Below are positions 1-64,000 of a stretch of DNA of 64,000 bases, one piece after another. The DNA lies in NCBI RefSeq assembly GCF_027359375.1, contig NZ_CP114779.1, forward strand, positions 372,001 to 436,000. Direction: 5' to 3'. Each line of letters begins with the position of its first letter. Position 1 is the stretch's first letter. A program made the position numbers and the translations under genes. The DNA comes from Prochlorococcus marinus str. MIT 0919 (lineage in GTDB: Bacteria > Cyanobacteriota > Cyanobacteriia > PCC-6307 > Cyanobiaceae). The notes beneath the pieces are model-generated. The model saw only the letters and a list, made by a program, of their open reading frames with translations. It was not told the DNA's origin and ran no database searches.

Positions 1-101
1 CCCCAAAACGCGAAAGGCAAGGCAAATAATATAAATAAAAAGGATATAAAACCAAGAATTAATGAAGGATCATCGAAACTAGTGATAAAAGGGATAGTCA
101 T
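1..101 (-). CDS. ccsA: Probable cytochrome c biogenesis protein CcsA, N-terminal fragment
   Basis: A minus-strand reading frame opens with ATG at 101-99 and runs off the left edge of the window. The 33 visible residues (MTIPFITSFDDPSLILGF, then a hydrophobic stretch ending LPFAFW) form a first membrane helix. The pattern DP..ILG..SF..LP resembles the start of picocyanobacterial CcsA, the multi-helix haem-handling protein of System II cytochrome c maturation, and I recall ccsA lying beside the LptF-type gene in related genomes. The family call is inference from a short fragment; it could be another membrane protein. It would be read in the same direction as the upstream lptF/lptB pair, with a 37 bp gap. 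Confidence 0.5.
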   Translation of the reverse strand, partial: MTIPFITSFDDPSLILGFISFLFILFALPFAFW

Positions 102-138
102 TATTGTTAAATATGTTCTTATTCTATTATGAATGGCT

Positions 139-1320
139 TTAATTAGCTTGTTTTAATAAATAGGCTCCACTAAGAAGCGATATAAAAACTGGAGCCCATG
201 CTGAAATGACAGGGTTTACAGCACCACTTACTCCAAAAGAACTAAAAGTAAAGCTCAAAACATAATAAAAAAGTATTAAGACAACACTCAAACCAAAACC
301 TTGGCTTCTACTTGTTGAGGTATTTGGCTTTGCACCAAGAGAAGAACCAATCAAAGCGAAAACAATACAAGCCATGGGCAAGGTAAATTTCTCTTGAATT
401 CTTACTTTCATTCTTCGCGCTTCTTTAATATTTCCACTTTTTATATAAAGTTGTTCAGCCTGTAAAGCTTCTGCAACGGTCATATCATTTGCATCCTTTG
501 GGATAGAACCTATATTTATGGGCCCAGTACCAAGGGGATAAGAATAACTCTCAAATTTAGTAGTAGTAGAATTTCCATTAGGAGACAGAGTTAAAATCAT
601 CCCATCAAAAAATTCCCAAAAATCTTGCGACTCATTCCATAATGCCTTTTCAGCAACTATCATTTGCGTATATCCTTTTTTAGAAAAATCTAAAAGCGTT
701 AAATTTAATATTTGTTTCTTATCAATTTTACCAGCATAAAATAAATGCGTAAGCGTCTTCCTTCCTTTATCTTCATCAAATCCTTCAACACGACCTTTCT
801 TTGAAAAAATAATATCTTCGCCTATCTGGGTTGAGATAGCTTTACCAAGAGAATTTTGAAGTATATATTCTGATGCTCGATTCGAACGTGGAACAATACT
901 ATTGTTAAATATAAAGGTTAAAGATGTAATTAATAAAGCAAGTACCATCGCAGGTGCTATCATTCTTGTAGTAGATATACCAATACTTCTAAGCGCTTTT
1001 AATTCACTATTAGATGACAATCTACTATAGGCAAGCAAAGTAGCCATAAGAACAGCCATCGGGAAAGAAAGAACCATAAATCCCGGTATTCTCAAAAGAA
1101 AAACTCTTAATGCAATATTAAATGGCAACCCAGATTCAACAATCTGTCTAACAAGATCGAACATGACACCGACAGACAGAGAAACCACTGTGAATGCGGA
1201 GATAGCAAAAAATAGAGGAGGGAATAATTCACTTAAAAGCCACCTATCTAGGAGTGGTATCTGCCGCCATTTCCTCACAAATGACCGTAGGAAAGATATT
1301 GTTAGAGTTAAAGGTTTCAT
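139..1320 (-). CDS. LptF/LptG-family permease (YjgP/YjgQ)
   Basis: This is a 393-residue inner-membrane permease of the lipopolysaccharide export ABC system, which extracts LPS from the inner membrane and feeds it to the periplasmic bridge. The topology is typical: membrane helices near residues 30-60 and 65-110, a long polar periplasmic domain at about 125-300, and three C-terminal helices (starting FTLPMACIVFALIGSSLGA, then two more). It starts 11 bp downstream of the LptB-like ATPase gene on the same strand, so the two probably form one transporter. Only one permease gene is seen here, which fits cyanobacteria that use a single LptF/G-type protein, perhaps as a homodimer. Which paralogue name (F or G) applies cannot be decided. 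Confidence 0.9.
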   Translation of the reverse strand: MKPLTLTISFLRSFVRKWRQIPLLDRWLLSELFPPLFFAISAFTVVSLSVGVMFDLVRQIVESGLPFNIALRVFLLRIPGFMVLSFPMAVLMATLLAYSRLSSNSELKALRSIGISTTRMIAPAMVLALLITSLTFIFNNSIVPRSNRASEYILQNSLGKAISTQIGEDIIFSKKGRVEGFDEDKGRKTLTHLFYAGKIDKKQILNLTLLDFSKKGYTQMIVAEKALWNESQDFWEFFDGMILTLSPNGNSTTTKFESYSYPLGTGPINIGSIPKDANDMTVAEALQAEQLYIKSGNIKEARRMKVRIQEKFTLPMACIVFALIGSSLGAKPNTSTSRSQGFGLSVVLILFYYVLSFTFSSFGVSGAVNPVISAWAPVFISLLSGAYLLKQAN

Positions 1321-1331
1321 GTAATTAGAAA

Positions 1332-2060
1332 TTATAATTTAAAATCTTTACCTAAATAATGAGTCTTGACCAAAGGGTTATTAGCTACTTCATATGATGA
1401 GCCTGAGGCTAAAATTTTGCCGTCACTTAATATATAAGACCTGTCCGTAATAGCTAAAGTTTCTCGTACATTATGATCAGTTATAAGTATGCCCATACCC
1501 CTAGATTTAAGTTTTTGAATAAGTCCCTGTAAATCAACTACCGCCATAGGATCAACACCTGCAAAAGGTTCATCAAGGAGTAGATACTTAGGACCTGATT
1601 GACCTAACGCTAAAGCCCTTGCGACTTCGCATCTTCTACGTTCACCGCCTGAAAGTTGATAACCCCGTCTTTGAATAAAAGAGCTTAAATTAAATTCATC
1701 TACAATTCTTTCTCGGCGTATACGAGAGTGAGAGTGAGATGTAGATCCTTGAGCCAGAGCTATATCTAGATTTTGCTGAACAGTTAGCTGCCTAAACACA
1801 CTTGATTCCTGAGGTAAATATCCAACACCTAAACGAGCCCTGTGGGGCATGGAAAGGTTTGTAATTTGCTGATGTTCAAGGAAAACACCGCCAATATCTG
1901 GGCTAAGCAATCCAATGATTAAATTAAATGTTGTAGTTTTCCCGGCTCCATTAGGGCCTAAAAGACCAACCACTTCTCCTGGAAGAACGTCTAAAGAAAT
2001 ATTATTTACTACCTTTCTACCTGAAATAGATAAGGTTATTTTTTTTAGTTGCAGACTCAT
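1332..2060 (-). CDS. lptB: LPS export ABC transporter ATP-binding protein LptB
   Basis: A 242-residue ABC ATPase with every nucleotide-binding motif: Walker A GPNGAGKT near residues 35-42, Q-loop region, signature LSGGERRR near 136, Walker B YLLLDEPFAGVDP and the switch histidine in ITDHNVRET. The DEPFAGVDP and TDHNVRETL segments and overall length are typical of LptB, which powers LPS extraction, rather than of amino-acid importers of similar size. It is followed by the LptF/G-type permease on the same strand with an 11 bp gap, which supports an lptB-lptF operon. The protein is cytoplasmic and would dock on the permease coupling helices. Confidence 0.9.
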   Translation of the reverse strand: MSLQLKKITLSISGRKVVNNISLDVLPGEVVGLLGPNGAGKTTTFNLIIGLLSPDIGGVFLEHQQITNLSMPHRARLGVGYLPQESSVFRQLTVQQNLDIALAQGSTSHSHSRIRRERIVDEFNLSSFIQRRGYQLSGGERRRCEVARALALGQSGPKYLLLDEPFAGVDPMAVVDLQGLIQKLKSRGMGILITDHNVRETLAITDRSYILSDGKILASGSSYEVANNPLVKTHYLGKDFKL

Positions 2061-2141
2061 TCTTCTAAACTACTTCACCAGATATACATATAGCAAGTAA
2101 TTTATTATTAAAATAAAAACTATATCTTCGCGTTTTTAAGA

Positions 2142-2534
2142 CTAGTAGATATTTTTAATAATTACTGGAACTGCCAATTCCTTTACATTGTTTTGATGTT
2201 GAAGACTATGCAACCTAAGTTCAACTATCTCACATAAATTTTTAATATTTAACCCTAAATGTGGCGAATCTGGTCTTTTCAATCTTCCCAAGCCCTCACC
2301 ATAAAGGATCATAGCTCCCTTGATATTATTGCTTTCCAAGTGAACTTGAGCTACTGCAATTTGAAGAATTCCCTGAATGGTTATTCTTGGCAATCCATTT
2401 GTTTCATGCCAAATCTCCTCGAACAAGTCATGGGCTAAGTACCACTCACCAGAATTAAATAGATTAATTGCTTCAGCAAATCGTGTATCTTGTAAAATAT
2501 TTTCCTCGTTAAATAGAGGATTGTATACATTCAT
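2142..2534 (-). CDS. DUF309 domain protein
   Basis: A 130-residue cytoplasmic protein of the DUF309 family. The family signature is visible: an all-helical segment FNSGEWYLAHDLFEEIW (near residues 26-42) followed by a second helix pair with IQGILQIAVAQVHLESNN and the YGEGLGRL segment. The biochemical function of the family is unknown. It starts 2 bp downstream of the typA stop, so co-transcription with typA is likely. There are no membrane segments and the length is normal for the family. Confidence 0.85.
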   Translation of the reverse strand: MNVYNPLFNEENILQDTRFAEAINLFNSGEWYLAHDLFEEIWHETNGLPRITIQGILQIAVAQVHLESNNIKGAMILYGEGLGRLKRPDSPHLGLNIKNLCEIVELRLHSLQHQNNVKELAVPVIIKNIY

Positions 2535-2535
2535 T

Positions 2536-4329
2536 TTATTTTTTCTTGGTTGATACTTTCCTTAGCCTGATTGACTCTGGCGTAACTTCCAACATTTCTT
2601 GTGGTCCAATATATTCCAAAGCTCTTTCTAGGTTCATCTCTATAGGGGACTGTAAAGTATCTAATTCTTCGGCACCAGATGATCGCATGTTAGTAAGTTG
2701 TTTGGTTTTACAAATATTTAGTTCTAGATCCTGAGGTCTATTATTCTCACCTATGATCATGCCTTTATATACTTTAGTGCCTGGCTTAATAAAAAACTGA
2801 CCTCTATCTTCTGCATTCTTAAGAGCATAAAAAGTAGAAACACCCTCCTCAAACGAAATTAAAACACCATTCCTACGTGAATCAAATTCACCCATCATTC
2901 GACGATATTCGAAAAAAGAATGACTCATTATTCCCTCTCCTCTTGTAGCCCTAATAAACTCTCCTCTAAAGCCAATTAGGCCCCTTGAAGGAACAAGAAA
3001 CTCTAGCTGAGTTCTGCCATCATTACTGTTAAACATATTTTGCATTTCTCCTTTTCTAGTACCTAGTTTCTCAATGCAAATACCAACCGATTCCTCTGGG
3101 ATATCAAGAACAAGTGTCTCATAGGGCTCACAAGTTATATCATCGATATCCCTGAAAATAACTTGAGGCTGGGAGACCTGAAACTCGTAACCTTCTCTTC
3201 TCATTGTTTCTATCAAAATTCCAAGATGTAGTTCGCCTCTGCCACTTACTGAAAAAGAATCTGGGGTATCAGTATCCTCTACGCGCAAAGCTACATTTGT
3301 AAGTAATTCCTTATATAATCTTTCTCTTAATTGACGACTGGTAACAAATTTACCTTCTTTCCCAGCAAAAGGTGAATCGTTTACAACAAATGTCATTTGA
3401 AGAGTTGGTTCATCGACTTTAATTAAAGGAAGAGCATTTGGTTCATCTGGGCAAGCAATAGTCTCTCCAATATTTACATCATCAAAACCTGCTACAGCGA
3501 CAATATCTCCTGCATAAGCCTCTGTCTTCTCAATTCTTTGTAAGCCTTCAAATCCTAATAATTTTGATATCTTACCTTGTTTTATTGTGCCATCCTCTTT
3601 GATAAGAGATGCTTTTTGGCCACTACGAATAAAACCATTATGCACTCTCCCAATAATAATTCTTCCAAGGAAATCTGAGTAATCTAATGTAGTTATCTGA
3701 AGCTGGAGAGGTTTGTCCTTATCTCCAATTGGAGGTGGTACATGTCTAATAATAGAATCAAATAATGGCATCATATTTTCACTTTTAGTTTTCATATCAG
3801 GCTTTGCAAAACCTCCTAGACCACTTCCAAATAGATAAGGAAAGTCACATTGATCATCGTCTGCTCCTAATTCAATAAAAAGGTCTAAAACCTTGTCAAC
3901 AGCGATTTCAGGGTCGACTCGTGCTCTGTCAATCTTATTAACAAAAACAATGGGCCTGAGTCCATTCTCTAGTGCTTTCTTCAAAACAAAACGAGTTTGT
4001 GGCATGGGGCCTTCATTCGCATCAACAATTAACAAGCAACCATCTACCATCCCAAGAACACGTTCTACTTCTCCACCAAAGTCTGCGTGGCCAGGAGTAT
4101 CTACAATGTTTATACGGGTTTCCTTGAAAGTGATAGCTGTATTTTTAGAAAGTATTGTGATGCCTCTCTCTCGTTCAAGATCGTTAGAGTCCATGACACA
4201 GGTTGGTACAGACTCATTATCTCGAAAGATACCTGATTGAGAGAGAAGAGCGTCTACAAGAGTCGTCTTGCCATGATCAACATGAGCAATTATTGCAATA
4301 TTGCGAATTGATGGTCTATCAGAATTCAT
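2536..4329 (-). CDS. typA: Ribosome-associated GTPase TypA/BipA
   Basis: A 597-residue translational GTPase of the TypA/BipA family, which acts on the ribosome in late 50S assembly and stress adaptation. The GTPase domain has G1 AHVDHGKTT near residues 15-23, the switch I segment RERGITILSKNTA, G3 DTPGHADFGGEV, and G4 NKIDR. EF-G-like beta-barrel and domain III/V regions follow, then the C-terminal TypA-specific domain, for instance FFEYRRMMGEFDSRRNG and the LTNMRSSG segment. Length is full for the family. It is preceded by an 85 bp gap from the vanY-like gene and followed at once by the DUF309 gene. Confidence 0.96.
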   Translation of the reverse strand: MNSDRPSIRNIAIIAHVDHGKTTLVDALLSQSGIFRDNESVPTCVMDSNDLERERGITILSKNTAITFKETRINIVDTPGHADFGGEVERVLGMVDGCLLIVDANEGPMPQTRFVLKKALENGLRPIVFVNKIDRARVDPEIAVDKVLDLFIELGADDDQCDFPYLFGSGLGGFAKPDMKTKSENMMPLFDSIIRHVPPPIGDKDKPLQLQITTLDYSDFLGRIIIGRVHNGFIRSGQKASLIKEDGTIKQGKISKLLGFEGLQRIEKTEAYAGDIVAVAGFDDVNIGETIACPDEPNALPLIKVDEPTLQMTFVVNDSPFAGKEGKFVTSRQLRERLYKELLTNVALRVEDTDTPDSFSVSGRGELHLGILIETMRREGYEFQVSQPQVIFRDIDDITCEPYETLVLDIPEESVGICIEKLGTRKGEMQNMFNSNDGRTQLEFLVPSRGLIGFRGEFIRATRGEGIMSHSFFEYRRMMGEFDSRRNGVLISFEEGVSTFYALKNAEDRGQFFIKPGTKVYKGMIIGENNRPQDLELNICKTKQLTNMRSSGAEELDTLQSPIEMNLERALEYIGPQEMLEVTPESIRLRKVSTKKK

Positions 4330-4414
4330 TTAATAAACGCCGTCCCAAAAATAAAGCAGTAACAAGTGCCGAAACAATATCTCAAAGTGAGTACATTTAC
4401 TAAAAAAGTCATTT

Positions 4415-5155
4415 TCAATATTTTGAGCTTTGACGTAATAACTCTTGATTGGTCCTTTTAAATTGTTCAAGAGCCTCAACTGTGCCCTCAAATCTCCAAT
4501 GCCAAGGTTCATAACTAACTTTCTGGCTATTTCCCTTAGGGAAAGAAAGTATAAAGTGATATTTAGCAGCATTGGCCTTAAGCCAACGAAATGCTGGTGT
4601 TGCCTCGAATGAAACTTCAAAATCGGTATCCCTTCTTGTACCATCCCCTAGGTCTATTGCATATCCAGTACTGTGCTCTGAATAGCCTGGAGGAGCAGAA
4701 ACTCTAGCTCGTTCAATTGCGATCTGATTTCTTAAAGACTTGTTTTCATAAAATATTGATCTTTGCAAGTCAACAGATCTAAAACCACTTAATAGAACCA
4801 ATTTGATTCCATCTCTAGACGCAGCTGATCTCATTCTATCTAGAGCAAAATATGTATCTTTATGGACTTCTAAGCCTGGATAAACTTCAACAAGATCCTT
4901 CTTTAAAGCTTCTGGGTAAGGGTAATGCCCAAGCAAACGCTCATCATTCAATGATTTAACTGCTATTTGTTTATAAAAAACATCTCTAATTGATAAGAAA
5001 TTGGATATCCACAAAAAAGAAAACAAACCAATTGAAGAAAGAGCAATCAATAGAAATTTTTTATAAACAGCTCTATTAGGCCTGACTGGCCTAGACCTAA
5101 GCGCGAGAGGTATCTCATCACTGGATTTATTACGAGCTGTATCTGCCCGACTCAC
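4415..5155 (-). CDS. VanY-type D-alanyl-D-alanine carboxypeptidase, membrane anchored
   Basis: A 246-residue peptidase of the MEROPS M15 (VanY/DacB) family, which trims the terminal D-Ala of peptidoglycan stem peptides. One membrane anchor lies near residues 31-52, followed by a periplasmic catalytic domain. Zinc and catalytic residues are visible: SEHSTGYAIDLGD supplies the first His and the Asp, and EPWHWRF supplies the last His. The start is GTG at 5155 (MSRADTARNK). It is divergent from chlP with a 111 bp gap that must hold both promoters. A second M15-superfamily enzyme, VanX-like, lies 6 kb away. No vancomycin-resistance context (vanH, vanA, vanRS) is present, so a housekeeping wall role is likely. 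Confidence 0.88.
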   Translation of the reverse strand: MSRADTARNKSSDEIPLALRSRPVRPNRAVYKKFLLIALSSIGLFSFLWISNFLSIRDVFYKQIAVKSLNDERLLGHYPYPEALKKDLVEVYPGLEVHKDTYFALDRMRSAASRDGIKLVLLSGFRSVDLQRSIFYENKSLRNQIAIERARVSAPPGYSEHSTGYAIDLGDGTRRDTDFEVSFEATPAFRWLKANAAKYHFILSFPKGNSQKVSYEPWHWRFEGTVEALEQFKRTNQELLRQSSKY

Positions 5156-5266
5156 AAAATAACTTAAAATTCATGTTTCGATCGTAACGGTCTTGCACAT
5201 TAGTTGAGACGAGAAAAGGTATATAGATGTAAGTTTTTAGAAAGATATCAAGTTTAATTTAAAAAG

Positions 5267-6610
5267 ATGTTGCGCGTAGCAGTTATCGGAGGGGGGCCAA
5301 GTGGCTCCTGTGCAGCAGAAGTTCTTGCAAAAGCAGGAATAAATACGTGGTTATTCGAACGAAAATTGGATAACGCAAAACCATGCGGTGGTGCTATTCC
5401 TCTTTGCATGGTTTCTGAATTTGATTTACCTGACTCGATAATTGACAGAAAGGTAAGAAATATGAGGATGATTTCACCCTCTAATCGAGAGGTTGATATT
5501 AGTCTTGATAAGGTATATGGAAAGACCGAGAATGAATATATAGGTATGTGCAGGAGAGAAGTAATGGACGCATTTATGAGAGAGCGAGCAGCGGAGCTAG
5601 GTGCAAAATTAGTTAATGGACTGGTAACAAAAATAGAGACTGGAAATAATAGGCAAGGTCCTTATAAACTTACATACTCAGATTTTGAAAGCGGTGAATC
5701 TACAGGAGAAACAAAAACCCTTGAAGTTGATCTAATAGTTGGAGCTGATGGTGCTAACAGCCGTGTAGCAAAAGCAATGGATGCCGGCGACTATAACGTC
5801 GCTATTGCGTTCCAAGAAAGAATTAAACTTCCTCAAAAGGAAATGGGCTATTACGAAGATTTGGCCGAGATGTATGTAGGTACAGATGTTTCTCCGGATT
5901 TTTATGGATGGGTATTTCCTAAATATGATCACGTAGCTGTGGGAACTGGCACTATGCAGAAGAACCAATCATTGATAAAAAGTCTTCAAGAAGGTGTGAG
6001 GAACAGAGCAAAGAAAAGGTTAGTAAATGGCGAAGTAATTAAGGTTGAGGCTCATCCTATTCCTGAACATCCAAGGCCAAGAAGAGTAGTCGGAAGAATG
6101 GCATTAGTAGGAGATGCCGCTGGATATGTAACTAAGAGTTCAGGAGAAGGAATATATTTTGCTGCGAAAAGTGGTCGAATGTGTGCAGAGGAAATTGTTG
6201 TGGCGAGCAATAAAGGAGAAAAAGTTCCTTCAGAACAACAACTCAAGCAATATATAAAGAAATGGGATAAAAAATATGGTGCGACTTATAAGGTTTTAGA
6301 AATACTTCAAAACATATTCTATTCAAATGATGGTGCTAGGGAAGCATTTGTAGAAATGTGTGATGACATGGATGTTCAAAGACTTACTTTTGATAGTTAT
6401 TTATACAAAACAGTTGTAGCTATGAAGCCTTGGCAACAATTAAAATTGACTTTCCTTACGCTTGGTTCAGTTCTTAGAGGTAGAGCTTTGGCTCCAAAAT
6501 CATATCAACCAGTTCCAAGTGCTGTAAGGGAGGACGATGAAGTCAAAAAGATGCTTGCTGTAAGTACTATTAAGGGTGGAATTAAAGTTAAAAATGAGCA
6601 GCTTAAGTAA
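5267..6610 (+). CDS. chlP: Geranylgeranyl reductase (geranylgeranyl diphosphate/chlorophyll reductase)
   Basis: A 447-residue FAD/NAD(P)-binding reductase that reduces three double bonds of the geranylgeranyl chain to make the phytyl tail of chlorophyll and tocopherols. The N-terminal dinucleotide fold shows GGGPSG at residues 8-13, the segment LDNAKPCGGAIP follows, and the second flavin motif VGDAAGYVTKSSGEG lies near 280-295. The C-terminal ALAPKSYQP segment is typical of plant and cyanobacterial ChlP. It ends 5 bp before the convergent glyS stop. This gene is one of the clearest signs that the host is a photosynthetic, chlorophyll-making organism. Confidence 0.96.
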   Translation: MLRVAVIGGGPSGSCAAEVLAKAGINTWLFERKLDNAKPCGGAIPLCMVSEFDLPDSIIDRKVRNMRMISPSNREVDISLDKVYGKTENEYIGMCRREVMDAFMRERAAELGAKLVNGLVTKIETGNNRQGPYKLTYSDFESGESTGETKTLEVDLIVGADGANSRVAKAMDAGDYNVAIAFQERIKLPQKEMGYYEDLAEMYVGTDVSPDFYGWVFPKYDHVAVGTGTMQKNQSLIKSLQEGVRNRAKKRLVNGEVIKVEAHPIPEHPRPRRVVGRMALVGDAAGYVTKSSGEGIYFAAKSGRMCAEEIVVASNKGEKVPSEQQLKQYIKKWDKKYGATYKVLEILQNIFYSNDGAREAFVEMCDDMDVQRLTFDSYLYKTVVAMKPWQQLKLTFLTLGSVLRGRALAPKSYQPVPSAVREDDEVKKMLAVSTIKGGIKVKNEQLK

Positions 6611-6615
6611 ATTTT

Positions 6616-8787
6616 CTAAGCTTTTATCAAATCAAAATCAGCGATAGTAAATGCTTGATTACGTAATATAGATAATAAATTTAAACGATTATCTCGTATT
6701 TTCTTATCTTCTACCATTACCATCACACTTTCTGGACCGTCGAAGAAATTGGCCAATGTTTCATTACCAGATTCAAGACATTCAGCTAAAAGCCTATGCC
6801 TATCTCTATCGGAAGATTTAACAATAGGTTCAATCTTGTTTAATAATTCAAATAATTTGACCTCGGATTGTTTCTCAAATAATTGAGGATTTACAATATT
6901 TTCTGAAGACAAGACCTCCAAGTCTAGATTTCCTTTTGCCGCAAGTCTTGATGCTCGTGTAACGACTGAATGGAGGCTAGAAAGCCTTCCGGAGGCTCTC
7001 ATCTCAACTAAAAGATTTGCCTTATTAGATATTTCAGTTAAATCTGTTAATAAAGTATCAATTTTAAGTGATTTACCAGAAACAGCCTGCACTAAGTCAT
7101 AGTCAAAAGACATTTCCTCCAACAAACTAACAATCCTAGATTGGAAAAAATGCTTTATTTCTAGAGATAATCGAGAGTTGCTAATATTAAATGCTGGGAA
7201 AAGAGACTGCCAATAGGTGGATGCTTGGTCTATAAAAGTAGCAAAATCAAACTGTAAATCTTTGTCCCAAATAATTTGCAAGATACCATTAGCTGCTCTA
7301 CGTAAAGCATATGGATCAGAAGATCCTGTAGGTCTTTCGCCTTTAGCAAAAATACTGAGTAAAATTTCCATTTTATCTGAAATTGCTAATAAAGAACCTA
7401 TCAAGGAACTAGGTAAGAAGTCTCCTGCACCTTTCGGTAAATAGTGTTCATAAACTGCTAGAGCAACTTTTCTATCCTCTCCTTCAAAAAGAAGGTATTT
7501 ACCCCCTATTACTCCTTGTAATTCGGGGAATTCACTAACAATTTGACTAACAAGATCATGTTTTGAGTAATAGGCTGCTTTATTTAAATGAGATGCTTCC
7601 GAAGAAGAAATACCTATAAAATTAGATAATTTAGATGCTATCCATTCTATACGTTCAACGCGATTAAGTAAGGTTCCTAGGCCTTCTGCAAAAGCTACAT
7701 TTGAAAGTTTTTCCCTTCTTTGTTTACTTTTTATAGCTAAATCAATATCTATAAAGAATTTAGCATCTGAAAATCTTGCTATTAGAACTCTTTGATTACC
7801 ATTCGTAATATTTTCTGAAGAGTCTTGAAGTCCATTGGAAATACAAAAGAAACTTGATTCTAATGTATTTTTCGAGTTCAAAAGTAATGGATCTTTTTCC
7901 TCATTTGATGAATATAAAGGAATATATCTCTGATGAACTTGCATAACATTAATAAGGACCTCAGGGGGAAGTTCAAGAAACGAGCTGTTAAATTGGCCTT
8001 TAATTAAGAAAGGTGATTCAACTATATCTGTTAGCTCTTCTAATAAGTTCTCTGGCAGATCAGGATAAGCCTTAAGGCTAAGTGATTCTTTTTCAACCAA
8101 TGATTTAATAAGATTTAACCTATCTTTTCGGTTAATGATTACACCTGAATCCTTTAACAAGTTAATATACTTTTTTGGCTCTGCGATGGTTATAGCCTGA
8201 TTGAATAATCTATGACCTCGAGTAATATTACTGGACTTAATTTTAGGGTCAATATTTGAAAGTTCAATTGGGAGAATGCTTTTATCAAGTAAACATACAA
8301 GCCATCTTATAGGCCTAGAGAAGCGAAGACTTCCTACACCCCATCGCATAAACCTTTTACCCTGTAAATCGTCAATCCATTTAGGTATTAGTTCGACTAA
8401 TAGATCCTGAGTTGTTAAACCAACTTCTAAAATTTCTGCAAATACAAAATCACCCTTTGAGGTCTTTTTGATCAAAAGGTTCTCGGGCAATACACCATAT
8501 CTTTTCGCAAAACCTATTGCAGCAGAAGTGGGCTGGCCATCTTTATAAGCATTAGCTGCGGGTGGTCCTTTCCTCTGATCAATGAAATCAGGTGCCTTAG
8601 GTGGCAAACCCTCAACTAAAACCGATATTCTTCTTGGGCTACTTGAGCAGGTGATTGATCCATAATCCAATTTTTTTAACTTAAAATCAGTAGCAACCAT
8701 CTGTTCTAGCTGTGGAATCACAAGTCGAGCGAAATCTGCCGGTAATTCCTCTGTTCCGATCTCCAGCAATAGTGAGGACACAAACAA
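6616..8787 (-). CDS. glyS: Glycine--tRNA ligase beta subunit
   Basis: A 723-residue beta subunit of bacterial heterotetrameric glycyl-tRNA synthetase, the tRNA-binding partner of GlyQ. The N-terminus LLLEIGTEELPADFAR and the internal segments RGHRLF and SDPYALRRAANGILQI are diagnostic. The C-terminal part, with FFDGPESVMVMVEDKKIRDNRLNLL, resembles the anticodon-binding DALR-type region. The first possible start is TTG at 8787; GTG at 8781 gives a more family-like N-terminus (SSLLLEIGTEE) and may be the real one. glyQ is not in the window. It is divergent from sir, with 83 bp between them. Confidence 0.95.
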   Translation of the reverse strand: MFVSSLLLEIGTEELPADFARLVIPQLEQMVATDFKLKKLDYGSITCSSSPRRISVLVEGLPPKAPDFIDQRKGPPAANAYKDGQPTSAAIGFAKRYGVLPENLLIKKTSKGDFVFAEILEVGLTTQDLLVELIPKWIDDLQGKRFMRWGVGSLRFSRPIRWLVCLLDKSILPIELSNIDPKIKSSNITRGHRLFNQAITIAEPKKYINLLKDSGVIINRKDRLNLIKSLVEKESLSLKAYPDLPENLLEELTDIVESPFLIKGQFNSSFLELPPEVLINVMQVHQRYIPLYSSNEEKDPLLLNSKNTLESSFFCISNGLQDSSENITNGNQRVLIARFSDAKFFIDIDLAIKSKQRREKLSNVAFAEGLGTLLNRVERIEWIASKLSNFIGISSSEASHLNKAAYYSKHDLVSQIVSEFPELQGVIGGKYLLFEGEDRKVALAVYEHYLPKGAGDFLPSSLIGSLLAISDKMEILLSIFAKGERPTGSSDPYALRRAANGILQIIWDKDLQFDFATFIDQASTYWQSLFPAFNISNSRLSLEIKHFFQSRIVSLLEEMSFDYDLVQAVSGKSLKIDTLLTDLTEISNKANLLVEMRASGRLSSLHSVVTRASRLAAKGNLDLEVLSSENIVNPQLFEKQSEVKLFELLNKIEPIVKSSDRDRHRLLAECLESGNETLANFFDGPESVMVMVEDKKIRDNRLNLLSILRNQAFTIADFDLIKA

Positions 8788-8870
8788 AAGATTAGATAGA
8801 TATCACACTTTATTGAATAACGAGTTAAAAAAGTATTATTGATGTAGCTAGATAGCCAAAAAGCTAATTC

Positions 8871-10658
8871 GTGACAAAAAGAATCCAAAAATCAGCTGAT
8901 ATGGATGATGGTCCTCTGTCACCTTGTATTGCAAATGGCCAGGATCGGTCAAAGTTCGAGCAATTTAAGGCTGATAGTGATTACTTGCGAGAACCTCTGT
9001 ATACAGAATTAAGAAATGACTCTAACCATTTTACAAATGATGCGGTACAGCTATTAAAGTTTCACGGCAGTTATCAACAGGATCACAGGGAGAATCGAAG
9101 TAAAGAGAAAGGTAGAGACTGGCAAATGATGCTACGACTTAGATGCCCAGGAGGATTGATATCGGCAAAATTATTCTGTGCTCTAGACAGTCTTTCTGAA
9201 GAACTTGGGAATCAAACCCTTAGGGTCACAACTAGGCAAGCTTTTCAAATGCATGGAATTAGAAAAGAAAACCTAAAAACCGTCATAAATACAATTGTTA
9301 AATCCATGGGTTCAACCCTTGCTGCCTGTGGCGACATAAATAGGAATGTAATGGCTCCTGCGGCTCCATTTATCAAAGATGGCTATCCAGCTGCAAGAAA
9401 GCTGGCTAATGACATTGCTGATCTACTGAGTCCTAGCAAAGCAGAACACACCTATCTTGAGCTTTGGGCTGATGGAGATTTGAGTTATAAAATAGCTCCC
9501 TCAGAAAAAGTAATAGAAATGAGAAAAAAACAATTCAAAGGGCAATTATATAGCGGAGATGAAAAAGAACCTCTATATGGAGCAACATATCTACCCCGAA
9601 AATTTAAATGTGCAGTTACTGTACCTGGTGACAATTCTGTTGATCTATTAACACAAGACATAGGCATAGTGGTATTTACTGATGACAAGCAGAGGTTAAA
9701 GGGTTGTAACGTCTATGTTGGTGGCGGCATGGGACGTACACATAACAATGAACAGACATTTGCTCAAACTGCCAAGCCGCTTGGTTACATAGAAGGTGAC
9801 CGTATATTTGAATTAGTACAATCAATACTCGCCTTGCAAAGAGACTATGGAGACAGAAAACTTAGAAAGCACTCTAGGATGAAATACCTAATCCACGACA
9901 AAGGAATAGACTGGTTTATACAGAAACTTAAGGCGGAATATTTTAAATATACAATTCATACATTAAAGAAAGAAAAAAAAGCTGAGCTGAAAGACTACCT
10001 TGGCTGGCATAGCCAGTCTAAAAACCAAGCTTTTGTCGGCATACCTCTTTTATCAGGAAGGATAAGCGGAGAGATTAAAAAGGGTTTAAAAGAAATTATT
10101 AATAAGTACCAATTAGAAATCCGTCTTACACCCAACCAAGATCTTCTCCTTTGCAACATTGGGAAATTTCAAATTAAATCCATTAAAGATGATCTTCGTA
10201 GAATAGGGATTAGTAGTCCTGAATCGCCTGAAGCAATATCAAGGCATGCGTTAGCTTGTCCGGCACTTCCCCTATGCGGGCTAGCAATAACAGAAGCCGA
10301 AAGAGCTTTGCCAGATATTCTTCAAAGAATGAAAGTTCTTCTTAAGGAAATAGGAATTAATAAAACAATCCTTATTAGAATGACTGGTTGTCCAAATGGT
10401 TGCTCTAGACCATATATGGCAGAGTTAGCATTGGTTGGTAGTGGTGCAGATCAATATCAACTATGGCTTGGAGGCAGTCCAAACCTTGAAAGATTAGCAA
10501 AACCATTTTTACAAAAAATGACATTGTCGTCCTTAGAAGAAACAATAACTCCTTTATTAATTAGTTGGAAAAACTCAAAGGCAAATATCAGTTTTGGCGA
10601 CCATCTGATTCAAATAGGTGAGCAAAGAATTCAAGGCCTACTGTCTGTTAATTCATAA
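8871..10658 (+). CDS. sir: Ferredoxin-sulfite reductase
   Basis: A 595-residue sirohaem/[4Fe-4S] enzyme that reduces sulfite to sulfide with six electrons from ferredoxin, the last step of assimilatory sulfate reduction. The four cluster cysteines are visible: C463 and C469 in CPALPLCGLAI, and C507 and C511 in TGCPNGCSRPYMAEL. The N-terminal segment LKFHGSYQQDHRE and the length separate it from the shorter ferredoxin-nitrite reductase NirA. The start codon is GTG. Its last 28 bp overlap the convergent VanX-like gene. I see no neighbouring sulfur genes. Confidence 0.95.
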   Translation: MTKRIQKSADMDDGPLSPCIANGQDRSKFEQFKADSDYLREPLYTELRNDSNHFTNDAVQLLKFHGSYQQDHRENRSKEKGRDWQMMLRLRCPGGLISAKLFCALDSLSEELGNQTLRVTTRQAFQMHGIRKENLKTVINTIVKSMGSTLAACGDINRNVMAPAAPFIKDGYPAARKLANDIADLLSPSKAEHTYLELWADGDLSYKIAPSEKVIEMRKKQFKGQLYSGDEKEPLYGATYLPRKFKCAVTVPGDNSVDLLTQDIGIVVFTDDKQRLKGCNVYVGGGMGRTHNNEQTFAQTAKPLGYIEGDRIFELVQSILALQRDYGDRKLRKHSRMKYLIHDKGIDWFIQKLKAEYFKYTIHTLKKEKKAELKDYLGWHSQSKNQAFVGIPLLSGRISGEIKKGLKEIINKYQLEIRLTPNQDLLLCNIGKFQIKSIKDDLRRIGISSPESPEAISRHALACPALPLCGLAITEAERALPDILQRMKVLLKEIGINKTILIRMTGCPNGCSRPYMAELALVGSGADQYQLWLGGSPNLERLAKPFLQKMTLSSLEETITPLLISWKNSKANISFGDHLIQIGEQRIQGLLSVNS

Positions 10659-11359
10659 GCACCATATAAAGCGCAAGGCGAACTTGATTCCCAAGCCCAG
10701 AGTTGATCTCCATAACTAAAATGCCACCATTCCTTAGGATGCTGTACAAAGCCAGATTCAAGCATAATGTCCCGCAAAAGATTTCTTCTTGAATGAAATA
10801 AAATAGCTTTAGAAGATGTTTGCATGTCTCGATGACTCGCATAATATTGAGGGTGTGAGATATCACCTAAGGCATCGATATCCCCGCCCATATCAACAAG
10901 TATTTGATCGTGTGTTACTAGTGTTAGGTCCACAGCTGCTCCAGTGCTATGAGGTGGAGGAGTTAATGGATTTGTACTCGGCTGAGCCCAAAACTGCTTA
11001 ACCTCATCTATGACATTGAGATAATCTGTAGTTGGGTTAAGGGGTGAAAATTCAATCCCCTTCTTAAGACATTGATCTTTAATTACGAAGTCAACCATAA
11101 ACTCTTGTACACGAATGGGCCTCCAAGCATCAAAAATACCCAACTTATAAGAAGAAAATTTTTTCTCGGAAAGAAATTTCTGAGCGTTTATTAATTTGGT
11201 GACTACCCTTGATCTTAGAAACCAAGGGTGAAGTGTTCCTCCATAAGGAGCACCAAGAGCAAAATAGGGATGTGGCTCAAGTCGAAGAATGGTACCAGGA
11301 AGCTCTACCAAAGGGTCATCAGACGGAGAGATAGGTATATGATTCCAAGGTCGAGTCAC
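10631..11359 (-). CDS. VanX-like D-alanyl-D-alanine dipeptidase
   Basis: A 242-residue zinc peptidase of the VanX/DdpX family (M15D), which hydrolyses free D-Ala-D-Ala dipeptide. The motif PPHSTGAAVDLTLV gives the first His and the Asp, and EWWHFSYGDQLWAW gives the Glu and second His of the active site. The substrate-pocket segment FDAWRPIRVQEFMVD is also typical. There is no signal peptide, so the enzyme should be cytoplasmic. The start is GTG at 11359. Two DnaA-box-like sequences lie 25-54 bp upstream of this start. A role in recycling wall peptides, rather than glycopeptide resistance, is inferred from the absence of vanHA or regulatory genes. Confidence 0.87.
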   Translation of the reverse strand: MTRPWNHIPISPSDDPLVELPGTILRLEPHPYFALGAPYGGTLHPWFLRSRVVTKLINAQKFLSEKKFSSYKLGIFDAWRPIRVQEFMVDFVIKDQCLKKGIEFSPLNPTTDYLNVIDEVKQFWAQPSTNPLTPPPHSTGAAVDLTLVTHDQILVDMGGDIDALGDISHPQYYASHRDMQTSSKAILFHSRRNLLRDIMLESGFVQHPKEWWHFSYGDQLWAWESSSPCALYGAYELTDSRP

Positions 11360-11383
11360 GAATTTACACCCAATACAAGGTGA

Positions 11384-11413
11384 CTTTCCACAGCCAGGGG
11401 TGTGTTTTCCACA
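11384..11413 (+). promoter_or_regulatory. Pair of DnaA-box-like sites upstream of vanX-like gene
   Basis: CTTTCCACA at 11384-11392 (one mismatch) and TTTTCCACA at 11405-11413 (exact) match the TTTTCCACA form of the DnaA box reported for cyanobacterial origins. They have the same orientation and are 21 bp apart start to start, about two helical turns, so bound proteins would lie on the same face. They sit just upstream of the GTG start of the vanX-like gene. Binding by DnaA is inference. Confidence 0.45.
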
Positions 11414-11687
11414 AAACTAATCTCGTGAAAAAGGACTGATTAAGATTTTAATAATTTTACAAGTGAAATTCAGATATTGTTCGCGAAAAATAAGGATTGA
11501 CAATTTTACACATTAGTTAATGTTATTACCCCCATAAAAGCCTGCAGTAACAGGGCTCATAAAATAGTAGTCAAAGGAATTCTAATATTAAAAAAAAATA
11601 AATATTACAATTTCACTAAAAACATTGTGACCAATAATACATTCAAGCGCTTTTCTTGTACAACGTGTCTTGATTGAGACTCAACAT

Positions 11688-11696
11688 TGTGGAAAA
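11688..11696 (-). promoter_or_regulatory. DnaA-box-like site at recG 3' end
   Basis: TGTGGAAAA on the plus strand is an exact TTTTCCACA read on the minus strand. It lies 3 bp beyond the recG stop codon, and beside the odd palindrome TTGAGACTCAA (11674-11684). It is the third such site in the same 340 bp gap. Confidence 0.4.
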
Positions 11697-11699
11697 TTA

Positions 11700-14189
11700 T
11701 TAATTCAATTTCATTTGGCCTACAAACCTTTGCAGATGTGCATCAAGCATCATAGAAAGGAATTTATTTCTAGAAAGATTAGGATCATCCTCCAAAACTG
11801 ACAAAGCTTCTTTTCTTGCAAGTTCTAATACTGCTGAATCATTAATCAAATTAGCCAACGCAAAATCAGGAAGACCCGATTGTTTGGTACCCAGAAATTG
11901 TCCTGGCCCCCTTAAGCTTAGGTCTATTTCAGATATCTGAAATCCATCGTTAGTTGCAACTAAATGTTCTAATTTTTTAATTGACATTGGATTCTTTCCT
12001 GAATCAACAAGAGCACATTCTGATGACTTAGCTCCTCTGCCTACTCGGCCACGTAATTGATGAAGTTGGGATAACCCAAATCGATCTGCATTATCGATTA
12101 TCATTAACGTGGCATTTGAAACGTCTACACCTACTTCAATAACAGTTGTAGATACAAGGATATTTAGCTCTCCTGATAAAAAATTTCTTATTGCAGAGTC
12201 CTTTTCATGGCTTTTCATTCTGCCATGCAACAAACCAACGCTAAATTCAGGGAAGATTTTCTCATTTAAGTCATGAAATACATTAACTGCAGATCTTAAA
12301 TCAACTTTTTCTGATTCCTCAACAAGTGGAAGAACAAAATAAACTTGTTGCCCACTCGAGACATGATCCCTAATTAAACTATAAATACGTTTACGTTGAC
12401 TATTAAAGAATAATGTGGTCTTAATTTGCGTTCTTCCGGGAGGCAATTCATCTATTTGGCTTACATCCAAATCTCCATGAATTGAAAGGGCTAAAGTCCT
12501 TGGTATAGGAGTTGCCGTCATGGTAAGCAAATGAGGCTGAAGGCCCTTATTCAGTAACATATTTCTTTGATTGACCCCAAAACGATGCTGCTCATCAACA
12601 ACAACTAAACCCAAACGAGCAAAAGAAACATTATCCTCTATTAATGCATGTGTGCCTACTATGATTTTAAGAGAGCCAGATGAAAGATCATTCAAAATAT
12701 TCCTGCGGCGCGCAATAGTTGTTGAACCAGTAAGCAACTCCACGGTTACATGCAATTGTGGAAGCCATTTGCAGAGATTTCTGTAATGTTGATTTGCTAG
12801 AACTTCTGTTGGTGCCATAAAAGCTCCCTGCCACCCAGCTTCTACTGCATGTAATAGAGCCGATATTGCAACAACTGTTTTTCCGCTCCCTACATCTCCT
12901 TGAATCAACCTGGCCATAGGCTCTGTTAAAGAAAGATCAGATTTAATTTCATCAAGAACCCTTTGCTGAGCACTGGTTAAATGGAATGGTAGAAGCTTCA
13001 AAAATCGGTTAGATAAAGTCTCAGGAGAATGTGTAATTTCAAGAGAAGGAGCAATGCTTGTACTTACTTGATATTTTTTACGTAAAAGGCCTAATTGCAA
13101 AAAATAGAACTCATCAAAAACTATTCTTCGTCTAGCTTGTTTTAATGATTCATTATTAGTAGGTAAATGGATTTCATACATCGCTTCCTGTATGGACATA
13201 AGAGATAATTTCTTCTGTTGTTCTAGAGATAAAGGTTCTGGCCATGAAGAAGTTAATGACAAAACCGAATTAATATATCTACGAAATTTATCAGCTGTTA
13301 ATCCTTCGCATAGACTATAAACAGGAAGCAAGCGACCTATCACATTGGATTTAACAATCGAGTTACTTCTCTCCAGGAGCTCAAGAATAGGGTCAACAAA
13401 GCATTTCCCATACTTACCGTCTTTTACTAAACCACTAACTGCGAGGGTAGATCCTACAGGAAAGAGTTTTGCCTGTTTATAAAGGTAACTACTTTTAGAA
13501 AGTCTACTTCCTGCAAAAAACCGTGTTACTTTTATTCGACCAGTAACATCTTGAACCTGCAAGTCAAGAATAGATAGGTTTTTGTTTCGTGGACTAGTAA
13601 AGAAATTAACTCTTCTCACTTGCACAACAATTGTGGCATGTTCACCAACAACTAATGAATTGATCCTTTTCAATGAAGAGTAGTCGATATAATCTCTTGG
13701 AAAGTGCAGTAATAGATCACGTATCAAGATCATTCCAAAGCCTGCCAAAGTACTTGATCCTTTTGTTCCTATTCCATTGACATGGGAAAGGGGGGTTTCT
13801 AAGGAGAACTTTGATTTATTTGTAGTGTTGTCTGACTTGGAATCAGCTCTAAGAGGCGAGATATTCAATCGGGGAGGCTTTATCTCCGAAGGGGAGGCGT
13901 AAATTTTTGAAAGCCTATAAAGGAATTTCTTAGTATCAACAACTAATCTACGTCTTTGGCTATCAGATAATGAAACATAGTCACCAAAAGACTCTGATAA
14001 GAAAGTTAAATGTTTAATCTGGTCTTCAGAAAGAAATTCATGCTCAATAGCTAAAAGTTCTCTAGATAAAAAAGAATTAAAATTTTCAACCCTGCCTTTT
14101 ACATTGTGAAATTCGTTCTCAGACTCTAATATTAAGGCCTGCTGTAAGGGCCTTAGCCATTTCCTTAATTGAGAGTTTCTTGTTTCTAT
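11700..14189 (-). CDS. recG: ATP-dependent DNA helicase RecG (apparent non-canonical start)
   Basis: RecG remodels stalled replication forks and recombination intermediates. Helicase motifs are all visible: Walker A GDVGSGKT, DEQH box in VVVDEQHRFG, TATPIPRTL, and the C-terminal VGRGAKSSECALV and GPGQFLGTKQSG segments; an OB-fold wedge domain precedes them. The first canonical start is TTG at 13868, which gives 722 residues. The frame continues upstream without a stop for another 107 codons to 14189, encoding a helical segment (including LRKWLRPLQQALILESENEF and SDSQRRRLVVDTKKFLYRL) like the N-terminal extension of cyanobacterial RecG. That extension has no ATG, GTG or TTG. I place the start at ATA 14189-14187, four bases after an AGGG, giving 829 residues; this start is inferred. 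Confidence 0.85.
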   Translation of the reverse strand: METRNSQLRKWLRPLQQALILESENEFHNVKGRVENFNSFLSRELLAIEHEFLSEDQIKHLTFLSESFGDYVSLSDSQRRRLVVDTKKFLYRLSKIYASPSEIKPPRLNISPLRADSKSDNTTNKSKFSLETPLSHVNGIGTKGSSTLAGFGMILIRDLLLHFPRDYIDYSSLKRINSLVVGEHATIVVQVRRVNFFTSPRNKNLSILDLQVQDVTGRIKVTRFFAGSRLSKSSYLYKQAKLFPVGSTLAVSGLVKDGKYGKCFVDPILELLERSNSIVKSNVIGRLLPVYSLCEGLTADKFRRYINSVLSLTSSWPEPLSLEQQKKLSLMSIQEAMYEIHLPTNNESLKQARRRIVFDEFYFLQLGLLRKKYQVSTSIAPSLEITHSPETLSNRFLKLLPFHLTSAQQRVLDEIKSDLSLTEPMARLIQGDVGSGKTVVAISALLHAVEAGWQGAFMAPTEVLANQHYRNLCKWLPQLHVTVELLTGSTTIARRRNILNDLSSGSLKIIVGTHALIEDNVSFARLGLVVVDEQHRFGVNQRNMLLNKGLQPHLLTMTATPIPRTLALSIHGDLDVSQIDELPPGRTQIKTTLFFNSQRKRIYSLIRDHVSSGQQVYFVLPLVEESEKVDLRSAVNVFHDLNEKIFPEFSVGLLHGRMKSHEKDSAIRNFLSGELNILVSTTVIEVGVDVSNATLMIIDNADRFGLSQLHQLRGRVGRGAKSSECALVDSGKNPMSIKKLEHLVATNDGFQISEIDLSLRGPGQFLGTKQSGLPDFALANLINDSAVLELARKEALSVLEDDPNLSRNKFLSMMLDAHLQRFVGQMKLN

Positions 14190-14214
14190 AAGTCCCTACT
14201 AGTTGAGATGTAAA

Positions 14215-15369
14215 TTATTTTAGTGGTATTTGCCACCAATTCTCCTTAACTTCTTTAGCTAAAGAACGCTTACTCCAATAACGTTGCTGTCTGACCATTT
14301 TAGATAATTTTTTTCGTTGATCAATTATCTTTTGCCTACACTGCCTAAGCTTGAAATTATCGAATTCAAGCTCAGAAGGACGAACAAAAATGCATAGAAC
14401 ATCTAAAGAAGCATCTACTGCATTGTCTTGAAGTGGGATACGTATTTTAAGGATATTTGAGGGAGCATGAAGTGATTGTATTTGTCCAGATAAAACTCCT
14501 TCAAAAAGTGAAGTAGGAATATAGCTGTTAATTAAACCGATCCTAAGGAGTTCAATATTAATTAAATGAGACAAGTTCCTTAGCCTAATAACTAATGAAG
14601 TTTCTATAGAATTTGCCCAATGAAAAATTTCTTCTGGCATCTCTGGGAGGAGAGAAGATGTGGATAGATCGTCGTTAAGGGTTGCCTTACTATCGCCAGA
14701 AATATCGTCATTAGTCTTCTTAGTATTATTATTAGAAGCAAATATATCTCCAGCCATAGAAAATATAGATTTAAATATATCCATATCATTTCTACTATTA
14801 ATTCCTGGACTATATTCAATATCGTTAACAACACTATCGTTGCTGTTAAGAGGAAGGCCTGTATCTTTTCCTCGGTTTACGCTGTTAGTGGATTGGAATT
14901 GAGTAGTGTTAGATGTATCCCAAATATCAATATCTAATTTTTCACTAATAGGTAAGCCAAGTCCAAGCTCAATAGATTCTATAGTAGGTTTTGATTCTTC
15001 TAACAGTTCAGAGTTATTCTGTTCTTCTTTAGCAAGTTGGTTTTTAATATTGTCCAAATAATGCTTCTGTTCCTTCTCTACAGTATTAGCTAGATCAATT
15101 AAATGCTCTATTGTAATTAAGGAACAAGCTTTGTTAACGAGTTCATCTACTTTAGCCTGAAAAGAAACTTGGAAGCTCTTTTCGGGCATGTCACTTAAAT
15201 GATTAGAACTTATATTTATTAACTCTATAACGGATTGGTGCACCACATTAGGCAAAGATTCTCTAAGGAATTGGAGATATAAGGCGTATAATTTGTATAA
15301 ATCAGGCCTAAAAGATGCAGATTGCTTTCTAAGCAATTCAATTTGTTTAAAAGGATCTAAATTAGCCAC
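14215..15369 (-). CDS. Conserved hypothetical protein between tsf and recG
   Basis: A 384-residue protein that I do not recognise as a named family. The N-terminal part (about 1-115) is predicted helical and begins MANLDPFKQIELLRKQ from a GTG start. The middle (about 120-225) is rich in Asn, Asp and Ser and looks disordered. The C-terminal part (about 235-384) has a mixed fold and ends in a basic, Trp-containing tail (KMVRQQRYWSKRSLAKEV). No membrane segments or signal peptide are visible. It lies 25 bp downstream of tsf and its stop is 25 bp before the inferred recG start, so it is probably co-transcribed with both. Confidence 0.75.
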   Translation of the reverse strand: MANLDPFKQIELLRKQSASFRPDLYKLYALYLQFLRESLPNVVHQSVIELINISSNHLSDMPEKSFQVSFQAKVDELVNKACSLITIEHLIDLANTVEKEQKHYLDNIKNQLAKEEQNNSELLEESKPTIESIELGLGLPISEKLDIDIWDTSNTTQFQSTNSVNRGKDTGLPLNSNDSVVNDIEYSPGINSRNDMDIFKSIFSMAGDIFASNNNTKKTNDDISGDSKATLNDDLSTSSLLPEMPEEIFHWANSIETSLVIRLRNLSHLINIELLRIGLINSYIPTSLFEGVLSGQIQSLHAPSNILKIRIPLQDNAVDASLDVLCIFVRPSELEFDNFKLRQCRQKIIDQRKKLSKMVRQQRYWSKRSLAKEVKENWWQIPLK

Positions 15370-15394
15370 TCAATTAATGTCGTTTATTTAATAA

Positions 15395-16051
15395 TCAATT
15401 AGAGCTTATAGAAGCAACTTCTGCTGCAAAATCAGTCTCCTCAATGTCTATACCTTCACCAAGAGTGTATCTCGTGAATCGGCGGATCTTCACATTTTCT
15501 CCAATCTGACCAGCAACCTGCTTAACAAGTTGCTCTACCGTAATAGATGTGTCTCGAATAAAAGGCTGTTCAACCAAGGCTAGTTCTTTAAGTCTTTTAG
15601 CTATCCTTCCTTCTACAATTCTCGATTTGATTTGGTCAGGTTTACCGGATAAATCATCACGACCCATTTCAATAGATTTTTCTTTATTAGTTATTTCCAA
15701 AGGAATATCTTCTACAGTTACATATTCAACATTTGGGCAAGCGGCTATTTGCATTGATATATCCCTTAGTAATCCCTGAAACAAATCACCTCTAGCGACA
15801 AAGTCAGTTTCACAATTTAATTCGACTAAAACCCCTACTCGAGCACCTGTATGGATATAACTGCCAATTGATCCTTCTGCAGCAACACGACCAGATTTCT
15901 TTTCTGCACTAGCGATACCTTTTTGCCTAAGCCATTCATTTGCCTTAGTCATATCACCATCAGATTCAACAAGAGCTTTTTTACAGTCCATCATGCCTGC
16001 TCCTGTCTTGTCTCTAAGTTCTTTTACAAGCTTGGCTGTTATGTCCGGCAT
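15395..16051 (-). CDS. tsf: Translation elongation factor Ts
   Basis: A 218-residue guanine nucleotide exchange factor for EF-Tu. The N-terminal UBA-like domain with [20 protein letters not shown] and the core exchange segment [17 protein letters not shown] are diagnostic. Length fits the short bacterial/cyanobacterial form; the large fused PSRP-type form is absent. It follows rpsB by 89 bp on the same strand, the usual rpsB-tsf order. Confidence 0.97.
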
Positions 16052-16140
16052 GGGTTTAGAAAATGTTTAGTAATAAGTGAATAAATTTGGCCGCTTATTT
16101 ATAAATAGCTTTTGCGACAATAAAGCATATAAAGAGATAG

Positions 16141-16857
16141 TTATCTTGATCGTTGCCCCCCTCTGCCTTCATTTGAACCATGTCGACCTTCGTTTATAGC
16201 GTCAGCAAGTCTCCCTAGAACAAGTTGAACAGATCTAACAGCATCATCATTACAAGGAATAGGTACTTCACATAAGTCAGGGTCGCAATTTGTGTCAAGC
16301 ATTGAAATCAATGGGATATCTAACTTTCTAGCTTCAAGAACTGCATTGGTCTCACGTCGTTGGTCAACAAGAACAACAACATCAGGCAATCTTTTCATTC
16401 CCTTCAGACCACCAAGATATTTTTGTAATCTTTCTAATTCATGGCGCAGAACCGAAGCTTCTTTCTTAGGTCTCATCGCTATAGCTCCGCTTGATTCCAT
16501 TCTTTCAAGATCTTTAAGGCGATCAATCCTTGCTTTCATTGTGGTCCAATTAGTAAGCATTCCACCAAGCCATCTCTGGTTAACATAAGAAGCACCACAT
16601 CTTGCCGCCTCCTGCGCTACGACTTCTGAAGCTTGCTTTTTAGTACCAACAAAAAGAAAACGCTTGCCACTTTTAGCGGCATTTCTAGTCCATTTGTATG
16701 CATTGTTCATGCAAACAGCCGTTTTCACGAGGTCTATGATATGGACTCCATTTCTTGCACAATATATATAGCGGGACATTTTAGGATTCCACCTTCTTGT
16801 CTGGTGACCAAAATGAGCACCAGCTTCCATCATCTCTGAAAGAGTTACAACAGCCAT
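16141..16857 (-). CDS. rpsB: 30S ribosomal protein S2
   Basis: Small-subunit protein S2, 238 residues from ATG at 16857. The start [19 protein letters not shown], the segment [23 protein letters not shown] (shown here only by its ends RRWNPKM and HIIDL) and [11 protein letters not shown] are typical. A frame-compatible GTG at 16884 would add nine residues (EANPKPKK) not usual for S2, and it lies inside a strong leader helix, so I chose the ATG. There is no purine-rich ribosome site at the normal distance; the nearest GGAGG (16882-16878) is 20 nt upstream. Followed by tsf. Confidence 0.96.
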
Positions 16858-16865
16858 CTTTTTAG

Positions 16866-16950
16866 GTTTCGGGTTGGCCTCCACCTGACAGGGATTAGCT
16901 TTTAGGCTTTAAAGAAGTAAAAGCTAATGATCACCCGAAACAGTCAGGTG
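16866..16950 (-). promoter_or_regulatory. Structured rpsB mRNA leader with probable pseudoknot
   Basis: Read in the rpsB direction, three perfect complementary pairs occur: A CACCTGAC (16950-16943) with A' GTCAGGTG (16889-16882), B GTTTCGGGT (16941-16933) with B' ACCCGAAAC (16874-16866), and C ATTAGCTTTT (16928-16919) with C' AAAAGCTAAT (16903-16894). The order A-B-C-C'-A'-B' means C-C' is a simple hairpin nested in A-A', while A-A' and B-B' cross, forming a pseudoknot. B' ends 8 nt before the rpsB ATG and GGAGG lies in the A'/B' junction. An autoregulatory S2-binding role is inferred from known S2 control of rpsB-tsf in other bacteria. Confidence 0.7.
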
Positions 16951-16992
16951 TGCGGAGTAAAAGTACTCAAGTAATCTATCAAAAAGTTTGAT

Positions 16993-17925
16993 TTAACGCA
17001 GCCCAAGTTTCCTGGCTTCACGATAAATTGCACGAACCCCAATTAAGTTCAACGGAATTCGCAAAATCTCCATGGCCAATGCTGGGTAACCATATTTAAT
17101 AAATATATAAAGTAAAGGTTTGATCCTAGATACATTAAAAAGGCCTCCAATTGTTAGTGTTTCCCATAGAACTCTGTGTAAAAATGTGTATTGAATAATA
17201 AAACGTACTCGAAGAGTTGGATGTTTTCGGTAAAAAACAAGTGCCATTTTTGCTCTTTCTTTCTCTACTCGTATCAAGTCGGGTATTTGAGACAACTTTA
17301 GAGATGGATGCCAGTGATAACCAACAGCGTTAGGACATTTAATAAGTCTTACACCCAAACTTCTAAGGCGCTCACCTAACTCTAAATCCTCCCAGCCATA
17401 TAAAACAAATGCTGGGTCAAATAACCCTGCTGATAGAAGAACTTTCTTGTCAATTGCCACATTTCCTGTAGCAAAATAAGCCCATGACAAATCACTTAAT
17501 TTATGGGGTTCGGAAATAGGATTATCAAAATTAGAAGTGTTGACAACAGCGCCGTAAGTAAAGCAATTTCTATTAGGATTTACTCTCCAAAACCTACTAA
17601 GAGAAAGGGCATGAGACTCTAAGAAAGAATCCGTTACGACTAAATCACTATCTATAAATACAATAACATCCCCTTTTGAATGTAAAACCCCATTATTGCG
17701 TCCTTGACCTGGACCTTGATGTTCTTGCTCTATCAAAGTAACATGCTTAAAAATATTCTTATTTTCCTTAATCCAGGCAGGTGTACCATCTGTAGAACCA
17801 TCGTCTACTACTACAACCTCATAGTCATTAATTAATGCTGAATATTTCTGGTTTTCAAGCGCTATTAAGCACTTTTCTAAAATAGGCTTCCGATTGTATG
17901 TAGGGATAATTACACTTATATGCAT
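16993..17925 (-). CDS. Family 2 glycosyltransferase
   Basis: A 310-residue GT-A fold glycosyltransferase. The N-terminus ISVIIPTYNRKPILEKCL, the VVVDDGSTDGT segment and the DSDLVV (DXD-type) motif near residue 93 are typical of GT2 enzymes, which transfer sugars from nucleotide-sugars to surface polysaccharide or lipid acceptors. A later YGWEDLELGERLRSLG segment supplies the ED acid and acceptor-site region. The C-terminal hydrophobic portion may lie on the membrane. The substrate cannot be deduced. It stands between the 49-residue basic protein gene and rpsB, with no obvious polysaccharide cluster around it. Confidence 0.88.
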   Translation of the reverse strand: MHISVIIPTYNRKPILEKCLIALENQKYSALINDYEVVVVDDGSTDGTPAWIKENKNIFKHVTLIEQEHQGPGQGRNNGVLHSKGDVIVFIDSDLVVTDSFLESHALSLSRFWRVNPNRNCFTYGAVVNTSNFDNPISEPHKLSDLSWAYFATGNVAIDKKVLLSAGLFDPAFVLYGWEDLELGERLRSLGVRLIKCPNAVGYHWHPSLKLSQIPDLIRVEKERAKMALVFYRKHPTLRVRFIIQYTFLHRVLWETLTIGGLFNVSRIKPLLYIFIKYGYPALAMEILRIPLNLIGVRAIYREARKLGLR

Positions 17926-18001
17926 GCTTGAGATTTTACTTTATGGTTATTTGTTCGAATTAATTTTTAGATCTAGAGAAGAACAAAGATATTTTAATGA
18001 A

Positions 18002-18151
18002 TTAATCGGCGGCTCCACCATTATTTGCAGTGCCTGTAACACCATTACCTGCTCCTTCTCCACGAGAACTTAGTTTACGCTTCTTAAATTTTCTGGCATA
18101 GGCTCTATTCCTTTCTTGTTTTTCTTTCTTGAGATTTCTTCGCTTAGACAT
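18002..18151 (-). CDS. Small basic conserved protein, 49 residues
   Basis: A short minus-strand frame from ATG 18151 to TAA 18002. The N-terminal half is extremely basic (MSKRRNLKKEKQERNRAYAR, then KFKKRKLSSR) and the C-terminal half is Gly/Ala/Asn-rich and acidic at the end (GGAAD). The composition suggests a nucleic-acid or ribosome-associated peptide, but I know no defined function. It begins 29 bp downstream of devA on the same strand and ends 76 bp before the glycosyltransferase gene. The clean codon use and gene-tight placement support it being real. Confidence 0.7.
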   Translation of the reverse strand: MSKRRNLKKEKQERNRAYARKFKKRKLSSRGEGAGNGVTGTANNGGAAD

Positions 18152-18180
18152 TTTTTAAAAGCTATGTCCGCTTACTTTAC

Positions 18181-18870
18181 TCATGAAAGTGCAATTAATC
18201 TTCCATCTTCCATTTTTAAGAGACGATCTGCCACATCTAAAATCCTTGGATCATGAGTAACAATCAAAACCGCACAAGATTGCTCTAATGCAAGGCGTTT
18301 AAGTAATGAAACAACCTCTCTGCCTGTACCGCTATCAAGCGCAGCCGTAGGTTCATCTGCAAGCAACAATTTAGGTCTTGCAGCTAAAGCTCTTGCTATC
18401 GCAACCCTTTGTTTTTGACCTCCAGATAAATCGTGTGGAAGTTTATTCATATGTTCTGTGAGGCCAACTTCTTTTAACCAATTTCTAGATTGTTTCCTGC
18501 GATCTCTATAAGAAAACCCAGTTAGTAAATCAGCTCCTATTTGAACGTTTTGCTCTGCGGTTAAACATCTAAGAAGATTATGTCCCTGAAAAATCATTCC
18601 AATATTTCTTCGTAAGATTTGACGAGTTTTTCTTGATGAATTTTTAAGCTGTCTCCCTAAAACAAACAGTTGACCTTCCTGCACATTACGCAAAGCACCA
18701 ATAAGAGTAAGCAAAGTAGTTTTCCCGCAGCCAGATGGACCAGTTAATAAAACAACTTCGCCGGGGGAAATTGTTAAAGAAATAGAATGTAGAACTTTCT
18801 TCTTCATTGATCCTTTGCCATACCAATGACTGAGTTCCTGAATATCAACAGAATGAGAATATAGATTCAT
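18181..18870 (-). CDS. devA: DevA-type ABC transporter ATP-binding protein
   Basis: A 229-residue ABC ATPase of the MacB/LolD/DevA group. Motifs are complete: Walker A TGPSGCGKTTLL near residues 38-49, signature LSGGQKQRVAIARALAA, Walker B LLLADEPTAALDSGTG, and H-loop VTHDPR. With devC and devB directly upstream on the same strand it forms a DevBCA-type exporter, which in filamentous cyanobacteria exports heterocyst glycolipids together with a TolC-like outer-membrane protein. In a unicellular picocyanobacterium the substrate is unknown. There is a gap of 38 bp from devC. Confidence 0.9.
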   Translation of the reverse strand: MNLYSHSVDIQELSHWYGKGSMKKKVLHSISLTISPGEVVLLTGPSGCGKTTLLTLIGALRNVQEGQLFVLGRQLKNSSRKTRQILRRNIGMIFQGHNLLRCLTAEQNVQIGADLLTGFSYRDRRKQSRNWLKEVGLTEHMNKLPHDLSGGQKQRVAIARALAARPKLLLADEPTAALDSGTGREVVSLLKRLALEQSCAVLIVTHDPRILDVADRLLKMEDGRLIALS

Positions 18871-18908
18871 TTAGTGAACTTAATTACTATTAATCATGAT
18901 ATTTAGAA

Positions 18909-20081
18909 TTAAAAAATCTCGGCTGGATCTGCATCAACAAGCCTACGCATAGCAAAGAAAGCTGATGTCATACACATAAAAAGTATTAGTAAAAAAACTA
19001 GTAGCGCTCTCCCAGAATCCATTGCAACAGGTAATTTTGTAGAACTTCTAACTAATGCATACAAACCTTGACCACTCAAATAAGCAGGTATATAACCTAA
19101 AACAGAAAGGAACAAACCTTCTCTAGCAACCACACCAAATAGCGTTTTCAAACGATATCCCATTGCCATTAAAGTTGCATATTCTGGCAAATGGTCACTA
19201 ACATCACTATATAAGATTTGATAAACAATTACACAACCAACTATAAATCCCATTCCAGCTCCAAGAGTGAAAATAAATCCTATTGAAGTACTACTCCGCC
19301 AATAATTTTTCTCAAATTCGATAAAATCATCTCTTGTTAAAACTTTTACATCATTGGGCAAGATAGATGTTAATGATCTAACAACATTTTCCTTATTAGC
19401 AGATGGATTTAATCTGACAAGTCCTATTTCTATACTCCCAGGAGAAGTACTTGGTAAAAGATGCAAAAAGGTTTCTCTACTAGTAATTAAATTTCCATCA
19501 GCTCCAAAAGATGGTCCTAAACTAACTAAACCTACAACGCGCACACTTTTACCAGCCACTTCTGTATCAACTGTTTTGCCTTCCTGGAACCATTTAGCAA
19601 CTGGTCCAAATTCATCTCTAGATAAAACATCAAACAAAACTCGGCCTTTACTATTAAGCAAGAGTGCTTTTGAAGCAAAGTTTGGTTCAGTTAAAAGTGC
19701 ATCATTAGGTTCAAAACCAAGAGCGAGTATTGATCTGGTGGATAATGTTTGAGGGTTCCTCCACAAAAGAAAATTCCAATTAACCGGTGTAATCCCAATT
19801 ACATCTTTATGAGCCATGGTTTGAACAAGTCTTCTTCTGGGAAATCCACTCATGCTGATTGAACTCATTGAGCGTGGACTCATTAATACCAAGTCAGCAT
19901 CAAATAGTTTATGAACAGTCACGCTTGCATCAAACAATCCATCTCTAAACCCCAACTGCATAAACATAAGAATACCTGCGAAACATATTCCTGCTATTGC
20001 TACAACTAAACGTACAGGTTGGCGAGTTAAAAGTAACCACGCCAGTGGAATTCGCCTATTTATCCAAAATTTTATATTCAC
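18909..20081 (-). CDS. devC: DevC-type ABC exporter permease (FtsX-like)
   Basis: A 390-residue membrane protein with the MacB/DevC layout: one N-terminal helix (residues about 25-45), a large periplasmic domain (about 50-265), and three C-terminal helices including a GMGFIVGCVIVYQILYSDV segment typical of the FtsX-like domain. The conserved YATLMAMGYRLKTLFGVVAREGLFLS region, seen in part as YATLMAMGY, follows. The start codon overlaps the devB stop by 4 bp (ATGA), showing translational coupling. It should pair with DevA as the ATPase and DevB as the periplasmic adaptor. Confidence 0.9.
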   Translation of the reverse strand: MNIKFWINRRIPLAWLLLTRQPVRLVVAIAGICFAGILMFMQLGFRDGLFDASVTVHKLFDADLVLMSPRSMSSISMSGFPRRRLVQTMAHKDVIGITPVNWNFLLWRNPQTLSTRSILALGFEPNDALLTEPNFASKALLLNSKGRVLFDVLSRDEFGPVAKWFQEGKTVDTEVAGKSVRVVGLVSLGPSFGADGNLITSRETFLHLLPSTSPGSIEIGLVRLNPSANKENVVRSLTSILPNDVKVLTRDDFIEFEKNYWRSSTSIGFIFTLGAGMGFIVGCVIVYQILYSDVSDHLPEYATLMAMGYRLKTLFGVVAREGLFLSVLGYIPAYLSGQGLYALVRSSTKLPVAMDSGRALLVFLLILFMCMTSAFFAMRRLVDADPAEIF

Positions 20082-21103
20082 TGTGAGCTAAATCTGGCAA
20101 TAACTTTCATGCCACTAAATCTTGAAACTCTTGCTGATGATGATTCTTCAAGAATAACTCGTACTTCAACAATCCTTGCATCTGCGTCTCCTGTTGGGTC
20201 TGTTGATAAAACTTTTCGTTGCCGAATTTGAGGGCTAATTTTAGAAACATATCCGTAAAGAGTTCCATCAAAACCTCCATTTTCACTAATTAAAGTTACT
20301 TGTTGATTAACGATTACCCTGTTGATATCGGATTCATAGACTTCAATCAAAGCTTCCATAACGTCAATTGATCCAACTTGTAAAACACCTTCTGAGCCTG
20401 GACGTTCTCCTACGCGTGAGTTAATTCGTAAAACTATGCCATTAATTGGACTCTTTAATTGTGTATGACTCAGGTCAACTTCTATTCCTTTAATCTCAGC
20501 AACTATTTGTTGTTTCTTACCAAGCAAGATTTGTAGAGTATCTTCCTTAGATTCTGAAAGTGATTCTGAAGATGCTCCTTCTTGAGAAGTTTTCTTGTAT
20601 CTGGCCACTTCTCGTTCTTGAAAAAGTATATTGCTATTTATTGTTTGCAACTGAACTCGACTAATTTCTAGATCTGCCAAAAGTCTGTATCTATTATCAA
20701 AAATGGCAAGTATTTGTCCTTCTTTAATTGGATCACCTTCCTCTACATATAATTCTGCAATTCTAGGTGTGCCACCGAAACTACTAACAGGTGCAGCTAA
20801 TACTCTTGATTCTCCCTTGGGGGTTAACTGCCCAAGAGCTGCTACTGCTTCAACTACCCTTACCGCACTTAATGAAACAGGAGCTTCTTCAGGGAGGGTC
20901 TCATTCTTTCTATTTAAAATTAGAACTGCAACTATTAATAGGATTCCTATGGTAGGGAACCAAATGGTTTTCAAATTAATTTTTCTAAGAAATCTTTCGG
21001 ACAATTGAAAAGAACCATATCTATATATTCGTCTGCCCAATTTGGACCAAACGTCTTCGCTAGAACATTGCGGGTCTTGTCGTTGCGTTTTTGTTGAAGG
21101 CAA
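20078..21103 (-). CDS. devB: DevB-type membrane fusion (HlyD-family) adaptor
   Basis: A periplasmic adaptor of the HlyD/AcrA/DevB class that links the inner-membrane exporter to an outer-membrane channel. An N-terminal membrane anchor (TIWFPTIGILLIVAVLIL) is followed by a lipoyl half-motif (VEEGDPIKEGQILAIFD), a coiled-coil hairpin, and the second half (LKSPINGIVLRINSRVGE). The ATG at 21103 gives 341 residues but overlaps pcyA by 133 bp. A TTG at 20975, overlapping the pcyA stop, would start the protein right before the membrane anchor, and I think it at least as likely. It overlaps devC by 4 bp. Confidence 0.87.
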   Translation of the reverse strand: MPSTKTQRQDPQCSSEDVWSKLGRRIYRYGSFQLSERFLRKINLKTIWFPTIGILLIVAVLILNRKNETLPEEAPVSLSAVRVVEAVAALGQLTPKGESRVLAAPVSSFGGTPRIAELYVEEGDPIKEGQILAIFDNRYRLLADLEISRVQLQTINSNILFQEREVARYKKTSQEGASSESLSESKEDTLQILLGKKQQIVAEIKGIEVDLSHTQLKSPINGIVLRINSRVGERPGSEGVLQVGSIDVMEALIEVYESDINRVIVNQQVTLISENGGFDGTLYGYVSKISPQIRQRKVLSTDPTGDADARIVEVRVILEESSSARVSRFSGMKVIARFSSQ

Positions 21104-21693
21104 TAATTCCTCTGCCTATTATATCGTGCAATCGTGAGTGGTGAAGATACTGAATCGGGCTTAATGGATTTAGCATTAAAAATTAGTATATCCAAAAACC
21201 AATTAACTATCTCTTGAAAGCTCTTTTTTTCTGAACTCCCCTGTGGTCTTATAAATAGCACGTAATCAGAAAAGATATCTCCCCATTCAGGTAGTTTTCT
21301 AGTATTTTTAAAAAATGGGAAATTCAATTCTTCTAAATTCTTCCTTATAGAACTAGGAAGTGATTCATCAACAGGAGATAGATCAACTATTGCAGCAGAA
21401 ATGCCATCTATTCCTGCAACAATATCCACTCCGAAGATGGGGAGATCAAACCTTGGGTCGGGAAAGAAAACACAGTGTAATATTTCCAAGGCTGACCCAA
21501 TCTTTGCTATTTCCAAATGAATCTTTCTGAACCCAATAGATTTGTGAACCTCATTGACAATAAGTAATTCATCGTCTGCCAGCTTTCCATATATATTCCT
21601 TAGTTTTGGATCTAAGTCCAAGGGAATTAAATCTGTCAAGCCGTTTCTCTTCAGCCTGATTAGATTTGAAACTGACTCTAAAAGAGGTTCCAG
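20971..21693 (-). CDS. pcyA: Phycocyanobilin:ferredoxin oxidoreductase PcyA (apparent non-canonical start)
   Basis: PcyA reduces biliverdin to phycocyanobilin in four electrons from ferredoxin. The catalytic residues can be placed: Glu and His in RKIHLEIAKIG and LEILHCVFFPDP, and Asp in FGVDIVAG. The C-terminal segment KRNDKTRNVLAKTFG is also diagnostic. The first canonical start is TTG at 21639 (222 residues). Upstream in frame lies a family-like helix, LEPLLESVSNLIRLKRNG, that aligns with the known N-terminal helix of PcyA but contains no ATG, GTG or TTG before the stop at 21705. I place the start at CTG 21693-21691 (240 residues), by inference. This would overlap the earliest possible start of the divergent peptidase gene. 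Confidence 0.85.
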   Translation of the reverse strand: MEPLLESVSNLIRLKRNGLTDLIPLDLDPKLRNIYGKLADDELLIVNEVHKSIGFRKIHLEIAKIGSALEILHCVFFPDPRFDLPIFGVDIVAGIDGISAAIVDLSPVDESLPSSIRKNLEELNFPFFKNTRKLPEWGDIFSDYVLFIRPQGSSEKKSFQEIVNWFLDILIFNAKSIKPDSVSSPLTIARYNRQRNYCLQQKRNDKTRNVLAKTFGPNWADEYIDMVLFNCPKDFLEKLI

Positions 21694-23030
21694 AGTTAAA
21701 AGTTATAGAAACAAGTAATCAAGAATATGCCAAAAAGGTTCAGAATGGAACATCAAATAAATCTAAAAAATTGATCCAAGGGCCGACAGTAGAAATGTGG
21801 TCTCTAGACAACGGGGCTAGATGTGTCTCTGTTTTTATGAAAGAGGCCCCTATTACATGTATTGATTTCTGGTGCAAAGCAGGAAGTTCCTTTGAGAAGA
21901 AAGGTGAGGAAGGCATGGCACATTTCCTAGAACACATGATATTCAAAGGGACAAATCAATTAAAAGAAGGGGAATTTGACTTAAAGATTGAAGCTTTAGG
22001 AGGAGCAAGTAATGCAGCCACTGGATTAGATGATGTTCACTTTTATGTATTGGTACCTTCTGAAAATGTTGAACAGGCCGTTCAATTGCTTACTCACCTC
22101 GTGCTTTCGCCGTCTATTAATCACAAAGCATTTAATTTGGAGAGGGATGTGGTGTTAGAAGAAATTGCTCAAAGTAACGATCAGCCAGAAGATCAGATAT
22201 TTGAAATTTTCCTAGAAAATTGTTGGGAAGAACATCCGTATGGTAGACGTATATTAGGTAATCCTAAAAGTCTGAGGAATATAACTCCTAACTCATTAAG
22301 AAAATTTCATAGAAATTTCTATCGAGCGAATAATATTACCTTATCAATTGCAGGGGAAATTCCATCAAACATAAAAGAAATTATTAATAATACTGAGTTA
22401 AGTAAATTGACTTCTCAACAAAATTTGGAAGCAGGAGAGACTTTATCAAAACAACTAATTTTCTGCTCTGGACACAAAGAAATAGAAATAAGAAGGCTAG
22501 AATCTGCGAGGATATTAATGGCATGGCCAATTCCACCAGCAAGTGATCAGATGAAAATAATGGGTTACGATATAGCAACGACTATTCTTGGCGAAGGTAG
22601 GCGTAGTCGTCTTGTACATAAATTAAGAGAAGAACTTCAAATTGTAGAATCTATAGATGTGGATATAACAGCACTTGAACAAGGTGGAATAGTTATTTTA
22701 GAGGCCTGTTGTATAGAAAGTAATTTAAGGGAAGTTGAAGATGAAATTAATAAAATTCTAAAAGATAGTTTTAATAATCCACCTAGCGAAAAAGAATTAA
22801 AACGAGCATGTCAACTGGTCCAAAACAGCCTGTGCTTCGGCCTTGAATTACCAAGTCAAGTTGCATCATTAGCAGGAGTCCAAGCGCTATGGTCAAGAAA
22901 TCAACCCCTCCTTAAACCTCTAGAATACGTAAGTACATGGTCTAGCAATTTATTGACAAAGAACATATTTAATCATTTGAAGCCTGAGCTCGGGTTCACA
23001 CTACTAGCTAAACCTAAAGGCAAAAATTAA
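21666..23030 (+). CDS. M16-family zinc peptidase, catalytic subunit
   Basis: An insulinase/processing-peptidase family protein (pitrilysin clan). The inverted zinc motif HxxEH is intact in MAHFLEHMIFKGT, with the downstream Glu in the ERDVVLEEIAQ segment, so it should be catalytically active. The earliest start is TTG at 21666 (454 residues). TTG at 21771 or ATG at 21795 (just before WSLDNGARCV, the usual family beginning) are alternatives, and 21771 would clear the pcyA start. It overlaps the next M16 gene by one base (TAATG), a strong sign of coupling, so the pair probably works as a heterodimer. Substrate unknown. Confidence 0.9.
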   Translation: MKLTLKEVPELKVIETSNQEYAKKVQNGTSNKSKKLIQGPTVEMWSLDNGARCVSVFMKEAPITCIDFWCKAGSSFEKKGEEGMAHFLEHMIFKGTNQLKEGEFDLKIEALGGASNAATGLDDVHFYVLVPSENVEQAVQLLTHLVLSPSINHKAFNLERDVVLEEIAQSNDQPEDQIFEIFLENCWEEHPYGRRILGNPKSLRNITPNSLRKFHRNFYRANNITLSIAGEIPSNIKEIINNTELSKLTSQQNLEAGETLSKQLIFCSGHKEIEIRRLESARILMAWPIPPASDQMKIMGYDIATTILGEGRRSRLVHKLREELQIVESIDVDITALEQGGIVILEACCIESNLREVEDEINKILKDSFNNPPSEKELKRACQLVQNSLCFGLELPSQVASLAGVQALWSRNQPLLKPLEYVSTWSSNLLTKNIFNHLKPELGFTLLAKPKGKN

Positions 23031-24292
23031 TGTCACCCGTTCAGTTACTTCTTGATCCACGAAATACAACAGGCATTCTAGCGGGAAAGTTATGGATAAG
23101 AGAAGGAAGCCGAGCAGATCCTTATTCTAAAAAAGGCCTGCATCAAATACTAGGTGGCGTAATCAATCGAGGTTGTGGTCCTTATAACCACATAGAAGTA
23201 GCAGATTTAATTGAAGGCTCTGGGGCTGAATTGAGATGCGATACATTTGAGGATGGCTTGTTAATAAGTCTCAAATGTGCTGCAAAAGATCATTCAACAA
23301 TATTACCTTTACTAGGATGGATGATTACATCTCCAATTCTTGAGACTAGTCAAATTAATATTGAACGTGAGTTATCTATTCAAGGATTAAAAAGACAAAA
23401 TGAGAGTCCTTTCCACCTAGCCTTCAATAGCTGGAGGGAACTTGTCTACAAAGGTTCGGTATATGGTCATGACCCTTTAGGTAGTATTGACAATATAGCA
23501 CTCATAAACAGAGATGATATTGTAGGCAAAGCAAAAAAATTACCTAGTAGTGAAAAGACATTAATTCTTTCTGGTTCAATACCTGAAAGTTACATTGATG
23601 ACATATCAACAATTGGAAAAATAAATCTTTTAACCAATGGAGCGTCAAATGTTTCAGAGAGACAGAATGAGATCGAAAAATTTAAACAAGAAGAAGATAA
23701 GCAGACGATAGTGCTAACAAAGCAAGATATATCTCAAGTTGTACTCATACTTGGAACAAAGACGATAGCTCATTCTCATAATGATGATTTACTACTCAGA
23801 CTTTTAAGTTGCTATTTAGGTTCAGGGATGTCGAGCTTACTATTCAGAAAATTGAGAGAAGAGTATGGAGTTGCATATGACGTAGGGGTATATCACCCTA
23901 TTAGAGAATATAATGCGCCTTTTATAGTGCACGCATCTACGACTAAAGAAAAAGCAAATAAATCTTTCGAACTTCTTATATCCTGCTGGAGGAGCTTAAT
24001 GGAAAATGAGTTATCTGAAGACGATATGCATTTGATAAGAGCAAAATTTAAAGGGAACATGGCACAAAATTCACAAACTATTAGTCAAAGAGCTGAGAGG
24101 AAGGCTCAGCTAATGGGATTCAAAATGAGAGTTGATTATGATGAGACTTGCATTGACAGAATAAATTCAATAACTTCCAAGGAAATAAATCAAATAGCAA
24201 ACAGATATTTACAAAAACCTAAGCTTAGTATCTGTGGCCATCAAAATTCATTAAACAAAATTCAATCCCAATGGCTACATAAGCCTTTCTAG
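23030..24292 (+). CDS. M16-family peptidase, non-catalytic subunit
   Basis: A 420-residue M16-fold protein that lacks the HxxEH zinc motif in its N-terminal region (the equivalent segment reads LHQILGGVINRGCG), so it should be the non-catalytic partner. The second-half motif FRKLREEYGVAYDVGVY, with the conserved R/Y substrate-binding residues, is intact. It is translationally coupled to the catalytic gene through TAATG. In known M16B systems two such subunits enclose the substrate chamber. Confidence 0.88.
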   Translation: MSPVQLLLDPRNTTGILAGKLWIREGSRADPYSKKGLHQILGGVINRGCGPYNHIEVADLIEGSGAELRCDTFEDGLLISLKCAAKDHSTILPLLGWMITSPILETSQINIERELSIQGLKRQNESPFHLAFNSWRELVYKGSVYGHDPLGSIDNIALINRDDIVGKAKKLPSSEKTLILSGSIPESYIDDISTIGKINLLTNGASNVSERQNEIEKFKQEEDKQTIVLTKQDISQVVLILGTKTIAHSHNDDLLLRLLSCYLGSGMSSLLFRKLREEYGVAYDVGVYHPIREYNAPFIVHASTTKEKANKSFELLISCWRSLMENELSEDDMHLIRAKFKGNMAQNSQTISQRAERKAQLMGFKMRVDYDETCIDRINSITSKEINQIANRYLQKPKLSICGHQNSLNKIQSQWLHKPF

Positions 24293-24300
24293 TTGTCTCA

Positions 24301-24510
24301 TTATACAAGAGATAAGTTATCTAACGGTATTAAGAATGTTCCTCTTCTGAAACGAACTTCAACTAAATTGATTGCTCTTAATCCAACGACAACTCCAAAC
24401 TCATCCATGGAAACCAAGTCTGGAGGCCTGAGCATAGGCATTGGATCAGTAGTCTTCAAATAAGGCAGAGCAATTGTCAATGAGACCCTATCTCCAATTG
24501 ATACCTTCAT
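24301..24510 (-). CDS. sipA: SipA-like SH3-fold regulatory protein (DUF3148)
   Basis: A 69-residue protein of the DUF3148 family. The signature LKTTDPMPMLRPPDLV and the closing VEVRFRRGTFLIPLDNL match SipA, a small SH3-like protein that binds the histidine kinase NblS in cyanobacteria and modulates its signalling in light and nutrient stress. The start is ATG at 24510 (MKVSIGDRV); the frame stays open upstream, but the extra residues do not fit the family. It is divergent from bioY. The function in this host is inferred from work on other cyanobacteria. Confidence 0.85.
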   Translation of the reverse strand: MKVSIGDRVSLTIALPYLKTTDPMPMLRPPDLVSMDEFGVVVGLRAINLVEVRFRRGTFLIPLDNLSLV

Positions 24511-24659
24511 GTAACTGAAACGGTTAAAATTTGAATCTTTATTCAAATATAATTCATCATTCAAACTACATAAGTTGGTTTGTTGAGAAAAAAAATATAT
24601 TTCTATTGCTAGCAAATCTGGTTTTGGTATTGCAGGATAATAGTAATTGCCTACGACTG

Positions 24660-25229
24660 TTGAAAGTCTTATTTTTATGGAGTGGGGCTATAGCAGGATT
24701 GCTCTTCATAATAATGGGTATGATGATACCTACTGCTTTACTAGTTCCAAAAACTGATTTATCCGCGAATATAATAGCTCTCCCTAGCAGCTGGCAAATA
24801 CCTGCTTTAATGATTACTGGTTTAGTTTGTGGGAAAAAGACAGGGTTCATATCTACAGTTGCCTACCTTGTCATTGGCATTTTTTATTTGCCAATCTTTC
24901 ATGGGGGGGGGAGTACAGGTTATTTGATGACACCAGAAATGGGTTATCTAATAGGGTTTATTCCAGCAATATGGCTTGTAGGTCAGCTCTCAGAAAGTAA
25001 AAAACAAACTTCACTAATTGAGCTAACTTATTATGCACTTTTAGGATTATTGGTAATACACTCAGTTGGCATTGTCAATATAATCTTTGGGTCATTAACC
25101 TCTAGATGGTCTGAGGGTTTTTTATATCTTATTTATATATATACTATCTCTACTTTGCCATCCCAATTTATAGTATGCCCAGCTATAGCAATAATTTCTA
25201 AAAGTCTTAAATTCATATTAGTAAGATGA
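24660..25229 (+). CDS. bioY: BioY-family biotin transporter component
   Basis: A membrane protein of about 189 residues with five or six hydrophobic segments, matching BioY, the substrate-binding S component of the ECF-type biotin importer. The segment TPEMGYLIGFIPAIWLVG is the conserved mid-protein motif of the family. The frame is open from ATG 24531, but the first 43 residues look non-coding and would crowd the sipA promoter, so I chose TTG at 24660, just before the first helix. It overlaps lspA by 4 bp. A run of nine G (24903-24911) lies in the coding sequence, encoding Gly-Gly-Gly. Confidence 0.8.
   Translation: MKVLFLWSGAIAGLLFIIMGMMIPTALLVPKTDLSANIIALPSSWQIPALMITGLVCGKKTGFISTVAYLVIGIFYLPIFHGGGSTGYLMTPEMGYLIGFIPAIWLVGQLSESKKQTSLIELTYYALLGLLVIHSVGIVNIIFGSLTSRWSEGFLYLIYIYTISTLPSQFIVCPAIAIISKSLKFILVR
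24903..24911 (+). repeat. Nine-G homopolymer inside bioY
   Basis: An uninterrupted run of nine G, read as three glycine codons after His (HGGGSTGY). It stands out in an AT-rich sequence. A one-base slip would shift the bioY frame. Confidence 0.9.
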
Positions 25230-25717
25230 ATAAAAGTCACATAATTAATAGAAACTATATTCTTTTAATAGGCTGTCTCGTTGCTTTAATAGACCAAATT
25301 AGCAAGTTCTTTATTTATTCAATTCTAAAAGATGGAGAAATATTTGTTGTATTACCAAAATTGATTCAATTTAGAATAGCAAAAAACTATGGTGCGGCTT
25401 TTAGCATACTTTCTAGCTCTACTCTACTACTAGCCATAATAAGCTTAATAGCCTCAAGCGTTATTATAATTTATACCCGCTATGCTAAGCCCATGCATAA
25501 ATTGCAAGGGCTAGGTCTATCATTTCTATTAGGAGGATGCATTGGGAATGGTATCGACCGATGGTTATTAGGTTATGTCATTGACTTTATAGACTTAATA
25601 CCCATAGACTTTCCAATATTTAATATTGCAGACATTGCAATTAATATAGGAGTAATTCTGCTCTTTTTGAGCAAAATAATAAAATCAAAGGGATACAATC
25701 ATATTCGTCATATTTAG
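25226..25717 (+). CDS. lspA: Lipoprotein signal peptidase (signal peptidase II)
   Basis: A 163-residue, four-helix membrane aspartyl protease that removes signal peptides from prolipoproteins. The catalytic aspartates lie in GNGIDRWLLGYVIDFIDL and FNIADIAIN, and the LIDQISKFF and KNYGAAFSIL segments are also conserved. It overlaps the bioY stop by 4 bp (ATGA), so the two are translationally coupled. The DUF697 GTPase gene follows 33 bp later. Confidence 0.95.
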   Translation: MNKSHIINRNYILLIGCLVALIDQISKFFIYSILKDGEIFVVLPKLIQFRIAKNYGAAFSILSSSTLLLAIISLIASSVIIIYTRYAKPMHKLQGLGLSFLLGGCIGNGIDRWLLGYVIDFIDLIPIDFPIFNIADIAINIGVILLFLSKIIKSKGYNHIRHI

Positions 25718-25750
25718 ACAACTTAAACACATGATAAGAACTTCCTGAAA

Positions 25751-27292
25751 ATGAAAAGACGCAATAAGAAAATAATAGTTGTGATAGTCGGATTATTTTT
25801 AGTCCTAATCCTCTCTGGAGTAATAGCAGCAATACTTAAACTGATCAATCCATTATCAGTAGTACTTACATGCTTCTTTCTAGGATTACTTTTTTATCAG
25901 AAAGGTTGGTTTTGGTGGAAAAATTTTGTAATTAACAATATTATAAATCCTTACAAAAAGGGTTCCCCAAAACAAGTACCTAAAGATAGAAGGCAAGCTG
26001 CTCAGAAAAGCCTAGAAAGTATCGATAGGCTTATCGAAAGGATACAAAGTAAAGTTGAGGCCGAAGCTTTAAACCAACGAAAACAATTAGTAGAGGAAGA
26101 ACTATTAAGAGGAGATTTAGTAATAGTTTTATTTGGGAGTGGATCAAGTGGGAAAACTTCTCTTGTAAGATCAATGCTTAATGAAATTGTAGGTGAAGTT
26201 TCTGCAGAGATGGGAACCACTAAAAAGAGTCAGGTATATAGAATGAGATTAAAGGGTCTAAGCAGAGGGATTCAAATAATTGATACACCTGGCATCTTAG
26301 AAAGCGGAGATATTGGGCTCGATCGAGAAAAAGATGCGCTATATAAAGCTAGACATGCAGATTTAATAATCGTTGTCGTGGACACAGATTTACGAGAACT
26401 TGAAATGAAATTAATTTCCAGTCTTGCTAAAGGAGGAAAGCGCCTACTGTTAGTGCTTAACAAATGTGATTTAAGAGGGGAAGAGGATGTAAAAAGGCTC
26501 TTATTACTCCTAAGGAAACGTACAAGTAATTTTATAAGTCCTAAAGAGGTGATCCCTGCGACTGCTTCGCCTCAATCGATCCCTATGCCAGGAAGTTACC
26601 CAATACAACCAGTCCCAGAGATTGACCTACTAATTAAACAAATTTCGAGGGTATTGCATGAAGAAGGTGAAGAGCTGATAGCTAACAATATTCTTTTGCA
26701 ATGTAAAAATCTTGGAGATTCAGGTAGACAACTTCTTAATTTACAACGAAAAAAAGTCGCCATAGAGTGCGTAGACCGTTATGCATGGATTAGCAGTGGA
26801 GTTGTTGTTATAAATCCACTGCCAGGTGTTGATCTGATTGGCGCAGCGGCAGTTAATGGCCAAATGGTAATGGAGATTTCACGAATCTTTGGAGTAGAGT
26901 TAACTAAGATGCGTGCTCAAGAATTAGCTTTGTCAGTTGGGAGGACTCTTGCAGGACTTGGAATTGTAAAGGGTGGTGTTTCACTTATAAGTAACTCTTT
27001 AAATTTAAGTCTACCGACTCTATTAATATCACGTGCTATTCAGAGCATTACAGCTGCCTGGCTTACGAAGGTTGCTGGAGAAAGCTTTATAACTTATTTT
27101 GGACAGGACCAAGATTGGGGTGATGGTGGCATACAAGAGGTCGTTCAAAAACATTATGATTTAAATAGTAAGGATTTAAATCTAAGGATTTTCATAGAAA
27201 CAGCATTAAAACGTGTTGTAGAGCCCTTAAAGAAAAAGGAAAGGAAGGAGTTGCCACCATACCGAATGCCTCAGGGGGAGGAGGAGCCATAG
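25751..27292 (+). CDS. Membrane-associated GTPase with DUF697 domain
   Basis: A 513-residue protein with two N-terminal membrane segments (about residues 8-52), a helical linker, an Era-like GTPase domain, and a C-terminal DUF697 domain. G motifs are intact: G1 GSGSSGKTSL near 132-141, G3 DTPGIL, and G4 NKCD. The DUF697 part contains INPLPGVDLIGAAAVNGQMV. The family is common in cyanobacteria and chloroplast-bearing organisms; its role is not established. It is the intact paralogue of the degenerate protein at 56396-57751. Its last 101 bp overlap a small minus-strand gene. Confidence 0.88.
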   Translation: MKRRNKKIIVVIVGLFLVLILSGVIAAILKLINPLSVVLTCFFLGLLFYQKGWFWWKNFVINNIINPYKKGSPKQVPKDRRQAAQKSLESIDRLIERIQSKVEAEALNQRKQLVEEELLRGDLVIVLFGSGSSGKTSLVRSMLNEIVGEVSAEMGTTKKSQVYRMRLKGLSRGIQIIDTPGILESGDIGLDREKDALYKARHADLIIVVVDTDLRELEMKLISSLAKGGKRLLLVLNKCDLRGEEDVKRLLLLLRKRTSNFISPKEVIPATASPQSIPMPGSYPIQPVPEIDLLIKQISRVLHEEGEELIANNILLQCKNLGDSGRQLLNLQRKKVAIECVDRYAWISSGVVVINPLPGVDLIGAAAVNGQMVMEISRIFGVELTKMRAQELALSVGRTLAGLGIVKGGVSLISNSLNLSLPTLLISRAIQSITAAWLTKVAGESFITYFGQDQDWGDGGIQEVVQKHYDLNSKDLNLRIFIETALKRVVEPLKKKERKELPPYRMPQGEEEP

Positions 27293-27404
27293 GACCTCTC
27301 GCATCAAGAATTACAATAAGGATCAAGTAAATGAATGCTATTAAGACTGAAAAAGCTCCAGTAATTATTGCAACAATTTTACCTCGCTTATTCTTTTCAC
27401 TCAT
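27192..27404 (-). CDS. Small conserved membrane protein, 70 residues
   Basis: A 70-residue protein from ATG 27404. A basic start (MSEKNKRGK) precedes one membrane helix (IVAIITGAFSVLIAFIYLIL), then the motif RGPMAPPPPEAFG, which I recognise as recurring in small picocyanobacterial membrane proteins of unknown function. The last third lies antisense to the 3' end of the DUF697 GTPase gene, and only the portion up to about residue 48 looks conserved, so the coding overlap may be a recent stop-codon loss. It precedes nothing closely on the minus strand. Confidence 0.72.
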   Translation of the reverse strand: MSEKNKRGKIVAIITGAFSVLIAFIYLILIVILDARGPMAPPPPEAFGMVATPSFPFSLRALQHVLMLFL

Positions 27405-27411
27405 AATAAGT

Positions 27412-28815
27412 CTATTGAGAATTATTTATTAAAGATGCAAGTTTATCTAGATGCTCAAATTTAGTATTTGGATTACCCATTACAGCCTTTAAATAATATC
27501 TACCTTTGTGGAATGGCCTTGAAAGCATAAAATTACAAGTGATCAGATCCTTCTTAGTTTTAAGTGCCCATTTTTCAGCATCGTAAGTGTTTAAATCACT
27601 GGGAGTAAATGAAATTAAATGCAAAGGTCCAGAAATTATATTTAACAAGTTAGCATCCAATTTTTCTTGGAAATATGTTCTTCTCTTAAGAGAACTACTA
27701 AGAAGAAAAGAGATGCCATTCTCTCCAAGTTGACGAAGGCCAAGCCAAAGTTTAAGGATTTCGGCTGGCCTAGACCCTTGGAGCCCAATTTCTCCTCCAT
27801 GAGGAGAATCCCCCCAAGAAGGCTCAATATATGGAAACCCAATAGAAAAACAGGAAGAAAGTTGTGTGGCATTTGCCACTAGCAATAAAGAAGATGTCTT
27901 TGCAATTCCGATTAGTTTCTGAGGATTAATAGTAACTGAATCAGCTAAACCCAAACCTGGCACAACAGAACTAGTGTCATCAGATAAAGCAAAGACTGCT
28001 CCAATTGCTCCATCAACATGCAACCAAAGATTTTCTTGTTTACATAGGGTAGAAAGTGATGCTATCGGATCTACAGCTCCTCTAACAGTTGTTCCTGCTG
28101 TAGCTACTACTGCGAAACACTTGCGACCTTGGGCTCTTGAATTAATGATTTCTTGTCGCAAAGATTCAATAATGATTTCGCCATTTGAGTCCGTTGGAAT
28201 TTCACATAAGGCATTTTGTGGAAGACCAATTATCTTAATAGCCCTGGAAATAGAAACATGAGCATCGCTACTAGCAAAAACAACAATATTAGAATCGTAA
28301 GAAAGGTCCAATTGGTGCCTGGCCAAAACTAAACCCATAAGATTACTTAAACTTCCTCCGCTAGCTGCTACGCCACCAGCTGATGCGGGCATCCCAATTT
28401 TTCGAGCAATCCACTTGCAAAGATTTCTCTCTAATTTTGAAAGACTTGGAGATAGTTCTTCAGCTAATAGGTTGTTATTAAGTCCAGCGCATATCATATC
28501 GCCAACAATAGAAGCAGAAAGTGGAGGAGGGTCTAAATGAGCTAATGCGCCAGGATGAGAAGGTTGATATGAGCCATTCATAACTTCCTGAATATCATCC
28601 AACAATTCTTTATAAGAAAGACCTTCTACACGAGGGGCAATTTCAGGTAAATATCTATAAGTTGGTAAAGGTCCAGTTTTATTAGCACTTGAGAACCACC
28701 TGCAAAGTTTTTCAGAAGCATCTTCTAAAAATGACTGCAAGTCTGGATCAAATTGATCTGGTGACGGGAAATAATCCAATTCTGGATATTTGACTATATC
28801 TTTGTTGCCAATCAA
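27412..28815 (-). CDS. Pyridoxal-phosphate-dependent group II decarboxylase family protein
   Basis: A 467-residue PLP enzyme of the aromatic-amino-acid/glutamate/diaminobutyrate decarboxylase family. HVDGAIGAVFALS gives the conserved Asp and preceding His, and INPQKLIGIAKTSSLLLV gives the Schiff-base lysine. The residue before that lysine is Gln, where many members have His. The segment GGVAASGGSLSNLMGLVLAR, seen here as SGGSLSNLMG, is the phosphate-binding region. The substrate cannot be told from sequence; candidates include an amino acid decarboxylated to a polyamine or beta-alanine precursor. It stands alone, divergent from tadA. Confidence 0.87.
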   Translation of the reverse strand: MIGNKDIVKYPELDYFPSPDQFDPDLQSFLEDASEKLCRWFSSANKTGPLPTYRYLPEIAPRVEGLSYKELLDDIQEVMNGSYQPSHPGALAHLDPPPLSASIVGDMICAGLNNNLLAEELSPSLSKLERNLCKWIARKIGMPASAGGVAASGGSLSNLMGLVLARHQLDLSYDSNIVVFASSDAHVSISRAIKIIGLPQNALCEIPTDSNGEIIIESLRQEIINSRAQGRKCFAVVATAGTTVRGAVDPIASLSTLCKQENLWLHVDGAIGAVFALSDDTSSVVPGLGLADSVTINPQKLIGIAKTSSLLLVANATQLSSCFSIGFPYIEPSWGDSPHGGEIGLQGSRPAEILKLWLGLRQLGENGISFLLSSSLKRRTYFQEKLDANLLNIISGPLHLISFTPSDLNTYDAEKWALKTKKDLITCNFMLSRPFHKGRYYLKAVMGNPNTKFEHLDKLASLINNSQ

Positions 28816-28883
28816 TAGTTAAACAAGTTCAACAACCATTCTCCAACGTTGAAGCTTTATTTATCAATGTATATTCGTAAATT

Positions 28884-29405
28884 ATGCAAATAGCAAAACC
28901 TATCGAGCTTGAAGAAACAAAAACAAGATCCTGGATGACTAGACTGCTGAAGAGGGCAAGTGCATTAGGAGACGAAGGTGAAGTTCCTGTAGCAGCAGTA
29001 ATTCTGAACGAAAGAGGGCATTGTATTGGACATGGAAAAAATACAAGAAATGAAAATCGTGACCCATTAGGTCATGCTGAGTTAGTGGCTCTTCGTCAGG
29101 CTTCCTTATTAAAAGATGATTGGAGGTTTAATGAATGCACATTAATTTGCACTCTTGAACCATGCCAAATGTGTGCAGCGGCACTCATACAGGCAAGGAT
29201 GGGTAAAGTTATTTTCGCGGCTGAAGATAAAAAGAGAGGTGGGTTAGGAGGAAGTATTGACCTATCAAAACTGAAGAGTTCTCACCACAAAATGGAAATT
29301 GAAAGAGGGGTACTTCAATTTGAAGCCGAAATACTTTTAAGTTCTTGGTTTAAGGCACAGCGTGAAAAAAAACGGATATCACGCCTTAAATTTGGGTATT
29401 TCTGA
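28884..29405 (+). CDS. tadA: tRNA-specific adenosine deaminase
   Basis: A 173-residue zinc deaminase that converts A34 to inosine in the anticodon of tRNA-Arg(ACG). The zinc and proton-shuttle motifs are visible: HAELVAL and LEPCQMCAAAL, with the nearby conserved ARMGKVIFAAEDKKRGG. Length is in the usual range. It overlaps the convergent aminotransferase gene by 27 bp at the 3' ends. Confidence 0.93.
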   Translation: MQIAKPIELEETKTRSWMTRLLKRASALGDEGEVPVAAVILNERGHCIGHGKNTRNENRDPLGHAELVALRQASLLKDDWRFNECTLICTLEPCQMCAAALIQARMGKVIFAAEDKKRGGLGGSIDLSKLKSSHHKMEIERGVLQFEAEILLSSWFKAQREKKRISRLKFGYF

Positions 29406-30545
29406 TTTGAAAATATCTAATATTTTCTCAACATTGGTACTCGTAGAGTTATATCCCATCAAACCGATTCTCCAAACTTTACCTGCAAGTGTTCCAAGCC
29501 CTCCTCCTATTTCAATGCCAAAATTATTTAACAAGTGAGTAGCAAATGCTTTGCCATCAACGCCTTCTGGAATTCGAACTGTTGTTAGGGTCGGCAAACG
29601 TAATTCCTCTTTTACATGGGGATGTAAACCGATTTCTTCCAAACCATGCCAGAGATTTTCTGCATTCTCTCTGTGCCTTTCCCATGTATTTTCTAAACCT
29701 TCCTCCATCAGCAAACGAAGAGCTTCTCTCATCCCAAAATTCATATTTACAGGGGCCGTATGGTGATAAACCCTGTCACTACCCCAGTATTTATTTAATA
29801 AAGAAACATCTAAATACCAATTTGGTACTTTATCTGATCTGTTATTTAATTTCTCCTCAGCTCTTTCATTCATAGTGAAAGGACCCAAGCCAGGGGGGCA
29901 ACTTAATCCCTTTTGGCTACAGCTATATGCAAGGTCAACCTTCCAATCATCTAAGAACAGAGGTACACCACCAAGAGAAGTAACAGTATCTAAAAGAAGC
30001 AAGCAATTATGACTTCTGCAAAGTTCACCTATCCCTTCCATAGGCTGACAAACACCTGTTGAAGTTTCAGCATGAACTAAAGCAAATAAAGAAGGTTTAT
30101 ATTTTAAAAGAGCAGCTTCTATTTCTTCTAGAGAGAAAGCTTCTCCCCAGTTTTTTTCTATGGTGTCGACTTTTGCTCGGTATCTGCTTGCCATATCTGA
30201 AAGCCTGTTACCAAAATAGCCTTTAACACCAATTAAAACTTGGTCACCTGGCTCAATTACATTCGCAATGGTTGCCTCCATTGCAGCACTTCCTGTCCCA
30301 CTCATAGGAAGGGTTAACCTGTTTTTTGTTTGCCAGGCATATCTCAATAACTCCTGAACTTCCGCCATAAGACTTACATAGTAAGGATCTAAATGGCCTA
30401 CAGGTTGATTTGAGATTGCTTTTAAGACTTCAGGGTTTGAGTTTGAAGGGCCTGGGCCGAGCAGAAGCCTTTCAGGAACAATAATTTTGTGCACAGGTAA
30501 TCTGTGAGATTTATCAACTGAGGGGATGGCTTTTGTAGTCGTCAA
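29379..30545 (-). CDS. Class V aminotransferase, alanine/serine--glyoxylate type
   Basis: A 388-residue PLP aminotransferase. The start of the fold (LLLGPGPSNSNPEVLKAI), the DTVTSLGGVPLFLDDW segment, and the Schiff-base lysine in SCSQKGLSCPPGLGPF match the alanine-glyoxylate / serine-glyoxylate aminotransferase group. In a photosynthetic cell this would handle photorespiratory glyoxylate, making glycine. The exact amino donor is uncertain. It is divergent from glnA with a 236 bp gap that carries the NtcA-type promoter. Confidence 0.9.
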   Translation of the reverse strand: MTTTKAIPSVDKSHRLPVHKIIVPERLLLGPGPSNSNPEVLKAISNQPVGHLDPYYVSLMAEVQELLRYAWQTKNRLTLPMSGTGSAAMEATIANVIEPGDQVLIGVKGYFGNRLSDMASRYRAKVDTIEKNWGEAFSLEEIEAALLKYKPSLFALVHAETSTGVCQPMEGIGELCRSHNCLLLLDTVTSLGGVPLFLDDWKVDLAYSCSQKGLSCPPGLGPFTMNERAEEKLNNRSDKVPNWYLDVSLLNKYWGSDRVYHHTAPVNMNFGMREALRLLMEEGLENTWERHRENAENLWHGLEEIGLHPHVKEELRLPTLTTVRIPEGVDGKAFATHLLNNFGIEIGGGLGTLAGKVWRIGLMGYNSTSTNVEKILDIFKSEIPKFKA

Positions 30546-30712
30546 GACCAGAAAGAGCTTATCTATTACATGAGCCTAAACACCTATAGGCCAGGTCGTG
30601 AATTTCTTTTAGGTATTGCAATGGGTAATAACTGTTTTTTACGGAAAAAAGCATGTAAATAATAAAAAAAAATAAGAAGAGATGGCTTTTTATGAGGAAA
30701 GTGTGCAAAAAG

Positions 30713-30754
30713 GTACTTATTGATACAAAACTAGTTACGAACGCTAATTACTTT
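30713..30754 (+). promoter_or_regulatory. NtcA-activated promoter of glnA
   Basis: GTA at 30713-30715, eight bases, TAC at 30724-30726 is a perfect NtcA box (GTA-N8-TAC). Twenty-two bases later TACTTT at 30749-30754 fits TAN3T. This is the canonical class II layout of NtcA promoters, with NtcA replacing the -35 element, and it lies 27 bp before the glnA ATG. Confidence 0.85.
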
Positions 30755-30781
30755 CAGATCAATAAGGTTTTATAAAAATCC

Positions 30782-32203
30782 ATGAGCAAAACCCCTAGAG
30801 AAGTTCTCAGTCAAATCAAAGATGAAGGCATAGAACTTATAGATCTAAAATTCACAGACATCCACGGGAAGTGGCAGCATTTGACCGTAACGTCAGATAT
30901 GGTCGACGAGGAAGCCTTTCAAAGCGGTCTGGCGTTTGACGGGTCATCAATTAGGGGTTGGAAAGCTATAAACGAGTCTGATATGGCAATGGTGCCAGAT
31001 GCCAGTACTGCATGGATAGATCCCTTCTATCGTCATAAGACTCTCAGTCTAATTTGTTCTATACAAGAGCCAAGAAGTGGTGAGCCTTATTCAAGATGCC
31101 CAAGAGCATTAGCCCAAAAAGCACTTTCATATTTATCCTCAACTGGTTTGGCCGATTCAGCTTTCTTTGGTCCTGAACCCGAGTTTTTTATATTTGATGA
31201 CGTCAGATACAACTCAAGTGAAGGCAACTCGTTCTATAGCGTTGACACTATTGAGGCACCTTGGAATACAGCGAGAGTGGAAGAAGGAGGTAATTTGGCG
31301 TACAAAATTCAATACAAAGAAGGGTATTTCCCTGTAGCCCCAAATGATACAGCTCAAGACATTAGATCTGAAATGCTTCTATTGATGGCTCAATTGGGAA
31401 TTCCAATTGAGAAGCATCATCACGAAGTGGCTGGACCTGGACAACATGAATTAGGAATGAAGTTCGCTTCATTGATCAATGCAGCGGACAATGTCATGAC
31501 CTACAAATACGTAGTCAGAAACGTTGCCAAAAAGTATGGGAAAACAGCAACATTCATGCCTAAGCCAGTGTGGAATGACAACGGTACAGGAATGCATGTA
31601 CACCAAAGCCTATGGAAGGGTGGTCAGCCTTTATTCTTTGGAGAGGGGACATATGCAAACCTTTCTCAGACTGCTAAATGGTATATAGGAGGAATTCTGA
31701 AACATGCACCTTCTTTCCTTGCTTTTACAAATCCAACAACAAATAGTTATAAGCGATTAGTTCCAGGATTCGAAGCCCCAGTTAATTTGGTTTACTCACA
31801 AGGTAACCGCTCTGCAGCTGTGAGAATTCCCTTAACTGGTCCAAGCCCAAAAGCAAAAAGGTTAGAGTTCCGATCAGGTGATGCTATGGCAAATCCATAC
31901 TTAGCTTTTAGTGCAATGATGATGGCGGGAATAGATGGAATAAAAAATCAAATTGATCCTGGTGATGGAGTAGATGTAGACCTTTTCGAGCTTCCCTCAG
32001 AGGAACTAGAGAGAATTTCTACAGTACCTTCATCTTTAAACGACGCATTAGACGCTCTCAAATCTGACAATGAATACCTCACAGCTGGTGGTGTTTTTGA
32101 TCAAGACTTTATAAATAACTTTATAGAAATAAAGTATGAGGAAGTTCAACAGCTAAGACAGCGTCCACATCCTCATGAATTCTTTATGTACTACGATGCA
32201 TAA
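30782..32203 (+). CDS. glnA: Glutamine synthetase type I
   Basis: A 473-residue GSI that joins ammonium to glutamate using ATP, the main entry of nitrogen into metabolism. Conserved regions are visible: FDGSSIRGW, the metal-binding [29 protein letters not shown], and ATP-binding [10 protein letters not shown]. The usual adenylylation tyrosine region (NLYDLP in enterics) reads VDLFELP here, so the modified Tyr is replaced by Phe, consistent with no adenylylation control in cyanobacteria. Transcription is likely NtcA-dependent given the promoter just upstream. A hairpin follows the stop codon. Confidence 0.98.
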
Positions 32204-32248
32204 AATAGTACTTTATATAAAATTTAAAGCTGAACAATAGAGCAGAAA

Positions 32249-32277
32249 GGGTCTAATTACAAAGCTTAGTTAGACCC
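32249..32277 (+). terminator. Hairpin after glnA
   Basis: GGGTCTAA (32249-32256) and TTAGACCC (32270-32277) form a perfect 8 bp stem with a 13-base loop, 46 bp past the glnA stop. There is no T-run after it, so it may be a transcript-stabilising stem or a weak terminator rather than a classic intrinsic terminator. Confidence 0.5.
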
Positions 32278-32291
32278 AAGTAAATTTATAC

Positions 32292-32654
32292 ATGAGACTT
32301 AAAAAATTGATCAAATTCTCATCAAATCTATTTACGAATAAGTTAAGAAAACTAATAGTTCTTATCGCTGCAATAACAACATCTATATACTTTTCCTCAA
32401 AATATATTCAACATGAAAAAGAAGAGAGGCTTCAAAAAAGTGCAGGAGATTTATTAATCTTCAACAAGAAGCTTGAATCTCTAGAAGAGCAGATGGAAAA
32501 GCTGAATTGGGAATCAACCTGCAAAGAATCCATAACTGCTGCAAATTTGATTAAAAGAAACAAATATGAATTTCAGATACTTGAGCCGAATTACTCCTGG
32601 GACGAGATCAGGGAGGTCCTATTGATGATCCCCAAAGAATTCTGTAAATTGTAA
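32292..32654 (+). CDS. Hypothetical small membrane-anchored coiled-coil protein
   Basis: A 120-residue protein I do not recognise. A basic start is followed by one hydrophobic segment (LIVLIAAITTSIYF, about residues 22-36), then a charged helix likely to form a short coiled coil (ERLQKSAGDLLIFNKKLESL), and a soluble tail with two cysteines. It lies just beyond the glnA hairpin and 98 bp ahead of the methyltransferase gene. It is probably anchored in the inner or thylakoid membrane with its tail on one side; function unknown. Confidence 0.65.
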   Translation: MRLKKLIKFSSNLFTNKLRKLIVLIAAITTSIYFSSKYIQHEKEERLQKSAGDLLIFNKKLESLEEQMEKLNWESTCKESITAANLIKRNKYEFQILEPNYSWDEIREVLLMIPKEFCKL

Positions 32655-32752
32655 GAATTTGATTTACAAGAATTGATGATTTCTGCTAAAAAGCGCATTG
32701 ATCCTCTCGGAAAATAAGAAAATCTGCTGGAATATAAGCAGCAAATAACTTC

Positions 32753-33814
32753 ATGGCAGAACAGAATCTTACAAAACTCGCCTATCTAACCCTTCAACAA
32801 GGCAAAAGCCTTGCTGGCTTAGCACATAAAGGACTCAGTACAAAGTTAATGGAATTTTTTGCGCCTGAAGCAATTCCACAAACAACACAGGTAGGGAAGG
32901 ATTTACTTGAGGAACTTCGCAAATCAATGGCAGAGCTGGAAAAAACAGATTGGAACGAAGCGGAGTTAGGCCTGTATCCAAAATCATTATTATTCGAAGC
33001 CCCATGGCTTGAATGGTTTGCAAAGTATCCGTTAGTTTGGCTTGATATGCCTTCTACATGGAATAGAAGAAGAAAAAACAACATCAAAGATCTACCAAAA
33101 GATGTTAATAAAACAAATTATCCAGAATATTACCTACAAAACTTTCACCACCAAACCGATGGATATTTAAGTGATTATTCAGCAGAAATCTACGATATTC
33201 AGGTAGAGATATTATTTAATGGTACGGCAGATTCTATGAGGAGAAGGATAATTGCCCCACTAAATAAGGGGTTAAATAAATTTAAAAATAATCACCAATC
33301 GAACTTAAAAGTAATTGACATCGCAACAGGTACTGGCAGAACACTTCAACAGTTAAGGATAGCATTCCCAAAATTAGAACTTTTAGGATTAGATCTTTCT
33401 GGTGCCTACTTAAAAAAAGCAAGCAAATATTTAAATAACAGAGAAGGAGATATGGTTCAATTAATAAAAGGCAATGCAGAAAAAGTACCTTTGCCTGACG
33501 ATAGTGTTCATGGCATAAGTTGCGTTTTCTTATTCCACGAACTACCAAGACAAGCCAGACAAAACGTTATCAATGAATGTTTTAGAATACTTCAACCAGG
33601 CGGAACCATAGTAATAGCTGATTCTATTCAAATGAGTGATTCTCCTGAATTTATTCCTGTAATGGAGAACTTTAGAAAAATCTTTCATGAGCCATATTAT
33701 TTAGACTATGTCAAAGATGATATAAATCAGCGAATGGAAGACGCAGGCTTTATAGACCTGGATAGCAAATCTCATTTCATGACAAGGGTATGGTCGGCTG
33801 AAAAACCTATCTAA
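32753..33814 (+). CDS. SAM-dependent methyltransferase (UbiE/class I-like) with N-terminal extension
   Basis: A 353-residue protein whose C-terminal half is a class I methyltransferase: motif I VIDIATGTGRTLQQLR near residues 188-203, acidic residue after beta-2 in LLGLDLSGAYL, motif VPLPDDSVHGISCVFLFHEL, and ILQPGGTIVIADS. The first 165 or so residues have no motif I know, and include a Trp- and Phe-rich segment (LEWFAKYPLVWLDMPSTWNR). It resembles quinone or lipid methyltransferases but the substrate cannot be assigned. It ends 6 bp from the convergent acs stop. Confidence 0.85.
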   Translation: MAEQNLTKLAYLTLQQGKSLAGLAHKGLSTKLMEFFAPEAIPQTTQVGKDLLEELRKSMAELEKTDWNEAELGLYPKSLLFEAPWLEWFAKYPLVWLDMPSTWNRRRKNNIKDLPKDVNKTNYPEYYLQNFHHQTDGYLSDYSAEIYDIQVEILFNGTADSMRRRIIAPLNKGLNKFKNNHQSNLKVIDIATGTGRTLQQLRIAFPKLELLGLDLSGAYLKKASKYLNNREGDMVQLIKGNAEKVPLPDDSVHGISCVFLFHELPRQARQNVINECFRILQPGGTIVIADSIQMSDSPEFIPVMENFRKIFHEPYYLDYVKDDINQRMEDAGFIDLDSKSHFMTRVWSAEKPI

Positions 33815-33820
33815 AAAAAT

Positions 33821-35797
33821 CTATTTTCTCAAAAGCTCCAAAACACTTTTGTCTTCAAGAGTACTTGTATCTCCTTTAACCTCATCCCCAGCAGCAAGAG
33901 ATCTGAGTATCCTGCGCATAATTTTCCCACTTCGAGTTTTAGGTAATGAATCTGTAAAACGAATTTCCTCCGGCTTAGCGATGGCTCCAATTTCCAATCC
34001 AACATGAGTCCTTAATTGATTAACTAAATCGGAGCTAGGGACAGTCGCCCCCTCTAAAGTCACGAAAGCTACGATTGCTTCTCCTTTCAATTCATGTTCT
34101 CGTCCAACAACAGCTGCCTCTGTCACTGATGGGTGACTTACTAAAGCAGATTCGATTTCCATAGTTCCTAAACGGTGACCTGAGACGTTAATTACATCAT
34201 CTACTCTTCCCATAACCCAAAAATAACCGTCGGAATCCTTTCTTGCACCATCCCCAGCAAAGTACATTAATTCTCCTTTACTAGATTTCAAATATTCCCA
34301 ATAACTTTCCCTAAACCTTTTTTCATTTCCATGAATAGTTCGCATCATTCCTGGCCAAGGCTTTTTGACTACTAAATAACCTCCGTGATCTGCCGGAACA
34401 GAGTTGCCCTCTGAATCCACGATATCAGCATCTATCCCAGGTAAAGGTAAAGTAGCTGATCCAGGCTTAGTTGGCGTTGCACCTGGAAGAGGACTTATCA
34501 TTACACCACCGGTTTCAGTCTGCCACCATGTATCTACGACTGGGCACTTATTTCCTCCGATAACATCTCGATACCATATCCATGCTTCAGGGTTAATCGG
34601 CTCACCTACTGTCCCAAGTAATCGCAAAGTAGACATATTATATTTATCTGGTATTGATCGTCCCGCTTTCATGAATGCCCTAATCGCTGTAGGTGCAGTG
34701 TAGAAAATACTAACCTTATGCTTCTCAATAACTTCCCAAAATGCACCGGGATTAGAGGGACGTGGAACACCCTCATACATAAGGGTAGTTGCTCCATTGG
34801 AAAGAGGTCCGTAAACAATATAACTGTGACCAGTTATCCACCCAACATCTGCAGTACACCAATAGATATCGTTATCGCGAATGTCAAAGATCCACTGAAA
34901 TGTAAGGTGAGCCCATAAGTTATACCCTGCTGTTGTATGAACTACTCCTTTTGGTTTACCTGTTGATCCTGAAGTATATAAAACGAATAATCTATCTTCG
35001 CTATCCATATATTCTGGCAAGCAGAAATCACTTTGCATCGGCACGATATCCTGCCACCAGATATCTCGTCCAGATTCCATAGTGATTGAATCTTTTGTTC
35101 TTTCAACAACTAATACGGATTTAACGCTTGGACAAGCATTCTCAGCCAAAGCTGCATCGACAGCAGATTTAAGAGAGATAATCTTATCTTTCCTATAACC
35201 GCCATCAGCAGTGATGACAACTTTTGCCTGACCATCTATTAATCTATCCCTTAAAGCTTCTGCAGAAAAACCTCCGAAAACTACTGAATGCGGCGCTCCA
35301 ATTCGAGAACATGCCAACATTGCTATTGCAGCTTCTGGAACCATAGGCATATAAAGGGCAACTAGATCTCCCTTATTAACACCAAGTTCTTTTAGTGCAT
35401 TTGATGTCTTACATACCTCTTTTAGTAGCTGGTTATATGTAAAACGTCTAACTTCACCAGGCTCACCTTCCCAAATAATTGCTTCTTTATCACCATTTCC
35501 ATTTGAGATATGTCGGTCTAAGCAATTAAATGAAATATTTGTCTTGCCACCTTCAAACCATTTAGCAAAAGGAGCATTAGACCAATCAAGAACGGTATGA
35601 AAAGGCTCAAACCAATGTAATTCTTTTAAAGCTGCATCTCCCCAAAATTTATCCGGGTCATTATTTGCCTCTTTTACCAATTTTTCATATGAATCAATAC
35701 CCTTAATCCTTGCTTGGTCAACATCATGCGAAGCAGGTTCAAATACTCGTTCTTCTTGTAGAACCGACTCAATAGAAATAGATGGGTCGGAAGGCAT
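33821..35797 (-). CDS. acs: Acetate--CoA ligase (acetyl-CoA synthetase)
   Basis: A 658-residue AMP-forming enzyme that activates acetate to acetyl-CoA. The ATP motif [17 protein letters not shown], the [17 protein letters not shown] segment typical of acetyl-CoA synthetases, and the C-terminal [15 protein letters not shown] with the catalytic lysine are intact. That lysine is the known acetylation control site in other bacteria; no acetyltransferase or deacetylase gene is seen here. Full length for the family. The gene stands alone, with 205 bp upstream to the prenyl synthase stop. Confidence 0.97.
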
Positions 35798-36002
35798 GAC
35801 ACTAATGTAAAAGAGTAGCAGGAGGCTATTAAGCCATTAATTTCATTTTAGAAAAAATACCCAAAGGATATATAAAATCTTTTAAACATACATACTTTTA
35901 TAAACAAGCTATAAACTCAAAATTATTATTCATGTTATTAACTGAGTAAAAGCAAATAAAGAGGTTAAAGGAAGAAAAACAAGTTCTTCAATTAAATATT
36001 AT

Positions 36003-36974
36003 TTAATAAATTCTACTTAAAATAAATTCTGGCAACTCAAGAAGTGCTCTTTGAGATGCTGATTCAGGGATCCATTTTATGGATTCATAGGAATCCTTAG
36101 CCAATCCCTCCGCCAAAGCCCTTGACCGTTTTATGGCTTGAGAGTTTCTAACTAGGTCTAAAGCTTGATCTAAATCCCCTTCTGAAGAAAACTCTCTAGC
36201 AATTAAAGTCTCTAGGAATGGATGTTCCTCAATAGCATAATGAACTGGAGCGGTTAGATAGCCACTAGCCAAATCAATAGAAGCTGGTTTGCCTAATTGC
36301 TTATCATTACCTGTAAAATCAAGGATGTCATCAACAACTTGGAACGCCAAGCCAAGCTGTTTACCAAAATGATATAGAGATTTTATATGATCACTAGAAA
36401 TATCACTTAGCACACCAACTGCCTGCGAACTATTAGCTATTAAAGAAGCTGTTTTACAATAACTTTTTTCTAGATAAGTGGAGAAACTTTGCCCAGAATC
36501 AAACCTATATAAGCCTTGCTTGATTTCGCCTTCAGCAAGATCCATGATTACCCTGCTAAGAAGCTTTACTACTTCAAGGTTATCCAAATTGGCAAGATGC
36601 CAACTTGCTTGTGCAAATAAAAAATCGCCAGCTAATACTGCAACACGATGATTGAACCTATTGTGAACCGTTTGGACTCCTCTACGAGTAGAAGCCTCAT
36701 CTACCACATCATCATGGACTAAGGAAGCGGTATGAATCATTTCAGTAATTTCAGCCAAACGCCTATGCTTTGGTGAAAGTTGACCATCAGGAGAAAGAGC
36801 TCTCGCTAGAAGAAGAACAATTCCAGGCCTTATTCGCTTTCCACCTGCACTAAACAAATGCTCAGCAGCCGCTTGCAGTATTGGATGGCCAGCACCAATT
36901 AAACTTCTCAGATCTGTAAGCAAATGCTCTAGATCCAGTTCTACAGGTTGAAGTAGTTCTGTAACAGTGGCCAT
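36003..36974 (-). CDS. sds: All-trans polyprenyl (solanesyl-type) diphosphate synthase
   Basis: A trans-prenyltransferase that elongates isoprenoid diphosphates; in cyanobacteria this subtype makes the C45 tail of plastoquinone. The two Asp-rich motifs are present: HDDVVDEASTRRG (first) and VVDDILDFTG (second), with GGKRIRPGIVLLLARAL ahead of them. I chose ATG at 36974 (MATVTELLQP, 323 residues); an upstream ATG at 37007 adds 11 residues unlike the family and overlaps murI by 11 bp. Chain length is inferred from the family resemblance, not proven. Likely read with murI. Confidence 0.92.
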   Translation of the reverse strand: MATVTELLQPVELDLEHLLTDLRSLIGAGHPILQAAAEHLFSAGGKRIRPGIVLLLARALSPDGQLSPKHRRLAEITEMIHTASLVHDDVVDEASTRRGVQTVHNRFNHRVAVLAGDFLFAQASWHLANLDNLEVVKLLSRVIMDLAEGEIKQGLYRFDSGQSFSTYLEKSYCKTASLIANSSQAVGVLSDISSDHIKSLYHFGKQLGLAFQVVDDILDFTGNDKQLGKPASIDLASGYLTAPVHYAIEEHPFLETLIAREFSSEGDLDQALDLVRNSQAIKRSRALAEGLAKDSYESIKWIPESASQRALLELPEFILSRIY

Positions 36975-36996
36975 ACAAATCCTTTCTATAAAGATA

Positions 36997-37800
36997 TTAG
37001 AAGACACAAGCCTTTTTTCGCAGAGAAACTAATTCAACTTTTGGTCGGATACCCAACCAATACTGTGCCCTACTTGCAAAACCCTCAGGATCTGATGTAA
37101 CAGAAAAGCTAACGTTTGAAAAACTGGGGGGTGTATCTAAGGCAGTAGATGGAATTCCAAACAAGTCATCTAATCTCTTAGCAAGATCAATTGCGGGATT
37201 CAACAATTCAATGTTTTTAGGGAGTAACTCACGGAGAATATTTGCCAATAGAGGGTAATGGCTACAACCAAATAGAACTATTTCCACATCAGATTGAATA
37301 AGAGGCTCTAAGTATTTTCTTGCATATTTATACATATCTTCTGTATTTATTTGTCCAGTTTCTATCAAAGGGACAAATGCAGGGCAACCTTGTTCAATAA
37401 CGAATATATCTGGGTTTATGGATTTTATTTTTTTAGTATAACCATGTGATTTCGCTGTTGAAGTTGTAGCCAGAACTCCAATTCTGGATTTCAGAGAACA
37501 TTTACTTATGGAATCTATAAGGCCAAACACTGGTACTGAAGAATGTTCTTTAACGATATCCATTGCAAGTGAATTCGTAGTATTACAAGCTACAACCAGA
37601 GCACTTATTTCCTGTTGATCCAACCATTTGACAACTTCAAGAGCAATGTCTCTTATTTCAGTTGAACTCCTTGTGCCATAAGGGATTCTGGCTGTATCAC
37701 CTAAATAGATTGCATTCAAATTTGCATGACGTTGCAAAATACTCTTGAGGACGCTAAAGCCGCCTACCCCACTATCAAAAAGTCCTAAAGTGGATGTCAA
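36997..37800 (-). CDS. murI: Glutamate racemase
   Basis: A 267-residue cofactor-independent racemase that makes D-glutamate for peptidoglycan. The start LGLFDSGVGGFSVLK and the two catalytic cysteines, in ALVVACNTTNSLA and IVLFGCSHYPLL, are clear. It overlaps the upstream amidase gene by 4 bp, and the prenyl synthase gene follows, so it sits in a minus-strand run of amidase, murI, sds. Confidence 0.96.
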   Translation of the reverse strand: MTSTLGLFDSGVGGFSVLKSILQRHANLNAIYLGDTARIPYGTRSSTEIRDIALEVVKWLDQQEISALVVACNTTNSLAMDIVKEHSSVPVFGLIDSISKCSLKSRIGVLATTSTAKSHGYTKKIKSINPDIFVIEQGCPAFVPLIETGQINTEDMYKYARKYLEPLIQSDVEIVLFGCSHYPLLANILRELLPKNIELLNPAIDLAKRLDDLFGIPSTALDTPPSFSNVSFSVTSDPEGFASRAQYWLGIRPKVELVSLRKKACVF

Positions 37801-38885
37801 TAAGCCTCCTTCAGATATTTGAGTATGCCTTTAGAAATTGCAAAAGCAACCCTTTTAAGATGATCTGCTTGCGAAAGACTTCTTGCATCATCTATACCTG
37901 TTAAGAATCCAATTTCCACCAGAGCTGCAGGCATATTTGTCCTTCTTATAACGAAAAACCTACCTTGTCTAACTCCTCTATCAGGAGATTTAGGATCAGC
38001 TTTTAAGATCTCATTTTGAATATTCTTGGCTAATTTGAAACCTTGGTATCCAGAAAAATAATATGTTTCTAAACCATTTACATCCTTTTGAAAGCCTCTA
38101 GATGCATTTGCATGAATACTTACAAAAACATCTGCTCCTATTCTATTAGCCATATTAACTCTTGGAGGTAAATCTAAATCTATTTCAGAATTTCGAGTTA
38201 ATTTAGCCTTAACCCCTTTCTTATAAAGGATATCTACTACTTGCTTAGAAACATCTAAAACAATTTCCGACTCTCTAAGACCACCAATACCAATAGCTCC
38301 TGAGTCAGGTCCTCCATGGCCAGGGTCAATTACAACAAGAAATCGATTTTTAGTGACATTTGGAAGAGCTGAAAGCTTTAGATTCTTGAATGGTTTTAAG
38401 GAAGAATATCTTGAGGATTTTGGTAAAGCCTTACTTATATTACCCTCACCAATCTGCTTCAAACCCCTAGCAGGAAGAGTGATGAAATCAAGTTCCCATC
38501 GATCAGGAGCTGTTCCCTTCAAAATCAACTTGTATGGGTTTATATCAACATATGGGTTGAATTCAATAACAAACCTAGTGAACCCATCTTTTGGCTTGCC
38601 AAGTCGTATTTCTTTGATAGGACCATTCCCAGGGAGAGTCCTAGGTCGTATCAATTCCCCTGGAAAATCAATCCAAACACGGTCTCCTTTACCATCACTA
38701 GAAGATTGATAGAAGGCTTTTAACTTCGTATCCCTAGCTGTCCTAAATTCAAGGACTCCATTACTTCTAATTAGCCATGCAGCTAATGAACTTGCTGCCT
38801 CAGAAGACAATGGAAAAACTAAATTGCTAACCGCTACAACACTTGAAAACACACAAGAAACTAATCCGAATTTAGAAATACGCAT
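37797..38885 (-). CDS. N-acetylmuramoyl-L-alanine amidase (AmiC type) with AMIN-like domain
   Basis: A 362-residue secreted cell-wall hydrolase that cuts the amide between MurNAc and L-Ala. A signal peptide (residues about 1-30, ending SSEAASS) precedes an AMIN-like beta domain (about 40-135) that targets septal or pole wall, then an Amidase_3 domain. Zinc and catalytic residues are visible in VIDPGHGGPDSGAIG, GLRESEIVLDVS, SIHANASRG and VEIGFLTG. It overlaps murI by 4 bp. It probably acts in daughter-cell separation. Confidence 0.93.
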   Translation of the reverse strand: MRISKFGLVSCVFSSVVAVSNLVFPLSSEAASSLAAWLIRSNGVLEFRTARDTKLKAFYQSSSDGKGDRVWIDFPGELIRPRTLPGNGPIKEIRLGKPKDGFTRFVIEFNPYVDINPYKLILKGTAPDRWELDFITLPARGLKQIGEGNISKALPKSSRYSSLKPFKNLKLSALPNVTKNRFLVVIDPGHGGPDSGAIGIGGLRESEIVLDVSKQVVDILYKKGVKAKLTRNSEIDLDLPPRVNMANRIGADVFVSIHANASRGFQKDVNGLETYYFSGYQGFKLAKNIQNEILKADPKSPDRGVRQGRFFVIRRTNMPAALVEIGFLTGIDDARSLSQADHLKRVAFAISKGILKYLKEAY

Positions 38886-38889
38886 TAAT

Positions 38890-39711
38890 TTAAAAAAGTT
38901 CTGATTTCCTATGCTTAATACTTGGCATTTGCTCTCTTATACTTTTAACTCTTGAATTATCAACAGGAGCTATAGCAGCCCCCTCCTGAACTCCAGCATC
39001 TGCAAGGACGGTACCCCAGGGGTCAATTATCATTGCATGACCATGGCTTTGTCTCCTTCGATAATGTTCTCCAGTTTGAGCTGGTGCTACAACATATGCT
39101 GTATTCTCAATAGCTCTTGCTTGAAGTAAAACTTGCCAATGATCCTTGCCTGTATATGCAGTGAAAGCTGCTGGAATAAATAAAAGTTCTGCTCCTTGAT
39201 CAATAAGGTGTCGATACAATTCGGGAAAACGAACGTCATAACAAATAGACAGCCCTACCTTGCATAAGCCAGGAACGTTTATAACAGAAGGCAATTCAGT
39301 ACCAGAAACAATTGTTTCAGACTCTCTATATTTATTTCCATCAGGAAGATCAACATCAAAAAGATGGATTTTGTCATACCTACCTAATACCTGACCATCA
39401 CGACTAATCAGTTCTGACCTATTTATAGTTCTCAATCCATCTCCTGAAGGAACAGGGTAGCCCCCGCCCAAAAGGACAATTTGATATCTTCTAGCCATAG
39501 TTACCAAAAACCTTTTGCACTTATCTGCCAAAGAAGATGCAATTTCTATACGTTTTTGGTCATCTCCGATAAAAGCAAAGTTTTCAGGCAAGCCAATCAA
39601 ATCTGCACCCCTACGAGCTGCAATCTCAATTTGTTCTTCTGCTGCAGATAAATTCGCATCAACATCTGAAGTGCTTGTCAATTGCAAGGCTGCTGCCAAA
39701 AAGTCCGTCAA
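38890..39711 (-). CDS. Carbon-nitrogen hydrolase (nitrilase superfamily)
   Basis: A 273-residue nitrilase-superfamily hydrolase. The catalytic Glu-Lys-Cys triad is present: LPENFAFIG, GRYDKIHLFD, and SICYDVRFPE. The sequence is closest in pattern to the Nit1/Nit2 omega-amidase group, which hydrolyses damaged or deaminated metabolites such as deaminated glutathione or alpha-ketoglutaramate. Exact substrate unknown. It is followed 5 bp later by the amidase gene and preceded by comB with a 27 bp gap, so probably one operon. Confidence 0.92.
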   Translation of the reverse strand: MTDFLAAALQLTSTSDVDANLSAAEEQIEIAARRGADLIGLPENFAFIGDDQKRIEIASSLADKCKRFLVTMARRYQIVLLGGGYPVPSGDGLRTINRSELISRDGQVLGRYDKIHLFDVDLPDGNKYRESETIVSGTELPSVINVPGLCKVGLSICYDVRFPELYRHLIDQGAELLFIPAAFTAYTGKDHWQVLLQARAIENTAYVVAPAQTGEHYRRRQSHGHAMIIDPWGTVLADAGVQEGAAIAPVDNSRVKSIREQMPSIKHRKSELF

Positions 39712-39738
39712 GATTTTAAAAGCAATAAAACTTAGATC

Positions 39739-40476
39739 TCATAATGAACGTAGTACACCAGGTTCTTTCTGAGAAGGAACAACTTCAATTTTATCTAGGG
39801 CTGAACAAGTCGCAAAATCATCATCATGGTTTCCAAGTCTTTCCAGTCTTTGTCCATGAGTAGCTTTGCGTAAGCAACCTTCTAGATCATTTTTCCAATA
39901 AGCCCAAAGGGACAATGCAGAATTAAGTTCATCATTCAAAATATTTACATTAATTGAATCCTTTTCTAAAAGGTAAGAGGCAAGAGAACCAGCGGCAAGA
40001 GAGTCTTCTAAAGAATAAGAACCTTCCCATCCACTACCAAGTAAATAGACTTCTTCTGGCTTTTTAGATAGCAACTGATCAGCAACAGCTTTCCTATTTA
40101 TTAATGACATGGTGTATAGAGAAGGAACTTCTTTTAACCGGCTCAAAGACCGTGTCCCATTTGTAGTACTCATAAAAAGCCTTTTGCCTTTTACCAGATC
40201 ACTTGTTACATCATTAGGTGAATTACCTAAATCAAAGCCTTTTAAAGGTTTACCACCTCTTTCTCCTAAAAGAATTTTTGATGAATTTGGCCAATTTGAA
40301 GCAGATTTTTTAAGATCTTCAATATCAGCAAAGGTTTCAACAGAATCTGCTCCGTTATTTAGAGCACATGCAATTGTTGTTGTAGCCCTAAGAACATCAA
40401 TCACAACGGCAGCCTGAGGCAGATGCCCTAAAGGAACATCATTAGACACATGAAAATAAAAAAGGTTCATACTCAC
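39739..40476 (-). CDS. comB: 2-phosphosulfolactate phosphatase family protein (ComB)
   Basis: A 245-residue protein of the ComB family. The conserved VVIDVLRATTTIACALNNGA, seen in part as DVLRATTTI near residues 27-35, GERGGKPLKGFDLGNSP, and MSTTNGTRSL are characteristic. ComB removes phosphate from 2-phosphosulfolactate in coenzyme M synthesis in methanogens. Cyanobacteria carry orphan homologues, and no comA or comC is seen here, so the real substrate is uncertain. The start is GTG at 40476 or ATG at 40470. Confidence 0.88.
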   Translation of the reverse strand: MSMNLFYFHVSNDVPLGHLPQAAVVIDVLRATTTIACALNNGADSVETFADIEDLKKSASNWPNSSKILLGERGGKPLKGFDLGNSPNDVTSDLVKGKRLFMSTTNGTRSLSRLKEVPSLYTMSLINRKAVADQLLSKKPEEVYLLGSGWEGSYSLEDSLAAGSLASYLLEKDSINVNILNDELNSALSLWAYWKNDLEGCLRKATHGQRLERLGNHDDDFATCSALDKIEVVPSQKEPGVLRSL

Positions 40477-40533
40477 AATTTGTCGCTTACTGCGTCAGAG
40501 TAAATAAATATTTTAAAGTTAGTCCTGACTCAA

Positions 40534-42099
40534 ATGAATTTTTTTCGTCAAGGACCTGGCTCTCAAGACATGAGGGACTTCCTATCTCTTCTAGAAAAGA
40601 AAGGACAAATAAGAAGAATCAAAGAGCCAGTAAATCCTGAATTTGAACTTGCAGCGATAAGCGATAGGGTTCTTGAAATTGGTGGCCCAGGACTAATATT
40701 TGAGAATGTCATTGGATCATCCATTCCAGTTGCAATAAACCTGTTAGGCACAACAGAAAGAGTTGCTTGGAGCATGGGTCTTGAAAAAGTCGAAGATCTT
40801 GAAAAGTTAGGAGAAAAACTTTCTTTTTTACAACAACCTAAGCCTCCTAAGGGCCTAGGTGAAACTATAGAAGCAAGTAATATTTTATGGAGCCTAGTTA
40901 GAGCACGTCCAGATTTTGATTTAACTCCACCTTGCCATCAAAATATTCTAAAAGGAGAAGATGTAAATCTAAGCAAATTCCCATTAATAAAGCCATGGCC
41001 AAAAGATGCTTCAGAAATAATCACATTTGGGCTGGTAATAACAAAAGATCCTGAAACGAAAATACCTAATGTAGGGATTTACAGATTACAAAAGCAATCA
41101 AATAAAGAAATGACCATACATTGGTTGAGCGTTAGAGGGGGGGCACGTCATCTAAAAAAGGCTGCCGAAATGGGAAAGAAATTAGAAGTCGCAGTAGCGA
41201 TAGGAGTACACCCATTAATAATTATGGCTGCAGCAACTCCTATCCCCGTCCAATTAAGTGAATGGCTTTTTGCTGGGCTATATGCAGGAGAAGGGGTGAG
41301 ACTGACACGATGCAAAACTGTAGATCTGGAAGTGCCAAGTCATAGCGAAATAGTCTTGGAAGGCACTATCACACCTGGAGAAGAATTAGATGACGGCCCT
41401 TTTGGGGACCACATGGGGTTCTACGGAGGAGTGGAGAGATCTCCCCTGCTTCGAATAGATTGTATTACTCACAGAAAGAATCCGATTTTTCATACTACTT
41501 TCAGTGGTCGGCCGCCCAAAGAGGAAGCCATGCTGGCAATAGCTCTTAACCGTATATATACACCAATACTCCGTAGCCAGGTAAATGAAATTGTCGACTT
41601 CTTTTTACCAATGGAATCTTTAAGCTATAAGCTTGCAGTTATCTCAATTAATAAGTCATACCCAGGTCAAGCAAAAAGGGCAGCAATGGCATTTTGGAGT
41701 GCTCTCCCTCAATTTACGTATACAAAATTCGTTGTTGTTGTTGACTCAACAATTAATGTTCGAGATCCACGGCAAGTCGTCTGGGCACTATCAAGTTTAG
41801 TTGACCCACAAAGGGATTTATTAATTATGGAAAACACTCCTTTCGACAGTTTAGATTTTGCTAGTAATAAAATAGGGCTAGGAGGAAGAATGGCAATAGA
41901 TGCTACGACAAAAATAGGTCCCGAAAAAAATCATGAATGGGGCGAACCTCTTAAACATTCAGAAAAGATGCAAATGAATGTTGATAAAAGATGGGATGAG
42001 CTAGGCTTATCTGATCTAGAGACCAATAAAGTAGATCCTTCATTATTTGGGTATGTACTTGATAGTCTTTTAAGAAAAAACGAGATCAAGAACTTATAA
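40534..42099 (+). CDS. ubiD: UbiD-family prenylated-FMN decarboxylase
   Basis: A 521-residue decarboxylase of the UbiD family, which uses prenylated FMN made by UbiX. In cyanobacteria the homologue acts in plastoquinone synthesis, decarboxylating the prenylated 4-hydroxybenzoate. Recognisable parts are GIYRLQKQSNKEMTIHW, PLIIMAAATPIPVQLSEW, GEELDDGPFGDHMGFYGG with the catalytic Glu/Asp region, and FHTTFSGRPPKEEAML. Full length for the family. It is divergent from comB by 57 bp and lies in the same direction as aroA. The prenyl synthase at 36 kb would supply the side chain. Confidence 0.93.
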   Translation: MNFFRQGPGSQDMRDFLSLLEKKGQIRRIKEPVNPEFELAAISDRVLEIGGPGLIFENVIGSSIPVAINLLGTTERVAWSMGLEKVEDLEKLGEKLSFLQQPKPPKGLGETIEASNILWSLVRARPDFDLTPPCHQNILKGEDVNLSKFPLIKPWPKDASEIITFGLVITKDPETKIPNVGIYRLQKQSNKEMTIHWLSVRGGARHLKKAAEMGKKLEVAVAIGVHPLIIMAAATPIPVQLSEWLFAGLYAGEGVRLTRCKTVDLEVPSHSEIVLEGTITPGEELDDGPFGDHMGFYGGVERSPLLRIDCITHRKNPIFHTTFSGRPPKEEAMLAIALNRIYTPILRSQVNEIVDFFLPMESLSYKLAVISINKSYPGQAKRAAMAFWSALPQFTYTKFVVVVDSTINVRDPRQVVWALSSLVDPQRDLLIMENTPFDSLDFASNKIGLGGRMAIDATTKIGPEKNHEWGEPLKHSEKMQMNVDKRWDELGLSDLETNKVDPSLFGYVLDSLLRKNEIKNL

Positions 42100-42173
42100 A
42101 TGCAATTAAATATGTATTTAATAAATAATTCGAACTAATAAAATAATATTATTAAAAGACCAATATCTGAAAA

Positions 42174-43502
42174 TTGAATAAACACGAAACCCATCCATCA
42201 ATACGTGAAATAGAACCTGGAGGAAAGCTTTTAGGAAGAGTAAAGGTCCCTGGAGATAAATCCATTTCTCATAGAGCTCTTCTCTTTGGTGCAATAGCTG
42301 AGGGCGAAACAACAATTGACGGCATTCTTCCAGCTGAAGATCCCGTAAGCACAGCAAACTGCTTAAGAAAAATGGGTGTAAAAATAAGTCCAATAAAGGA
42401 TCGTGAAATTGTAAAAGTAAATGGAGTAGGTCTAGATGGATTACAAGAGCCTAGTGAAGTACTTGATTGCGGCAACTCAGGAACAACAATGCGATTGTTA
42501 ATTGGCTTATTGGCTGGTCGCAAAGATAAACATTTTGTGCTGACTGGTGATGATTCACTAAAGGAAAGACCAATGCAAAGAGTAAGTCAACCATTAAGAC
42601 TAATGGGAGCAACAGTTAATGGAAGATGTAAAGGGAATTTGGCTCCATTATCAATTATCGGGAAAGGACTGCATGGTGCAGTTATTGGCACCCCTGTAGC
42701 AAGTGCTCAAGTCAAATCAGCAATTCTGTTAGCTGGGTTAACAGCTGAAGGATCAACAAAAGTAATTGAACCTTCATGCTCAAGAGATCATAGCGAAAGA
42801 ATGTTAAAAGCTTTTGGAGCCAATCTAGAGGTATCTGGTGAGAGAGGAAGACATATAAACATATCACCTGGCTCAAAGCTGTCGGCTCAAAACATTGTCA
42901 TTCCAGGCGATATAAGCTCTGCAGCATTTTGGTTAATTGCTGGAAGTATTACACCAAACTCAGAATTAACTATAGAAAATGTAGGGTTAAATCCTACACG
43001 TACAGGAATTCTTGATGTTCTAAAAAAAATGGAGGCAAATATAGAAATTATAAATGCAAAAGAGGTAGCAGGAGAACCAGTAGGGGATCTAAAAGTATGT
43101 CACAGCAATACGCTTAAACCATTTTCTCTAGGCTCTGAAATAATTCCTCGACTAATAGATGAAATACCAATACTTGCGGTTGCGGCATGTTTCTGTAATG
43201 GAACTAGTCATATTAGAGGTGCAAAAGAACTTAGAGTAAAGGAGACTGACCGATTAGAAGTAATGACGAGGCAATTAAAGAGAATGGGAGCAAATATTGA
43301 TGAATACCCTGACGGCCTAACAATTCATGGAACGATGAAATTAACAGGGTGTGATCTAGACAGCGAAACAGATCATAGGATATCCATGAGTCTAGCTATA
43401 GCAGCAATGGTTGCCGAGTCAGCTTCGACAATTAAGAGAAGTGATGCGGCTTCAATTTCGTACCCAGATTTTTGGAAGGACTTTGAAAGACTTAGACAGT
43501 AA
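42174..43502 (+). CDS. aroA: 3-phosphoshikimate 1-carboxyvinyltransferase (EPSP synthase)
   Basis: A 442-residue EPSP synthase of the shikimate pathway, the step before chorismate, which feeds aromatic amino acids, phylloquinone and plastoquinone. The signatures are [34 protein letters not shown] (seen as GNSGTTMR), LKERPMQRV, and [11 protein letters not shown]. The residues around the glyphosate site follow the bacterial pattern; I do not assign sensitivity. The start is TTG at 42174. The 3' end overlaps the next gene by 20 bp. Confidence 0.96.
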
Positions 43503-44421
43503 AAGCAATCATTACAAAGAGAATTCCTCAAAAGAGTTGATCTCTTTTACGACTCTAGATGGAACTCTTAGCCTAAGAAGTAATAAGTATAGAGAATCAT
43601 TTCATTGCGAAACAGGTGCTAGGAAAGAAGCAACAGAGAAGTTTCTAAACCCGGCCGAAATAAGCCAACATCCAAACAAAGAAAGCATCACTGTTCTAGA
43701 TGTTTGCTTTGGTATTGGCTACAACACTGGCGTACTGCTTGAACCAAGTCAAAGAAGAGATTTACAACTTAAGTGGTGGGGACTTGAAATTGACAAAAGG
43801 CCATTGCAAATTGCGTTAAAAAATAAAACCTATAGAGAGAGCTGGTCCAGCAGAGAACTACGTATGCTTGATTCAATAAACAGTTATGGCTACTGGAATG
43901 AAAAGGGTTTCGAAGGGGAAATTATCTGGGGTGATGCAAGGAAAGGGATAAAAGAAATTCCAATCAATAATCGCTTTGATCTCATCATGCTTGATGCATT
44001 TTCACCTGTAAAATGCCCAGAACTTTGGAGTGCTGAGTTTCTTGTAAATCTATCTCAAAGACTTGCTAAAAATGGACGCTTAATTACATATTCCTCTGCT
44101 GCTTCTATAAGGAAAACACTAAGGGATTCCGGACTAGAGATTATGTCCCTTTTACCCATTACAACTAATAAACAAGATTGGACTTCAGGAACAATAGGAA
44201 TATTTCCTGGTTCTGAACAAATCAAATCCAATTCAAGTCATTATTTTAGGCCCTTAACCATTATGGAAGAAGAGCATCTTAAAACACGTGCCTCAGTTCC
44301 ATACAGGGATCCATCAGGTAATTCGACATCATATAAAATTCATAAAAGGAGAGAGGCAGAACAAAAGTCAAGCTCATTAAAAAGCACCAATTCCTGGAAA
44401 AAGAAATGGATCAATGCATAA
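43483..44421 (+). CDS. MnmC-like SAM-dependent methyltransferase (DUF752)
   Basis: A protein of about 312 residues with the methyltransferase domain of MnmC: SAM motif [28 protein letters not shown], and [23 protein letters not shown], the last being the family signature. MnmC-type enzymes methylate 5-aminomethyl-2-thiouridine at tRNA position 34. The oxidase half of enteric MnmC is missing, as in other cyanobacterial forms. I start it at TTG 43483 (LKDLDSKSN), overlapping aroA by 20 bp; the frame is open further upstream, but within aroA and without family resemblance. Read with aroA and perhaps glmU. Confidence 0.85.
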
Positions 44422-44463
44422 ACTAGTCATTAGAACTAAATTCCATCAAAATACGAAATTCTT

Positions 44464-45813
44464 ATGCTTGCAATAGCAATTCTTGCTGCCGGGAAAGGGA
44501 CTCGAATGCACAGTAACCTGCCTAAGGTTCTACAAAAGTTGGCAGGTAAAAGCCTTATAAAAAGAGTACTTGGTAGCTGCAATGACTTAAAAGCAGATCG
44601 TTGCATAGTTGTTGTTGGACATAAATCCGACCAAGTCAAGCAGCATCTGAATAAACTCTCAAAGATTGAATACGTACTTCAAGAGCCTCAGATTGGAACT
44701 GGTCATGCAGTGCAAAAGCTCATTCCTTTATTAGAAGATTTCGCAGGTGATTTATTGGTACTCAATGGTGATGTTCCTTTATTAAAAACATCTACACTTA
44801 AAAAATTAATTTCAAAACACAAATCCTCAAAAGCAGATGTTACATTCTTATCAGCAAGCCTATCTGATCCAAAAGGATATGGTCGAGTATTTGGAAATCG
44901 AGAAGGTATAGTAAGAAAAATTGTTGAGGATAAAGACTGCTCAGAACAAGAGCGAAAAAACAATCTAACCAATTCGGGAGTGTACTGCTTCAAGTGGAAA
45001 GCACTTAGGTCTGTTCTGCCAAAATTATCAAGTAACAACGAGCAAAATGAAATTTATTTAACTGATGTAATCAAAAATTTGCCTTTAGCTATGCATTTTT
45101 GTGTGGAAAATTCAAGTGAGGTTGTTGGTATTAATGACAGGTCACAATTAGCTAATTGTGAGGAATTAATCCAAATAGAGTTAAGGGAAAAATGGATGAA
45201 TATTGGTGTTACTTTCATTGATGCTAAAAGCTGTACAATTAGTGAAGATTGTCATTTAGGTAGGGACATAATTATAGAGCCACAGACACACATAAGAGGA
45301 GAGTGTCGTATAGGAGATAATTGCATTATAGGACCTAATACATTGGTAGAAAATTCTTTTCTAGGAAACAATGTAAAAGCAGTTTACTCAGTGATAAAAG
45401 AATCAAATATTGGCAATAGTGTTTCAATAGGTCCATTCTCTCATTTACGACCAGGAGCAGTTATATTTGACAATTGTAGAATTGGCAATTTTGTAGAAAT
45501 AAAAAAAAGTGAACTAGGTAAAGGTACAAAAGTAAACCATCTAAGTTACATTGGTGATTCAAAGATTGGAAAAGAGGTAAATATTGGAGCAGGAACTATT
45601 ACGGCGAATTATGATGGGTACAATAAAAACAAGACATATATAGGAAATTTTTGCAAAACAGGAGCTAATAGTGTACTTATCGCGCCTATAACTTTAGGGG
45701 AAGGTGTTACTGTAGGTGCTGGTTCAACACTAACTAAAAATGTTCCAGATGGATCATTAGCAATTGCAAGGTCAAAACAATTGGTAAGGGAGGGTTGGCA
45801 AAGTAAAGATTAG
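44464..45813 (+). CDS. glmU: Bifunctional UDP-N-acetylglucosamine pyrophosphorylase / glucosamine-1-phosphate acetyltransferase
   Basis: A 449-residue bifunctional enzyme making UDP-GlcNAc for peptidoglycan and LPS. The N-terminal half has [17 protein letters not shown] and the active-site DVPLLK region. From about residue 250 the left-handed beta-helix with hexapeptide repeats begins, containing [32 protein letters not shown] (seen in part as [10 protein letters not shown]) and [17 protein letters not shown]. It ends 4 bp into the convergent murF stop. Confidence 0.96.
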
Positions 45814-47210
45814 AGATTCATTGATTTCAACAACGGTAATAATCTTTCAAGACCAACCTTTCTACTACCTTTTAAAAGCAAATTATCACCAGCCTTCAAT
45901 TTAGATGCTAATAGAATAAAAGCTTCTTCAGGCTCACCAACTACATGAAATAAAGCAAGATTTTTACCAATTTTTGCTAATTGTTTTACATATATCTCCT
46001 TAGAAACTAGGACAACTCCTTCAAGTTGTAATTCAACGGCTTTTTCCAATATTAAAGAGTGGAATTCCATACTTTTATCCCCTAATTCCATCATGGTGCC
46101 CAAGACGGCAAAACGACGGCCCGGCTTAGTTACTAAAAGATCTAGAGATGCTAGTACTGACTCAGGAGAAGCGTTATAAGTTTCATCCAAAACTGAGAGG
46201 TTGCCAAATTTTAAAAGACTATTTCTCCCCGCGGGAAGAGACAAAATCATTTTCCTTATAGAAGATGGTTTCAATCCAAGTTCAAAAGCTACAGCCAAAG
46301 CCAACATAAAGTTCATAGCATTATGCTTGCCCTCAAGTGGTAAAACATATGTTTCTCCGTTAACGACGAGTAAACCTTTGGCCAAATCAAGCTGGCCAAA
46401 ATATTTAACAGGCTTACATTTAGATAAAATATTTAAATTATTAGATGATGCTGGAGTCTCTCTAAGCCCTACTCTAACAATTTGACCTTTCCACTCTCTA
46501 GTTAAAGTATCTTCTAAAAGGTTATCCCCCTCAGGCATGACAACCATCCCATTAGGGTTCAGGTAAGAAGTTATCTCGCATTTTGCTATAGCAATATTTT
46601 CACGACTGCCCAACAAGCCAATATGAGCGTTGCCAATATTTGTAATAACAGCCATGTCCGGCAAAGCGCATTTTGAGAGTCGCTTGATTTGTCCTAATCC
46701 ACGCATACCCATCTCTACAACTAAGGCAGCATCATTTGATGTTGCGTTAAATAGAGTTAAAGGTACACCAACATCATTATTATTATTTTCTTGAGTAGAA
46801 GTAACCTCTCCCAGATTAGTTAATGTAGCTTTAATCAACTCACGGGTTGTCGTCTTGCCAACTGACCCAGTAATAGCAATAACAGGAATGTTTAGTTTTT
46901 TTCTGTATAACTGGGCAAGTTGCTGGTAGGCGTATAAGGTGTCTTGTACCTTCCAATAAATAAATCCGTCCGGTATCGAATCCTTAAATATATTTGCCAC
47001 AACTGTAGCTATTGCTCCTCGTTTATAGGCCTCCTGCAAAAAATTATGGCCATCGAATCTCTCGCCATTAAGAGGGACAAAGAAACTACCTTCAACTACC
47101 CTACGGCTATCTGTAAATACACAATGAATTTGTTTTTTATAAATTGATGAAGGTATAGGCGTAATAGGTTTTCCCCATAGTTTTTCTAAATCTCCTAAAG
47201 AAAAAAGCAT
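45810..47210 (-). CDS. murF: UDP-N-acetylmuramoyl-tripeptide--D-alanyl-D-alanine ligase
   Basis: A 466-residue Mur ligase that adds D-Ala-D-Ala to UDP-MurNAc-tripeptide. The ATP motif [15 protein letters not shown], the [10 protein letters not shown] segment, [17 protein letters not shown] (seen as [10 protein letters not shown]), and [16 protein letters not shown] are diagnostic of MurF. Its substrate D-Ala-D-Ala is what the VanX-like enzyme at 11 kb would hydrolyse, so control of the two could interact. It is convergent with glmU. Confidence 0.95.
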
Positions 47211-47253
47211 TTAATTAGATATTAATAACCTGATTAAGCAAAATATATCCTTG

Positions 47254-48714
47254 TTACTTCTTAGGTATTGATTCATATAAAGGGTCTGCTTCCTGTCCTA
47301 CAGAGAACTTTTCCACTTCATGTGCATCAGGGGAAGGTTCCTTTACACCACAAACTTCCTTATACATATTTTCGTATTCTATTGCGGATCTATCCCAACT
47401 ATAAATTTGATTCATCGCTCGTATCTGCAACTCTCCCCAACTTTTACGATGTCGAAAAGCTTCCCATGATCTAACTAAGGCTGTATAAAAATCAATTGGT
47501 TCGAATCTATCAAAGCAAAATCCCGTGCCAACATCCTTAATGGGATCATGGGGAGAAACGGTATCAACCAAACCACCTACGTTTCTAACAACTGGTATTG
47601 AGCCATAACGCATGGCTAAGATTTGGCTAATACCACAAGGTTCGAATCTGCTAGGCATCAGAAAAGCATCACTACCTGCATAAATCAACCTAGATAAGTA
47701 GTCATCATAAGTTAAGAACACAGCAAATCGACCAGGGTACTCAATTGCCAATTGCCATAATGCAGATTCTAATAATGAATCACCTGTTCCAAGGACTACA
47801 ATTTGCGAGTCGGTATAAGCAAGCAAACGTCGCGCAACTTGTAGAAGTAAATCAACACCTTTCTGATCAACAAGTCTCCCTACCATTCCAAGCAGGAACC
47901 TGTCAGGGTTAACTTCTAATCCCATTTGTGATTGAAGGACTTCTTTATTCTTTTTACGACCTGAAATATCCTTCACACTAAAATTCGATGGCAATGATTT
48001 ATCAGTCTCAGGATTCCATTCCTCAAGGTCTATCCCGTTAAGTATTCCTCTCAATTTCCCAGATATATAATTTAGCAATCCCTCTAGTCTCTCTCCATAT
48101 TCTGAAGTTCGTATTTCTTTTGAATATGTAGGCGATACAGCATTCACTCTATCTGCATAAAGCATTGCCGCTGCCATTGTGTGGTCTCCCTGCATGTACC
48201 AAGGGCACCAAGTCATTCTTTCTAACTTCCACCGCCATGGTCCTTGATATTTAAGATTATGAATAGTAAATACAGTACTTATTTCTGGATCTTGATGCAT
48301 CCAAACTGGAATCATTCCAGTATGCCAATCATGGCAATGTAAAACTTGAGGTTTCCAGTAATTCCATGCAAACTCAGAAGTAGCACTTGCAAAGAATGTA
48401 AACCTCCAATCCTCATCATCTCCTCCATAAATTCTCTCTGGATCAAATACAGGATGACCAACCAAATACAAAGGCAAAGAGGAGGAAGGATGTTTTGTTT
48501 CATAAACTGAGAATTCTGCACCCATAGCTTGAGCACGAAAGATAGGCTTCTCAGGAATTTCAAGCAAGCTCCAAAGCTTGCTATAACCAGGAATTATTAA
48601 ACGAACATCGTGACCCAGGCGGGCAAGAGCTGGGGGTAAGGAGCCCACAACATCTCCCATGCCTCCGACTTTTATCATCGGGGCGCATTCAGCTGCAGCA
48701 AATAGAACGCGCAT
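47254..48714 (-). CDS. glgA: Glycogen synthase (ADP-glucose type)
   Basis: A 486-residue GT5 glycogen synthase that elongates alpha-1,4-glucan from ADP-glucose. Near the N-terminus [16 protein letters not shown] carries the ADP-glucose-binding KxGG motif, and the C-terminal lobe has [20 protein letters not shown] and [10 protein letters not shown]. The C-terminal 30 residues ([20 protein letters not shown]) are a charged tail. Full length. It is followed by murF on the same strand. Confidence 0.96.
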
Positions 48715-48761
48715 TGAATAAAAAAAGGATTAGTTTTAGAGGGTTAGGGAATAATAAGCGC

Positions 48762-49652
48762 TCAAGGTAACCAATCAAATCCTGAAAAATCAGGTTTCCT
48801 TTTTTCTAAAAAAGCATCACGGCCTTCTTTAGCCTCTTCTGTTCTGTAAAAAATATGAGTTGCATGACCAGAAAATTCCTGAATCCCAGCCAATCCATCG
48901 GTTTCAGCATTAAAAGAGGCTTTAAGACACCGTATCGCAGTGGGGCTATTTCTTAGTATTTCCCTAGCCCACATAATGCCTTGTGCTTCGAGATCATTAA
49001 GAGGAACAACAATATTTACCAAACCCATACTTAACGCCTCATCTGCTGAATATTGCCTACATAAAAACCAAATTTCTCTAGCTTTTCTCTGACCTACTAC
49101 TCTTGCTAAATAGCCTGATCCAAACCCACCATCAAAGCTCCCTACTTTCGGTCCAGTTTGCCCAAAAATAGCATTTTCAGCCGCCAAGCTCAGATCACAA
49201 AGAAGATGTAAGACTTGACCACCTCCAATGGCATAACCAGAAACAAGGGCAATAACAACTTTTGGAATACTTCGAATAATTCTCTGAAGATCAAGGACAT
49301 TTAATCGCGGCAAACCTTTTTCGTCTAAATAACCACCATCCCCTCTTACACTCTGATCTCCACCAGCGCAAAAAGCGAAGGCTCCATCTTCTGCTGGGCC
49401 AACACCAGTAAATAAAATTACCCCAATCTTTTCGTCATCACGAACATGGGTAAATGCGTGACAGAGCTCTTGTACTGTTTGAGGCCTAAAAGAATTGCGT
49501 TTTGATGGTCTATTTATTGCAATTCTTGCAATACCCTCTTTACTTTTGTCCAAATAAATATCCTCATAATTACCGCAGGGGATCCAATCAAGGATCTCCT
49601 TCCCTGGAAGGACTTTCCTTCTTGGTGTATCAGTGTGAAAATCACTAGCCAT
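48762..49652 (-). CDS. menB: 1,4-dihydroxy-2-naphthoyl-CoA synthase
   Basis: A 296-residue crotonase-fold enzyme that closes the naphthoate ring in phylloquinone (photosystem I quinone) synthesis. Signatures are [46 protein letters not shown] and [17 protein letters not shown]. It starts 5 bp after the menD stop on the same strand, so menD-menB is an operon. Confidence 0.96.
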
Positions 49653-49657
49653 ATTGA

Positions 49658-51457
49658 TTAAGAATGATTTGTAGTTTTTGTAATGGAGCTTCTAATCTGT
49701 GTATAAACATTATCTAAGATATTATTCCTAAGCGAATTATCTTTTGAAGAGTTTGTAGAAACGCGAAGTAAAACAGTTCTCTTCTGAGCAAAACCCCAAT
49801 CCAAAGAAGGCTTAAGATCATTAAAACAAGTAATTTCTCTAGTGGGTATTTTGTATGCCGAAGCTAATTCAATAAGATCAACAGATTGATGCATTATAAA
49901 AAGTTCATCAAAGTCTCCTTTATATAATGGTTCACTATTTAGTTTAGTAAAAATACCTCCTCCTTCATTATCAATTAAAAGGACTATCAAAGGAATTCTG
50001 TTGGACTGAGCAAATAGCCAAGCATTAGTATCATGAAGCAATGCTAAATCACCAGTAATTAGAAGTGTAGGACCCAGGGAAGAAGCCAATCCTTCTGCTA
50101 AAGATAGGGTTCCATCTATACCAGAAGCACCTCTAAAACTAAAACATCTTCTTGATTTAATATCTGAACCAGAAAAAGTTATCCAATCTCTAACGGGAGA
50201 ACTAGCAGAAAGCATTATCGATATATCTATAGGTGCTATTTTAGGAATAGAATAAGCTAATAATGGCTCACTAATATTATTTTCTAAAGTGAATATATTT
50301 GATAATAATAAATCAACCTCTTTATCAAAGGATAAAATTTTAGTAGTGAGTTCTTTACTTGATTTATTAATATTTGACTTATCATTTTTTAAGGGATTGT
50401 TCAGGAAAAAGTCAAACCAATTAGCAAACCCTTTTGAGTATTGACTCGCAAGCTTTAAAGGATCAAGAGGCCTATCATCATCTTCCGTTATAAGTATTTG
50501 TTTTGCAGTCACATTACTCAACCAATGCTCAAGAATTTTACTTGCAGGAAGAGGACCTAATCTAAGTATTTGCAACCCTTGAATTGAAAAATCAACTTCA
50601 CAGGAAAGTATTAATTCCCAATATTTTATTAAGCCTTTTTGAGTGAAAGAGATACCAGAAAGAGGATCAGCAAAAATTGGCCATCCACTTATTTCATGCC
50701 ATCTCTCAAGGCATTTTTGGTAATTCTTAAGTTTACGAGGTGATCCTCTCCATGGGCCTGCTATCACTATTCCTGGATGCGACGCGTCTAGTTCAGTGAA
50801 TACAGAAGGTTCCTGTTCATCTATATGATCAGGAATCTCTGGGCAATAATTATTTAAATAAAATGAACTAGGCTTCCAACCTTCCCAAACTTCCTTTTGA
50901 TGAACCAATGAAGGGTAAAGGGGTTCTTCAATAGGCAAATTAAAGTGAATTGGCCCAGGTGGTAAACCAGGAGAATTGCATGTTTTTAATAGAAGTTCCC
51001 TAAGAGAATCAGAATCAAGTTTATGGACCCCCTCTGCTGGGCCAGACAAAACAGAACGAGAAACCGCTTTGAGGAAATCCTCCTGATTAACAGTCTGATT
51101 TGATCCGCAATTCTTTAATCGTGAAGGTCTATCTGCCGTAATAAAAATGATTGGGATACAAGACCGATCTGCTTCTATAGCGGCAGGCAAAAGATTACCA
51201 ACTGCAGTTCCTGACGTGGTGATAACTAAGCTCGCACGACCTCTAGCTGCAGCAAGGCCAACAGCGAGAAATCCTGCTGACCTTTCATCAATAGCAGTAA
51301 AAAGGTTTATCTCAGAAGACTTAGACAAACCGCCAGCTGCTATTGCCAAAGGTGCTGAACGACTTCCAGGACACAATACAAAATCAGACACTCCTAAGGC
51401 TTTTAAGCCTCTCAAGAGCTCTAGACATATAAATAAATTCGTGCGTGATAAAGACAG
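49658..51457 (-). CDS. menD: SEPHCHC synthase MenD (apparent non-canonical start)
   Basis: The thiamine-diphosphate enzyme that joins isochorismate and 2-oxoglutarate in phylloquinone synthesis. Conserved parts include [50 protein letters not shown] (seen in part), SSPVRDW and the ThDP motif [13 protein letters not shown]. The first canonical start is TTG at 51415, leaving only nine codons before VSDFVLCPG and removing the first helix. The frame is open further up and encodes [19 protein letters not shown], which fits the family. No ATG, GTG or TTG occurs between there and the stop at 51535. I place the start at CTG 51457 (599 residues); ATT at 51481 is an alternative. This start is inferred. 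Confidence 0.88.
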
Positions 51458-51526
51458 GGAAGGACCAGTAACTAATACAATCCTCTGATAAAAACTCCAA
51501 ATATTTACTAACTGAAGAAATTTTAA

Positions 51527-52141
51527 ATGACTTCATCAAATACAAACAACACTCAAATAAAGAAAAACGGTTTTATAAGCATTGTATTTTGGGTATTGCT
51601 AGCCCTTATATTGAGATGGCAAGTAATTGAGCCTAGATGGATACCATCAGGATCGATGTTACCTACATTGCAAATAAGAGACAAAATATTGGTTGAAAAA
51701 GTTCGCCCCAAGATTCAAGGAATTTATAATGAAAATTATCCAAGGGGATTAATTGTTGTTTTCAGGGCTCCTAAAGCACTAGTTGATGCTGGCTATGAGA
51801 ATAATTCAGCACTTATAAAAAGGGTTGTAGGAATCCCGGGAGACAAAATAGAAGTTCACTCAGGGAACTTAGTCAGAAACGGAGTTGTAATAAATGAACC
51901 ATGGATAAAAGAATCAATCCAGTATGAAATGAATCAAATCTCAGTTCCAGCAGATTCGTATTGGGTACTTGGAGACAACAGAAACAACAGTCTAGATTCA
52001 CATTTATGGGGAGCATTACCAAAAGAGAACATTATTGGGACGGCTGTTTTTAGATATTGGCCTTTACAAAGTTTTGGTTCTATTCGGTTCTCTCCATCGG
52101 AAAATCAGGTTACAAAAGACCATTATGCGATAAGGTCTTAA
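51527..52141 (+). CDS. lepB: Signal peptidase I
   Basis: A 204-residue membrane serine protease (S26) that removes signal peptides from exported proteins. One N-terminal membrane helix (FISIVFWVLLALIL) precedes the catalytic Ser motif WIPSGSMLPTLQ, and the catalytic Lys is in ALIKRVVGIPGDKIEV. SYWVLGDNRNNSLDS is the family's third box. It is divergent from menD, whose upstream reading frame overlaps the first codons of lepB on the other strand. Confidence 0.95.
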   Translation: MTSSNTNNTQIKKNGFISIVFWVLLALILRWQVIEPRWIPSGSMLPTLQIRDKILVEKVRPKIQGIYNENYPRGLIVVFRAPKALVDAGYENNSALIKRVVGIPGDKIEVHSGNLVRNGVVINEPWIKESIQYEMNQISVPADSYWVLGDNRNNSLDSHLWGALPKENIIGTAVFRYWPLQSFGSIRFSPSENQVTKDHYAIRS

Positions 52142-52161
52142 ATAGATTGAGAGATGACAGG

Positions 52162-52512
52162 ATGTTTAACCCGGAGTTTTTAACTACAGATAACAATGAT
52201 GGTCATGAAGGTAATGCTCTTATCGAGTACCTACAAGATCAATCACCGGATGTTCTGCAAAGAGTAGCAAAATCAGCAAGTACAGATATACAAGATATTA
52301 TTAGGCACAATGTTCAGGGTCTTCTAGGAATGTTGCCTGGAGACCAGTTCGAAGTAAAAGTAACTTCTTCAAGAGATCAGTTCGCAAATCTTCTCGCATC
52401 AGCAATGATGACAGGTTATTTTCTTAGGCAAATGGAGCAAAGAAAAGAATTAGAAGAATCCTTATTATCTGATCAAGAAATGTCTATTGATCCAGAAGAC
52501 CTTAATCTTTAA
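52162..52512 (+). CDS. DUF760 family protein
   Basis: A 116-residue soluble protein of the DUF760 family, conserved in cyanobacteria and plastids with no established function. The conserved core is IEYLQDQSPDVLQRVAKSAS followed by IIRHNVQGLLGMLP and FANLLASAMMTGYFLRQMEQ. I chose ATG at 52162 (MFNPEFLTTDN), with AGG just upstream; the frame is open earlier inside lepB but without family resemblance. It lies 20 bp after lepB and overlaps the convergent DUF4336 gene by 11 bp. Confidence 0.85.
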   Translation: MFNPEFLTTDNNDGHEGNALIEYLQDQSPDVLQRVAKSASTDIQDIIRHNVQGLLGMLPGDQFEVKVTSSRDQFANLLASAMMTGYFLRQMEQRKELEESLLSDQEMSIDPEDLNL

Positions 52513-53704
52513 AAATAGCCAAAGGGTCTCTTGGTACTACTCCTTTCTTTAGGAGATTTTTATCAACTGAATCTAAAAAAGACCTATTACCTTCACCATT
52601 AGACCAATTAGACAAACTTATTTTTCTAATTAACTGTCTACAATCATAAGTATTGAAAGCTATAGGAGCTGAATAGTGAGAAGAGATAAGAGTTCTCATG
52701 CCCTTTAATTTAATAAGTTTATCAAGCCATTTCAAGAACTCAGACTTTGCCCTTGGGAAAACAAGTCTTTCTAAAACAGGGGCAACTTGTAAAAGGGGTT
52801 TAGTTTGACCAAGTAATTCCTTCGTTGAATTCTCCCAATCCTTATCCCAAAGGAATGGATAAATACCATAATGCGTTCTCAAAGTTCTCAAACCAGGCTT
52901 GAATGCATTTTTTATAACAACTGAAATTGGAGGAATTGACAATTTTTCGGGTTTCAAAAAGGAGGCAAATAAAACTAATCTGGCCCACCCTTTTCTTCTA
53001 AGAGAGGGATCGTCTACCAAAGGCTCTTCGCCTGATTCACGCGCATGAAATAACAGAGGCGTTGGATCATAGTCAAATAGCTCGGGAGGACTAGCGTCAA
53101 TACCAACCAATGCATCTGTAACCACTAATGAACCAGAAGATTTATGAAAACAAGCAACTTCTTGAAACCTTCCCAAGCCTATATCTAAAGGACCAAGAGA
53201 TATCCAATCGCATGATTCTGAATGGGGTAGGCCATCAATAAACAAAGTTCTTGTTCGAGCTTTGGGCAAACCAATCCAAGAGAGAGGCAAGTTAATCGGG
53301 AAAGTCCATTGACCTGGACAAACCCATAAGATGGCTTTTGGGAAAGATCTTGATAGAGCTGGCATAGAAATTTTATGTTCCAAACCAGAAGCTGTTGGCA
53401 GAACAATTGAAACTACTGGTCCATGCTTATCTTCAAGAGCATGAATTCCATGAATGAGCTCATCAGTAGGAGGCAAGGGATTTATTAGCATTAGCCCCTC
53501 TGCTGTCTTAATGACCGTTAAACGAACAGGCACTGCAACATAATAAAGACCCTGAAGTTGCTCAAAAGACCATATCTTATTTGGAACAATCTCCTTGAAG
53601 AAAGTTTTTCGTAAGCCATATGGATACAAGGGGAACAGAGGCCACCATGGCCAATTAAGGCTTTCTTTATTAACACTTTTCTTAGTACTTATGCTTTCTT
53701 TCAT
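52502..53704 (-). CDS. DUF4336 domain protein
   Basis: A 400-residue protein of the DUF4336 family, common in cyanobacteria and plants and related to metallo-beta-lactamase folds, but of unknown role. Visible conserved parts are SFEQLQGLYYVAVPVRLTVI, LMLINPLPPTDELIHGIHAL (seen in part), VVSIVLPTASGLEHKI and VVTDALVGIDASPPELFDYD. Metal ligands are not obvious. There is no signal peptide. It lies downstream of the metal transporter operon on the same strand with a 16 bp gap. Confidence 0.85.
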   Translation of the reverse strand: MKESISTKKSVNKESLNWPWWPLFPLYPYGLRKTFFKEIVPNKIWSFEQLQGLYYVAVPVRLTVIKTAEGLMLINPLPPTDELIHGIHALEDKHGPVVSIVLPTASGLEHKISMPALSRSFPKAILWVCPGQWTFPINLPLSWIGLPKARTRTLFIDGLPHSESCDWISLGPLDIGLGRFQEVACFHKSSGSLVVTDALVGIDASPPELFDYDPTPLLFHARESGEEPLVDDPSLRRKGWARLVLFASFLKPEKLSIPPISVVIKNAFKPGLRTLRTHYGIYPFLWDKDWENSTKELLGQTKPLLQVAPVLERLVFPRAKSEFLKWLDKLIKLKGMRTLISSHYSAPIAFNTYDCRQLIRKISLSNWSNGEGNRSFLDSVDKNLLKKGVVPRDPLAIFKD

Positions 53705-53720
53705 GTACTTAATATGAATA

Positions 53721-54590
53721 TTAGTTTTGATTGTTAAACTTTAGGATCCCATATCTTGGCGCAAATAGAAATGCTAATAAAAAAATAATAGTCTGAACAA
53801 GGACTATAGAACCACCTGTTTCTATATCTGACCAGTAACTGATATACACTCCCAATACACTAGATATAGAGCTACTAAGTACTGCTAAAATCGTCATTCT
53901 ATCAAAACGATCAGTTAATAAATAGGCTGTAGCTCCTGGTGTAATAAGCATTGCTACAACAAGAATTATTCCAACTGTTTGAAGCCCTGCAACAGCTGCT
54001 AATGACAACACTGATAACAATAAATAATGCAAGAAACCAGTATTTATACCAATGGATCTAGCATGAGTTGGGTCAAAACAATATAGCATTAAATCTCGTC
54101 TATAAATTAACAATACTGCTACAACAAGAAAAGATATAAAAAGAGTTTGCTTTAAATCTGAATTAGATATACCTAAAGGACTCCCAAAGAGTATATGCAC
54201 TAAATCAATATTACTCTTAATTTTAGATACTAAAACTAATCCTAGTGCGAAGAAGCCAGTGAAGACTAACCCAATTACAGTATCTTCCTTAACTCTTGAT
54301 TTTTGTTTAACAAATCCAATCAAAGCGACAGAACCGACACCGAATACGAAAGCTCCAACTGAGAAAGGCAAGCCAAGAGCATACGCAACCACGACTCCAG
54401 GCATAACGGCATGAGAAACAGCATCTCCCATCAATGCCCATCCCTTAAGAGTCATGTAACAAGAGAGGAGGCCACATACGCCACCTACTAGGGCACTTAC
54501 AAAAAGAGCCCGTCTCATGAATTCATGAGTTAGGGGGTCGAGCAGAAAGGAAAAAGGAGTTGAAAAGAGAAATATATAACTAGGGTTCAT
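53721..54590 (-). CDS. mntB: Manganese/zinc-type ABC transporter permease
   Basis: A 289-residue integral membrane permease of the ABC-3 (ZnuB/MntB/TroC) family, with about eight hydrophobic segments. The motif GDAVSHAVMPGVVVAYALG with its His, and AAVAGLQTVGIILVVAMLI are typical. It overlaps the ATPase gene by 4 bp. The metal is assigned as manganese because the binding protein of the same operon resembles MntC; zinc cannot be excluded. Confidence 0.88.
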   Translation of the reverse strand: MNPSYIFLFSTPFSFLLDPLTHEFMRRALFVSALVGGVCGLLSCYMTLKGWALMGDAVSHAVMPGVVVAYALGLPFSVGAFVFGVGSVALIGFVKQKSRVKEDTVIGLVFTGFFALGLVLVSKIKSNIDLVHILFGSPLGISNSDLKQTLFISFLVVAVLLIYRRDLMLYCFDPTHARSIGINTGFLHYLLLSVLSLAAVAGLQTVGIILVVAMLITPGATAYLLTDRFDRMTILAVLSSSISSVLGVYISYWSDIETGGSIVLVQTIIFLLAFLFAPRYGILKFNNQN

Positions 54591-55384
54591 TGCTTAAACA
54601 TATTTGTTGAAGCAGGTCCAGAGATAGTTTCAGGAAGGATACCTCCAAATGTTTTAGAAAGATTTTCGGAGGTAAATACTTCTGATGTCTCCCCATATGC
54701 TAAAACCGTTTTATTTATAAGAATAACAAGATCACAAAATTCTCTTACATGACTTAAATCATGAGTAGAAATCAAAATTGTTCTTCCATCTTGACGAAAT
54801 TGAAGGAATAAATCAGCCATAAGCTTCTCTGTACGAACATCAACCCCGCTGAAAGGTTCGTCAAGTAATAACACCGAGGCTCTTTGCGCAATAGCTCGGG
54901 CCAAGAAAGCTCTCTTTCTTTGCCCACCTGAAAGAGCCCCGATTGGCGTATGAATAAAATCTGTAAGATCAACCCTTTCTAGAGCATGTATTACAGCCCT
55001 CCTGTCTGATTCCCTTGGGATTCTCAAGAAATTCATCGCCCCATATCTACCCATCATGACAACATCCCAAACACTTACAGGGAAAGAACAATCAATCCCT
55101 TCATTTTGAGGAACATAAGCTACTGCCTGATCATATTGAGCCTTAGCCACTGAAAGTCCATTAATTCTTATCTTCCCCCTTGAAGGACGGACAAAACCCA
55201 TTAAAGCCTTGAAAAGGGTAGATTTGCCTGCGCCATTCATTCCAACCAAACCACATATAGATGAAGAACGAAGCTTCAGGCTAGCGTCATACAAAGCAAG
55301 GGTGCCGTTGTAATCAACACATATCTCTTCTGCCTCTATTCGGTAGAAATCACCTTTAGGACTAGTGCCAAATAAATCCTTCAT
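54587..55384 (-). CDS. mntA: Manganese/zinc-type ABC transporter ATP-binding protein
   Basis: A 265-residue ABC ATPase: Walker A GMNGAGKSTLF near residues 48-58, signature LSGGQRKRAFLARAIAQ, Walker B VLLLDEPFSGVDVRTE, H-loop ISTHDL. The layout FVPQNEGIDCSFPVSVWDVV (seen here as AYVPQNEGIDCSFPVS) is shared by Mn/Zn transporter ATPases. It lies 10 bp downstream of the binding-protein gene and overlaps the permease gene by 4 bp. Symbols mntA/B/C follow cyanobacterial use. Confidence 0.88.
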   Translation of the reverse strand: MKDLFGTSPKGDFYRIEAEEICVDYNGTLALYDASLKLRSSSICGLVGMNGAGKSTLFKALMGFVRPSRGKIRINGLSVAKAQYDQAVAYVPQNEGIDCSFPVSVWDVVMMGRYGAMNFLRIPRESDRRAVIHALERVDLTDFIHTPIGALSGGQRKRAFLARAIAQRASVLLLDEPFSGVDVRTEKLMADLFLQFRQDGRTILISTHDLSHVREFCDLVILINKTVLAYGETSEVFTSENLSKTFGGILPETISGPASTNMFKQ

Positions 55385-55394
55385 ATTTGAAAAA

Positions 55395-56363
55395 TTACTT
55401 TCCTAATCCTTGCAAGAGCAGATTTACATTATGCATTTGTAGCTTAATAAAGGTTGGTGCCGGACCATCATCATCCGACAAAGAATCAACATAGAACGTA
55501 CCACCAAACTTTGCTCCAGTAATACGTGCTACTTCCAGTTGTGCTTTGGAGCTAACAGTACTCTCACAGAAGATTGCAGGAACTTTTTTTTCTTTTACAA
55601 CTTTTATAAGATTCATCATTCTCTTAGGGGTGACCTGACTTTCAGCATTAACAGGCCATAAATAAGCTTCCTGTAATCCGTAGTCATTAGCCAAGTAACT
55701 AAAGGCTCCCTCGCAACTTACTATTAATCTTTGATCTTCTGGGATGGCGTTCAAGGAAGTTGTTAATTGCTTATCAAGTAGATCCAACCTCCTTTTATAA
55801 AGATCAGCATTTCGTTTATAGATTTCTTCGCCAGCAGGATCTAGAGAAATAAATGCATCAAGTAATCTATCTACATAGTAAATGGCTCTCTTGGGTGACA
55901 TCCAGGCATGGGGATTAGGCTTTCCTTTGTATATATCACTAGAAATAAATAATGGTTTCATCCCTTCACTTAAGACAACTACAGGTACATCACCTGCTAA
56001 GGCTATAAAGTTTTTTGCCCATAACTCAAGTCCTAAGCCATTCTCTACAATCAGATCGGCTTTGGAGGCCCTAATTAAATCACTAGGAGTAGGTTGGTAT
56101 CCATGAATCTCTGAGCCTTGTTTAGTAATTGATTGAATTATCAATCTGTTACCAGCAATATTCCTAGAAATATCAGCTAAAACAGTAAATGTAGTTAAGA
56201 CGAGAGGCTTTTCTGAATTAATTAATTTGTTTTCAATTTTAGTACTTTGCCTACAACCAATTGTAGGAAAAGAAAGAGATATGAATATAATAAATCCTAT
56301 AAAAGATTTAATAGAAAGATAATCTAATTTTAATAACCTTATAATTAAAAGTTTAAGTTTCAT
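55395..56363 (-). CDS. mntC: Manganese-type ABC transporter substrate-binding protein
   Basis: A 322-residue cluster A-I (ZnuA/MntC) binding protein with a long N-terminal signal or lipoprotein-like anchor (hydrophobic FIGFIIFISLSFPTIGC, with Cys as possible lipidation site). Metal ligands fall in SEIHGYQPTP (His), NPHAWMSP (His), SCEGAFSYLAN (Glu) and VDSLSDD (Asp). EGAFSYLANDYGLQEAYLWP and NAESQVTP are shared with Synechocystis MntC, and the His-rich loop of zinc-specific ZnuA is missing, so Mn is more likely. First gene of mntC-mntA-mntB. Mn supply matters for photosystem II. Confidence 0.88.
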   Translation of the reverse strand: MKLKLLIIRLLKLDYLSIKSFIGFIIFISLSFPTIGCRQSTKIENKLINSEKPLVLTTFTVLADISRNIAGNRLIIQSITKQGSEIHGYQPTPSDLIRASKADLIVENGLGLELWAKNFIALAGDVPVVVLSEGMKPLFISSDIYKGKPNPHAWMSPKRAIYYVDRLLDAFISLDPAGEEIYKRNADLYKRRLDLLDKQLTTSLNAIPEDQRLIVSCEGAFSYLANDYGLQEAYLWPVNAESQVTPKRMMNLIKVVKEKKVPAIFCESTVSSKAQLEVARITGAKFGGTFYVDSLSDDDGPAPTFIKLQMHNVNLLLQGLGK

Positions 56364-56395
56364 ATAAACAAATCCTAAGCTTTTAAGTTAATATT

Positions 56396-57751
56396 CTAAG
56401 AAGGATTTAATTGAGAAATAGGCTCTTGAATTTGATCTTTCAACCAATTATTAGCTTGAGTCATGAATGATGACCAATCTACCTTTTCTGATTCAGCAGC
56501 TTTAGAAACAAGTTCCGGTGCCTGAAGCTTAAGTGAATCTAAATCAAGTTTAGAAACACCATTATTTAAAGCCATCCAATCTGCCATTGATCGTCCAACA
56601 ACTCTAGTTAAATAAGCAGCACTTAAAGATTGCATTGTCCCAGCAGCGATCCAAGTGCCACCATGTAATTTTGCAAATCCCAGTAATGCTTGACCACTCC
56701 ATTCAACAACTCCTTGAGCAAGAGCTGCAATCGCAAGCTGCTTTGCAACTACTTTCAATAAATCAGGTTGAATATTGCATGACCATAATTTCCCCATTTC
56801 TTGAATCATCAAGCCATTTACAACTGCAACAGCCAAAAGGTCAGTAGAGGGCACTGGAGAAGCGAATACAGCTCCTGCTACAAGCCATTGTGAGCGGTTT
56901 TGAATGGCTTTAAACTTCTCCCTTCTAATTTGCTCTAAATGGGACTGCAAAACGGTATGAAATTTAGATAGCAACCTTTGACGGGTTAAATCAATATTTT
57001 TACTAGGGTGATCTAGAAAACGCCTAACTGGTCTCAGGACATCCTTCATAGTTGTTCTATCACCATTATATTTCAAGATTCGATTAGCCCATCTTTCAGG
57101 CAGCTGAGATATAAGGGCTTTGAAATGATTATCCCAAGTGTCTGCATCCTTCCACGTGATCATTATCCAGGCAGGCTGGTCATCAGGAATATTCTTCAAC
57201 CAAAGCAAGTCAACAGCTCTTAGGGGTAAAGGCAAGTTATATATAAGAGCATCTTGCTTAAAAAGCTGCTCGGGAATTTCCCATGAGGAAGCTTGAATCG
57301 GTAAAGAAGGGAAGAAAGAAAGGTTTAAATCATTTGATTCATTAATTGAAGATTGAATACTTTCGATTTCTGGCAATTCAACTCCATTTGTACCAAGCAA
57401 ACAGAGCTTCTGTGGATTGTCTCTTTTAAGTATCTGCTCTAAAACAAGAATTCTTTCAGGGTTATTTTTCAAAAATTGTTCATGTTCTTCTAGTTCTTCA
57501 AATTGAGCTAATACATCCTTGCAACGATCAACCCAACCTTTAACACTAGAGGGAGAATTAAAATTTGAGGACTTTTGTTTGGTCAAGAACCAAATACCTG
57601 CACCAGCTGCAATTACCGCGAGACCGCCTGCTGGCAAGTGAATAAGGTCGTTAATTGCCCATTCAGTAAAAATCAAGCCCCCCAAGACAAAACCAACTTT
57701 CCCAGCAGGTAGTGAGGGAATTGTTACAGGAGAGGATGGAAGAATTTTCAC
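56396..57751 (-). CDS. DUF697 protein with degenerate GTPase region
   Basis: A 451-residue protein with two N-terminal membrane segments (about residues 18-56) and a C-terminal DUF697 domain (ASPVPSTDLLAVAVVNGLMI) that resembles the intact GTPase at 25751-27292 in order and spacing. The central region lacks a recognisable P-loop, DTPG or NKxD motif, so it should not bind GTP in the normal way. The start is GTG at 57751. It lies 32 bp from mntC on the same strand. Possibly a pseudo-GTPase partner of the intact paralogue. Confidence 0.82.
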   Translation of the reverse strand: MKILPSSPVTIPSLPAGKVGFVLGGLIFTEWAINDLIHLPAGGLAVIAAGAGIWFLTKQKSSNFNSPSSVKGWVDRCKDVLAQFEELEEHEQFLKNNPERILVLEQILKRDNPQKLCLLGTNGVELPEIESIQSSINESNDLNLSFFPSLPIQASSWEIPEQLFKQDALIYNLPLPLRAVDLLWLKNIPDDQPAWIMITWKDADTWDNHFKALISQLPERWANRILKYNGDRTTMKDVLRPVRRFLDHPSKNIDLTRQRLLSKFHTVLQSHLEQIRREKFKAIQNRSQWLVAGAVFASPVPSTDLLAVAVVNGLMIQEMGKLWSCNIQPDLLKVVAKQLAIAALAQGVVEWSGQALLGFAKLHGGTWIAAGTMQSLSAAYLTRVVGRSMADWMALNNGVSKLDLDSLKLQAPELVSKAAESEKVDWSSFMTQANNWLKDQIQEPISQLNPS

Positions 57752-57991
57752 AGTTTTTACTTTCTCTTACTTCTTATTAACTCATTCAAAATATTAAGGC
57801 AAATTCTACGCTCAAAAGAGAGTGAAAAGCCTGGCTTTACAAAGGAAAACCTAAGAGAAGGGATTCATTCAGATTTGAACTCGATAGATATTAGTTATCT
57901 CGTAAGTGTGAATGTGCTAAACGACTTTAAATAAAGCTTCTCAATTAGGCCGACGATGCGGCACACTTGCCTTTGATTAAAAAAAAAGGTT

Positions 57992-58519
57992 ATGAGCGAT
58001 TCCTACGGAGATCCTCAACAAAACTCAAGCAACTTTGACAGAAGGAGAGGAGGTTTTAGAGGGGGACGCCCCCCTGGCAACCGTGACACTGGAGGGTTTC
58101 GAATACGTTTAAGTGACAACGAAATGAAAGCAGCGCGCTCTCTACAAGAGGCTTTCAATCTTCGTTCTACTGTTGCCGTTCTTGGATTTGCATTAAGAAC
58201 ACTTGCTCAAATGCTTCAAGAAGGCAAACTTGAGGAAATTCTAAGTGAATACCAAAATCAAGAACAAAGAGGTAATTACAATCACAAGGGTTTTAATCAA
58301 AGGGATGGCAAAAAGAATTTCGAAGGGAATTTCAATAAAAATCCAAAGCCAAATCCTTTTGCCAGGCCAGACAAACCAAGTGTAAATTCACAAGAACAAA
58401 CAAATATAGAAGAAGCTGAAAATTCAGAAGATCATAATAAGGTTTCCACTCAGGAGGTCCTACCTGAAGCATCTAAAGAAGTTTCAGATAATGATTTAAA
58501 TTCTTCAGAGAACTCATAA
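57992..58519 (+). CDS. RG-rich, low-complexity conserved protein
   Basis: A 175-residue protein. Residues 15-40 are Arg/Gly-rich (DRRRGGFRGGRPPGNRDTGG), a pattern seen in RNA-binding tails. A compact helical segment follows (IRLSDNEMKAARSLQEAF and AVLGFALRTLAQMLQEGKL, about 38-85), with the look of a small ribbon-helix-helix or dimerisation unit. The rest (about 90-175) is Asn/Gln/Lys-rich and then strongly acidic, so probably disordered. I know no defined function. It starts after a 240 bp divergent gap and precedes trpS by 42 bp. Confidence 0.72.
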   Translation: MSDSYGDPQQNSSNFDRRRGGFRGGRPPGNRDTGGFRIRLSDNEMKAARSLQEAFNLRSTVAVLGFALRTLAQMLQEGKLEEILSEYQNQEQRGNYNHKGFNQRDGKKNFEGNFNKNPKPNPFARPDKPSVNSQEQTNIEEAENSEDHNKVSTQEVLPEASKEVSDNDLNSSENS

Positions 58520-58561
58520 AAGAACAATGAGGATACTTCAAAAAACAAGGCAGCGTAATCT

Positions 58562-59575
58562 GTGAATCAAAAGAGAGTTCTTTCCGGTGTTCAGCCAACA
58601 GGTGCTCTGCACATTGGTAATTGGCTAGGTGCTATTCGAAACTGGGTAGACCTACAAAATGACTATGAAACTCTTGTTTGTGTAGTTGACCTTCATGCAA
58701 TAACTGTTCCATATGACCCAAAAGAATTAACTAAAAACACCTTGTCGACAGCAGCTTTATATGTTGCTTGTGGAATGGATCCCAAATTGTGTTCAATTTT
58801 TATTCAAAGCCATGTAAAAGCCCATAGTGAACTTTGCTGGTTATTAAATTGCGTTACACCTTTAAATTGGATGGAAAGAATGATTCAATTCAAAGAAAAA
58901 GCCATCAAACAAGGAGATAACGTCTCAATAGGACTATTAGATTATCCAGTACTAATGGCAGCAGATATTCTTTTATATGATAGTGATTTAGTCCCTGTTG
59001 GTGAAGATCAAAAACAACATTTAGAACTAGCTAGGGATATCGCTCAGCAAAGGATAAACTCTCAATTTGCCAAAGGAGAAAAAGAAATTTTAAAAGTACC
59101 GAAGCCACTTATTATTAGAGATGGTGCAAAAGTAATGAGCCTTACTGATGGGACTAGTAAGATGAGTAAAAGTGATGCAAATGAAAATAGTCGTATTGCA
59201 TTATTAGATTCTCCAGAAACTATCCAACAAAAAATAAAGCGCGCAAAAACAGACTCTTTTATGGGATTGGAACTTGGTAATCCTCAAAGACCTGAAGCCA
59301 ATAATCTATTATCAATCTACGCAATTGTTAGTGGTTTAGGGAAAGAAAAAGCTCAAAAGGAATGTGCGGATATAGGTTGGGGTAAATTCAAGCCTCTTCT
59401 GACAGATGCAATTATAAACTCGCTAAAACCAATACAAGAAAAATATACAGAACTTGTCAACGACAAACAAGAACTAAATAGAATATTAAAAGAAGGGGAT
59501 AGTAGAGCAAAAGAAATCGCTAATGAGACATTAAATAGAGTCAAAAATTCCTTAGGATTTCTTTCAGAAAGTTAA
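58562..59575 (+). CDS. trpS: Tryptophan--tRNA ligase
   Basis: A 337-residue class I synthetase. The HIGH-type motif is GALHIGNW near residues 13-20 and the KMSKS loop is [10 protein letters not shown] near 198-207. Other typical parts are [20 protein letters not shown] (seen in part) and [20 protein letters not shown] (seen in part). The start codon is GTG. It is followed by thrS after 4 bp, so the two synthetases probably share a transcript. Confidence 0.96.
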
Positions 59576-59579
59576 CATC

Positions 59580-61490
59580 ATGCCAACCTATACATTGCCA
59601 GATGGTACAAAAAAATACTTCGAGGACCCTGCTTCAATTGCAGATATTGCTTACTCTATTGGTCCAGGGTTAGCCAGTGCAGCTATTGCTGGATTAGTAA
59701 ATAATCAACAAATAGACGCATCAATACCTATAAATTATGATGCAAAAATAAAAATTATTACGGCCAAAGACCAAGAAGGAATTAACATTGTAAGACACTC
59801 ATTTGCACACCTAGTAGGGCATGCAGTAAAACAATTATATCCAGAAGCTAAAATGGCTATAGGTCCAGTAATTGAGAATGGTTTCTATTATGATATCTAT
59901 TATAAAAGAAACTTTGTACCAGAAGATATAAGCAAAATCGAATCAAGAATTAATGAACTTATATCTCAGAACTATACTGTAATAGTTGAGATAGTAAGCA
60001 AACAAAAGGCAATAGATGTATTTAAATCAAGAGATGAGCCTTATAAGCTAGAAATAATAAAAGATATACCAGATGGAGAAATTATAAAGTTGTACAAACA
60101 TCAGGAATATATTGATATGTGCAGAGGTCCTCATGTCCCTAATACAAAGCATTTAAAAGCTTTCAAGTTAATGAAAGTATCAGGTGCTTACTGGCGTGGA
60201 GACTCCAACAATCAAATGCTTCAAAGAATATATGGAACTGCTTGGAATAACAAAAAAGAGCTAAATAAGTATTTAACAACATTAGAAGAGGCAGAAAAAA
60301 GAGACCATAGAAAGCTCGGCAAGAAATTAGATCTTTTTCATACTCAAGAGGAGTCACCTGGAATGATATTCTGGCATCCTAATGGCTGGTCTATCTACCA
60401 GGTACTGGAAAAATATATTAGAAATATTCTTACCAAGAATGGGTATCAAGAAGTTAGGACACCGCAAGCTGTTGACAGATCTCTTTGGGAGAAATCTGGT
60501 CATTGGGACAAATTTAAAGCCGATATGTTTACAACTACTTCTGAGAATAGAGAATATGCAATCAAACCTATGAATTGCCCATGTCACGTTCAAATTTTTA
60601 ACCAAGGTTTAAAAAGTTATAGGGATTTACCTATTAGACTTTCAGAATTTGGGTCCTGTCATAGGAACGAGCCATCTGGAGCCCTGCATGGCCTTATGCG
60701 TGTAAGGAACTTTGTACAGGATGATGCTCATATATTTTGCACAGAGGACCAAATTCAAGACGAAGTATGTTCTTTTATAGATATAGTATTTGAAGTATAT
60801 AAATCATTTGGTTTTAAAGAAGTAATTATAAAGTTATCAACAAGACCTGAAAAGAGAGTTGGAAGTGAGATTATTTGGGACAAATCAGAAAAATCTCTTG
60901 AAGATGCTCTTAATGCAAAACAACTTGACTGGTCCTACTTACCAGGAGAAGGTGCATTTTATGGACCTAAAATAGAATTTTCTCTCAAGGATTGTCTAAA
61001 TAGGGTATGGCAATGCGGGACAATACAAGTTGATTTCTCTATGCCAGATCGCCTTCAAGCAAAATACATTGATGAAAATAATGAAAAGAAAGTCCCTGTA
61101 ATGCTCCATAGAGCAATCCTAGGATCTTTTGAAAGGTTTATAGGTATTTTAATTGAACATTATGCAGGTAATTTCCCAACCTGGCTAGCGCCTATACAGG
61201 TTGTAGTAATGGGAATTACAGATAGGAACTCCTCTACTTCTAATAAGGTTTATAAACAACTAATGGATCAGGGTTTTAGGGTGTTACTGGATATTAGGAA
61301 TGAAAAAATTGGCTTTAAGATACGAGAACATACAATAAATAAGACGCCTTATATATTGGTTATTGGAGACAAAGAAGAAGCTACAAACACAATATCTGTG
61401 AGGGCAAGAGGGAATGAGGACAAAGGTGCTATGAATATAAATGAATTTATTTCTATTCTCAATAAATCAATTTCAGAAAAGTCTAATTGA
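59580..61490 (+). CDS. thrS: Threonine--tRNA ligase
   Basis: A 636-residue class II synthetase with the full bacterial layout: TGS domain (about 1-60), editing domain with [14 protein letters not shown] and [13 protein letters not shown] (editing His and Cys), catalytic core with [30 protein letters not shown] (seen as [11 protein letters not shown]) and motif 3 [15 protein letters not shown], then an anticodon-binding domain. The editing-site residues are intact. Starts 4 bp after trpS. Confidence 0.97.
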
Positions 61491-61570
61491 CGAGATCAAT
61501 CATAAAAGATATCTTGATAATGAATTAATATAGCAAAATAAATGCAGAAGCCACTACTAAATTTTCAAGC

Positions 61571-62626
61571 ATGAATCTCTTAGCAGGCGATATAGGTGGC
61601 ACTAAAACACTTCTTGGTATCTATACATATAAAGATGGTTTAAAGCAATTATATAAAAAGAAATACTCCTCTAAGGATTGGCCATCCTTTAACGAACTTC
61701 TTACTGATTTTATTGAATCTTTGCCTGGAAATCTTACACTTCCAAAATATGGATGCATTGGTGTAGCAGGTAACCTCAAAGATAGAATTATAAAAACAAC
61801 TAATCTTCCATGGATATTAAACGAAGAAGAAATTAGGCTGTCATCTCGTCTTGAAAAGTTAGGTTTAGTAAACGACTTCTCAGTACTAACATATGGAATA
61901 CCCTTCCTAAAGGATAAACAATATATAAGTATTCAAAATACTAAAGTTATAAATTACAATTCAAATCACAGTAATAATGTATTTACGATTATTGGTGCTG
62001 GAACTGGGCTTGGCATCGCAAGAGGAGTAATAACTGAAGGAGGTTTTATATCTCTTCCTAGTGAAGGTGGTCATAAAGAATTTGCTGCCAGAACAAATGA
62101 AGAGTGGGATTTAACTAATTGGATTAAAGAATACCTTTCTTTAGAAAGGGTTTCCCTTGAAAGAATTGTAAGTGGCAAAGGGCTTGGGTATATAGCAATT
62201 TGGAGATTATTAAAATCTGATGGAAAGGGACACCCTTTGAGAAAATTCACCATAGATCCCTCTAAAGATGAACTTGAAAAGTTACCACAACTAGTAAGTT
62301 CTTATGCGCAAAAAGGTGACAAATTAATGCTACAAGCTCTACATATTTGGCTAAGTGCTTATGGCTCAGCAGTTGGAGATCTTGCATTGAATGAACTTTG
62401 CACAGGTGGCCTATGGATAGCGGGAGGACCAGCTTCAAAAAATATAGATGGAATAACTTCTGCAACTTTTAAGTCAGCCATGACAAACAAGGGACGCTTT
62501 TCGGAGTTTATTAAAGAGCTACCTATATTTATTTTGACAGATCCCGAGATAGGTCTATTTAGTGCAGCGTGCAAAGCTCATTTAATAGCCAGCTCGAGTG
62601 TCAAAATAAATTCAAATAAAAAATAA
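61571..62626 (+). CDS. glk: Glucokinase
   Basis: A 351-residue ROK-unrelated bacterial glucokinase (Glk family). The phosphate-1 motif LAGDIGGTKTLLGIY is at the N-terminus, and IIGAGTGLGIARGV and LPSEGGHKEFAAR match the catalytic and sugar-binding parts. It phosphorylates glucose for entry into glycolysis or the oxidative pentose phosphate route. It lies 80 bp after thrS and 4 bp before thrB. Confidence 0.92.
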   Translation: MNLLAGDIGGTKTLLGIYTYKDGLKQLYKKKYSSKDWPSFNELLTDFIESLPGNLTLPKYGCIGVAGNLKDRIIKTTNLPWILNEEEIRLSSRLEKLGLVNDFSVLTYGIPFLKDKQYISIQNTKVINYNSNHSNNVFTIIGAGTGLGIARGVITEGGFISLPSEGGHKEFAARTNEEWDLTNWIKEYLSLERVSLERIVSGKGLGYIAIWRLLKSDGKGHPLRKFTIDPSKDELEKLPQLVSSYAQKGDKLMLQALHIWLSAYGSAVGDLALNELCTGGLWIAGGPASKNIDGITSATFKSAMTNKGRFSEFIKELPIFILTDPEIGLFSAACKAHLIASSSVKINSNKK

Positions 62627-62630
62627 AAAA

Positions 62631-63566
62631 ATGGTTCAGCCGGTCATAGGCAAAAAAGTATTTGTTGAAGTTCCATCTACAACGGCAAATCTTGGACCAG
62701 GGTTTGACTGTCTTGGGGCGGCTTTAGATCTAAAAAATATTTTTTCGATCCAACGGATTGACGGTGATTGTGAAAGATTTGAATTAATTATGGAAAGTAC
62801 AGAAGGTAATCATTTGCGAGGAGGTCCTGAGAACCTCTTTTACAAAGCTGCTCAAAGAGTATGGCAGGCTGCTGAAGTTGAGCCTTTTGCATTAGAAGCA
62901 CGTGTAAAGCTTGCTGTACCTCCTGCAAGAGGCCTTGGAAGTAGTGCCACTGCAATTGTTGCAGGCCTAGTCGGGGCAAATGCACTGATTGATTGCCCCT
63001 TGAGCAAAGAAAAGCTTCTTGAACTTGCAATAGATATAGAAGGTCATCCAGACAATGTAGTGCCATCTTTATTAGGAGGACTATGTTTTACGGCCAAAGG
63101 AGCCTCTGATCAATGGAGAATAGTTAGATGCGAATGGGATAGTTCAATTAAGGTTGTTGTTGCGATACCTTCATTGAGACTTAGTACCAGTGAAGCTCGA
63201 AGGGTAATGCCCAAGGATGTCCCAATAAGTGATGCTGTTACAAATTTAGGATCTCTTACTCTTCTACTAAATGGATTGAGAACCGGCAAAGGAGATTTAA
63301 TAGCTGAAGGTATGCATGACAGACTGCATGAACCATACAGATGGAAGTTAATAAAAGGAGGTCTGGCAGTAAGAGAGGCGGCTATTAATTCAGGAGCTCT
63401 TGGCTGCGCAATAAGTGGAGCAGGTCCAAGCATTCTCGCCTTATACAAAGATGATCTAGGCAAACGCATTAGTCATGCGATGGTAAAAGCATGGGAAGTC
63501 GAAGGAGTTGCTAGCAGAGCGCCTCTTTTAAGTCTTCAAACCTCAGGCAGCAGCTGGTATAAATAA
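62631..63566 (+). CDS. thrB: Homoserine kinase
   Basis: A 311-residue GHMP kinase that phosphorylates homoserine in threonine synthesis. VPSTTANLGPGFDCLGAAL near the N-terminus and the GHMP ATP motif PPARGLGSSATAIVAGLVGA (about 93-112) are clear, as is the C-terminal GCAISGAGPSILALY. It follows glk by 4 bp; ndhD begins 70 bp later. Confidence 0.96.
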   Translation: MVQPVIGKKVFVEVPSTTANLGPGFDCLGAALDLKNIFSIQRIDGDCERFELIMESTEGNHLRGGPENLFYKAAQRVWQAAEVEPFALEARVKLAVPPARGLGSSATAIVAGLVGANALIDCPLSKEKLLELAIDIEGHPDNVVPSLLGGLCFTAKGASDQWRIVRCEWDSSIKVVVAIPSLRLSTSEARRVMPKDVPISDAVTNLGSLTLLLNGLRTGKGDLIAEGMHDRLHEPYRWKLIKGGLAVREAAINSGALGCAISGAGPSILALYKDDLGKRISHAMVKAWEVEGVASRAPLLSLQTSGSSWYK

Positions 63567-63636
63567 ATCTAATAAGTAGTTATACTCATACAAAGGCACA
63601 AAGGCTGATAAGTTAGGTGTCATAATCCTTTAATCT

Positions 63637-64000
63637 ATGGGCGCCAAAATGGGCATAATTGCTGCGTCCCAAACCCAATACCCTTTGCTCTCAGCAATAG
63701 TTCTTGTTCCTGCAATAGGAGCTCTCATATTGCAAATCTTCCAGGAAGATAAAAATAAGAATATTAGTATTCATAGAAATTTGGCAATAGCCTTTTTAGC
63801 AACTGACTTCTTGCTCATAATTTATGCTTTTCTCTTTTCATTTGACAACAAGTCAAGTGATCTTCAATTGGTTGAAAGGATTAGCTGGCTTCCTTCTATA
63901 GGGCTCGAGTGGTCGCTTGGCACAGATGGTCTATCAGCTCCTCTTGTGGTGTTAAGTGGTTTAATAACACTCCTTGCAGCATTAGCAAGCTGGAACATAA
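63637..64000 (+). CDS. ndhD: NAD(P)H-quinone oxidoreductase subunit NdhD, N-terminal part
   Basis: A plus-strand frame opens at ATG 63637 (MGAKMGIIAASQTQYPLL; the next ATG is 63649) and stays open to the right edge, 121 codons. It encodes hydrophobic helices (AIVLVPAIGALILQIF; LAIAFLATDFLLIIYAFLF) and the segment WLPSIGLEWSLGTDGLSAPLVVLSG, which is a hallmark of NdhD/NuoM antiporter-like subunits of complex I. Which cyanobacterial NdhD paralogue it is cannot be told from the fragment. It follows thrB in the same direction. Confidence 0.88.
   Translation, partial: MGAKMGIIAASQTQYPLLSAIVLVPAIGALILQIFQEDKNKNISIHRNLAIAFLATDFLLIIYAFLFSFDNKSSDLQLVERISWLPSIGLEWSLGTDGLSAPLVVLSGLITLLAALASWNI

Follow-up and report, generated by a model that had tools for sequence, protein, structure and literature searches.

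At which codon does translation of recG begin in Prochlorococcus marinus str. MIT 0919? The window analyzed here is a stretch of 64,000 nucleotides of this genome (NZ_CP114779.1, positions 372,001 to 436,000), which consists of a single contig of 1,716,770 bases and is referred to below as G000. Positions are those of the window unless a contig is named.

The recG frame opens without a canonical start codon

The recG frame was read codon by codon on the minus strand. It comprises 831 codons from stop to stop (14195 to 11700) and ends at the stop codon 11702-11700. After two consecutive TAG codons the frame continues GGA CTT ATA GAA ACA AGA AAC TCT CAA TTA AGG AAA TGG. An earlier note on this DNA had claimed that the frame holds no ATG, GTG or TTG between the TAG at 14198-14196 and a TTG at position 13868, and this was confirmed by the codon reading: the TTG at 13868-13866 is the first canonical in-frame start. 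A total of 107 codons, from the ATA at 14189 down to 13869, precede it. The features of the locus are as follows.

11700-14189, minus strand: recG coding sequence read from the ATA, 829 amino acids plus stop, identified by its NF008170 match
14187-14189, minus strand: ATA, putative start codon of recG; the same codon lies at -10 from a conserved Trp in genomes G000, G001, G002 and G035
14196-14201, minus strand: two in-frame TAG codons that close the recG frame upstream, read from the sequence
13866-13868, minus strand: TTG, the first canonical in-frame start, in a predicted flexible linker; not conserved and not thought to be the main start
13869-14159, minus strand: conserved N-terminal helical domain, which starts at the invariant Trp and runs as far as the codon preceding TTG 13868, supported by pN/pS and AlphaFold

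The region upstream of the TTG belongs to RecG

The protein read from the AUA was compared with the NCBIfam model NF008170 (RecG, 826 positions) and scored 1212.8 bits against a cut-off of 975. The alignment joined residues 5-829 to model positions 5-826; because residue 5 aligns with position 5, the first position of the model falls on the ATA. Pfam domains above their curated cut-offs followed in the order wedge, DEAD, Helicase_C and RecG domain 3. Both the match reaching the ATA and the constraint on the codons described below bear out the proposal of the earlier note that 13869-14189 encodes an N-terminal extension of RecG. Residues 2-107 contain WLRPLQQALILESENEFHNVK.

AlphaFold, run with an alignment of 31 relatives, predicted residues 2-96 as helical, with block mean pLDDT values mostly of 88-95, followed by a poorly predicted linker that holds the codon of TTG 13868 (residue 108). 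VIA-align matches of the model fell mostly on the OB-fold of the wedge. The RecG structure of T. maritima (1gm5) aligned to the model over residues 7-340 with an rmsd of 17, a value that reflects differently placed domains, so the fold match of the modeled N-terminal domain is only suggestive.

Selection was measured as pN/pS from Nei-Gojobori counts in pairs within the genus. Over the 97 codons from the Trp to the codon before TTG 13868, pN/pS was 0.40-0.43 in all genus pairs; it was 0.43-0.51 over the next 221 codons, which form the wedge segment, and 0.28 for the helicase part. By these values, purifying selection acts on the 97 codons as strongly as on the undisputed wedge domain. Since they are constrained and a helical domain is confidently predicted from them, we conclude that they are translated. 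The standing of recG in the genome was assessed by an ortholog scan of 697 non-overlapping orthologous ORF pairs, comparing stretches of G000 (about 44% of the genome) with the sister species G002. Among these pairs recG stood out by far for conserved coding ahead of its first canonical start, with a score of 280 over 109 residues; the next case scored about 100 over 30.

The ATA codon is conserved among relatives

Three species of the genus were compared, namely the window species (G000), G001 and G002, together with G035 from another genus. Within the genus, recG was 63-67% identical to that of the window, and G035 recG was 53% identical. An ATA stood exactly ten codons before the invariant Trp of the motif W(L/I)RxLQQAL in all three genus species and in G035, and no canonical start was found upstream of this Trp in any of these four genomes. 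The comparison with close relatives that the earlier note had called for therefore gave ATA, not ATG, at the site in the two other genus species and in G035. This excludes the single sequence change that the note had listed as an option.

Among codons -16 to -1 before the Trp, the ATA was the only one identical in all four species. Codons -9 to -1 showed pairwise base identities of 33-44% and pN/pS of about 0.9-1.3 within the four and about 0.9-1.2 within the genus, and are nearly saturated. The nine codons between ATA and Trp are free of constraint, yet the ATA is fixed. By column invariance, the probability that one codon is identical by chance in all four species is about 0.003, which is small but not negligible; that the codon is a near-cognate of AUG at the expected place lowers this figure. 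The 5′ contexts were TAGGGACTT-ATA in the window, TAAGGAACC-ATA in G002, ATAAGAACC-ATA in G001 and CTAAGAAAC-ATA in G035.

The end of the upstream gene lies close to the ATA

Two further features stand immediately upstream.

14215-15369, minus strand: gene for a hypothetical protein, flanked by tsf and recG, whose TAA (14217-14215) stops 25 nt short of the ATA
14193-14196, minus strand: weak Shine-Dalgarno-like, purine-rich GGGA just before the start; its duplex energy is weak and it is conserved as purines only

The earlier note had pointed to an AGGG four bases upstream of the ATA. The tetramer is present at 14197-14194, but its value as Shine-Dalgarno evidence is low. At 3 nt from the ATA the four species carry GGGA, AGGA, AAGA and AAGA. 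The computed duplex energy in the window was -3.7 kcal/mol; G002, where the spacing is likewise short, reached -4.0, and G001 and G035 about -0.3, compared with a random mean of -2.0. Of random ATAs, 26% reached -3 or below. RNA structure at the window recG start was not unusual (z -0.46).

The stop codon of the upstream gene adjoining or overlapping the ATA is probably more important than the AGGG. In G002 the upstream TAG overlaps the ATA as ATAG. In G001 the ATA lies inside the closing codons of that gene, ATAACTGA (ATA..TGA), and in G035 the upstream TAA ends 5 nt before the ATA. The upstream stop is thus near or over the start in these three, and a gap of 25 nt separates them in the window species. 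Relative to the Trp, the stop lies at -58 nt in the window, -25 in G001, -29 in G002 and -38 in G035, and the frame of the upstream gene relative to recG varies among the four species.

The upstream gene (14215-15369, minus strand) also has C-terminal WW(Q/K) codons (TGGTGG), which in many relatives supply an out-of-frame GTG or ATG about 26-27 codons before the RecG Trp. As the GTG or ATG at about -27 sits in the Trp-Trp codons of the upstream gene, its conservation is no evidence of a start, and recG start calls made there may be artefacts of gene overlap. An ancestral GTG in TGGTGG was considered as the recG start and rejected: it is out of frame in both the window and G001, and in G002, where the frame agrees, in-frame TAG, TAA and TAA codons follow.

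Proposed initiation at AUA and alternative explanations

We consider it highly probable that RecG is initiated at the AUA at 14189 by fMet-tRNA, probably through coupling with the upstream gene and with low output. The ordinary initiator fMet-tRNA would start an 829-residue protein beginning fMet-Glu-Thr-Arg-Asn. Ribosomes would probably reach the AUA from the upstream gene by termination-reinitiation, which the short purine tract may help. AUA is a poor initiator codon, and the level of RecG would be low for this reason. The AUA would have taken the place of a canonical start before the genus split and have been kept since. A real AUA start was among the options raised by the earlier note, and the conserved ATA, the constrained codons and the lack of a canonical start all favor it.

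Were translation to begin at TTG 13868, the first canonical start in the frame, the product would be a RecG of 722 residues like the shorter E. coli type, which would retain the wedge and helicase domains and leave the upstream frame as a relic. This is improbable, because the 97 codons before the TTG are constrained like the wedge domain in all genus pairs, the helical domain preceding it is confidently predicted, and the TTG itself falls within the predicted linker and lacks conservation in both G001 and G002. Equally small is the chance that a different near- or non-cognate codon close to the ATA is used, such as AGG at -2 or +2. Non-AUG initiation is leaky and the AGG at +2 is conserved, but no codon before the Trp other than the ATA at -10 is invariant, and in the window this ATA is the sole first-rank near-cognate that precedes the conserved stretch.

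Programmed frameshifting or readthrough of a stop codon might instead fuse the N-terminal region to the product of the upstream gene, given that the upstream gene ends near recG and that the recG frame overlaps its end in many relatives. No single shift direction would serve, since the upstream frame differs among the four species, and a conserved frameshift therefore cannot account for the feature; moreover, two TAG codons precede the recG frame in the window, and inspection by eye of the sole possible place showed no slippery heptamer. Such a fusion is very unlikely, and the RNA-level event suggested in the earlier note is disfavored by the varying upstream frame and the double in-frame stops before the ATA. 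An ATA produced by faulty sequencing or assembly, or by recent mutation of an ATG or GTG, would need a single change if it came from ATG. The probability of this is negligible, as the same ATA occurs in three independently sequenced species and in a fourth from another genus, two single-contig genomes among them. Initiation at the AUA remains the preferred reading.

Start codons of recG across picocyanobacteria

Several relatives start recG with a TTG at codon -11 that forms TTGA across the upstream TGA (for example L039); the large Prochlorococcus genus to which G019 belongs uses a GTG at codon -13. The window genus formed a clade (SH-aLRT 100) in a tree of 68 RecG sequences. The state of having no canonical start upstream of the Trp required four changes by parsimony, and well-supported branches force at least two. 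It was also found in all three members read of the G018 genus (L020 of G018, L060 of G117 and L078 of G090), whose opening stretch offers only codons of the ATT, ATC, ATA or CTG type, and in two members of another Prochlorococcus genus, G076 (L048) and G206 (L102). In G206 a CTG overlaps the upstream TGA as CTGA; the candidates in G076 are a TTA in TTAA or an ATC further up.

Other candidate weak starts in the genus

Beyond recG the ortholog scan gave few real cases, of which murC was the most telling.

G000:C1:1209058-1210549, minus strand: murC (L194; L195 in G002 and L196 in G001)

All 15 other picocyanobacterial genomes read have a TTG, or in one case a GTG, exactly 14 codons ahead of the motif GIGGIGM. 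In the three genus species this TTG is lost, and an ATT is present at codon -11 in each. The window species has no canonical start in frame before GIGGIGM; a GTG occurs at -7 in G002 and an ATG at -31 in G001. These sequences suggest that murC probably has a conserved AUU start in the genus.

Two further genes were observed. A Creatininase-like gene, named from its sequence (G000:C1:1687396-1688242, plus strand, L170), shows conserved coding before its first canonical start, and reads AAGGAGGCG ATT TCA ATT in G000 versus GTG ATT TCA ATT in G002; an AUU start behind a strong Shine-Dalgarno sequence is possible. A cbiD-like gene of G002, so assigned by eye, shows conservation over 32 residues ahead of its first canonical start, and its G000 partner (G000:C1:1220107-1221427; L145/L105) has a canonical start upstream. 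A species-specific weak start in G002 is possible.

Comparison with known systems

AUA serves as the start codon of infC, ccpN and citZ in S. aureus, and the ccpN AUA is conserved to B. subtilis (Nat Commun 2026, PMC13009471). AUA and AUU starts there give about 10% of AUG expression in poor medium, and the ccpN AUA gives up to 30% in rich medium; use of AUA was shown by Ribo-Ret and reporters, with a strong extended Shine-Dalgarno sequence directing it (PMC13009471). Like infC and ccpN, recG would be a bacterial gene with an AUA start. It differs in its weak Shine-Dalgarno sequence, in the upstream stop adjoining the AUA, in belonging to a cyanobacterium and in that its use is deduced from evolution only. 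Because a strong conserved Shine-Dalgarno sequence was not found (-3.7, -4.0 and two values of about -0.3 kcal/mol), recG falls outside the extended Shine-Dalgarno sub-type of S. aureus.

The gene for IF3, infC, starts with AUU in E. coli and AUC in Streptomyces, and sigR starts with GTC in Streptomyces (mBio 2017, PMC5472188). These are conserved weak starts that lower translation and are screened by IF3, and recG shares with them the conserved weak start. In these Prochlorococcus genomes infC starts with ATG, so a feedback loop of the E. coli infC kind is absent, and the IF3 sequence looks ordinary; an autoregulatory system of the IF3 type was rejected on both grounds.

NTGA (-4 nt) overlaps mark translationally coupled gene pairs, a well-known form of coupling, and reinitiation by scanning is documented for spacings such as +23 (review, PMC12548453). 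As in these pairs, the recG start overlaps or adjoins the upstream stop in G002, G001 and G035, and other relatives have TTGA and CTGA at recG. Within the genus, in contrast, the overlap is ATAG (G002) or ATA..TGA (G001), which is outside the NTGA rule, and in the window the stop lies 25 nt upstream. A search of open-licence papers found nothing relevant on an AUA start of recG or on non-canonical starts in Prochlorococcus.

Implications

At recG, the same near-cognate codon occupies one site across species, no ATG, GTG or TTG stands at or upstream of the coding N-terminus, and coding constraint begins just downstream, before any canonical start. It is well supported from these comparisons that the recG AUA joins the known but small class of conserved bacterial AUA starts. 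Gene finders assume ATG, GTG or TTG, and the RecG of this clade is therefore likely annotated without its N-terminal domain.

Few conserved AUA starts have been described in bacteria, and the present case concerns a DNA-repair gene of an abundant marine phototroph. The recG AUA lies where an upstream gene ends, and murC of the same genus has a probable AUU start; this makes it testable whether reinitiation relaxes the choice of start codon, and also whether weak starts persist because they keep expression low. More tentatively, and with somewhat less than even confidence, we suggest a shift of start choice in the genus, in which weakly expressed genes with an ancestral UUG start, at least recG (AUA) and murC (AUU), now use AUA or AUU. 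The canonical recG start has also been lost in other Prochlorococcus clades (G206, G076 and the G018 genus). Reinitiating ribosomes coming from the upstream gene would make AUA and AUU tolerable, and AUN starts might then be a widespread, mis-annotated throttle on expression in streamlined genomes.
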